Source: a virus. From it: a stretch of DNA of 34,026 nucleotides. Under the pieces are notes generated by a model that saw nothing but the letters and a program-made list of their open reading frames with translations, did no database searches and had not been told where the DNA came from. The stretch's first letter is position 1. Every line of letters begins with the position of its first letter. The DNA is taken from IMG/VR virus record IMGVR_UViG_3300014050_000079, positions 1-34,026 of that record; one strand, given 5' to 3'. Below are positions 1 to 34,026 of this stretch, piece by piece. The translations under genes were made by a program, and so were the position numbers.

Positions 1-54
1 TCTGAGTTGTTTACGGATGGGAATAGCATTTATGAATGGGGTTATGTTCCATGA
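1..54 (+). CDS. 3' end of an upstream gene (partial)
   Basis: Reading from base 1 gives 17 codons ending in ...IYEWGYVP and a TGA stop at 52-54. The stop overlaps the ATG of the next gene in an ATGA arrangement, as at many junctions in this window, so I take this as the real C-terminus of a gene that begins before the window. Too little is visible to name a family. The tail is weakly like the ends of ADP-ribosyltransferase-like proteins, and the next gene may be of that kind, but this is only a hint. Confidence 0.55.
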   Translation, partial: SELFTDGNSIYEWGYVP

Positions 55-380
55 AGTTGTCTGAGATATTGTTTGAGGAGATTTTGTATCACGTTACGTC
101 GAAGCGTCGTTTGCGGAGTATATTGCGGAATGGATTAAAGGTTCAAGCTCCTAAAGACATGGAAGATGTAGCTGGTGTATATTTGTTTGGCAGCAAAGAT
201 GATGCCGAGGAAGCTGTGATGAACTGGTTGGGAGATAGATTTGATGAAGACGAAGAGTTAGTTTTGATAAAGGTTGACGGCGATAAAGTTGTTGATCGTT
301 CTTCTTCGGCTGCTGGATATGAAGTGATATCAACTAAAGATATACCCAAGGAAGGTATTATTGGTTATGAAACTATCTGA
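51..380 (+). CDS. Tagged ADP-ribosyltransferase-like protein, putative injected effector
   Basis: A 109-residue protein starting MKLSEILFE, the tag shared by many proteins here. The in-frame codon at 36 is less likely as start, because the ATG at 51 overlaps the preceding stop (ATGA) and puts the tag at the N-terminus. After the tag come YHVTSKRRLRSILRNGLK, an acidic middle, and a C-terminal part with GYEVISTKDIPKEGI. The order 'YHxTs...IL..GL' then 'yEV...IP..I' is typical of small proteins with the ADP-ribosyltransferase / RNA 2'-phosphotransferase fold. I infer a packaged enzyme analogous to T4 Alt, probably cut after LFE by the prohead protease. Family membership is tentative; no full catalytic triad can be assigned by eye. 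There is no clear ribosome binding site. Confidence 0.6.
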   Translation: MKLSEILFEEILYHVTSKRRLRSILRNGLKVQAPKDMEDVAGVYLFGSKDDAEEAVMNWLGDRFDEDEELVLIKVDGDKVVDRSSSAAGYEVISTKDIPKEGIIGYETI

Positions 381-888
381 GATATTGTTTGAGAGTGATG
401 TATACCGTTTAGACTCTGACAAGATCAAGAGTTTTGGCAGTTCATTAAGAACATACCATCACTCTCCAGATTGGATGGAATCTGGTTTAGCTGGAGAACA
501 CGAAGAAGTTCCAGAAGGAATGATGAAAAGCAAAGTATTGTTTGCTGTTGGAGACAAGAGAGATGTTGTTCCATATATGGCACCAAGGGATGCAAGTCGT
601 TTATGGACTGATGACAACATTATATACTTCAACAAATCAGATGAACGTGCGATAAGAAATCATAAAGCATGGTTAAGCACATTTGATGGAACTGATTTTA
701 GATATTTGGAAGACAGCAACGAATATGCTAGTTCGAATCCCAAAGAACCGATAAAGCAAGATCAAATAACGGATGCTGTTGGATTTATGGAGCAGAATGG
801 ATATAAGGTTGAGTTTGTTGATGATGTTGCTGAGAAAGCAAAAGAGTTTGATGAAACTGGTGTAGAGTACAACGCTGAAGGGTTATAA
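367..888 (+). CDS. Tagged protein of unknown function, putative injected effector
   Basis: A 173-residue protein starting MKLSEILFES. The ATG at 367 lies inside the previous gene (14-base overlap); a TTG at 361 is possible but would put two residues before the tag. The first 27 bases are nearly the same as those of the gene at 51, which suggests duplication of the tag-coding segment. The body is hydrophilic. A segment KVLFAVGDKRDVVPYMAPRD recalls the NAD-binding part of some ADP-ribosyltransferase-like toxins, but I cannot confirm this. It ends in a convergent 6-base overlap with the gene on the minus strand. Packaging in the head is inferred from the tag alone. Confidence 0.6.
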   Translation: MKLSEILFESDVYRLDSDKIKSFGSSLRTYHHSPDWMESGLAGEHEEVPEGMMKSKVLFAVGDKRDVVPYMAPRDASRLWTDDNIIYFNKSDERAIRNHKAWLSTFDGTDFRYLEDSNEYASSNPKEPIKQDQITDAVGFMEQNGYKVEFVDDVAEKAKEFDETGVEYNAEGL

Positions 889-1518
889 ACCCATTATGCT
901 GGCACCATCTTTTGATAGTTGGACTTCGTTGTTTGCTTCACCGATTGTGCCGATAAAAATCATTGTAAGGGGTTTAAGGCTCCATTTTTCATGAGTTTCA
1001 TTTGAGTCTGGCACACAACCTTTGAACTGTTTTTTGATATCTGGTGCTAGTTTTGAGGGTGCCAAGTAACTAGCTTTTTCTTTTTTTATTCTTTCTAGTT
1101 CTTGTGGTTCATTTTTCTTTAGCCACTTTAACATATCGAACTTGTCCCCGTATTCTGGTGGTGGATTTTTTGGACAGTTTGGCATATTGGTTTCTATGTC
1201 TGTGATGCCTTTATCTTGTTGTGTTGCATAGACGTAGTAATAGGTTTCATTGTAGTCTTTGATTGCTTCTCTTGCATCTTCTATATTTGCTGCAAGAGAT
1301 ATTCTTTCTGTGAAATCATCTTCAATGACGTTACCTTCTATATCGTGGAAGGGTTCTGGGGGTGCTCTTGGAGTAAAGGTAAAGGTTGGTGCACCGAGAA
1401 ACTTGCGAGACAAATGGAAGTGTTTAAAGTATTGTCGCACTTCATCGATTGTTGCTGTTTTGGATGTTAGTTTTGGTTCAATCGATTTTTCTTCGAACAA
1501 TATTGGATATAGTTTCAT
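883..1518 (-). CDS. Tagged protein of unknown function, putative injected effector
   Basis: A 211-residue protein starting MKLYPILFEEK. I choose ATG at 1518 because it places the tag at the N-terminus; the upstream in-frame TTG at 1536 adds six unrelated residues. The body is charged, with a proline-rich stretch (APPEPFHD), a segment ETYYYVYATQQ, and a hydrophobic C-terminal strand (LTMIFIGTIGEA). I do not recognise the family. The start is preceded not by a Shine-Dalgarno site but by a perfect 12-base AT-rich palindrome shared with the divergent Nudix gene at 1548. The expected product is a head-packaged protein cut after LFE; this is inference. Confidence 0.6.
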   Translation of the reverse strand: MKLYPILFEEKSIEPKLTSKTATIDEVRQYFKHFHLSRKFLGAPTFTFTPRAPPEPFHDIEGNVIEDDFTERISLAANIEDAREAIKDYNETYYYVYATQQDKGITDIETNMPNCPKNPPPEYGDKFDMLKWLKKNEPQELERIKKEKASYLAPSKLAPDIKKQFKGCVPDSNETHEKWSLKPLTMIFIGTIGEANNEVQLSKDGASIMGL

Positions 1519-1519
1519 G

Positions 1520-1531
1520 ATACTTAAGTAT
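1520..1531. promoter_or_regulatory. AT-rich palindrome between divergent tagged genes
   Basis: ATACTTAAGTAT is a perfect 12-base palindrome in the 29-base gap between the starts at 1518 (minus) and 1548 (plus). Neither gene has a Shine-Dalgarno site. The element could be a two-way phage promoter or operator; related dyads precede other genes in the window. The function is inferred from position only. Confidence 0.35.
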
Positions 1532-1547
1532 TGCAATATATACCCAT

Positions 1548-1940
1548 ATGAAGCTTCATTCTATACTTTTTGAGAATGACGAACGTAAAGTTGCGTTGGT
1601 TGTGTTAACCTACAACAATCAAGTGCTGATATTAAAACGGGCGTCGAGGTCGATGAAGTGGGGATTTCCCGGTGGTGGTATTAAGGATGGAGAAACAGCA
1701 GAACAAGCTGCTATAAGGGAATGCGAAGAAGAAATTGGTATAACCCCTACAAAGCTTAAAAACCTTAAAGTTAGGGATAATCTTACATGGTTTGTTGGAT
1801 TAATGCCTTGTGATCCTCAACAATGTATAGATTTAGATTTAAATGAGCATACCGATTGGGCAATGGTTGACATGGACAATATCCATGATTTTGACACAAT
1901 TGATGGTATGTTAGAAGTTGTTGAGCAAGTTCTTTCTTAA
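1548..1940 (+). CDS. Tagged Nudix hydrolase, putative injected enzyme
   Basis: A 130-residue Nudix protein preceded by the tag MKLHSILFEN. The Nudix box is complete: G43, E49, then R57-E58, E61-E62 and G64 fit GX5EX7REUXEEXGU exactly. Nudix enzymes hydrolyse a nucleoside diphosphate linked to another group, such as NADH, ADP-ribose, dinucleoside polyphosphates or RNA caps; the substrate cannot be read here. The enzyme domain starts about residue 14, so the tag is an extension and not part of the fold. With an ADP-ribosyltransferase-like neighbour, ADP-ribose or NAD-capped RNA metabolism early in infection is an attractive but unproven role. No ribosome binding site is visible; the start follows a short AT-rich leader. 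Confidence 0.9.
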   Translation: MKLHSILFENDERKVALVVLTYNNQVLILKRASRSMKWGFPGGGIKDGETAEQAAIRECEEEIGITPTKLKNLKVRDNLTWFVGLMPCDPQQCIDLDLNEHTDWAMVDMDNIHDFDTIDGMLEVVEQVLS

Positions 1941-1947
1941 GAAAGAA
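1930..1947. terminator. Perfect palindrome at a convergent gene junction
   Basis: TTCTTTCTTAAGAAAGAA is a perfect 18-base palindrome spanning the stop of the Nudix gene (1940) and lying just before the stop of the opposing gene (1950). It has no loop bases and no long T-run, so it is at best a weak two-way terminator. Confidence 0.3.
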
Positions 1948-1949
1948 GA

Positions 1950-2735
1950 TTATCTTGTTGTTTCTGAGCCTTTATAACGGCTGTTAAACAGCCATGTTGC
2001 TGCATCTTCAATTTGTTCATCTAAGTCAAATTTATCTGGGTTGTGTTTTTCTGGATCGCTGTTTATTTGATCTTTAAGACTTTCCCATCGATCAATTAAT
2101 GGTTTAGCTTTTAATGGACCATTATATTTGTAAGCATCAGCGGTTCCAAGAATCTTTATTGTGTCGTTAATTGTTAAAACTGATCCTTGTTTTGTAGGCA
2201 AGGGGCAATCATCTATTTCTTCTGGAGTTGCTGGTGTATTTCCAAGGTTTAAGGCTTTACGATTTGGATGAGTTCCAGATATTTTAAAATAGTTTTTACC
2301 TAAATCTGAATCACGATAGTTATCAAGTCCTTGACCAACTTTTTTCCATTCAGAACTGTTTTCTATTTTGGTCCATGTTTCTATTGCTGCAACAGAAGAA
2401 CTATGACCTCTATCTGAGGTTAAAGGTGAACCAAAATAATCGCTAGCAAGAGCGTACATGGTTATTCCTGCACCTTTATAACTTGGTGAGCCAGCAACGT
2501 TAGTTACTTGTTTTGCTCCCAAGCAACCATCATAAGAATCTTCGACCATAATCATACCAGCGATATAATCGTTTATTGATATATCGGTGTTTTTCAAACT
2601 TTGTAAGAATTTGTTACAATTAATAAGCACCAAGCCATTTGCATATCCTTCTTGAACATACAAAGCGAATTTTGGTGGTGTATATGAAATAAATTCTTTT
2701 TCAGCTTGTTCGAACAAAATTGAATAAAGTTTCAT
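1950..2735 (-). CDS. Tagged protein of unknown function, putative injected effector
   Basis: A 261-residue protein starting MKLYSILFEQ. The middle has a glycine-rich part (YKGAGITMYALASDYFG) followed by PLTSDRGHSSSVAAIETW. That order is reminiscent of acetyltransferase-like (GNAT-fold) phage proteins, in which a glycine-rich loop and an LTSDR-like strand line a pocket, but I cannot assign it. The C-terminal third is acidic and ends with a predicted helix (EQIEDAATWLFNSRY). The start has no Shine-Dalgarno site; an AT-rich inverted repeat (AACTAA, 3 bases, TTAGTT at 2739-2753) lies between it and the divergent gene at 2760. Packaging is inferred from the tag. Confidence 0.6.
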   Translation of the reverse strand: MKLYSILFEQAEKEFISYTPPKFALYVQEGYANGLVLINCNKFLQSLKNTDISINDYIAGMIMVEDSYDGCLGAKQVTNVAGSPSYKGAGITMYALASDYFGSPLTSDRGHSSSVAAIETWTKIENSSEWKKVGQGLDNYRDSDLGKNYFKISGTHPNRKALNLGNTPATPEEIDDCPLPTKQGSVLTINDTIKILGTADAYKYNGPLKAKPLIDRWESLKDQINSDPEKHNPDKFDLDEQIEDAATWLFNSRYKGSETTR

Positions 2736-2738
2736 GTT

Positions 2739-2753
2739 AACTAAATATTAGTT
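2739..2753. promoter_or_regulatory. AT-rich inverted repeat between divergent genes
   Basis: AACTAA and TTAGTT, separated by three bases, fill the 24-base gap between divergent starts at 2735 and 2760. Position and lack of Shine-Dalgarno sites suggest a promoter or operator of the same kind as at 1520. Confidence 0.3.
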
Positions 2754-2759
2754 AGTTTT

Positions 2760-3599
2760 ATGCAATCATATTATAAAAAAATTGGTTGGGCAACAGACAC
2801 TCATTTTGAGTTAGCTTCAAAAGAAGCATGGAAAGAATTTGTTACTGATGCAAAAAAACACGATGCATTATTGATAACAGGTGACATAGCTCAAAGCAAC
2901 ACTTGGGAATATTATTTACATAAACTTAAAAAAGAACTTGATAACAAGCCAATATGGTTTGTGCTTGGTAATCATGATTGTTACCGAAGTTCTATAAAAA
3001 CAGAACTTGAAAGATTGCAAACATATTCAAGAGTTGACAATTCTATTATTGCGTTAAGTGAAATTGATGGTGTATGGTTGGATAATCAAACTTTATTAAT
3101 TGGGGGAGAAAATTGGTGGGATGGAGGATATAGTTCTGGAGAAAGTGGATTGCTGCAAAAACTTGTAATGAGGGAAGATTATACCACCATTGAAGAATTA
3201 ACAACTATTTCAAACAATGAAGAACTAAAGTTTGTGTTAAACAAACTAAGCACAGAATTTGCTGAGAAGTTAATAAAAAAGGTAAAAACTAGTTTTGAGA
3301 AACACAAAGCAAAAAGAATTGTGTTAGCTACTCATGTTCCACCATATAGAGAAAATTGCACTCATTTTGGTGTAACAATGATAACAGGATTTTTAACACA
3401 TTTTTCTAGTAGTATACTTGGAACACAACTAAGAGAAATTATGTTGGAACATACAGACAAAAAAATGGTTGTTTTAACTGGACATACACATGATCGAACA
3501 AGCTATCGTGTATTGCCAAACTTGCTAAGTTTAACAGGTAAAAGTAAATTATACAAGCCTAAAGTAAGAGATACAATTAATTTAAAAGACTTGTTTTAA
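2760..3599 (+). CDS. Calcineurin-like metallophosphoesterase
   Basis: A 279-residue protein with the ordered motifs of the calcineurin-like superfamily: D13-x-H15 (ATDTH), G41-D42 (TGDI), the GNHD block at 70-73, a histidine strand ATHVPP about residue 194, and GHTH near the C-terminus. These residues bind the two metal ions. The superfamily hydrolyses phosphomonoesters, phosphodiesters or cyclic nucleotides; the substrate cannot be told. The protein lacks the MKL tag although it is divergent from a tagged gene. It is rather long for a small phage phosphatase, with an extra helical segment at about residues 130-180. It could act in nucleotide or nucleic-acid metabolism during infection. Confidence 0.85.
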   Translation: MQSYYKKIGWATDTHFELASKEAWKEFVTDAKKHDALLITGDIAQSNTWEYYLHKLKKELDNKPIWFVLGNHDCYRSSIKTELERLQTYSRVDNSIIALSEIDGVWLDNQTLLIGGENWWDGGYSSGESGLLQKLVMREDYTTIEELTTISNNEELKFVLNKLSTEFAEKLIKKVKTSFEKHKAKRIVLATHVPPYRENCTHFGVTMITGFLTHFSSSILGTQLREIMLEHTDKKMVVLTGHTHDRTSYRVLPNLLSLTGKSKLYKPKVRDTINLKDLF

Positions 3600-3601
3600 T
3601 A

Positions 3602-3708
3602 TGGCTCGACAGGAACGATTCGAACGTTCAAGTAACATTACCGTTTTCACAGTTTTGTTAAACACCTACAAGACAGGTAGGCCGCTTTTCCAGTTTGCGT
3701 ACCGCCGA
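3602..3708 (-). tRNA. tRNA-like gene with GTC anticodon and very long variable arm
   Basis: Read on the minus strand, the 5' strand TCGGCGG pairs with CTGTCGA (two G-U pairs). The T-arm is GAACG-TTCGAAT-CGTTC, the D-stem has three base pairs (CGC/GCG), and the anticodon arm is CCTAC-CTGTCTT-GTAGG, giving anticodon GTC. The discriminator is G and CCA is encoded. The variable region is about 35 bases and folds as a hairpin (TAACA...TGTTA enclosing ACTG...CGGT). At 107 bases it is longer than normal class II tRNAs. A GTC anticodon means Asp, but Asp tRNAs have short variable arms; a long arm plus G73 is more like Ser tRNA. Base 37 is T, which is unusual. It starts seven bases after the tmRNA, so the two are probably co-transcribed. 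Confidence 0.65.
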
Positions 3709-3715
3709 AGATGAG

Positions 3716-4071
3716 TGGACCTAGAGAGAATCGAACTCTCGTCCAGAAAAGTGTCAAATCAGATATACTACACGGCATAGTTTGTTATAAGTAACCTTTA
3801 TCAAATCAACAAACAACTTCAATCAAGGTGTTCGCTTGTGTCTTAAACTAACTTCTAAACGAATCAAGGAAGTTAGCAGCAATCTGATTGTTGACAAACT
3901 TACAACGTACAGATGGAACCTTGTAAGCCCGTCTAGGTCACTGAATCAAGCAGCGAGAGCTAGAGGTTGTGCATTGTCGTTGGCACTTAACGTTTATATG
4001 TTTTAAAGCAGCCATAGTCTGCTACCGTGCAATCTAACAATCTCCTTCCCTGTCGAAACCTTTATAGGCCC
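3716..4071 (-). ncRNA. ssrA: tmRNA (transfer-messenger RNA)
   Basis: The 5' end GGGCCTATAAAGGTTTCGAC has the tmRNA signature and pairs with the 3' end TAGGTCC (seven pairs, one G-U). The T-arm is GAGAG-TTCGATT-CTCTC, the discriminator is A, and CCA is not encoded. The tag reading frame lies at 3984-3946 and reads ANDNAQPLALAA then TGA, starting with resume codon GCC. The ANDN start and ALAA end match bacterial SsrA tags that direct proteins to ClpXP and similar proteases. tmRNA with SmpB rescues stalled ribosomes. The 356-base length is normal. A phage copy could keep ribosomes recycling when host RNA is degraded, or could change the degradation tag. Confidence 0.95.
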
Positions 4072-4089
4072 GTTGTGTATACTACTATA

Positions 4090-4132
4090 GTAGCGTACAA
4101 CATATTTTGTTTAAAGATAATGTATGCGCTAC
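4090..4132. promoter_or_regulatory. Imperfect inverted repeat between tmRNA and exonuclease genes
   Basis: GTAGCGTACAACAT (4090-4103) and ATGTATGCGCTAC (4120-4132) can pair over most of their length, leaving a 16-base AT-rich loop. The repeat lies in the 74-base gap between the tmRNA 5' end and the ATG at 4146. The sequence CTATAGTA occurs on both sides (4085-4092 and close to it at 4137-4144). This gap must hold the promoters for both directions; I cannot pick -35 and -10 boxes with confidence. Confidence 0.3.
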
Positions 4133-4145
4133 ATAACTATAGTAT

Positions 4146-5075
4146 ATGACAAGCATCAAACATCTTAAAGCCATAATTAAAGCAATTATATTAGAAGGTA
4201 AACTAGAAAAACAAACATATACAATTGAACAACTAGTTGAATGGTTGGGCAGTCATGTGCTTATATTTTTTGATACCGAAACAACTGGTATGAGTTCAAA
4301 GAATCCTTATTCTTTAATCACAGAAATCGCTGCTGTTGCCGTTGATATGAACACAGGAGAAAACCTTGGTGTGTATTCAATGAAAAGCAAACTCACTCCA
4401 GCCGTTGAAAAACAAATAGCTAAAGAGCGTGAAAAGATTGCTGCTGGAACCTTTGTGTCAAAAGCTCCACATTTGTCTATTGACGATGTGTTAAAAATGA
4501 CGGCTTATGAAGGTGGTGACGTTCCTATTGAAGAAGAAGGAAAACTCTTGCAAGGATTTAAAGAGTTTATCTCTCAATTTGAGTCTCGTAATCCTGTGTT
4601 GGTGGCTCATAACGCAAAATTCGATATGCGCCAAATAAACGATGCTTTAAAGCTACGTCATCGTATGGACTTTATACCAAAGTATCCAGTTGTTGATACA
4701 GTAACATTAACAACAAAATACTTGCAACCTTTGTTGGCTGGCTTAGAAGATATGAGAGCAACCAATCCAGATATCGACAACTTGTTAATCAAGCTTCGTG
4801 ATGAACATGGTCGTTGGGTTAGTAGGCTTGGACATTTAGGAACAGCGTTTGATGTGTCAACAAAACATTGGCATAGTGCTGTTGCTGATGCAGAACAACT
4901 TGGCGGCATCACATCTTCTATTGTGAAGTTCTTTAAAACTTATGGTGGAGAAAAGCTACAACTTGGCAGAGACATTATGACCGGAAAAGCCAAACGTCTG
5001 CCAAGCGGTGAAATAGCTTATAAGAAAACAAGACAACGCAAAGGGGCTGTGAAGCCTGCTGTTAATCAACCTTAG
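4146..5075 (+). CDS. dnaQ-like: DnaQ-like DEDDh 3'-5' exonuclease (probable polymerase proofreader)
   Basis: A 309-residue exonuclease with all DEDDh residues visible: D43 and E45 in FFDTETTG, D160 in AHNAKFD, H243 and D248 in HSAVADAE. The family removes nucleotides from DNA 3' ends; in bacteria it is the epsilon subunit of DNA polymerase III. Here it faces the polymerase alpha gene and their ends overlap by four bases, so proofreading for the phage polymerase is the best guess. A long insert (about residues 75-135) separates Exo I from Exo II, and the C-terminus is basic (KKTRQRKG). The N-terminal 20 residues form an amphipathic helix ending in IILE-G, which resembles a weak prohead-protease site, so packaging cannot be excluded. 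No Shine-Dalgarno site is visible. Confidence 0.9.
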   Translation: MTSIKHLKAIIKAIILEGKLEKQTYTIEQLVEWLGSHVLIFFDTETTGMSSKNPYSLITEIAAVAVDMNTGENLGVYSMKSKLTPAVEKQIAKEREKIAAGTFVSKAPHLSIDDVLKMTAYEGGDVPIEEEGKLLQGFKEFISQFESRNPVLVAHNAKFDMRQINDALKLRHRMDFIPKYPVVDTVTLTTKYLQPLLAGLEDMRATNPDIDNLLIKLRDEHGRWVSRLGHLGTAFDVSTKHWHSAVADAEQLGGITSSIVKFFKTYGGEKLQLGRDIMTGKAKRLPSGEIAYKKTRQRKGAVKPAVNQP

Positions 5076-7309
5076 CTGATCTTGTAAATCTTGTTTTGAT
5101 AAGCTGAAAATCCAAAATCGCTTTTATCAAACAATCCAACAATCACATCGTTTTGAACAAGGTTTACGTCACCCTTCCAACCCCAGATAAAACAAGTGAC
5201 TTCTTTGTTAGCTTCGGCAAACAAACGAAGCTTGAGATAAGTCTTGCCTGTCTTGGTTTTAGCTAGACCAGCAGAAGCTACAATAGCCCAGTAGTTGCCC
5301 TTCTCGCTCCAGTTGTCGATAGATTCAAAGCCAAGCTCATCAAGCTTTTCTCTAGAATCCTTTGACAGAAGTAGATCGAAATCTACAGAACCAGCTAGCT
5401 CTTTTGTAAACTCAAGCTTTTCTGCCTTGGTCCAATCTTCCATATCTTGAACTTCTGCAATAGCAGCTTCAAGCTCTGCTGTGATATCATTGTTCTTCTT
5501 GCGTGAAGTAATACGTTTAAACAAATCGTTTTTCTCTACAAGCACAGCATACACTTGCTTATAGTTCTTAAACAGTTTGCCTTCACCAACAATATCCATT
5601 GAGCCAAGTGCTTCAAGCTTGACAAGAGTTGATAGAGCACTCTTGTTGAACTTGCTGTGACGCCATGAACCATTTGGATTAATCAACAAATCCTTGACTG
5701 AGTTATATGGACGAAACTGTTGAATCTCAGAAACAGCAGTTTTACCAACGTGTTGCAGTGAGCTAAAGCTTGGCACAAGAGTTTTCTTGAAAGAAGGGTG
5801 AGAGATAATCTCATATTCAGACACATTAATGTCTGGCTTTGTTAGCTCATATCCAAGAGCTTTTGCTTCTTTAATTGCAATAGCCTTTGGGTCTTCTTTG
5901 CCTGTTACCTTGCCCTTGGAGATTGCACAATAATCGATATATGTTGCAACCCATTCATCTGGATAATACGTTAGGAACCAAGCACATTGCCATGTAGTGA
6001 TCGCATAACAAACAGCGTGAGACTTGTTGAATGAATAAGCAACAAGCTTTTCCATTTCGTCAAAGATATTGCCGCAATCTTCTGCATCGATATTGTTAGC
6101 TTTAGCGCAAGCTTCAATAAAGCTTTGACGTAGCTTGTTACGTTCTGCTTGTGCCTTTTCCTTGTTGCTAATATCCTTCTTGGTAAACGCTTTACGAATA
6201 CCATCTGTGTCTTCTAGAGGAACACCAGCAAGCTTGTGATAAATCATTTGAAGCTGTTCTTGGAACACAAGAAGTCCAGAAGTTTCAGCAAACACTTCTT
6301 TGAGAAGAGGGTGCTTGTATACAACAGATTCTGGATTTGCTCGGTTGTTCAAAAACCGTTGATCGACCTTAAGGGATAGAGGACCGGGACGGAAGATAGA
6401 CGTTGCAATTGCAATATCGGTTACAGACTTTGGCTTCATCTGACGCATGAAGTTTTGTGTCTTATCGTTGATGAATTGAAAGATACCTGTGTAGTTTCCA
6501 TTCCAAAATACGTTCTCGAAAACTTTTGGATCGGTCATTGGGTTGTTATCTGGATGCAGGTTATCCCAAAACCATTGCTTGATTTGCTTGAATGATGGAT
6601 TCTTGGTGCCTTGCTTTTGCAAGATACGTCGCACACATTGTTCGAACATACGAAGTGTACCAAGTCCAAGAATATCGAACTTGAGAAGACCAAACTCTTC
6701 AAGATGACGAAAGTTTACACCTTCCGGCCAAGGTGTTTGTAGCTCTCCACCAGCTTTGATAAGAGGCATACCTTCACGACTATTTTCGGTAATAATCACT
6801 CCTCCAGCGTGCCGTGAAAGGCCACGCATTTGCTTGAATAGCACTTTAATAGTGGTTTGGAATTCTGGATAAGTTTCCATGAGTTCTTGAAAGGTAGGAG
6901 AATCCTCCAATGCAGCTTCAAAGGTAAGAACCCATGTACCACGATCAAAGCCTTCTACTTGCTTGGCAACATCAAGCACTTCTTTCTCAATCTTACCTGT
7001 CGCAGCGTTAATCTCTTCAAATGGAAGGTTGTGTAGACGAGCAACATCTTTGATAAGAGAACGAAGTTGGAGTTGTGCAAAGTTAGTTACAGGAATAACG
7101 TTTTCTGAACCAAAGAACTCAATAAGAAGCTTTACGGCACGATCACGGTCAGAAAAATCCGAATCGATGTCGGGAAATGAGTTATGTGTAAGGAAAAAGT
7201 TTCCGTTTGGTTTATCGCTTACAAAAAACGTGTGATCGCCTTCAACTCCAATATCAACCAGATTGATTGGAGTTGCTAGGTTTACTTTGTTGATTTGTTT
7301 GATCTTCAT
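5072..7309 (-). CDS. dnaE-like: DNA polymerase III alpha subunit, C-terminal part, with C-terminal half of a split intein
   Basis: From ATG 7309 the first 43 residues are a C-intein: [16 protein letters not shown] and FFLTHN, with the splice junction THN/S. A TTG at 7318 with AAAAGGA before it would add three residues. The extein then begins SFPDIDSDF, the polymerase active-site motif (two catalytic aspartates in PDID), with the third aspartate in KFDILGLGTL. Downstream lie the fingers (WPEGVNFRH, AYSFNKSHAVCYA), a helix-hairpin-helix region and a C-terminal OB-like domain (WAIVASAGLAKTKTGKTYLKLRLF). After trans-splicing to the product of 8176-10029, the joined sequence ...[16 protein letters not shown] matches the continuous DnaE family. 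Its start overlaps the homing endonuclease gene by 56 bases in another frame. This is the phage's replicative polymerase. Confidence 0.93.
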   Translation of the reverse strand: MKIKQINKVNLATPINLVDIGVEGDHTFFVSDKPNGNFFLTHNSFPDIDSDFSDRDRAVKLLIEFFGSENVIPVTNFAQLQLRSLIKDVARLHNLPFEEINAATGKIEKEVLDVAKQVEGFDRGTWVLTFEAALEDSPTFQELMETYPEFQTTIKVLFKQMRGLSRHAGGVIITENSREGMPLIKAGGELQTPWPEGVNFRHLEEFGLLKFDILGLGTLRMFEQCVRRILQKQGTKNPSFKQIKQWFWDNLHPDNNPMTDPKVFENVFWNGNYTGIFQFINDKTQNFMRQMKPKSVTDIAIATSIFRPGPLSLKVDQRFLNNRANPESVVYKHPLLKEVFAETSGLLVFQEQLQMIYHKLAGVPLEDTDGIRKAFTKKDISNKEKAQAERNKLRQSFIEACAKANNIDAEDCGNIFDEMEKLVAYSFNKSHAVCYAITTWQCAWFLTYYPDEWVATYIDYCAISKGKVTGKEDPKAIAIKEAKALGYELTKPDINVSEYEIISHPSFKKTLVPSFSSLQHVGKTAVSEIQQFRPYNSVKDLLINPNGSWRHSKFNKSALSTLVKLEALGSMDIVGEGKLFKNYKQVYAVLVEKNDLFKRITSRKKNNDITAELEAAIAEVQDMEDWTKAEKLEFTKELAGSVDFDLLLSKDSREKLDELGFESIDNWSEKGNYWAIVASAGLAKTKTGKTYLKLRLFAEANKEVTCFIWGWKGDVNLVQNDVIVGLFDKSDFGFSAYQNKIYKIS

Positions 7310-8216
7310 ATGTGACAACCAATCCTTTTGTTTTTTTATAGTTTCTTTGTTCTAGGTTGGGAATAGTTGACCATAGATTAGCAGCTTTTATTCCAGCTAT
7401 AAACTCTTTTTGTGTTATTGTTATTATTTTGCTGGCTTGTTCTAGTACCGATTGGTGCTTTAAAAGATTCTTTGTCATCATTTTTTCGAATGGTTTTCCA
7501 TTATCCTCTACACCTTTGAGTTCAACAAATAAGTTTAGTTCTGGCAAGAAGAAGTCGGGAGTATATGCCCCTATAGCTGTTAGGAACGTTTTACCTTCAT
7601 AAATGTATTGAATCCCAAAATATTCAAGGAACCTTGCATAATCTGCCTCTAGAGCACTTTTGAAATAATCTTTCATTCCTAAATCAATGCGATAACCTGT
7701 TCTGCCATTTAGGTGTATTTTGATTTTACCGTTCGACTGATCAACGAACTGACATTGACGACTGCAACGTTGAATATGATTATCAGATTTTTTTATTTCA
7801 AACTGTTTTTTACAGGTAATGCAAGTTTTTACTTCTCTTCCGGCTTTATGGAAGCATTCTCTAGAGCAGAAATACACATTCAAATCACTTGGCTTGCCTT
7901 CAAAAATACTGTTACAGTATTCACACTTTCTTTCAACGTGTGCTACTTTTTTACTTTCATTTTGACATTTTCTAGAACAGTAAGAGCGTTTCTGTGAAGG
8001 ATAGCTAAGAAAAGTTTTGTCACATATTTTGCAAATACGATTTACTTTTCCTTCTTCTTTATTCCTACCAAACTGATTTTTGCATTTGTCATTGCAAAAA
8101 ACTCGTCTAAGTGAGTTTGAGCTACCACTCCCATTTTTTTCTGGAATTATTAGCTCAAACTCATTTCCACAGTTTTTACAGCATTTTAATAAACTCGTCG
8201 GTTTCTCTGATTTCAT
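7254..8216 (-). CDS. Free-standing PD-(D/E)xK homing endonuclease between the intein halves
   Basis: A 320-residue protein with four CxxC...CxxxC zinc modules (C13/C16/C41/C45, C62/C65/C80/C84, C98/C101/C117/C121, C132/C135/C151/C155), then a nuclease domain with E190, D221 (YTPDF) and E232-L-K234 (VELKG), the PD-(D/E)xK pattern. It overlaps the N-intein gene by 41 bases and the C-intein gene by about 56-65 bases in different frames, so it sits exactly where an intein endonuclease domain would be. The arrangement matches the 'fractured gene' class known from phage metagenomes (split intein plus separate endonuclease). It probably cuts polymerase genes that lack the insertion. The gene at 10026 encodes a related nuclease domain. 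Confidence 0.88.
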
Positions 8217-10029
8217 CGGCCCTAACCTCTATTTCTTTTCCTTCACGAATAACAATCCAAAGATGGTTGGGGCTGCTTGTAAGAATAGTACCGTCTTCTA
8301 GTTCAAATTCTACAATTGTTTTATGCAGTGTTTCTTCTTTGCTTACAACTGGTTTCCATGCTTTTGTATGTGTATACACCATATCCCCAACTTCCAAATC
8401 TTTTAACATTTTTACATCTTTAAGTGTTACTAGACGATGATCATGTGCCAATACATAAGTAGTGGGGAGCAAACACTTTTTAGACTTAACCAAGAAACGT
8501 TCGAATAGCAAGCCAAAACGAATAGGATCAACCTGTGTAATGTTCAAAACATATGATAGCAGCGAACCAGCAGCAGAGCCACGGCCATTACCGATAAGCA
8601 TTTCCTTTCCAGCAATATCCATAATCTTGTGATATGTGAGAAAGTATTTTGCAAAGCGAAGATGCTTGATGGTTTCAAGCTCATACTTCAATCGCTTGAT
8701 ATAAACATCATCATGATTGCGTCCAACGTTACGCAAACCATTAATAGCAAGTTGAACCAATTGCTTGAACGCTACATCATCTTCAGACATATCGTTAGAA
8801 GCCTCTAGAAGCTTTTCTAGGACGTTCTTTTCAATTAGACGACCGATACCGGGAAGCTTAACAGAACGGTCAACAGAAACGTCACCAATAAGGTTATGAG
8901 CAATATCGTGTGTGCGTTCGATTGCATCACAGATAAGTTGATCGTCAGTATAAAGATCTGGATATGCTGCCTTTTGTTCAAGGTAGGTATTCCAAAGCTG
9001 ATCGGCATTCTTTGGATATAGCTCGCACTTAAGTTCTTCAACGGTTTGAGGAAGAGTGTTTGGATCAATTGTTCCCTTGGTTTTTGATGCCCAAGCCATA
9101 GCCTTGTAGACTTCACGTTCCTTCCAATGATTAGGGTTGGAGTAGTGAGAGTCTACGGTAACAACAAGCTTTAGACCTGTTTCCTTGGCAAGCTCCATGA
9201 GATAGAAGTTGACAAGATGTTGTGCTGACAGCTTGTTCATCTGGAGTTCAAGATAATAGTTTTCTGGCCCACCTAGAGCATCAACAAAACGCTCGGTGAT
9301 ACCCTTTAGTTCGGTCATGATTTTGTTGTAGTTATGACGGTTAACTCCCCAATCCTTCCAATCAAGCGATTGATCTTGATTGTCGAAGATTGTACGAGCA
9401 AGACGGCCACCGATGCAAGCAGAGCTAGCAATGATGTTACCTTTCGCATGACGCTTAAGGGTATTCATATCAATACGAGGATAACGATAAAAGCCGTCGA
9501 TATAGCTTTCTGAAACCATTTGGAAAAGGCTTTTGAGTCCAGCATTGTTCTTGGGCAGAAGAACAATATGGTTACGTTGAGCGATTGGATCAGAGAACTT
9601 GTTGCTCTTTGATTCTGCTTCAATTTCTACAACAGTGCCACCTTCTTCATCTTCCGATGAATCCTTGCCATGTTTGGCATCCATTTCTGCTTCTGTTTCA
9701 GCCATTTCATTTCCAATGCTAATAGCCTTCGCAAGAGCCTTGTTAGCTTTTTGAATTTGAACAAGCTTTGACCATTCAGACAATGAATCAATGAAGTAAG
9801 CTTCAACACCGGGAATAACCTTGAACTTAACTCCCTTGTCTTTGAGCTTCTTTGCATGAATTTGTTGGTGAGATACTCCAGCCATACTACCGTGATCGGT
9901 TAGAGCAAGAGCGTCCATATTGTTAGAAACAGCATAATCGATATGCTCTTGTGGAAGTCCAATCGCATCTCCAATGCTCAGTGTTGAATGTGCGTGCAAG
10001 CCTACGAAACGATTAGGTTTTTTGTTCAT
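8176..10029 (-). CDS. dnaE-like: DNA polymerase III alpha subunit, N-terminal part, with N-terminal half of a split intein
   Basis: About 617 residues. It opens with a PHP domain ([32 protein letters not shown]) and continues through [16 protein letters not shown] and [10 protein letters not shown], all standard for DnaE. The extein ends at KSKK. The last 99 residues are an N-intein starting with Cys (CLLPTTYVL), with [10 protein letters not shown] and [12 protein letters not shown] as blocks A/B, then a stop. There is no endonuclease domain. An acidic low-complexity insert ([10 protein letters not shown]) lies at about residues 125-145. I prefer ATG 10029, which forms an ATGA overlap with the endonuclease gene upstream; ATG 10038 is the alternative. 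The product must trans-splice with that of 5072-7309 to give a full polymerase, because the catalytic aspartates are on the other half. Confidence 0.93.
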
Positions 10030-10853
10030 GTTTCCCATTTTTCAAGTTTGAACTGATAGAGTTTTTTGAGCTCATTATAAGCTTTACGATCTACAACTAC
10101 AATCTTAGCATCTGGATATTCTTTTCTAAAGAGATCCAGTTTTTCTTTACCTTGTTTAGTTAACCAGCCTTTTACTTCAACTATTGTTCCATCGTCAAGA
10201 ATAAAATCTGGTGTGTAAGTTTTGTTTTCCGTTAGATTATAAGTTATGGATTCATATTTCCATTTGATGCCGACATGGTTTAGATAACGGGCATAGTTTG
10301 CTTCCCAAGTCGAACGAAAAAAACTGTCAAGATCTTCTCTAAATCCTTTCTTAGATCTAGAATGTATTGATTGACTTTTCATTGCAGCTTGCGATAAAGC
10401 TCTGATTCTTTCGGGGGAAACATACTTTCCAGAATGGATACTTGATATTTTTTCTTTACCTTCTTTAGATTGGGACCAATGTTCAACACCAATCTTTTCT
10501 AGTGATGTTTTTCTGGATTTTTCTAGAACCGCAGCTTTACCATCACCAGACCCATATCTTTCTTGATATGTTTTTACTCTTCGACGTAGAATCTCTTGTT
10601 TATCAGAAGATTCGTTAATTGCTTTTAGTGCAGCCTCTATTGTAACAGAATGTTTACCGCTGGCATATGCCGCTTTTAGCGATTCTGATATTTTCGCTTT
10701 TTGCTCTTCAGTTTGGGTATATGTGCCATTTTCTTTGCGTTTTGCAACAGAAAGTTTTTTGGCACATTCTTTACTGCAAGTTTTTCCAACTTTACGTTTT
10801 GTTGTGTCGATATATTCTTTTTGACACACACAGCATTCTTTTTGCATACTCAT
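10026..10853 (-). CDS. PD-(D/E)xK homing endonuclease at the polymerase 5' end
   Basis: A 275-residue protein with one zinc module (C7/C8/C10 and C26/C30), then helical repeats like nuclease-associated modular (NUMOD) DNA-binding motifs ([20 protein letters not shown] and [15 protein letters not shown]). The nuclease domain has E184 in [12 protein letters not shown]216 in YTPDF and E226-V-K228 in VEVKG. This domain aligns by eye with that of the endonuclease at 7254 ([18 protein letters not shown]), so they are paralogues with different DNA-binding parts. It overlaps the polymerase gene downstream (ATGA) and the polymerase fragment upstream (ATGA at 10853-10850). It probably homes into the start of the polymerase gene. 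Confidence 0.85.
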
Positions 10854-10957
10854 ACCTCTGTGGGATAAATAGTATGCTGATTACTTTTTCCAATGCTCCC
10901 AACAGTGCTATGAGCGTGAAGACCTACGAACCTTGAAGGCTTGATTGAGTTTGTCAT
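10850..10957 (-). pseudogene. Duplicated 5' fragment of the DNA polymerase gene
   Basis: This 35-codon reading frame starts [18 protein letters not shown] and matches the start of the intact polymerase half ([16 protein letters not shown]), including the PHP metal-binding HAH motif. After GSIG the similarity ends and the frame runs into unrelated residues and a TGA overlapping the endonuclease ATG. The simplest reading is that the endonuclease gene came in near codon 23 of the original polymerase gene, bringing its own copy of the gene's 5' end from the donor, so translation now restarts downstream. An intron is less likely because there is no room for an intron core outside the endonuclease gene. 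Confidence 0.7.
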
Positions 10958-10998
10958 ACAAAGATTATAGCAGAACATACTACGTTTCTAAAGGTATT

Positions 10999-11012
10999 GA
11001 ATACGTATATTC
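10999..11012 (+). promoter_or_regulatory. AT-rich inverted repeat touching the start of a tagged gene
   Basis: GAATA and TATTC, four bases apart, end right at the ATG at 11013. There is no Shine-Dalgarno site within the normal distance; AAAGG is about 18 bases upstream. This resembles the dyads before the other tagged genes and may mark a promoter with a very short leader. Confidence 0.3.
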
Positions 11013-11642
11013 ATGAAGCTTTATCCTTTATTGTTTGAAGATATTGATATTGGTGCATTTCATGGTTTTGGCATGAAGCCACAAGATATGCGAATTGCGG
11101 CTTGTGATGTTACATGGCAAGATGCGGGCGATGTTTCTCAAGGTAAAGGATGCCCTATGTTTGCTGGCACTGGTGCAATTAGCGACGATGAATTGCATAC
11201 AGCAGTTGAATATCTCAAGGATGAAAAACCAAAAACAATGGTTGTTTATTCAAGAGGTGGAGCAATCATGATAAAAGCTTTAATGAACGGAGCCAATAAG
11301 CCGGGCGCAATTAACTTTGTTGCACCAGCTTGGAAACGTTCTTGGGCAACCGGTTTAGATGGTAGCGTTGCTGGTGGAAGTGGTATAATCATTCACGGCG
11401 GCAAAGACGACAAAGTACCATTAAAGCATAGCGTCGAGTTAGCTTTAGCGAGTGGATTACCGTTGTATGTTGTACCAGATGCCAACCATGTTTCTATATT
11501 GAAAAACAAAATGGGTGGTGGAGTTTTGGTTAACAACCAAATGTTACAATCTGGAATGCAAGAACTTCCAGATTGGGGTCCAACTGGAGCCGGTAAACCA
11601 GAAGACATTGAAAAACAAAGAAGTTGGTGCGATCAACTATAG
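11013..11642 (+). CDS. Tagged alpha/beta-hydrolase-fold protein, putative injected enzyme
   Basis: A 209-residue protein starting MKLYPLLFED. The body fits a small alpha/beta hydrolase: a nucleophile elbow MVVYSRGGAIM with S80, an acid-bearing strand IIIHGGKDDKVPL (D132 or D133) and a terminal histidine in PDANHVSI (H159). The glycine before the nucleophile is replaced by Tyr (Y-S-R-G), a known variant. Such folds cover esterases, lipases and peptidases; the substrate is unknown. With the tag, I infer it is packed in the head and cut after LFE, and acts in the host at the start of infection or on the envelope. The stop codon begins a 24-base sequence repeated at 23852. Confidence 0.75.
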   Translation: MKLYPLLFEDIDIGAFHGFGMKPQDMRIAACDVTWQDAGDVSQGKGCPMFAGTGAISDDELHTAVEYLKDEKPKTMVVYSRGGAIMIKALMNGANKPGAINFVAPAWKRSWATGLDGSVAGGSGIIIHGGKDDKVPLKHSVELALASGLPLYVVPDANHVSILKNKMGGGVLVNNQMLQSGMQELPDWGPTGAGKPEDIEKQRSWCDQL

Positions 11643-11665
11643 TGGAACATAACCAATAGAAGAGA
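11642..11665. repeat. 24-base repeat, copy 1 (other copy at 23852-23875)
   Basis: This stretch matches 23852-23875 at 23 of 24 bases in the same orientation. The other copy lies inside the KTSC-domain gene and encodes part of its LLLVIFHN strand; here it lies after a stop codon. It may be a remnant of a deleted KTSC-like gene. I see no other similarity nearby. Confidence 0.45.
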
Positions 11666-11676
11666 ATCAACAAGAG

Positions 11677-11832
11677 TTATGTTGGATTTATTGGTGTATG
11701 AGTGTGATTAACAACAGTCTTTTTAAGGTCTTTGACTTCTTTTTCAAGATTTTTTACTTGATCTCGTAACGCTCTAACTTCAAGCAATATTGCTGCAAGA
11801 TACTCGCTTTGTTGTCGATCTGTTAGTTTCAC
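11677..11832 (-). CDS. Small coiled-coil protein (GTG start)
   Basis: A 51-residue frame with GTG start and a good ribosome binding site (GGAG, eight bases before the GTG). The sequence has a regular heptad pattern: EVRALRDQVKNLEKEVKDL, with leucine and valine at a/d positions, so a coiled coil is predicted for about residues 12-40. The tail is HTHTPINPT. It is divergent from the small frame at 11889. The function is unknown; short coiled-coil proteins of this kind occur in phage genomes as structural or assembly parts. The frame fills an otherwise empty 300-base gap. Confidence 0.65.
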   Translation of the reverse strand: MKLTDRQQSEYLAAILLEVRALRDQVKNLEKEVKDLKKTVVNHTHTPINPT

Positions 11833-11888
11833 TTTTTTTACTCCGATTGTGATATATTTAGAGTTTGAAGCTTAAAAGGAGCGATGTA

Positions 11889-11978
11889 ATGTCTAGAATA
11901 ACTGTAAGACAATTAAAGCGTGGAAGAACTAGAAATGGGAGGGCTATGAGTCATGGCTTTTGCAATCGAAACAAGTGA
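11889..11978 (+). CDS. Short upstream reading frame with strong ribosome binding site
   Basis: A 29-codon frame reading MSRITVRQLKR... with AAAGGAG seven bases before its ATG, the best ribosome binding site in this area. It ends at 11978, overlapping the next gene's start (11953) by 26 bases in another frame. Its first residues resemble the protein at 13365 (PKLTVKQLKRLVREA). It could be a leader peptide that couples translation of the next gene, or the damaged 5' end of a gene related to that at 13365. Confidence 0.4.
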   Translation: MSRITVRQLKRGRTRNGRAMSHGFCNRNK

Positions 11979-12462
11979 TGGAAGATATCTGTCTATTGTG
12001 CGTCATTTAGATTACGGCAAATCCAAGGTAGCGATGGGTGAGCGAGATAGATTACGTGATTCAAGTAGAGATATTCTTGATATTCGTATTCAAAATGATC
12101 CTATCAACAAAACAAACAATGCAACATATGTTAGTGAAGAAGATGCCGAGCTAGATATGCAAGACGCAATCGTCTATATACGTAGCACGCTAAATAACTT
12201 CAAGCAATTGCTTGCCGAACTTGAAGAAGAAAGTTCAAAACTTGGTGGTGAGGAAGAGTCTGCTCTACGTTCTGTGGGCAGATTGTTCAAAGGCTCCGAG
12301 GATGACCGAAAAGGTTTTATGAGTCGTGCGGGCAAGCTTGGAAAAAAACTTTCCCGTATTCGCAGCGCATCATCCTCCAATCAATTCGTCGCAGCAACCA
12401 TGCTCCGTCGTGCTAGAATGTGGAGAAAAATTATAATTGGACTAAGTGTTGTTGAAGTCTGA
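11953..12462 (+). CDS. Hypothetical protein with C-terminal basic helix
   Basis: A 169-residue protein. GGGAGG lies about ten bases before the ATG, and an in-frame stop just upstream (11947) rules out a longer form. The first part (FAIETSDGRYLSIVRHLDYG) is strand-rich; residues 55-95 are an acidic predicted helix (NFKQLLAELEEESSKL); residues 100-150 are basic (GKLGKKLSRIRSAS); and the end is hydrophobic (KIIIGLSVVEV). I do not recognise the family. It faces the gene at 12469 in a convergent arrangement with a 6-base gap. Confidence 0.6.
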   Translation: MAFAIETSDGRYLSIVRHLDYGKSKVAMGERDRLRDSSRDILDIRIQNDPINKTNNATYVSEEDAELDMQDAIVYIRSTLNNFKQLLAELEEESSKLGGEEESALRSVGRLFKGSEDDRKGFMSRAGKLGKKLSRIRSASSSNQFVAATMLRRARMWRKIIIGLSVVEV

Positions 12463-12468
12463 AAAACT

Positions 12469-13023
12469 TCATTTACCTTCGTTCTTTTTGGCTTTCAATA
12501 AGCTTTTATAAGTTTTCTTTTCGATAAGCTTAAGAGCTTGTTTGGCATGGTACTGGCTGCTTCCATCGTCCCAAGAAACACGAATAAAAGCAGAATGAAT
12601 GTCATCAATACCAACAATGGTTCCTTTGTAGGTTTTACCGTCTTTTTTCTTGACGATATATTCAACACGTTGTCCCGGTAGAAACACCGGCCACGGAGGA
12701 ATCCAGTTTGGATCTTTAACCTTTGTTGAGAAGTCGGTTTTGTACTCTGGGTACGCACTTTCACCGTTGTGTTCTGTAGCCACAGAACCAGAAACAATTG
12801 CGGCTTTTTGCCTTTCAATCAACTCTTTACGCAAAGCAATTTCAGCGTCGTGTTTTTCTTTTGCCTTTGCGGCGATTTCGGCATTAGACCGCCGACCACG
12901 CTTTTTTGGTTCAATCTTTTCTTTTGTCTTGGCTTTTTCTTTAACTTTTGATTTCTTTGGTTTGTCTTTTTTTGTTTCTTCTTTGTTTGCAGCGAATCCA
13001 AACACGCTTTTAAACGTTTTCAT
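12469..13023 (-). CDS. Basic protein with Tudor/KOW-like C-terminal domain
   Basis: A 184-residue protein with a good ribosome binding site (GAGG, six bases before ATG). Residues 15-55 are very lysine-rich and include KKRGRRSNAEIAAKAKEK, close to an AT-hook-like RGR motif. The C-terminal part, PGQRVEYIVKKKDGKTYKGT then FIRVSWDDGSSQYH, looks like a small SH3/Tudor/KOW barrel. This suggests nucleic-acid binding, perhaps at the virion DNA or in transcription, but there is no direct evidence. It is probably co-directional with 13039. Confidence 0.65.
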   Translation of the reverse strand: MKTFKSVFGFAANKEETKKDKPKKSKVKEKAKTKEKIEPKKRGRRSNAEIAAKAKEKHDAEIALRKELIERQKAAIVSGSVATEHNGESAYPEYKTDFSTKVKDPNWIPPWPVFLPGQRVEYIVKKKDGKTYKGTIVGIDDIHSAFIRVSWDDGSSQYHAKQALKLIEKKTYKSLLKAKKNEGK

Positions 13024-13038
13024 GATTTACCTCAAAAC

Positions 13039-13278
13039 TCATTGAACTCGGTTAGTGTTTAGCAGGGCTTGCGATAGGAAATCTTGCAAGCTAGTGTATC
13101 CTCTGCCTCCGTCCACTTCGCTCCAATCTGTGATCGTTCCGGTCGTTGTTGCAGGAAATACAAGCACCTCTGGTCCAGATCCATGTACATCAGCGAATGA
13201 TGCAACATATGTTTTGCCATTTCGCTTCAATACTGCTCGATCCATATCAAGAAACTTTATCAACCTGTACGTGTTCAT
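13039..13278 (-). CDS. Hypothetical phage protein
   Basis: A 79-residue protein with ribosome binding site AGAAAGG six bases before the ATG. The sequence is strand-rich (RAVLKRNGKTYVASFADV, EVLVFPATTTGTI) and ends with a helix (LQDFLSQALLN). No family recognised. It lies 15 bases before the Tudor-like gene in the same direction, so the two are likely one transcript. Confidence 0.6.
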   Translation of the reverse strand: MNTYRLIKFLDMDRAVLKRNGKTYVASFADVHGSGPEVLVFPATTTGTITDWSEVDGGRGYTSLQDFLSQALLNTNRVQ

Positions 13279-13364
13279 TGTATACCTTTCTTTTTTTTAG
13301 CATAGCAGATAAAAAACAAAGTTTAAACTGTATTTATCGCTAACAGATTTAAAGGAGTATTTCA

Positions 13365-13838
13365 GTGCCTAAACTAACCGTTAAACAACTTAAACGTCTT
13401 GTTCGTGAAGCGATAGACGAAATCGATCCTAGCGAACTAGATAGAAAAGCTAAATATGTAGATACAATTAGCGATAAAGATGACCTAATAAGTTTGTACA
13501 GCGATATGTACAAAGAGCTTTACAACATTCGCCCACGCTGGATACGCTCAGAAAACGTATCAGAAGAACAACTTCGTGCGTTGATTGCTCACCTTGAAGA
13601 AATATATCCAAGAGAAATGGAACAACGCAAACGTGAAGCCGAAGAAGAAGAAAGATATTTCGAAAAACTATCGAAAAAATTCGAAGATGAAGACAAGCGA
13701 GCAGAAGATGCTAAGAAAGAACTTGGCAGCTTAGGATATGAAGATTTAGAAGATCTTCCAAAACGTAGCGGTATGAGACGTAGACTTGGAGAAAGTCTTA
13801 AAACAATTGTTCGTGAAGCTATAAAAAGCACAAGATAA
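13365..13838 (+). CDS. Charged helical protein with matching N- and C-terminal motifs (GTG start)
   Basis: A 157-residue, strongly charged helical protein; GTG start with AAAGGAG nine bases upstream. The N-terminus TVKQLKRLVREAIDE is echoed at the C-terminus by ESLKTIVREAIKS. These resemble helical propeptides of phage internal head proteins, in which a prohead protease cuts near an (I/L/V)-x-E site, so both ends may be processed. The middle (residues 85-125) is a long acidic/basic coiled-coil-like helix. No family name can be given. It is followed by a strong terminator. Confidence 0.65.
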   Translation: MPKLTVKQLKRLVREAIDEIDPSELDRKAKYVDTISDKDDLISLYSDMYKELYNIRPRWIRSENVSEEQLRALIAHLEEIYPREMEQRKREAEEEERYFEKLSKKFEDEDKRAEDAKKELGSLGYEDLEDLPKRSGMRRRLGESLKTIVREAIKSTR

Positions 13839-13861
13839 AAACAATCAATAAACTAAAACGG

Positions 13862-13893
13862 AAAAAGGGAGCGAAAGCTCCCTTTTTCTTTTT
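13862..13893. terminator. Strong two-way rho-independent terminator
   Basis: An 11-base-pair stem (AAAAAGGGAGC / GCTCCCTTTTT) closed by a GAAA tetraloop, with T-rich sequence after it on the plus strand and its complement on the minus strand. It lies between convergent genes ending at 13838 and 13896 and can serve both. Confidence 0.9.
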
Positions 13894-13895
13894 GA

Positions 13896-14105
13896 TTAAA
13901 ACCCACCACAGTTACAAGCGTGCCAATCTTGCCACCAATCACAATTTTCGGTATGACGATGTGCTTCTTCTTCTAAAAGAATCTGAGCTTCCATAGCCAT
14001 TTGTTCTAGTTTTTCCTTTGTTACTTCTTCGTATTGAAACGCTGGATATGGTCCAACATATACCATTTTTCTTGCAATCCACATGCTGTTTGCTTGTTTT
14101 TCCAT
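13896..14105 (-). CDS. Small hypothetical protein with Cys/His/Trp-rich tail
   Basis: A 69-residue protein. I choose ATG 14105, which has AGGAA eight bases upstream, over 14147, which would overlap the next gene. The start MEKQANSMWIARKMVY is followed by an acidic helix (LEQMAMEAQILLEEEAHRH) and a tail ENCDWWQDWHACNCGGF with three cysteines and two histidines that could bind a metal. No family recognised. Confidence 0.6.
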   Translation of the reverse strand: MEKQANSMWIARKMVYVGPYPAFQYEEVTKEKLEQMAMEAQILLEEEAHRHTENCDWWQDWHACNCGGF

Positions 14106-14109
14106 TTTG

Positions 14110-14322
14110 TTATTCCTTTTTTGTTGATTGAACGATGACAAAATCAAACAAGTGAAGATTACAACACTTGTTGTCGATTAAGATTTTCCATATGTTTGGA
14201 GAACTGTTTGTGTGTACATGTTCGATTATAACCCCAAGCTTGCCACGCAAAGACTTTTCATAGTAGCCTTGATCTGGCATTTCTATGATTTGTATCAAAT
14301 CTCCGGGGGTGGGTTCTCGCAT
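14110..14322 (-). CDS. Small SH3-like hypothetical protein
   Basis: About 70 residues from ATG 14322; a GTG at 14334 is the alternative. MREPTPGDLIQIIEMPDQGYYE then GKLGVIIEH and a short C-terminal strand look like a small SH3/KOW-type barrel as found in many phage small proteins. It lies directly upstream of the gene at 13896 in the same direction. The function is unknown. Confidence 0.55.
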   Translation of the reverse strand: MREPTPGDLIQIIEMPDQGYYEKSLRGKLGVIIEHVHTNSSPNIWKILIDNKCCNLHLFDFVIVQSTKKE

Positions 14323-14351
14323 TTTTCGTATCACGGGAATAGTTAAAGTGT

Positions 14352-15548
14352 ATGTTGTACAAAAACGATTTTAAATCATTTCGCAGAAAGCTTATTAACG
14401 AAGGTTTGTTTGATAATGATCCGAACAAAGTGTTTGGTTTAACTCGTAAACACATTGAGTTGGTATTGGGTATTAAACTTCCTCTACTCACAGAATCGAT
14501 TAATCGTCACAAACAAGAAGAAATCGTTCGTGAGCAATATTTGTTCGAACAATGGTTTCAAAAACTAAAACAAGCCGCAACAGGTGTTGCTTCGCAAGTA
14601 GGTCAGTTTGCTTCTGGTGTTGGTGCAGCGGCTAAAGCTGCCACTATCGATAAAATCACAAAACCTTTGACTGTAGCTAAAGACCTAAAAAGCACAGCAA
14701 ACGCAATCATGATTATGATTCAAAAACCAGAAACCATACCTATGATGACTAGTGTGATTGGCAAGAAAATCGAAGAAACTTATAAGCCGGTCGCAGATCT
14801 GTTTGCTAAAATCAAAGAAATTGTGCAAACTGTAAAAACCAAAGTGCAAGCTGTACTAAGCGAGCAAGAGGCTGCCGCCGATCAAGATGTTGGTATCATT
14901 GATACCATGAAGAACGCATTAATGAACTTAAAAGCAAAATACGATGAATTGGCTGGTTGGAAAAAAGTAACCTTTGGTTTAATGGCTTTCGTTATTTTTT
15001 CATATGTGCAAAAACAACTTATGGATCAGTTAAAGGTTTCAGAGATTCTTGCAAAGATATCCAAAGCATTACCAAAAGGTGCAATTCAAAAAGGATTAAG
15101 CGTTGCGGCTAGTGCCAAAAAATCAGCAGAAAAAGCAAAAGGCGCAACAAGTAAAGTTGCTGGTCAGGCAGCATTTGGTGGTGCAGAGGCAGGTGCAAAA
15201 GAAGCCGTAACTCAATTAACAACCGGTTTGCTTAAGTCTCTTAAAGAGAAATTTTCTAATCTTCTTGGTACCAAGCTAGCAATGTGGGTTGCTGGTTTAG
15301 CAGCAGGGTCTTTTGTCACAGGAATCTACGCTTTATACAAAGTTGTATCTACAGCCGTTGATGCTATCAAACCTATTGTAAACGAATTCATAACAAAATA
15401 CAATCAAATGATTAATCCTCAACAAGCAGCGGCACCTGCTGCCGCAGGAGGAGCTGCACCAGCCGCACCTCAACAAGCAGGCGCAGCACCCGTTATGGGT
15501 GAGCATCGTCGGACAGTTAAGCTATCAACCATTTTGTATGGTTCTTAA
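14352..15548 (+). CDS. Large probable virion protein with membrane-like segments and LxE cleavage motifs
   Basis: A 398-residue protein. The N-terminal 17 residues (KNDFKSFRRKLINE) form a basic helix ending in INE-G, an (I/L)-x-E site; further sites are LLTE-S and QYLFE-Q before residue 75. The remainder is Ala/Lys/Gly-rich with two hydrophobic stretches (VTFGLMAFVIFSYV, about residue 220, and LAMWVAGLAAGSFVTGIYALY, about 320), long helices, and an Ala/Pro/Gln linker near the C-terminus. The last residues, TVKLSTILYGS, echo the MKLxxILFE tag. I infer a prohead-processed virion protein, possibly a membrane-active internal or ejection protein. The family is not recognised. Confidence 0.65.
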   Translation: MLYKNDFKSFRRKLINEGLFDNDPNKVFGLTRKHIELVLGIKLPLLTESINRHKQEEIVREQYLFEQWFQKLKQAATGVASQVGQFASGVGAAAKAATIDKITKPLTVAKDLKSTANAIMIMIQKPETIPMMTSVIGKKIEETYKPVADLFAKIKEIVQTVKTKVQAVLSEQEAAADQDVGIIDTMKNALMNLKAKYDELAGWKKVTFGLMAFVIFSYVQKQLMDQLKVSEILAKISKALPKGAIQKGLSVAASAKKSAEKAKGATSKVAGQAAFGGAEAGAKEAVTQLTTGLLKSLKEKFSNLLGTKLAMWVAGLAAGSFVTGIYALYKVVSTAVDAIKPIVNEFITKYNQMINPQQAAAPAAAGGAAPAAPQQAGAAPVMGEHRRTVKLSTILYGS

Positions 15549-16627
15549 CTTTTCATCAAGTATTGATCTGAAACATATTTGAGTGCAACTCTACCGTGTC
15601 GAGGATCATAACGTTCTCCTCGGTCGAGCTTAACCACAATACCTTCTCTAATTTTCTGATTAGGGTAAGCACTATCTTCTTCTGCAAGCTTTGCTAGCAA
15701 ACCGCTATCTAGTGGTCCACGATAAAGAACTTTTACAGTTTCGTGTAAACCACTAGCATAAACAGGATTGTCAAATAACTCAGCATTGTCAATCCAACGA
15801 CCATGATCCAGTACATCAAAGACTGCGAATCCATACTTGCCTTGATTTTTTCCATAATGGAAATTACCACCTTGAACATTTGGTCCGTATACCTCTCCAT
15901 ATAGAACTACATCTGGGTGATTCTTGCACCATTCCTCAATCCAAGGATTTTGGTTTAGTACAGTCCACCATACACACTCTGGGGCTGAGATAATTTTGAT
16001 TACTTCAATGCCATTTTCATCAGTCCATGTAACGTCTTTTACATGAGTTCCCGGCTTCATCTTCCATGTGGTTCTTGATCCACAGTACATTTCACCGTTA
16101 TGAAACACATAACGAGCATTTGTGCCATGAACTTTTTCGGTAAGAATCACATTCTCTCCTTCATTAAAAAGGGTATGATACTTCTTAAAGTTTTCAAGAT
16201 CGTAATGAGGAACAGGAATATTAGGTCCAAAAACTTGGATGCCGGAAGGCATCCCAGAGCCTTTTGGAGCCGGTGGTTCATATCGTTCGACTCCAAGTAG
16301 CTCTATGACATTATCGCCCTCTACAGAGCCTTGTGGAGCCGGGATAAGCAGTCCATAAGAAGGCTCTCCACGGAACCTTCTCATAGTAATACGTTGCCAT
16401 TCCTTACCCTTCCCATCATCAAGAAAACGAAACTCATTTCGAGTAATGTTAATCTTATAATCTGGCTCAATATAAGCCATTAGATCACCAACTTTATGTG
16501 CTCCTTTACGGATAACACATTGGTAACCCCAAATGTTTGTTAGTTCAAGAGAATCAGCATTTGGATGAGAGTGAATAGATTCGATGCGAACAACTTTTAC
16601 TTCGTGTGTGCTCATGATTTTTATCAT
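15545..16627 (-). CDS. RNA ligase, Rnl5 (DraRnl)-like
   Basis: A 360-residue nucleotidyltransferase. K165 in EKVHGTNAR is the motif I lysine that would take AMP; EGIVVKLD near residue 330 is motif IV and RVALKYVSD near 350 is motif V. The N-terminal 100 residues look like the OB-fold domain that distinguishes the Deinococcus DraRnl (Rnl5) type from T4 Rnl1 and Rnl2. Such ligases seal nicked RNA. With a tRNA cluster and tmRNA nearby, repair of tRNAs cut by host anticodon nucleases is likely, but no polynucleotide kinase is visible in the window. The start overlaps the preceding gene (ATGA); ATG at codon 5 is the alternative. Confidence 0.88.
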   Translation of the reverse strand: MIKIMSTHEVKVVRIESIHSHPNADSLELTNIWGYQCVIRKGAHKVGDLMAYIEPDYKINITRNEFRFLDDGKGKEWQRITMRRFRGEPSYGLLIPAPQGSVEGDNVIELLGVERYEPPAPKGSGMPSGIQVFGPNIPVPHYDLENFKKYHTLFNEGENVILTEKVHGTNARYVFHNGEMYCGSRTTWKMKPGTHVKDVTWTDENGIEVIKIISAPECVWWTVLNQNPWIEEWCKNHPDVVLYGEVYGPNVQGGNFHYGKNQGKYGFAVFDVLDHGRWIDNAELFDNPVYASGLHETVKVLYRGPLDSGLLAKLAEEDSAYPNQKIREGIVVKLDRGERYDPRHGRVALKYVSDQYLMKS

Positions 16628-16815
16628 CCAACAAGGTGACGATCATCTTTGTATTCTTTGATTGCCGTCCATAGCAATCGAATCAAAGATGTATCATAGA
16701 TACCGTAACAGTCATAGAAAAGAACCCAACAAGGGTCTTTGCTAATAACTCCCGGTGCTTCTTGGAAGAGCATAAACCAACGTGTTGAAATCATATATTT
16801 GTGTTTGTGGCTCAT
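16624..16815 (-). CDS. Small hypothetical protein coupled to the RNA ligase gene
   Basis: A 63-residue protein rich in aromatic residues (RWFMLFQEAPG, DPCWVLFYDCYGIYD), with AAGG about six bases before the ATG. Its stop overlaps the ligase start (ATGA), so translation is probably coupled. Its first 74 bases overlap the zinc-ribbon gene upstream in another frame. Family unknown; it could be an accessory of the ligase. Confidence 0.5.
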   Translation of the reverse strand: MSHKHKYMISTRWFMLFQEAPGVISKDPCWVLFYDCYGIYDTSLIRLLWTAIKEYKDDRHLVG

Positions 16816-16963
16816 TATTTGCCTTTTCTATTGCATACCAGAGTACGAATAAAGATTGAACATTAATCGATTCACAAAGCGGGCATCGATAACCGATTGC
16901 TTTTTTATCTCGAAAAAACTGTAAGCCGCAATCAGCGCATTTATGATTTGGATAATCCTTCAT
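16742..16963 (-). CDS. Small zinc-ribbon protein
   Basis: A 73-residue protein with CADCGLQF and a second CPLCESI about 18 residues on, a two-CxxC zinc ribbon, and a helix-rich C-terminal half. It starts 34 bases after the tRNA-Asn on the same strand and leads into the ligase operon. The function is unknown; zinc ribbons of this size often bind nucleic acid or protein. Confidence 0.6.
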   Translation of the reverse strand: MKDYPNHKCADCGLQFFRDKKAIGYRCPLCESINVQSLFVLWYAIEKANNEPQTQIYDFNTLVYALPRSTGSY

Positions 16964-16996
16964 TGTTTGATATTACATAGTGAGGATTATGATTTG

Positions 16997-17070
16997 CTCA
17001 CCCACCTAGACTTGAACTAGGGACATTCTACTTAACAGGCAGACGCTCTAACCGACTGAGCTATGGGTGA
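16997..17070 (-). tRNA. tRNA-Asn (GTT)
   Basis: Minus-strand cloverleaf: acceptor TCACCCA/TGGGTGA, D-arm GCTC...GAGC, anticodon arm TCTGC-CTGTTAA-GTAGA with anticodon GTT, T-arm CCTAG-TTCAAGT-CTAGG, discriminator G. CCA is not encoded. Length 74 bases. Confidence 0.95.
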
Positions 17071-17074
17071 ATAG

Positions 17075-17147
17075 TGGGTTGTGAAGGGATCGAACCTTCG
17101 ACTAATTGGTTAAAAGCCAACTACTCTTCCGACTGAGTTAACAACCC
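17075..17147 (-). tRNA. tRNA-Lys (TTT)
   Basis: Minus-strand cloverleaf: acceptor GGGTTGT/ACAACCC, D-arm ACTC...GAGT, anticodon arm GTTGG-CTTTTAA-CCAAT with anticodon TTT, T-arm GAAGG-TTCGATC-CCTTC, discriminator A, CCA not encoded. It lies four bases from tRNA-Asn. The AAA codon it reads is common in these AT-rich genes. Confidence 0.95.
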
Positions 17148-17234
17148 TTTGATGTTTTCAGTATGCCACACTAAATTTTGTTTGTAAAAGTATTTTTCTT
17201 GAAACCTTTTTGTTTGTTGGTTGTCGGTATCTTT

Positions 17235-17251
17235 AACAGCTTAATGCTGTT
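17235..17251 (+). promoter_or_regulatory. Hairpin just before the ribosome binding site of the AgmX-like gene
   Basis: AACAGC-TTAAT-GCTGTT forms a six-base-pair hairpin ending about six bases before the AGGAAG ribosome binding site of the gene at 17269. It may affect translation of that gene. The rest of the gap 17148-17268 is AT-rich and holds no gene that I can see. Confidence 0.35.
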
Positions 17252-17268
17252 GAGTTAGGAAGAAAACA

Positions 17269-18633
17269 ATGCAAAACAAACAAACGCAAACTGTTGAAGT
17301 TACTGTTTCATGGGGAACTTCTTTACTACAAGTTTTCCATATCGACAACAATCAATCTTTTGTTCTTTCAAGCGAAAAGATAAAAAACAACAATCACTTT
17401 GTTGTTGGTACAGATATTCTCGGTGAGTTAAATCAAGTTCCAATTGTTATCAATTCACAAGACGAAGTTAAATTCCTAACGTTAAACAACTCAACAATAG
17501 AAATAAATGGTGTTGAAACCAACACACAAGAAGCTTTAATCGATGATTCCTCTTGTTACAAAATGAACGTTAAAGGAATAACCATCACAGCAAAAAAAGT
17601 TGTGAAAGACAAGAAACTACCTTTTGCACTAAAACTCGATAAACCGTTTTTGGTTTCTAGCATTGCTTCTGCTTTTGCTGGAATCTTTATCATGCTATCC
17701 ATGCATTTCCTTGTTCCAGCAAACAATGATCTTTTGCAACAAGTAAATGAAGAAGAAAGATTAAATGACTTACGTGCGTTTATTCAACGTCAACAAGAAC
17801 GTCAAATAGAACAACCGCAACAAGAAACCACCACCAGCCAACAAGGAGCAGCAAGTCAAAGACATTCTGGCCCAGATGGACAAATGGGTAACCGTCAATC
17901 TCCTGCTAGGAATGCTCGTCACGCTATTCGCAACAATGGAGAACCACCGCATATGTCTCGTCAAGCTGCTCGTGATATGGTAGCAAGCAGAGGTATATTT
18001 GTTGCCCTTGGTTCAAGGGGAGCATTAGCTGGCGGCAACGCAGGCATTATTTCTCCATTTGGAGGATTAACTGAATCTGGCTTGGAAAGCCAAAATGCAA
18101 ACGGTAACATTAACGGCGATGTTATTGGTGATTCTTTTGGTTATAACGGATTAGGTAATTCTGGTACAGGATGGGGTGCAAATGGCAACGGCGAAGGAGT
18201 TATTGGACTCGGTAACTTAAACACCAACGGTGTTGGAGGTTCCGGTAATCACGGTTATGGTACTGATAGGGGGTCACGACTTGGCAATCGTGGCACAAGG
18301 GGTCCAATTGTTCGTCCAGCCGCTCCAAGCGTAATCGGATTACTGTCTCCAGAATCCATCCGAAGAGTTGTTATTCGCAACCTACCACAAGTCATTCACT
18401 GCCATGAGCAAGGATTAGTGCAAAATCCTGCATTGGAAGGAAGAGTTGTTGTACGGTTTATTATAGGAAGTGAAGGTATAGTAATGGGTGCAAACGTTAC
18501 CGAAAGTAACATTTCAGTACCTTCTGTTGGTCAATGTATTTCGAACGCTGTTCGTCGCTGGCAGTTTCCAACACCCGAAGGTGGTGGAATTGTAACAGTA
18601 AACTATCCGTTTAATCTACAACGTCCAGAATAA
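17269..18633 (+). CDS. AgmX/PglI-type TonB-like membrane protein
   Basis: A 454-residue protein with ribosome binding site AGGAAG. Residues 1-115 are a strand-rich cytoplasmic domain like the N-terminus of myxobacterial AgmX-type proteins (VEVTVSWGTSLLQVFHI). One membrane segment lies at about 127-149. Residues 155-240 are Gln/Arg-rich, 240-340 Gly/Asn-rich, and the last 100 residues match the AgmX/PglI C-terminal domain: LSPESIRRVVIRNLPQVIHCHEQ, EGRVVVRFIIG, then VRRWQFPTPEGGGIV. The two conserved cysteines (IHCHEQ, GQCI) are present. In bacteria such proteins are envelope parts of gliding motility and related machines. On a phage this gene is unusual: it may be host-derived, acting in the envelope during infection. 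It points to a Myxococcota-like host. Confidence 0.85.
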   Translation: MQNKQTQTVEVTVSWGTSLLQVFHIDNNQSFVLSSEKIKNNNHFVVGTDILGELNQVPIVINSQDEVKFLTLNNSTIEINGVETNTQEALIDDSSCYKMNVKGITITAKKVVKDKKLPFALKLDKPFLVSSIASAFAGIFIMLSMHFLVPANNDLLQQVNEEERLNDLRAFIQRQQERQIEQPQQETTTSQQGAASQRHSGPDGQMGNRQSPARNARHAIRNNGEPPHMSRQAARDMVASRGIFVALGSRGALAGGNAGIISPFGGLTESGLESQNANGNINGDVIGDSFGYNGLGNSGTGWGANGNGEGVIGLGNLNTNGVGGSGNHGYGTDRGSRLGNRGTRGPIVRPAAPSVIGLLSPESIRRVVIRNLPQVIHCHEQGLVQNPALEGRVVVRFIIGSEGIVMGANVTESNISVPSVGQCISNAVRRWQFPTPEGGGIVTVNYPFNLQRPE

Positions 18634-18634
18634 A

Positions 18635-18976
18635 TTATCTGCAACCGTGATCTATACCAAAATATTGTGCTGTTTCTGAACATTGATATAGATCGCTGCT
18701 ACACCATCTTGTGTTATGAACACTAACACAAAACAATCTGTTTGTTCTTTCACATCCAGAAACTTCTATATGTTCTGATGATCTTTCTCTTGCTCGATCT
18801 GCACTTCTCATACAAAGAGCTTGTGTGGTGTGACAAAAGCTTTGTGTTCGTGTGAACAAAGAAGCAGATGTAGATTCAGTTACCCTATAACAATATTGTG
18901 GGTTGTTGTTTCTTTTTTCGATACTCAAGTTCATTACCATTGAACCAACCAGTGCGAGTGCCATAATTGTTTTCAT
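18635..18976 (-). CDS. Secreted cysteine-rich small protein
   Basis: A 113-residue protein with a signal-peptide-like start (MKTIMALALVGSMVMNLS) and nine cysteines spread through the mature part, suggesting disulfide bonds and export to the periplasm or surface. No family is recognised. It converges on the AgmX-like gene with almost no gap. No clear ribosome binding site. Confidence 0.55.
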   Translation of the reverse strand: MKTIMALALVGSMVMNLSIEKRNNNPQYCYRVTESTSASLFTRTQSFCHTTQALCMRSADRARERSSEHIEVSGCERTNRLFCVSVHNTRWCSSDLYQCSETAQYFGIDHGCR

Positions 18977-19017
18977 GGTTTTATTGACGTTTGAATCTTG
19001 AAAACGATTTAATTTAG

Positions 19018-19091
19018 TAGGCGTAATTGGGCTTGAACCAATGACCTCCCGCTTATAAGGCAGGTGCTCTAACCAACTGAGCTATACGCCT
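19018..19091 (-). tRNA. tRNA-Ile (TAT)
   Basis: Minus-strand cloverleaf: acceptor AGGCGTA/TACGCCT, D-arm GCTC...GAGC, anticodon arm CCTGC-CTTATAA-GCGGG with anticodon TAT, T-arm ATTGG-TTCAAGC-CCAAT, discriminator A, CCA not encoded. It reads ATA codons directly, without needing lysidine-modified CAT tRNA. This helps an AT-rich phage in a host where ATA is likely rare. Confidence 0.95.
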
Positions 19092-19142
19092 ATGTGTTTC
19101 TCTTATGTTCTTAGATTAGCAGCCGATATTTGTATTCTAAAT

Positions 19143-19349
19143 CTATTTTATTTCGATAAAATCTTGTGGATACTTTATTTCTGCATTGAACAAATAACTG
19201 GGATAAAGATCTGAATAACTGAAATCTACTTCAAACGTTTCGTTGATTACTTCTTTAAACTTACCAAAGGATATATCTCCCGTGAGATATCTTTGTAATG
19301 GCCCGTTTATAAACTCAAGAATAAGTTGTTTCTTTTGTTCTTTGTTCAT
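19143..19349 (-). CDS. Small hypothetical protein
   Basis: A 68-residue acidic protein (KKQLILEFINGPLQRYLTGD then DFSYSDLYPSYLF). It starts one base after the stop of the START-like gene, so the two probably form a unit. No family recognised. Confidence 0.55.
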   Translation of the reverse strand: MNKEQKKQLILEFINGPLQRYLTGDISFGKFKEVINETFEVDFSYSDLYPSYLFNAEIKYPQDFIEIK

Positions 19350-19350
19350 G

Positions 19351-19854
19351 TTATTTTGCCGCTAGAATCTTCAACGCTTCAGCTTCTTGCTGATACCAAA
19401 CTTTTACTTTTTCAGCAATATATTCTTCGGCTATTCCTCTAAACAATGGAATTTTTACGTCTAAGTTAATAGATACAATTCTTTTGGTTGTTTCAATCCA
19501 AGCACTCTCCAACTTATATTGGCCTTGGCAATCAAAATAAGTTTTCCATTCGTTTGGAATGTTTGGCTCGATAATGAATTCTCCAGAATGACTTTGGGGA
19601 CACCATGTAAGCATTTCGCCCCATTCCAACATATCGTCTTTGATTTTACCTTTTGCAAACCAAGGAACTGTAATGTTGGGTGTATACCATTTACGAATAC
19701 AAATCTTGTCTTGTACTTCTTCTCTGTAGATTACCTTAACGTCTTTAATGGAAGGAACGTGATTTTTTACGTTATGCCATGTATAGGCATCTAGCACGAT
19801 TTCCTCAACAAGAGATAATTCGTAGGGTATTGTATGTTCGATAATTAGCTTCAT
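19351..19854 (-). CDS. START/SRPBCC-like protein (possible DUF2505)
   Basis: A 167-residue protein from ATG 19854. A longer frame from 19938 would read through the tRNA-Leu gene and is an artefact. The pattern MKLIIEHTIPYELSLVEEIV...YTWHNVKNHVPSI, then strands, then a long C-terminal helix (EEYIAEKVKVWYQQEAEALK) fits a START-like lipid- or ligand-binding fold, most like the DUF2505 group. The ligand is unknown. Such proteins are common in Actinobacteria and myxobacteria and rare in phages, so this gene may have come from a host. Confidence 0.6.
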   Translation of the reverse strand: MKLIIEHTIPYELSLVEEIVLDAYTWHNVKNHVPSIKDVKVIYREEVQDKICIRKWYTPNITVPWFAKGKIKDDMLEWGEMLTWCPQSHSGEFIIEPNIPNEWKTYFDCQGQYKLESAWIETTKRIVSINLDVKIPLFRGIAEEYIAEKVKVWYQQEAEALKILAAK

Positions 19855-19861
19855 TTTTGAG

Positions 19862-19944
19862 TGCCCTTGACCAGACTTGAACTGGTACGCCCATAAGGGC
19901 AGCAGATTTTGAGTCTGCCGTGTCTGCCATTCCACCACAAGGGC
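19862..19944 (-). tRNA. tRNA-Leu (CAA)
   Basis: Minus-strand class II cloverleaf: acceptor GCCCTTG/CAAGGGC, anticodon arm GCAGA-CTCAAAA-TCTGC with anticodon CAA, long variable arm GCCCTTATGGGC, T-arm ACCAG-TTCAAGT-CTGGT, discriminator A, CCA not encoded. Confidence 0.95.
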
Positions 19945-19948
19945 TTTG

Positions 19949-20110
19949 TTATCGTCGTTTTTCTAGTATTAGTGCTGCATGATACGCAAGAAACAACAAT
20001 TCTTGAGGAAAGAACTTCCCAAGTTGTTCAGCGATTTGTTGTTTATTGTGACCATAACGCATACGCATTCTTACAGCTCTTATGCATTCATCAATTTGAA
20101 TTTGATCCAT
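19949..20110 (-). CDS. Small helical protein between two tRNA-Leu genes
   Basis: A 53-residue frame, MDQIQIDECIRAVRMRMRYG, then NKQQIAEQLGKFF and a helical end (AYHAALILEKRR). The middle looks like part of a helix-turn-helix. It fills the space between two tRNA genes almost exactly (five bases from one, four from the other). There is no ribosome binding site because the start lies right after a tRNA 3' end, so translation would follow tRNA processing. No family recognised. Confidence 0.5.
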   Translation of the reverse strand: MDQIQIDECIRAVRMRMRYGHNKQQIAEQLGKFFPQELLFLAYHAALILEKRR

Positions 20111-20114
20111 TTAG

Positions 20115-20198
20115 TGCCAAGGACGGGACTTGAACCCGTAAGACCTTTCAGTCGGAAGATTTTAAGTCTTCTGTGGCTGCCGATTTCACCACCTTGGC
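20115..20198 (-). tRNA. tRNA-Leu (TAA)
   Basis: Minus-strand class II cloverleaf: acceptor GCCAAGG/CCTTGGC, anticodon arm GAAGA-CTTAAAA-TCTTC with anticodon TAA, variable arm CGACTGAAAGGTC, T-arm ACGGG-TTCAAGT-CCCGT, discriminator A, CCA not encoded. It reads TTA/TTG, frequent in these genes. Confidence 0.95.
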
Positions 20199-20255
20199 TT
20201 ATGTTCTTACTCTAGCAAGCTCTTATTCGTTTGTAAACTTGTTTTAGTTTTTTTC

Positions 20256-20630
20256 TTATCTGCTGCTTAGAATTCGAGAAAGCAGTTGTTGTTCTCTTGC
20301 CCAAGTATAACCATCGCATACATGATCGGGAGCAATCCAATGATGATCGATTTTAATTTCTGTACGAATCCACAAAGATATATGACCACTCATCGATAAA
20401 TCGATTGTAAGATGATCTCTCATTGTTGCCGTTTGATTATTAACAGCAGTAATATATCCAATCGGACCTATTCTTGGAAGAATTCTCCAGCCTAGATCGT
20501 GGAGTTTGCTTTCGATTTCATGCTGCGTTTCTTCAAGAGACGCTTGCATTGGATAAGAGTTTACGAATCTTGGTTGTGTTGTTTCACACCCAAAAAGAAA
20601 ACAACAAAGAATCAAAGCTTTTAGTTTCAT
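20256..20630 (-). CDS. Small outer-envelope lipoprotein
   Basis: A 124-residue protein with a short lipoprotein signal (MKLKALILCCFLFGCETTQ); the lipobox is LFGC, so the mature protein would start at Cys15. The rest has alternating strands (IGYITAVNNQTATMRDHLTIDL, HISLWIRTEIKID) and is not recognised. Phage lipoproteins often act in superinfection exclusion by blocking a receptor or DNA entry; this is a possible role here, without direct support. Confidence 0.65.
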   Translation of the reverse strand: MKLKALILCCFLFGCETTQPRFVNSYPMQASLEETQHEIESKLHDLGWRILPRIGPIGYITAVNNQTATMRDHLTIDLSMSGHISLWIRTEIKIDHHWIAPDHVCDGYTWAREQQLLSRILSSR

Positions 20631-20650
20631 TGTTGAATTCCAATAGTTAG

Positions 20651-20742
20651 TGCGCTCTGCTGGATTCGAACCAGCGTAAAACTCTTTTTTAGAGTTTTTC
20701 TTTTTGTTATTTCGAATTAATGATACTACCTATGATTTGCGC
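20651..20742 (-). tRNA. tRNA-like remnant (acceptor 3' strand and T-arm only)
   Basis: On the minus strand, GCTGG-TTCGAAT-CCAGC followed by AGAGCGC and A is a clear T-arm and acceptor 3' strand. The expected 5' strand GCGCTCT is missing: at the expected distance only GCGC matches (bases 20739-20742) and the next three bases do not pair. Between them lie A-rich sequence and an eight-base-pair hairpin (AAAACTCT/AGAGTTTT), with no normal anticodon arm. I read this as a degenerate or rearranged tRNA. It overlaps the next tRNA-like element by three bases. Confidence 0.4.
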
Positions 20743-20815
20743 CCTTAGCAGGATTCGAACCTGCATAAATCCAATTACGGTACTACTGTTTAGAAGACAG
20801 AGCCGGTATAAGGGC
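20740..20815 (-). tRNA. Aberrant tRNA-like element, possible Arg (TCT)
   Basis: Minus strand: a perfect acceptor stem GCCCTTA/TAAGGGC and T-arm GCAGG-TTCGAAT-CCTGC, 76 bases in all, which is a normal length. The best anticodon arm is CTGT-CTTCTAA-ACAG (anticodon TCT, Arg), but it starts only eight bases after the acceptor stem, leaving no room for a D-arm, while about 20 bases separate it from the T-arm. It may be a D-armless or rearranged tRNA, or a broken one. Its 5' end is next to an HNH endonuclease gene. Confidence 0.45.
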
Positions 20816-20829
20816 AGATGGAGTCTAGT

Positions 20830-21519
20830 ATGTCTAAACTAGTTGATCTTGTTTGTTTTCACTGCCAAAAACAGTATACACTACAAAAAAATCGTTATCA
20901 AGCAAAAGTCAAAAAAGGTACAAAAAAGTTTTTTTGTTCTTCTGAATGTTCGATTGCTTTTAGCAAAGCTCATATGAAAGAAAATTCAATTTGTTTGTGT
21001 TGCAATGCCAGTTTTTATCGACCTAAAAGTTCCAAAACGAATGGAAATACATTTTGTTCCTCTTCATGTGCTGCTACTTGGAACAATAAGGGAAAACAAA
21101 AAAATCCACCAAAATCGAGAGAATGTAAGCGATGTGGCACTTCGTTTTTTCGTTTGAATGATGATCGGTCATATCTGTGCCGTGATTGTAGAAACAATAA
21201 AAAAACTACAAAAAATATAACACTTGTCGAATGTATAGAAAAACTGTCGGTTAAAGGTAAACATCCTTCTTGGAAGACAACTCATGTTCGTCATCATAAT
21301 GCTGCATATAATCGAGCTTTAAAAAAGTTGCCATGCCAAAAATGTGGGTATTCTACCCATGTAGAGTTAGCTCATATAAAAGCTGTTTCATCATTCCCAG
21401 ATTCAGCTTATTTGGAAGAAATCAACTCTTCTGATAACATCCTTGTGCTTTGTAGAAATCACCATTGGGAGTTCGATCATGGTTTACTTCTTTTGGAAGA
21501 TATCCCAAAAAGATCTTAA
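20830..21519 (+). CDS. HNH homing endonuclease with zinc modules
   Basis: A 229-residue protein from ATG 20830, six bases after GGAG; ATG 20818 is possible. Three zinc modules come first (CFHCQKQY...CSSEC, CLCC...CSSSC, CKRCG...CRDC). The C-terminal HNH domain has a CxxC (CQKCG), AHIKA with the first His, DNILVLC and NHHWEFDHG. HNH homing endonucleases cut DNA at specific sites and spread their own genes. It lies on the opposite strand to the adjoining tRNA-like elements, in a damaged-looking part of the tRNA cluster, so it may have inserted there. Its first zinc module resembles those of the endonuclease at 7254. Confidence 0.85.
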   Translation: MSKLVDLVCFHCQKQYTLQKNRYQAKVKKGTKKFFCSSECSIAFSKAHMKENSICLCCNASFYRPKSSKTNGNTFCSSSCAATWNNKGKQKNPPKSRECKRCGTSFFRLNDDRSYLCRDCRNNKKTTKNITLVECIEKLSVKGKHPSWKTTHVRHHNAAYNRALKKLPCQKCGYSTHVELAHIKAVSSFPDSAYLEEINSSDNILVLCRNHHWEFDHGLLLLEDIPKRS

Positions 21520-21616
21520 TGGCTTTTTACACGGCAAAACGTTTGCACGATAAATCGCTGCTACAAACTAGTTTCAACGCCCGCATAATGCCGTTATATT
21601 CAAGCAACAGGGTAGT

Positions 21617-21694
21617 TTAGTCTTCTTTGATTAGACAAAAATACAAGCCAACAATCAACACAATCGAAATAACGAAATACTGAATAATACTCAT
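21617..21694 (-). CDS. 25-residue single-pass membrane micropeptide
   Basis: MSIIQYFVISIVLIVGLYFC followed by LIKED is almost wholly one membrane helix. Its ATG overlaps the stop of the metallopeptidase-like gene (ATGA at 21694-21691), the coupling pattern seen at many real junctions here. The ribosome binding site is weak. Functions of such phage peptides include holin-like, anti-host and regulatory roles; none can be chosen here. The gap 21520-21616 holds nothing else that I recognise. Confidence 0.45.
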   Translation of the reverse strand: MSIIQYFVISIVLIVGLYFCLIKED

Positions 21695-22506
21695 GTTAAT
21701 CTTAAATATTCCCAAGTTGTTGATGCACGCTTCATAAGACGTTTAACGTTTTCTGGATTCAACCGTTTTTGAACTTGTGGACGCAAATTTGCTAATAGCA
21801 CTTCTACAAATTCTTGTGGAGTGTTTCCTATAAGTTTGTTCCATTCTTCTACGGTTTCAGTAGCAAGTAACTTGTTGTATATATCACTCATCGCTTGTTG
21901 GTAATAAGCATTAAGCTCTAATGGATCGTTGATGTACTTGTCACGATCTTTTGTTTTCTTCGCTTCTTTTTCTGATATTTTTTGTTTTGCTCTTGCAACA
22001 AGATATTCTGGATTTATTCTGCGATAATCAAGTGTGTGCGTAAATTCATGTACAAAGGAAGAACGATATCTTGAATCGTTCAAAATGTTGATTAGGTTTT
22101 TAGCAAACCAACGATTGTATGTTTTTACGTTTTCTTTAACAGAAGATGGAGCATCAAAGAACAACGAAACATAAACGCTTTTAAGTTGATCGCCTTCAAT
22201 TTTTCTTCCAGCTTTTGCTTTAATGGTTTTTTTCACTCCTTCGATATCGTAATCAAAGAATAACACACGCATGTTTTCAGTTTCTGGCATCGATATTATG
22301 GAATGCAACTTAATTCCATACAACCGATTTTCGTTGTCTTTCATAAATTTTTTATCGAAGTTTTTAGGGTCTTGATTTAGGTTTTCAACAAAGCTTATAA
22401 TACTTTCAAAGACTTCGTTAGCTTTGTGAAGCTTTTCTACATCTTCTTCACTGGATTCAGCTAATCTTTGCAATATTTTCGCTTCGATGATATCCGATAA
22501 CTTCAT
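21691..22506 (-). CDS. HExxH metallopeptidase-like protein with N-terminal capsid-targeting-like tag
   Basis: A 271-residue protein. H153-E154-F-T-H157 (SFVHEFTHTLDYRR) is a zinc-protease motif, and PLELNAYYQQAMSDI downstream offers a third ligand glutamate as in gluzincins. The N-terminus MKLSDIIEAKIL fits the tag pattern with cleavage after IIE, which meets (I/L)-x-E. So this may be a packaged, injected peptidase acting on host proteins. The start overlaps the preceding gene's stop (ATGA). The rest is helical and charged; the family is not recognised. Confidence 0.7.
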   Translation of the reverse strand: MKLSDIIEAKILQRLAESSEEDVEKLHKANEVFESIISFVENLNQDPKNFDKKFMKDNENRLYGIKLHSIISMPETENMRVLFFDYDIEGVKKTIKAKAGRKIEGDQLKSVYVSLFFDAPSSVKENVKTYNRWFAKNLINILNDSRYRSSFVHEFTHTLDYRRINPEYLVARAKQKISEKEAKKTKDRDKYINDPLELNAYYQQAMSDIYNKLLATETVEEWNKLIGNTPQEFVEVLLANLRPQVQKRLNPENVKRLMKRASTTWEYLRLT

Positions 22507-23714
22507 GACTTTTTTGTTAGTTTGGATAGTTTCTCGAAAAGCTTGTCGAGAATGATAACGTCAATGTTGCTGCGATCATATTGATATGGAATATAAGTTT
22601 GTTCCGGTTCAAGAGGTTTGTGTTTTTTTATTTCTCTATCTTCACGGGGAAACTGATAAGCTTTCATGATTTGACCCATACCATTTCCATATGTTTCCTT
22701 TGTTTCCTTTTTATCAAGGTCTTTTGGAACATAATCTTCAAGTTCACGTTTTGGTTCTTTCTTTGCCATTTTAGTTTCCTTAGCCTCACCCAGAGAATAA
22801 CCGGGATTACCTTTCTTATAGATATTGATGTTGCCGGGAACATGCTTAACAGGATGTGCGATTACTCCTTGTCCACCAGCATGAAGTGGCACATCGTCAG
22901 GATTGTCCAAGTCTTTTACATAATCGTTTTGGCCGAACTCTTTTTTGATGTAATCAATAGGCTTTACAAGATGATTAAACACAGCGTCACGATTGGTGTG
23001 TCCTTTATCAACTTCAGTTGTTTCTTTCCAACGATTAAGCGTTTGATTACGTTTTTTGGTTAGGTTTAGTTGGTTACCCTCTGGTTCCATAGGATCGTAC
23101 ATACTGGCTTGCACACCAATGTCTCCCGGTTTCATGCTAAGAGTTCCTTCACCGGGAACATTAACCGGTCCATGACCAAACGGAACGCCACGCTTGCCTT
23201 CTCTTGGTGAAGGAAGCAAACGAGGCACATTATAGCGTTCTTCTTCTGGTTCTGTTCTGTCTGGGTCTTGATCGTCAGGAACGTGATCGATTGGTTCAGA
23301 CAAAGTGTTCATGGCAGGAAAGCCGGGTAAGTCTCGATAAAGAACTCGTGCTGGGTCTTCGTTCATAAAGTCCGGCGTATAAAAGTACGAAGGTTCGATA
23401 TCTTTGCTTTTAAGGAGCACTTCGTCTCTAACCATATCCTCTCCGGGCAATAAATGAGGGCGACTATCGTAAATTTCAGAACTTTCAAGGGATTCATATT
23501 CGGTGTCCTTTGGATCTCTTTGTGCGTCAATTGCAGGTCTTAAAGAAGGATTGGGAGGTAATCCTTCATCTGGGTCTTGTAGTCCCGGCCATACTTGGGA
23601 GTTAGCTAACTGATAACGGTTACCAAATCCATAAGGCCCACCTTGAAAAGTACCAGCACCAGAAAAGTCACCAGTATTTTCGTTGGTGAAAAGAATGTCG
23701 AAAAGTTTACGCAT
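22503..23714 (-). CDS. Large disordered hydrophilic protein with tag-like N-terminus
   Basis: A 403-residue protein rich in Pro, Asp, Glu, Lys and Gly with little predicted order (for example DEGLPPNPSLRPAID and KMAKKEPKREL). It starts MRKLFDILFTNENTG, like the tag (KLFDILF) but without the LFE site. The C-terminus is helical (DKLFEKLSKLTKKS). There is no ribosome binding site; the upstream sequence has AATACTTAT, seen before other genes. It could be a scaffold-like or internal head protein. Translation is coupled (ATGA) to the metallopeptidase-like gene. Confidence 0.55.
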   Translation of the reverse strand: MRKLFDILFTNENTGDFSGAGTFQGGPYGFGNRYQLANSQVWPGLQDPDEGLPPNPSLRPAIDAQRDPKDTEYESLESSEIYDSRPHLLPGEDMVRDEVLLKSKDIEPSYFYTPDFMNEDPARVLYRDLPGFPAMNTLSEPIDHVPDDQDPDRTEPEEERYNVPRLLPSPREGKRGVPFGHGPVNVPGEGTLSMKPGDIGVQASMYDPMEPEGNQLNLTKKRNQTLNRWKETTEVDKGHTNRDAVFNHLVKPIDYIKKEFGQNDYVKDLDNPDDVPLHAGGQGVIAHPVKHVPGNINIYKKGNPGYSLGEAKETKMAKKEPKRELEDYVPKDLDKKETKETYGNGMGQIMKAYQFPREDREIKKHKPLEPEQTYIPYQYDRSNIDVIILDKLFEKLSKLTKKS

Positions 23715-23725
23715 ATGGATAAGTA

Positions 23726-23965
23726 TTATTTAAATCTTTGGTGCTTGTAAGTTTTTATTACTCTGTTAAAATAGCTTCCAGCAGAAGACGCTGATATAAG
23801 TTCTTGATAAGTCTGTAAATCTACACCAGAATATTCGTATTCCGTACCGTTGTGGAAGATAACCAATAGAAGAGATAGAACAGTATCATATTTGCAATAT
23901 GATAAATTTGTACTTGACTTAAACACATGTGTAAGATATCTTTCGTTACCAACAAACGTTTCCAT
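23726..23965 (-). CDS. KTSC-domain protein
   Basis: A 79-residue protein whose C-terminal half, LLLVIFHNGTEYEYSGVDLQ then ASSAGSYFNRVIKTYKHQRF, is a KTSC domain (F-NG--Y-Y--V---Y--L--A-S-G-YFN--I---Y). The N-terminal 35 residues are extra. AGGA lies five bases before the ATG. The domain is common in phages and bacteria and its role is unclear; it is thought to bind nucleic acid or act in RNA processing. A 24-base part of the gene is repeated at 11642. Confidence 0.85.
   Translation of the reverse strand: METFVGNERYLTHVFKSSTNLSYCKYDTVLSLLLVIFHNGTEYEYSGVDLQTYQELISASSAGSYFNRVIKTYKHQRFK
23852..23875. repeat. 24-base repeat, copy 2 (other copy at 11642-11665)
   Basis: This copy lies within the KTSC gene and encodes SLLLVIFH on the minus strand. 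It matches the other copy at 23 of 24 bases, in the same orientation, about 12 kb away. Confidence 0.45.
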
Positions 23966-24006
23966 GTTATCCTATAGTTAGTTGAAAATGGAGTTGTGCT
24001 TTATAA

Positions 24007-24318
24007 ATGCGTAAAGGTTCCCTTTGTTACATTCGAAGTAAAAAGAATTCGTTGCAGTCATATGTTGTTTTGTATTCTGATATTGATGACGTACTTAACC
24101 AAAGAACAAAGAACAATAATTGGATGCCAAGTATATTAACAAGTGAGCTTTGCAAAGCTCCCAAGAGATCAACCATGAAATCAACAACAGAACCATTTAT
24201 CTTGCTTGATGAACTAAAAGACGAAAATGGTGGTTTTTATTACAAATGCTTGTATGGTGATATATTTGGTTGGATTATCGGAAGTAAAAAACAGTTTGAG
24301 TTAGTTGAAAAAGGATAA
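24007..24318 (+). CDS. Hypothetical protein
   Basis: A 103-residue protein, MRKGSLCYIRSKKNSLQSYV then a variable middle and a C-terminal KCLYGDIFGWIIGSK. The strand pattern suggests a small SH3-like fold, as in several small phage proteins. No family recognised. The next gene begins four bases after its stop. Confidence 0.5.
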   Translation: MRKGSLCYIRSKKNSLQSYVVLYSDIDDVLNQRTKNNNWMPSILTSELCKAPKRSTMKSTTEPFILLDELKDENGGFYYKCLYGDIFGWIIGSKKQFELVEKG

Positions 24319-24322
24319 TTAT

Positions 24323-24496
24323 ATGTCAAATGTACGAGCACTTGCTAGATTGATTGATCGCCTTGAAGAGTTCATGGAAGAGTATAAAACACTTTTAGAA
24401 GCCGATGAAATGTCAACTGTGGATGACACCATTTCAATCGTTGATCGTGTTAAAACAGAACTTGAGGACGAAGACGACGAAGACAACGAAGAGTAA
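24323..24496 (+). CDS. Small acidic helical protein
   Basis: A 57-residue protein from ATG 24323, with AAAGGA five bases upstream; the TTG at 24305 would lie inside the previous gene. RALARLIDRLEEFMEEYKTL is a predicted helix, and the tail is almost all acidic (ELEDEDDEDNEE). The function is unknown; very acidic small phage proteins can mimic DNA or bind host enzymes, which is speculation here. Confidence 0.55.
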   Translation: MSNVRALARLIDRLEEFMEEYKTLLEADEMSTVDDTISIVDRVKTELEDEDDEDNEE

Positions 24497-24497
24497 G

Positions 24498-25175
24498 CTA
24501 TGTTACTTTTCCTTTTAATATCGTATAATCACGACTAGTAGTTAATCGCATTTGTCTTCCAGTGCTTCCATTCAATACAGTTATTTTTTTCTTTGTCCAA
24601 CTGCATGTAGCCCAAAACTTTTTCCGCTTAAGCGTTTTAACACTTGCAACAAACGCTTGTGTTTTTTTGAACACAACCATATCACCAACATTGATGCTGT
24701 TGTAAAGTTGAGCAATATCTAAATCAACAAAGTGTCTTGGCAAATAAAACCATTCAATTGTTGGTAGCGATGTTGGCTCCCATATCTTGCCAAGTGTTTT
24801 TGTTTCTGGATCGTAGCTGTGATAGATTTTTACGCCAACAGCTCTTATCGACCAACGTTTACCTGTTTTGATTACATTTTCGGCTTCTTGATTGTTCCTA
24901 ATAAATCTATAGCCACCATTTGTAATAATCACAAACGAACACACTTCAACAACATATTGATCGATATCAAGTTGAGAGAAAAGCTTGTCTAGCGACAAAC
25001 CATATGTGCTTTCGATTGTATCGTGTTTATAAGATCGTGAATTTGCGTTCAAGGCTACAACCTTGCGCCACCAATCTCCTGCATCGATAACGTTGTTGCA
25101 AAGAATAAAAGCTTCGGCAAGCATTTTCACCTTGTAAAGCTTTCCAATATCTTTTAGTTGCAACTTCGAAGTCAT
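24498..25175 (-). CDS. Hypothetical protein
   Basis: A 225-residue protein from ATG 25175; an in-frame TTG at 25193 lies just inside the terminator hairpin and is less likely. Residues 1-100 are helical (KLQLKDIGKLYKVKMLAEAF) and the rest mostly strands, with a basic part (KTLKRKKFWATCSWTKKKIT) near the end that could bind nucleic acid. No family recognised. The start codon lies inside an 18-base palindrome. Confidence 0.55.
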   Translation of the reverse strand: MTSKLQLKDIGKLYKVKMLAEAFILCNNVIDAGDWWRKVVALNANSRSYKHDTIESTYGLSLDKLFSQLDIDQYVVEVCSFVIITNGGYRFIRNNQEAENVIKTGKRWSIRAVGVKIYHSYDPETKTLGKIWEPTSLPTIEWFYLPRHFVDLDIAQLYNSINVGDMVVFKKTQAFVASVKTLKRKKFWATCSWTKKKITVLNGSTGRQMRLTTSRDYTILKGKVT

Positions 25176-25189
25176 ACTTATAAGTATGA
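25172..25189. promoter_or_regulatory. 18-base perfect palindrome over a start codon
   Basis: TCATACTTATAAGTATGA reads the same on both strands and contains the ATG of the gene ending at 24498. No Shine-Dalgarno site precedes it. It shares ATACTTA/TAAGTAT with the palindrome at 1520 and may be a phage promoter or operator. Confidence 0.4.
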
Positions 25190-25193
25190 ACAA

Positions 25194-25230
25194 AGAAAAA
25201 AGGCAGGATGTATAACATCCTGCCTTTATT
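25194..25230 (-). terminator. Rho-independent terminator after the gene at 25263
   Basis: On the minus strand AGGCAGGATG-TTATA-CATCCTGCCT forms a ten-base-pair stem (25201-25225) followed by TTTTTCTTT. It lies just after the stop of the gene at 25263-25547 and just before the next promoter-like palindrome. Confidence 0.88.
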
Positions 25231-25262
25231 AGAGATTTTGATTGTTGTAATGTGATGTTATA

Positions 25263-25547
25263 TCATTCACCATCACGTTCTGAATAAAACTTGCTGAGTG
25301 TTTCGTAAAGCTTGCGAGCTTGAGCACCGTTAAGGGTGAAGTGAGCGGTACGACGAGAACGAGTTTTCGACCGTGAGATTGGTACAATTACTTCCATCGT
25401 CATAGCCTTCTTGCTAGCAGGTTGTTCAACGCTTACACCGATATCGGTTGAATTCGTTGGAGTGAAACGCAAAGCGTTGCGTGGGTTTGAGCCGGTGCCA
25501 ATGCGAGCGAGTGAATCGTATGATGAGTTGGTTGTTTCGTATGACAT
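25263..25547 (-). CDS. Small basic hypothetical protein, possibly abundant
   Basis: A 94-residue protein from ATG 25547; ATG 25565 is the alternative. ATMEVIVPISRSKTRSRRTAHF-type strands are followed by a helix (QARKLYETLSKFYSERD). It has its own strong terminator and tidy codon use (CGT, GCT, GGT), suggesting high expression, perhaps a small DNA-binding or virion protein. No family recognised. Confidence 0.6.
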   Translation of the reverse strand: MSYETTNSSYDSLARIGTGSNPRNALRFTPTNSTDIGVSVEQPASKKAMTMEVIVPISRSKTRSRRTAHFTLNGAQARKLYETLSKFYSERDGE

Positions 25548-25650
25548 AATGTTTCTACCTTTCATTTTTGCTACGGGATTGTTGTTTTGTTGCCGTAGCT
25601 CCTTTCGGTAGATTCAGTATGCCAGTTAAAAAACAATCTCTAAAAGTATT

Positions 25651-25833
25651 TCATTCGAATTCGTCATAGTCGTTTTCATCAGTGAAATCAGCGATATCCT
25701 CGTTAATTGTAGAATCGAGGGTTTGTTTGTTATTTACAGGAATTGCAATATACTTTGATTGATCGAAATGATCTCTTTTATAAGGATCTCTTTGTGGACG
25801 AAGACGCTTTTCTTTTTGATGACGAGAACTCAT
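25651..25833 (-). CDS. Small charged hypothetical protein
   Basis: A 60-residue protein with a basic N-terminal half (SSRHQKEKRLRPQRDPYKRD) and an acidic C-terminus (DFTDENDYDEFE). AAGG lies about ten bases before the ATG. It is the last gene of the run that begins with the zinc peptidase gene at 27661. The function is unknown. Confidence 0.5.
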   Translation of the reverse strand: MSSRHQKEKRLRPQRDPYKRDHFDQSKYIAIPVNNKQTLDSTINEDIADFTDENDYDEFE

Positions 25834-25840
25834 GAAAATA

Positions 25841-26251
25841 CTACCTTGACTTTTTTCTTTCTTTGTAAGAATTAACTGAAACTAAAGAAGGTTCTTCCAC
25901 AACATATGGAACAACTTCTTCTATAGAAGAAACCACAGAATCCTCACTAGTGAGGACAACTTGTGTTTCAACTTTTGGTTCTTCTACCGCAGCCATCACA
26001 ACTTGCACAGGTTCTTCAACAACTGGTGCAATGGCTTTTGCTGGCGTAGGAACAGGCTTTAAAAGCTCTTCAACGGATTTAACAATGGCTTCGCTCATAA
26101 CCCATTGACCGGAATTTAATAGGCTTTTAAACGCTTCTAAAGAAGTGATGTTATTAGCAAGCAACCATTTATCTAAAGGATAACGTTTGCGTGCAAGAAA
26201 GCTTTCGAAATCAGGAATATCAGACTTTATTGTTATTTTTCCACCGGGCAT
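25841..26251 (-). CDS. Hypothetical protein with helical N-terminal domain and Val/Glu/Pro-rich tail
   Basis: A 136-residue protein from ATG 26251, with GAGGAAA upstream. Residues 12-60 look like a compact helical domain (FESFLARKRYPLDKWLLANN, then a second helix); the rest is a Val/Glu/Pro-rich, probably flexible tail with repeats of VVEEPV and VEEPKV. The start overlaps the end of the preceding gene by 19 bases. No family recognised. Confidence 0.55.
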   Translation of the reverse strand: MPGGKITIKSDIPDFESFLARKRYPLDKWLLANNITSLEAFKSLLNSGQWVMSEAIVKSVEELLKPVPTPAKAIAPVVEEPVQVVMAAVEEPKVETQVVLTSEDSVVSSIEEVVPYVVEEPSLVSVNSYKERKKSR

Positions 26252-26514
26252 AATGTTGTTTCCTCTGTTGCACAAAGAGGAAGAATATCACCCAATACTT
26301 CATGAATGTCTTGCCGCATTACCAAGGTTGTGCATTCCTCTTCTGATAGCGGTTTACCAAGAGATTCAGACATATGTTGCATGAACTTATACATCCCAGA
26401 TAAAAGAATGTTTCTTGCTGTTGCATGATTCATTTTATATCCTAATGTTGTCATCTTTGCCGCAATGGTGCGATAGTCTTCACCTTCTTCGATAGTTATA
26501 TACTTCTGATTCAT
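26233..26514 (-). CDS. Small protein with sigma-region-4-like helix-turn-helix
   Basis: A 93-residue protein whose start overlaps the sigma factor stop (ATGA). DYRTIAAKMTTLGYKMNHAT then ARNILLSGMYKFM fits a helix-turn-helix with the spacing of sigma region 4 (T..EIA...G.....R.I...AL.K). Because the upstream sigma factor stops before its own region 4 helix-turn-helix, I infer that this protein supplies a separate region-4-like part, as gp33 complements gp55 in T4. It could also be an unrelated DNA-binding protein. Confidence 0.55.
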   Translation of the reverse strand: MNQKYITIEEGEDYRTIAAKMTTLGYKMNHATARNILLSGMYKFMQHMSESLGKPLSEEECTTLVMRQDIHEVLGDILPLCATEETTLCPVEK

Positions 26515-27239
26515 TTCTCACCTTCCTTCTTAAGAATTTGACTGCAATCAATACCATATCGTTCCAACAAAACACATTTCTCTCTTAATGACAATTTAGC
26601 AAACGCTTCTTTGGCAGCAATAAGAATACGCTTGTTGTCAACTGATGTTGACAACTCAACATCGTTGCTAGGAATTACATCTCGTAGTGTTCTATCCATG
26701 CTGGATGATAAAGGTTCATCAATTGATTGAACGTTCCATGACTTTGTTTTTACTGCCGCTGTAACAGAAGCAAACATCTTTTCTGTCATGTTAAGTTCTT
26801 CTAACATGTCTTTGCCAATGTCTTTAAACGCAATCGAACGTTCCTTTGCCAGATTAAACAACTTGTTTCTTGCTGTTCTGATATGGCTGGGAATATGAAG
26901 CATTGGTTCTTCATCCAAAAGATATGAGTTTACACTTTGTCGAATCCACCAAGTTGCATATGTTGAAAACTTAAACCCTAGTTCGGGTTTGAATCCATCA
27001 ATAGCATCAAACAAGCCAAGATGACCTTCTTGAAGCAAATCGTTTCTTAGTTCCTTATGACGTTGCTTTTTGCTATAAAACTTGTTGATAACAAACGTTA
27101 CAAGCTTTGCGTTTCGTTCAGCTAAATCATTGCGTAGCTTTACATCAGCTCTTAGAACTTTTCCATTTTCGTCTAGGATTTTTGTTTCTTGATAACGTTT
27201 GAATAATTCAATGTCTTCTTCGCTTTGATTTGTTTTCAT
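26511..27239 (-). CDS. Sigma-70-family factor lacking complete region 4
   Basis: A 242-residue sigma factor. Region 2 is clear: ELRNDLLQEGHLGLFDAIDG (about 64-82) and GFKFSTYATWWIRQSVNSYL (88-107), which bind core polymerase and melt the -10 element. Region 3 follows (HIPSHIRTARNKL). Region 4 begins with LSLREKCVLLERYGI at about 217 but ends within 12 residues, so the helix-turn-helix for the -35 box is missing. This resembles T4 gp55, a late sigma factor without region 4. It likely directs host polymerase to phage promoters with a -10-only signal. It is coupled (ATGA) to the genes on both sides. Confidence 0.9.
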   Translation of the reverse strand: MKTNQSEEDIELFKRYQETKILDENGKVLRADVKLRNDLAERNAKLVTFVINKFYSKKQRHKELRNDLLQEGHLGLFDAIDGFKPELGFKFSTYATWWIRQSVNSYLLDEEPMLHIPSHIRTARNKLFNLAKERSIAFKDIGKDMLEELNMTEKMFASVTAAVKTKSWNVQSIDEPLSSSMDRTLRDVIPSNDVELSTSVDNKRILIAAKEAFAKLSLREKCVLLERYGIDCSQILKKEGEK

Positions 27240-27661
27240 TGTTGATTCCTTTTCTTTGAACTGATTGATTCAATATAAGTTTTCAAACATTTTGCTTTAA
27301 GCACTTGGTATTTTGAGTCAAGTTCAATTCCAAGTTCTGCCGCAAGATTTTCTCCATAATGCCATGCCATAACTTCTTCCTCAAGATTTAAAATCTTGTT
27401 GGACAAGTTACGAGAATATGGTTGATTCAATGATGCAAACTTTTTTGCAAGCTTTTTGTTGTTAACAACTTTGTGATGCCCGATTTCGTGAAGCAAAATA
27501 TAAACTTGATTTTGCTTTGTTCGGTTGCTGTTAATTTCGATCAGTTGAGTTTCTACAGTGTAAGCGTCTTGGCAACCACGCTTGAAAACAACTTCAATGT
27601 TGTTGTTAACACAGTGTTGCTTTAATGTTGTTAGATAATTGTTCCAATCAGTATAACTCAT
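27236..27661 (-). CDS. HExxH metallopeptidase-like protein (ImmA/IrrE-like)
   Basis: A 141-residue protein with ILLHEIGHHKV (H58-E59-H62) after a strand TQLIEINSNR, and a third acidic ligand candidate in LNLEEEVMAWHYGENLAAEL. This order is typical of ImmA/IrrE-type small zinc peptidases, which cut repressors. No repressor gene is visible next to it; its stop overlaps the sigma factor start (ATGA), so it may affect gene control. There is no MKL tag. Confidence 0.75.
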   Translation of the reverse strand: MSYTDWNNYLTTLKQHCVNNNIEVVFKRGCQDAYTVETQLIEINSNRTKQNQVYILLHEIGHHKVVNNKKLAKKFASLNQPYSRNLSNKILNLEEEVMAWHYGENLAAELGIELDSKYQVLKAKCLKTYIESISSKKRNQQ

Positions 27662-27742
27662 ACTTTCATGCTAACACATTATATTCTCAAAAGCAAGTAT
27701 TTAAGGTTAGCCTATTTACTTAATATCAAAAGGTTGTAACTA

Positions 27743-29746
27743 ATGGCAATCAAACTTACGTTGAATCCAAAAAACGATCAGCTTGTTCCAATCAAAGCTT
27801 TGCAAGATTGGTCGAAGGAATATCTTAATCTAGAACAAGAAGCAAACTGGGTTAAGAAACTTTTTAGCGGCAAAGAAGGCAAAGTAAAACGTGAACGAAT
27901 CGGTGAGATTAATAACGTAATCAAAAACTTAAAACCAAGCGGTTCAAATCGTGCTTGGTTTATAAAAGTTTTTTTGAAGCCTTGGGGTGGAAAAGCCACC
28001 GATGAAGCAAAATTGATTTTTGATGCTTTGTCTGACGACAAAGCTTTTGACGAACTTCAACAAGCAGCAGAGGATTTTCAAGGTAAACTAAAAGTAGCCA
28101 CCACCGAAGCGGCTAAAGCAGCAGCAGCATTAACAGACATAATTTCAAACGATAGCAAAGGTCTTGCTCCAATCGCTGCCAACTTTGCAAAGGCTTTTAA
28201 TAGCGTCAATACAGCAAAACCAGCGGCCCCGGCGACACAACCAGCACCAGTAGACGCAGTAAAATCTCAAAGTGCTTTTGAAAAGGCTTTAGTGGCTAAC
28301 AAAAACCAGCCCATAACCAAACCTCAATGGATGAAAGCATTGTGGGATGAACTTAAAGCTCCAGCGGCATCAGCAGGAGGAACTGTAACAACCACACCAG
28401 CAGTAGGAGGAACAGCATCAGCAGGAGCACCATTAAAAGAGTCATCAATCGTTGATAGATTCAAGATGGATAAAAAGCTATATGAAGCTGGATTGATTGA
28501 ACGTTCAGAATATCTTGCTTCTGTTCTTGATGTTAGAAATCATTTAAACGAAGGAGCTAGAGAAGCAAATAGAACAAGAGGAGGCCGTGGTCCCGGTGGC
28601 GGGGGCGGGCGTGGCAAAGGAAAACGAGGAGAAGCCAAAGCATCAGTTACAAACGAGCCACGCCCCGCCGCAACAGCCCCAGTAGCTGTCCCAGCAGAAA
28701 CAGAAGAAAGTTTGCAGGCAAAACTAGATGCAATAGGATTAAAAAAGGACGTTATTGATGCAGAGTGGGATAGGCTTAGTAGGCTCCCACAAAATATGTC
28801 GTTTATAGTACAGCCAGCAGCACCAGCACCAACCACCGAAAACATAAACAAATCGTTTATGTTAACAAAAAGACTTTATGAAGCTGGATTGATTGATCGC
28901 TCTGAATATCTTGCTGCTCTTGTTAAAACAAAAAAAGTTCTAGCTGAACAACCATCAGGAGGATCAGCACCAACATCAGCACCAGCAGCAACGGCAGGAG
29001 TCTCACCACAAGGAGGAGCAGCAGCACAACAAGGTCCAGATCCAGCTATAGAACCAATAGGCAAAGCTATTTCTACGATTATTGGTGTAAATGCAGATAC
29101 AGGAGCCTTTGGAGCATTGCTGAAACAATCTTCTGCTTTACAAGACGCACTGACAAAAATTGGTCAAGAACAAGTTGCTGAATCTGCTTTAACAGCAAAA
29201 CAACAACAACTTGCTAAGTTGTATTTCAAAAAACAAGTTTTGTCGGAATATGCAAAAACAGGAGAAGTTGCCAACAAGATTCAACTTAATGAGTTTTTTC
29301 TTACAGCATTACTTCTTTCTGCATTGGCAGGAGCTATAGCTTGGGCAACGTCAAAACTATCAGGTTTCTTTAAAGACTCATATACCGGCTATAGTTCTTC
29401 ATATGACACCCCCAGTGGAAATCCACAACAACAGGTTGTAAATGTAACAAATGGAATTGGTGCTGGAATGGATGCGGACGGAAATCTTGTTGATGGTAGC
29501 GGTAACAAAGTAGCAAATTTTCAAGCAACAATACAAGAATATACCAAAGCATTTAATGCGCCTGCTGACGCTATCAGCAAAGCAGTTGCTGATATTAATG
29601 CTAATGTACCAAAACTAGCAGCACCCGCTAATGCATTAAAAGATTTTGAAAGCTTTAAAGCTTTTCAGATAGCTTTTCAAAGAGCTCCAAACGAGCAAAT
29701 CACAGCATTGTTTGCAAAATTAAACGCTATTAAAGACGCTCTTTAA
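27743..29746 (+). CDS. Large Ala/Pro-rich virion-like protein with two SHOCT-like repeats
   Basis: A 667-residue protein with AAAGG nine bases before ATG. Residues 1-110 are a basic helical domain (KDWSKEYLNLEQEANWVKK-type), then Ala/Pro-rich linkers separate two repeats of a motif KLYEAGLIERSEYLASVL (about residues 245 and 375), like the short SHOCT helical hairpin. A Gly/Arg-rich stretch (RGGRGPGGGGGRGKGKRG) lies between them. The C-terminal third has a membrane-like segment (FFLTALLLSALAGAIAWATS, about 515-535). Each repeat is followed by an L-x-E site (LNE-G, LAE-Q), so the prohead protease may cut it into several pieces. I infer an internal or ejected virion protein. Confidence 0.65.
   Translation: MAIKLTLNPKNDQLVPIKALQDWSKEYLNLEQEANWVKKLFSGKEGKVKRERIGEINNVIKNLKPSGSNRAWFIKVFLKPWGGKATDEAKLIFDALSDDKAFDELQQAAEDFQGKLKVATTEAAKAAAALTDIISNDSKGLAPIAANFAKAFNSVNTAKPAAPATQPAPVDAVKSQSAFEKALVANKNQPITKPQWMKALWDELKAPAASAGGTVTTTPAVGGTASAGAPLKESSIVDRFKMDKKLYEAGLIERSEYLASVLDVRNHLNEGAREANRTRGGRGPGGGGGRGKGKRGEAKASVTNEPRPAATAPVAVPAETEESLQAKLDAIGLKKDVIDAEWDRLSRLPQNMSFIVQPAAPAPTTENINKSFMLTKRLYEAGLIDRSEYLAALVKTKKVLAEQPSGGSAPTSAPAATAGVSPQGGAAAQQGPDPAIEPIGKAISTIIGVNADTGAFGALLKQSSALQDALTKIGQEQVAESALTAKQQQLAKLYFKKQVLSEYAKTGEVANKIQLNEFFLTALLLSALAGAIAWATSKLSGFFKDSYTGYSSSYDTPSGNPQQQVVNVTNGIGAGMDADGNLVDGSGNKVANFQATIQEYTKAFNAPADAISKAVADINANVPKLAAPANALKDFESFKAFQIAFQRAPNEQITALFAKLNAIKDAL
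28449..28554 (+). repeat. SHOCT-like coding repeat, unit 1
   Basis: Encodes RFKMDKKLYEAGLIERSEYL and following residues, ending in LNE-G. Unit 2 at about 28846-28950 shares the core YEAGLI(E/D)RSEYLA and most of its bases. Confidence 0.7.
28846..28950 (+). repeat. SHOCT-like coding repeat, unit 2
   Basis: Encodes SFMLTKRLYEAGLIDRSEYL and following residues, ending in LAE-Q. Bases are close to those of unit 1 across the core, so the duplication is fairly recent or maintained. Confidence 0.7.
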
Positions 29747-30498
29747 TCTTTGAATTGGATTCCCTTGCTAGTAACTTCGTAAGGGAAGTAAAGCCCGCCT
29801 GTACCAAAGCGATTTTTCTCAACCATTGCAACTCTGTCACCATAAGTTTCACTTCTACGATCTGTGTCTAGGTGAAGAGAGATATGCATATCAACAGCGT
29901 GTTTAACTTCTTGTTTACCGGCAAAGGTGCCGTCTTTGGTTACTTGACCAATGATGATTGCGTTGGTATAGTTCTTTTTACACCATTCAGCAAGTCTCCA
30001 AGCTGATTGAATTGTTTGAGCTTGTTGAGAATATACTTTGTTTGTTTTTGGATCAACTTCATTGCATTCAACTGTTTGAAGTGAATCAATGAAGAGGAAT
30101 AGTTGTTTACCGGGATTTTCTGCACGAATTTCGTCGGCGTGCTTAAGAATGTCATTTACATCATTGTGATATGATGGAATGAATCCGTGTTGTAGTTGCA
30201 TTCTTTTAGCAGTTCTTCTTACTTGATAAATGCTTTCTTCACAAGTGTTATAAAGAGCGAGGTTACCTGTGCCTGTGATAGAGTCTGCAAGTTGAATTGC
30301 AAACGTTGTTTTACCAGAACCGGGAAGACCTGTAAGAATCGCTACGGTGGAAGGAATCATACCATCTCCAGCGCAAAGAGCGTCAAAGTGGTCCCAACCT
30401 GTTGATATAGCATTTTCAAGTTCTGTTGGAAGGCCAATGTCTAAGATGTTTGTTTTGGTTGTAACTTCTGGGTTACCTACATTGATTTTGTTTGCCAT
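29743..30498 (-). CDS. radA-like: RadA/Sms-like RecA-fold ATPase
   Basis: A 251-residue RecA-fold protein. Walker A is GLPGSGKTT (57-65), Walker B LFLFIDSL (133-140), and the KNRFG motif at 228-232 is the mark of RadA/Sms. It lacks the N-terminal zinc finger and the C-terminal Lon-like domain of bacterial RadA, so it is only the motor core. RadA helps branch migration and DNA unwinding in recombination; a phage copy could act as recombinase or helicase in replication. AGGAG is upstream of the start. Its end overlaps the convergent virion gene by four bases. Confidence 0.9.
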   Translation of the reverse strand: MANKINVGNPEVTTKTNILDIGLPTELENAISTGWDHFDALCAGDGMIPSTVAILTGLPGSGKTTFAIQLADSITGTGNLALYNTCEESIYQVRRTAKRMQLQHGFIPSYHNDVNDILKHADEIRAENPGKQLFLFIDSLQTVECNEVDPKTNKVYSQQAQTIQSAWRLAEWCKKNYTNAIIIGQVTKDGTFAGKQEVKHAVDMHISLHLDTDRRSETYGDRVAMVEKNRFGTGGLYFPYEVTSKGIQFKD

Positions 30499-30558
30499 AA
30501 TAATAGTTCTCCTAGTGTTTAGTATAAAGTGGCATAAAAGGTATCTAAAACGTATAGA

Positions 30559-32208
30559 TTAGTAAAGCCACCAAAATTCTTTTCTGAACTCTAACTCGTT
30601 TTTAACTGAATCTGGATTAACTCCAGCCGGAACTTTTTTGCCGTTAACTTTTTGTTTAACATCACGATAACCTCTTGTCATGCCAGCAAGCATTGCATCA
30701 GCAATGGTTTTGTTAACGGCTAACATTCCAAGATAACCTTGTTCATGAGCCATTGGTGTAAATACTTGCAAACCAATAGCCATTGCCATAATAAGGTCAT
30801 CGTGACGTTTCTTTAATGCTTGACCACGTTTGCCGTTCCAAACAAACGTTTCCATTTGAGCAACAAAGCGTAACGAATAAATCTTTAATTGATGGTTTCT
30901 GATAACTTGTTCTAAGTTTTCAAGAATCTTTTCACGGTTCTTGGGAGTGATTGTAAAGCCGGGAAGAACGTCTTTCTTTTCATCCGGCGTCATTGTTAGC
31001 ATCTTTTCAGCCAAATCTAAATCGTAATACAAGTTTGGATATTCAGCATCTCTTAACTTGATTGCTGTTGCAATACCCACCGTGTTTTTTTCATTTACGA
31101 TAAGAGCATCGTTATATCTTTTACCAATCTCTATAAGCCATTCTCCAAATCTATCTGGAGGAATCTTGCCCATATATTCAGCAACAACTTCGCTTTCATT
31201 TGTATCAAACACATGAAAGGTTGAAAAGTCTTCTGCGTCACCTCTTGCAACGTCTGCGGCTATAACATACTTGTGATCTGGAATAGCAGTTTTCCAAATG
31301 TGTAAGTCTTGACCTTTGTTGTTTGGCCCTGTGAAGCCAATAGGAGTTTGAGATAAGTTACGAATCCAATCAATGCTGTTTTGATCAAAGAAGGTTAACG
31401 TAGAACCTTCAAAGCCACACAAAAGTTCTTGTGCAATACCTCTAGCATCCATTGGCTTGGCTTGATCTTCAAACCATTTTTCATCACGTTCTGGATGAAC
31501 ATACCAAGGAAGTTTAATGCCATGAAATTTGTTTTGACCTACACCTTTACAGTGCAAGCCTACCTTACCTTCTTCATATTCCCCTGTGTCTGCTCCAGCC
31601 CATAGTTGATAAAAAAAGTTTTTGCCGTTAGGAGTTGAGAAGATAATAGCTCTACCACCAGTTGATAGTGTAGGATAAAGACCTAACCATAGTTCTTCAA
31701 GAACATCAACGTGAGCAGCTTCGTCAACCACAAGAAGACTTAACGCTTCACCACGACCAGCGTCAGCAGATGTAGGAATAGCTGTAATCTTTGATCCGTT
31801 GTTGAACTTGATATACTTAACAGATTCTGCTTCTGGTTCTTTTAAATCAAGCAACGTAAGCATCCAAGGAGGAAGCATTTTAAACGTTGTTCTGATTTTT
31901 TGAATCATGTTTTTGCTGGTTTCCAGCTTTGTTGCCATAATCATGATGTTGGCATCTTGTCTAAACATTGCCATCCAAAGACAATAAGCAGATGTTGTTG
32001 TGGACAAGCCCAACTGACGAGACTTAAGAACAATATTGAACTTGTAATCCAAGAACGAATTAATACATTCTTCTTGGAACGGATAAAGTTCAAATGGAAG
32101 TCTACCTTTAACGGGATGTTGAATATACAAGTATTTTTTAATGAAGTAGCAGGGATCGCTGCCACATTTCATTATTTCATCAACTTGTTCTTTTTTCGTT
32201 AATGCCAT
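30559..32208 (-). CDS. terL: Terminase large subunit
   Basis: A 549-residue packaging motor. The ATPase part has a Walker A variant VLKSRQLGLST (about 60-70), Walker B LLVVDEAAH (158-166) and coupling motif IIFSTPNG (188-195). The nuclease part has the RNase H-like acid in YVIAADVARGD (D319, D324), E372-like in VNEKNT, and a late acidic DD in KKRHDDLIMAMA. This is the T4 gp17 type of terminase. It packs DNA into proheads and cuts concatemers. No small subunit is obvious; the gene just upstream (32216) is the only candidate by position. Confidence 0.96.
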   Translation of the reverse strand: MALTKKEQVDEIMKCGSDPCYFIKKYLYIQHPVKGRLPFELYPFQEECINSFLDYKFNIVLKSRQLGLSTTTSAYCLWMAMFRQDANIMIMATKLETSKNMIQKIRTTFKMLPPWMLTLLDLKEPEAESVKYIKFNNGSKITAIPTSADAGRGEALSLLVVDEAAHVDVLEELWLGLYPTLSTGGRAIIFSTPNGKNFFYQLWAGADTGEYEEGKVGLHCKGVGQNKFHGIKLPWYVHPERDEKWFEDQAKPMDARGIAQELLCGFEGSTLTFFDQNSIDWIRNLSQTPIGFTGPNNKGQDLHIWKTAIPDHKYVIAADVARGDAEDFSTFHVFDTNESEVVAEYMGKIPPDRFGEWLIEIGKRYNDALIVNEKNTVGIATAIKLRDAEYPNLYYDLDLAEKMLTMTPDEKKDVLPGFTITPKNREKILENLEQVIRNHQLKIYSLRFVAQMETFVWNGKRGQALKKRHDDLIMAMAIGLQVFTPMAHEQGYLGMLAVNKTIADAMLAGMTRGYRDVKQKVNGKKVPAGVNPDSVKNELEFRKEFWWLY

Positions 32209-32215
32209 GCCGATA

Positions 32216-32674
32216 TTATGATACGCTTACAACGCAATGTAAGTGATATATATTGGTTTTATTGTTACGATAAGCACTCATTGAGATTGGTTCAATCCAT
32301 TCTTGAATGGAATAGTTGTCAACGGCTAGCTTAACAGTTTTTTCTGGAGCTTCTTCGTAAGGTTGTTTACGATATGAAAGCATTGATTCATCTGTTGCGG
32401 CTTCAACGGCACGTTTATATTCGTCTGAAATACGTTCCAAGCGTTGCTTGATGATTTCTAATAGTTCTTCACGAAGTTTTGGACGAATCGCAATATAAGC
32501 GTTTGTTGTGCCGCCAAGATTAACAAGAATCTGCGCTTTAACTTGAATGGTGTTTTCAAGTGGCATTGTAAATTTAACAAAATGGTTTGGATATTGACGT
32601 TCGGATGATTTACCGAATGAAGTGTTAAGAAGATTGGTTAACAATCTATAGCGTGCTTTTTGCTGAATAGGCAT
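32216..32674 (-). CDS. Hypothetical protein upstream of terminase
   Basis: A 152-residue protein ending seven bases before the terminase gene, with AAAGGATA upstream of its start. It is strand-rich with one long helix (REELLEIIKQRLERISDEYK). It does not look like a typical small terminase (no helix-turn-helix that I can see); a neck, tail-completion or small terminase role is possible by position. The leader contains ATACTTATCC, like that before the gene at 23714. Confidence 0.55.
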   Translation of the reverse strand: MPIQQKARYRLLTNLLNTSFGKSSERQYPNHFVKFTMPLENTIQVKAQILVNLGGTTNAYIAIRPKLREELLEIIKQRLERISDEYKRAVEAATDESMLSYRKQPYEEAPEKTVKLAVDNYSIQEWIEPISMSAYRNNKTNIYHLHCVVSVS

Positions 32675-32704
32675 ATCTTGTGATTATCCTTTACGGATAA
32701 GTAT

Positions 32705-32998
32705 TCATTTAAACTGGATTTGTGGAAGGAATGCCATATGTCTGCGTTGCATATAACTCTTCCAACGTTCGCTTGTTTTGTCTGGTTCTATGTTGCTTGT
32801 TTTCCAATATAGCTGACACATGCTGCAACATTCTACTTCTCGGTAGCTTTGAGCGTCGTCTGATGTTTTCATTGGATATTCACACATAGGACAATGGAAA
32901 GGCACAATGATTTTGTTATTGTCTACAGGAGACACAACAACAACTTTCCCGTCGTGTAAAATAGTTATACGTTTATTGTCGTGAACAATAGTTTGCAT
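32705..32998 (-). CDS. Zinc-ribbon protein
   Basis: A 97-residue protein. The first 35 residues are strands (RITILHDGKVVVVSP); then CPMCEYPM and, 20 residues on, CCSMCQLYW form a zinc ribbon; the end is basic and helical. It is likely a nucleic-acid-binding or structural phage protein. No close family recognised. It precedes the gene at 32216 and the terminase on the same strand. Confidence 0.65.
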   Translation of the reverse strand: MQTIVHDNKRITILHDGKVVVVSPVDNNKIIVPFHCPMCEYPMKTSDDAQSYREVECCSMCQLYWKTSNIEPDKTSERWKSYMQRRHMAFLPQIQFK

Positions 32999-33037
32999 GA
33001 TAAAAGCTATATATTGTTATAGAACGAGGAACCTTTA

Positions 33038-33298
33038 ATGAACACAAAGCTATACAAGATTTTGTTCGAGCAAGAAGAAAAGCAAGAATCTTATGACGAA
33101 TTAATGCCCGACCCAGAAGACATTGGAGAGCCAGCTATCGAACCAATGGATGACGAAGAAATGTCTGATTGGTTAAAAACAAGATATTACAAACCCGAAG
33201 GTGCAGAAGCCAGCGAGATATTAGAAAGCGCAGAGCTTAACGAAGATGAAGATTCAGAAGAAACTCCAACAGTAGATATTGTTGTCACACCAGATTGA
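33038..33298 (+). CDS. Tagged small acidic protein, putative internal head protein
   Basis: An 86-residue protein starting MNTKLYKILFEQEE, the tag with two residues added before it. The rest is very acidic and probably disordered (PDPEDIGEPAIEPMDDEEMS). Unlike most tagged genes it has a good ribosome binding site (GAGGA, eight bases before ATG). If processed after LFE, the product would be a small acidic peptide that could sit on DNA-binding proteins or stay inside the head. The next tagged gene follows 11 bases later. Confidence 0.65.
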   Translation: MNTKLYKILFEQEEKQESYDELMPDPEDIGEPAIEPMDDEEMSDWLKTRYYKPEGAEASEILESAELNEDEDSEETPTVDIVVTPD

Positions 33299-33309
33299 GG
33301 AGAATGATA

Positions 33310-34026
33310 ATGAAATATTTGTGGGAATATATTTTAAACGAAGCTGATGATGAAAAAGATCCAGTAAAAAAATTACTATCAGATCAAATGCTTGGCTTCG
33401 CTTGTGAATTCGCTTTAATGGACGCAATCTCAGGTGATCCTATTCCAGCCGATTTATCTACTTGGGCAGCCAAACACAAAGCTTTAACAAAAGCTTGGAA
33501 CAATGTTGTTGATATGCAACGTATGGGAGATCGAGCGCAAAGAGCCTACGCAACTAGTGGAATAAGTGCTTTCGATGCTTTTGTTCGTAAAGCATTTAGA
33601 GTTAGCAACAATGTTTTAAACACCGATGTAATTTATAAAAGACAAAGAACGACAAATCGTGCATTAGCAGGAAGCACTATTTCGGGTTCTGCTATTGGTG
33701 GAACAGCAAAGTTTGACGTTGAAACTGATAAAGCAAACATACACGTTAAGCTAAATCAAAGCTCACCGGGGCAAAGAGTGTTTGGCTTTGGTGCAGACAC
33801 ATTGTTTGCCAACAAGTTTTTTAGTAGCGTTGATGGAGTCATGAGATCGGCAGCGGTCAAAAAAGCTACCATAGAAGCTATCATGATGGATGGAGCAAAT
33901 AAAAGACTAAACAATCGTGCGGCGGCAGAAAAAGCATACAACCTTTTTACCAACGGCGGCTTTCCTAAGAAACCAACTGATATGCATGGTTCCCCTAACC
34001 AAAGTCATCCGTTTGCTGTAGTAAAA
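33310..34026 (+). CDS. Tagged protein, runs off the window (partial)
   Basis: An open frame of 239 codons with no stop before the end. ATG 33310 has GAGGAG seven bases upstream; ATG 33304 is too close to that site. The N-terminus MKYLWEYILNEADD is a variant of the tag with an L-N-E site. The body has a helical part (TWAAKHKALTKAWNNVV) and then a strand-rich part (AKFDVETDKANIHVKLNQSS). It might be an internal head protein or a further injected effector. The family is not recognised. Confidence 0.6.
   Translation, partial: MKYLWEYILNEADDEKDPVKKLLSDQMLGFACEFALMDAISGDPIPADLSTWAAKHKALTKAWNNVVDMQRMGDRAQRAYATSGISAFDAFVRKAFRVSNNVLNTDVIYKRQRTTNRALAGSTISGSAIGGTAKFDVETDKANIHVKLNQSSPGQRVFGFGADTLFANKFFSSVDGVMRSAAVKKATIEAIMMDGANKRLNNRAAAEKAYNLFTNGGFPKKPTDMHGSPNQSHPFAVVK

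Follow-up and report, generated by a model that had tools for sequence, protein, structure and literature searches.

The 34,026-nucleotide stretch analysed here (the window), which comes from a virus record as a fragment of 34 kb, carries on its minus strand a complete one-piece tmRNA (ssrA) gene. Its product most likely works in the trans-translation of the host and rescues stalled ribosomes during lytic growth. The original prediction had described the gene as phage-encoded and apparently functional, and both points are supported by the gene calls, by the phage contigs that carry it and by the covariation of its helices.

The window contains a full-length tmRNA gene

ARAGORN located the tmRNA at 3715–4071 on the minus strand of the window, with the tag ANDNAQPLALAA. 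The Rfam model RF00023 matched the same strand at 3713–4071 with 116 bits (E 6.8e-45; curated cut-off 47 bits) and over its whole length (1–374); the covariance model, which had been named as a check of the prediction, hence accepts the gene. The permuted tmRNA model gave a score under its cut-off and weaker than that of the one-piece model. The coordinates proposed originally, 3716–4071, correspond to the mature RNA as far as discriminator A73; the strand, which is minus, had been left unstated.

The acceptor stem is of the alanine type. Its 3' strand TAGGTCC with the discriminator A (3716–3723, minus) pairs with GGGCCTA at 4071–4065 and contains G3-U70, the pair read by alanyl-tRNA synthetase; the same stem is found in two related phage tmRNAs, L083 and L086. 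A73 at 3716 is followed by CTC, not CCA. The CCA end is not encoded, and the host must therefore trim the 3' end and add it. The T arm (GAGAG-TTCGATT-CTCTC) is intact, and the fold is more stable than those of shuffled sequences (MFE z -3.5). As had been claimed, both ends of the gene, its T arm and the reading frame of the tag are intact. Directly upstream lies a weak sigma70-like promoter candidate (4084–4113, minus; TAAACA, 18 nt, TATAGT); the tmRNA region holds three such matches, compared to 1.7 expected by chance.

The tmRNA is followed on its 3' side, after a few bases, by a cloverleaf that resembles tRNA-Asp(GUC) (3602–3708, minus), has an encoded CCA and contains a variable region of 35 nt. 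It has the acceptor stem TCGGCGG/CTGTCGA with discriminator G, the anticodon loop CTGTCTT (GUC) and the T arm GAACG-TTCGAAT-CGTTC. G73 in combination with a GUC anticodon fits tRNA-Asp identity; U37 and the long variable region, which contains a hairpin, are odd traits. The cloverleaf at 3602–3708 was called by neither ARAGORN nor Rfam. A custom cloverleaf scan matched it alone in the window and gave no hit over 12 Mb of random sequence from a Markov model, a comparison somewhat favourable to this sequence because the limits of the scan were set after it had been seen. It is the MFE fold, its folding energy taken alone (z -1.35) is not exceptional, and it is missing beside the tmRNAs of L083 and L086. 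This tRNA-like neighbour is an unusual trait of the locus.

The tmRNA is an accessory gene of a large phage

The tmRNA gene sits in a phage genome and not in host DNA. The window encodes a T4-type large terminase, DNA polymerase III alpha (DnaE), a sigma factor and an RNA ligase, and five tRNAs were called by ARAGORN. Relatives of the terminase (74–94% identity) are found on contigs of up to 260 kb, and the window therefore belongs to a large phage. No named phage comes close: terminase identity reaches 40% at best.

Of 22 records related by terminase or by tag, four contain an RF00023 match above the cut-off. These are L084, a near-identical copy of the window tmRNA; L083, on a 66-kb contig; L086, on a 260-kb contig (1501–1849, minus); and the distant phage L085, for which ARAGORN gave the tag GETFAKLQAVGLLRTEEVAVA. 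Contig 3300012000_000179 has the same flanking proteins and the same tmRNA (100%).

On three distinct phage contigs (window, L083 and L086) the tmRNA is close to DnaE. Its neighbour in the window is a DnaQ-like 3'-5' exonuclease (4146–5075, plus); in the 260-kb relative, too, the tmRNA has a homologue of this exonuclease (64% identical) in its vicinity. The C-terminal part of the polymerase (5072–7318, minus) is a flank shared by all three tmRNA-bearing contigs. With the other ORF (8176–10038, minus), DnaE spans 5072–10038. The ends at the junction of the two ORFs resemble intein halves by appearance; endonuclease-like ORFs are located at 7254–8216 and 10026–10853, the latter matching Phage_endo_I, and DnaE is uninterrupted in L122.

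In the window and in L083, the tmRNA lies inside the interval between DnaE and the homologue of window 361–888; in the L086 contig it lies a few kb beyond DnaE. L121, whose DnaE is 93% identical to that of the window, has no tmRNA in the same interval or elsewhere in 123 kb, which makes the tmRNA an accessory gene. It is present or absent among close relatives and not essential in this phage group.

Two further features of these genomes were observed. In the 66-kb contig, an S-adenosylmethionine decarboxylase gene (L083 1861–2289, minus) adjoins the tmRNA. Moreover, at least eight otherwise different ORFs, among them a NUDIX hydrolase, have MKLxxILFE-like N-termini (window 51, 367, 1518-, 1548, 2735-, 11013, 23714- and 33038; also in L121, L122 and L123). 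We take the [IL]-x-E end of these N-termini to resemble the T4 capsid-targeting sequence that is cut by the prohead protease, and the ORFs may encode proteins packaged into the capsid.

The ORF at 17269–18633 (plus) bears on the host. It matches the C-terminal domain of Myxococcota AgmX/PglI (NF033768, 93 bits, cut-off 40) and, under the equivalog cut-off, the C-terminal part of the gliding-motility protein GltG. Of three Myxococcota or delta MAGs, two contain a homologue with 53% identity and one a weaker homologue; two alphaproteobacteria contained none. The GltG-like phage gene is seemingly of host origin. A Myxococcota host is likely, albeit not proven, because this gene carries a Myxococcota-type domain and has homologues in the MAGs.

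Helices covary among three phage tmRNAs

At aligned positions, the window tmRNA is 84.8% identical to that of L083 and 71.2% identical to that of L086, so that the three tmRNAs differ by 15–29%. Each of the three is fully paired in the acceptor stem, in helix 5 and in the stem beneath the tRNA-like domain, and the same applies to the two stems each of PK1, PK2 and PK4 and to stem 1 of PK3; stem 2 of PK3 was identified by eye, in the window only, and the T stems were taken directly from the sequences. The pairs of PK1 stem 1 are replaced (AGCAG/CTGCT, AGCGG/CCGCT, AGTGTA/TACACT), and PK2 stem 2 covaries (ATCTG/CAGAT versus GTCTG/CAGAC). Between the window (TCTAG/CTAGA) and L086 (CTGTT/AACAG), both strands of helix 5 are exchanged together; this helix overlaps the tag codons. 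Helices that covary in this way across three phage tmRNAs are the pattern expected of a functional RNA.

L086 has kept the acceptor stem and the pseudoknots, but its T loop is aberrant (GGCGGAA, not of the TTCGAAT type), and it contains the D-loop-like segment CAGATTCGAC with AGGTTTCGAC as counterpart. These two changes are probably the reason why ARAGORN misses this tmRNA. Judging from such a T loop, it may be that not every tmRNA copy in the family need be active.

The phage tag contains an unusual Gln-Pro

The tag reading frame (3946–3984, minus; coding part 88–126 of the tmRNA gene according to ARAGORN) reads GCC AAC GAC AAT GCA CAA CCT CTA GCT CTC GCT GCT TGA. It thus has a resume Ala codon, a hydrophobic Ala-Ala end and a stop. 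The tag of L083 is identical, with three codons differing synonymously, and that of L086 is ANDNAQPVLSLAA; ANDNAQP is common to the three.

The middle of the tag had been regarded as unusual, and the comparison with bacterial tags agrees. The pattern ANDNAxxxALAA, which is able to match the exact tag, was run against the genomes of about 85,000 species of bacteria and archaea and did not return ANDNAQPLALAA. Three of its five matches are tmRNAs of Myxococcota or delta (ANDNAVSYALAA); the other two are stretches from alphaproteobacteria that are not tmRNA calls. The comparison set for Myxococcota consisted of 109 ARAGORN tmRNA calls in fetched loci, a few of which look misread; neither the exact tag nor QP occurred in any of the 109. 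In this set, 20 tags start with ANDNA and 19 with ANDNV, several share ANDN...ALAA with the phage tag, and the nearest are ANDDAQLALAA and ANDNALALAA. The tags called in Myxococcota differ widely from species to species. The tmRNA region had no nucleotide match in INPHARED, and tblastn with the tag, a 12-residue query too short to be informative, gave none either. Viral matches to the ANDNAQP pattern in L113, L114 and L116 are not tmRNA and were read as ordinary coding sequence.

The Gln-Pro of this phage lineage is an unusual trait of the tag; any effect it might have on tagged proteins is hypothetical. The suggestion that the tag could identify the host holds at the level of the phylum and as a consistency check only: both tag ends fit Myxococcota, the phylum to which the GltG-like gene points as well, and no exact host follows from them.

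A separate observation concerns open frames of Labrys and Ciceribacter (L109 7470–7658; L110 6008–6046), which end in the ssrA-like tails ANDNAQPQALAA and ANDNATPDALAA. These are perhaps built-in degrons on small proteins.

Proposed function and alternative explanations

A check for a phage SmpB had accompanied the original prediction. None was found in 13 related phage records, which include the 260-kb contig and one of 241 kb and may be incomplete; the control search was positive in 10 of 10 bacterial genomes. The phage tmRNA presumably uses the SmpB of the host. The gene, its folds, the tag frame, their conservation and the lack of SmpB in the examined phage contigs are findings at the level of sequence, and they are consistent with the following course of events. 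The tmRNA would be transcribed during infection, trimmed and provided with CCA by host enzymes, and charged with alanine by the host alanyl-tRNA synthetase via the G3-U70 acceptor stem. Host SmpB would bring it into ribosomes stalled on broken mRNA. Translation would resume at GCC and append (A)ANDNAQPLALAA, which yields the predicted tag peptide AANDNAQPLALAA, and the LAA end would direct the tagged product to ClpXP-type proteases of the host. The likely benefit would be a supply of tmRNA at a time when truncated phage messages abound and host transcription fails.

Alternatively, the phage tmRNA could re-route the tagged proteins, if Gln-Pro weakened or altered recognition by a host adaptor or protease and their fate differed from that conferred by the host tag. 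The shared ANDNAQP of the phage tmRNAs, its missing QP counterpart in the Myxococcota calls and the outcome of the genome scan would agree with this. We nevertheless consider it unlikely: ClpX and adaptors are known to read the C-terminal LAA and the N-terminal ANDN, both of which the phage tag retains; Myxococcota species differ widely in their tags anyway; and QP may come from an unsampled host or be constrained by helix 5. It is similarly improbable that the lineage keeps ANDNAQP...LAA as a proteolysis tag of its own under selection, with tagged proteins being degraded differently than host-tagged ones. Host ssrA is a common integration site, fragments of which remain in prophages (PMC9004378), and the gene might be an inert passenger or a leftover of integration or transduction at this site. 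However, the gene is complete and not a 3' fragment, diverged contigs have retained it while acquiring compensatory and synonymous changes, and the window ORFs that were scanned include no recognised integrase; this very improbable explanation was rejected for these reasons. The missing phage SmpB and the aberrant T loop of L086 would also suit a decoy role, in which the RNA titrates SmpB and thereby blocks trans-translation in the host; this has been proposed for the tmRNA of mycobacteriophage DS6A, which has the tRNA-like domain only (PMC4131195). Such a role is very improbable here, since the phage tmRNAs have conserved their mRNA-like domain, their pseudoknot stems and the tag frame, none of which a decoy needs.

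Comparison with known tmRNAs

Phage tmRNAs are already known, and the gene in the window is a further, slightly unusual example. To call them rare is true only in part: 402 of the 18,146 phage genomes in a published survey (2.3%; PMC9004378) carried a tmRNA, and both tmRNA and SmpB have been described in huge phages (PMC7162821). The tmRNAs of mycobacteriophages Bxz1 and Wildcat and of Bacillus phage G have been listed (PMC4131195), and in Wildcat the tmRNA is the most expressed lytic gene (PMC7474061).

With bacterial ssrA (RF00023) the window gene shares the full-length match, the tRNA-like domain with G3-U70, helix 5, the pseudoknot stems and ANDN...ALAA; it differs in that it is phage-encoded, lacks an encoded CCA and contains a Gln-Pro that is not present in the Myxococcota tmRNAs compared. 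The tmRNAs of Bxz1, Wildcat and phage G (PMC4131195) are also carried by tailed phages, but hosts and phages are different. The huge phages with tmRNA and SmpB (PMC7162821) resemble it as large metagenomic phages with tRNA genes, whereas no SmpB was found in the relatives of the window. Phage Melnitz likewise carries an ssrA for which a help to translation is assumed (PMC9004378); its two-piece tmRNA is permuted and riboswitch-controlled, in contrast to the one-piece tmRNA of the window.

The gene adds a tmRNA lineage in uncultivated large phages that probably infect Myxococcota. Its presence or absence in close relatives, together with a tag conserved among the phages, provides a natural comparison for why phages carry tmRNA.
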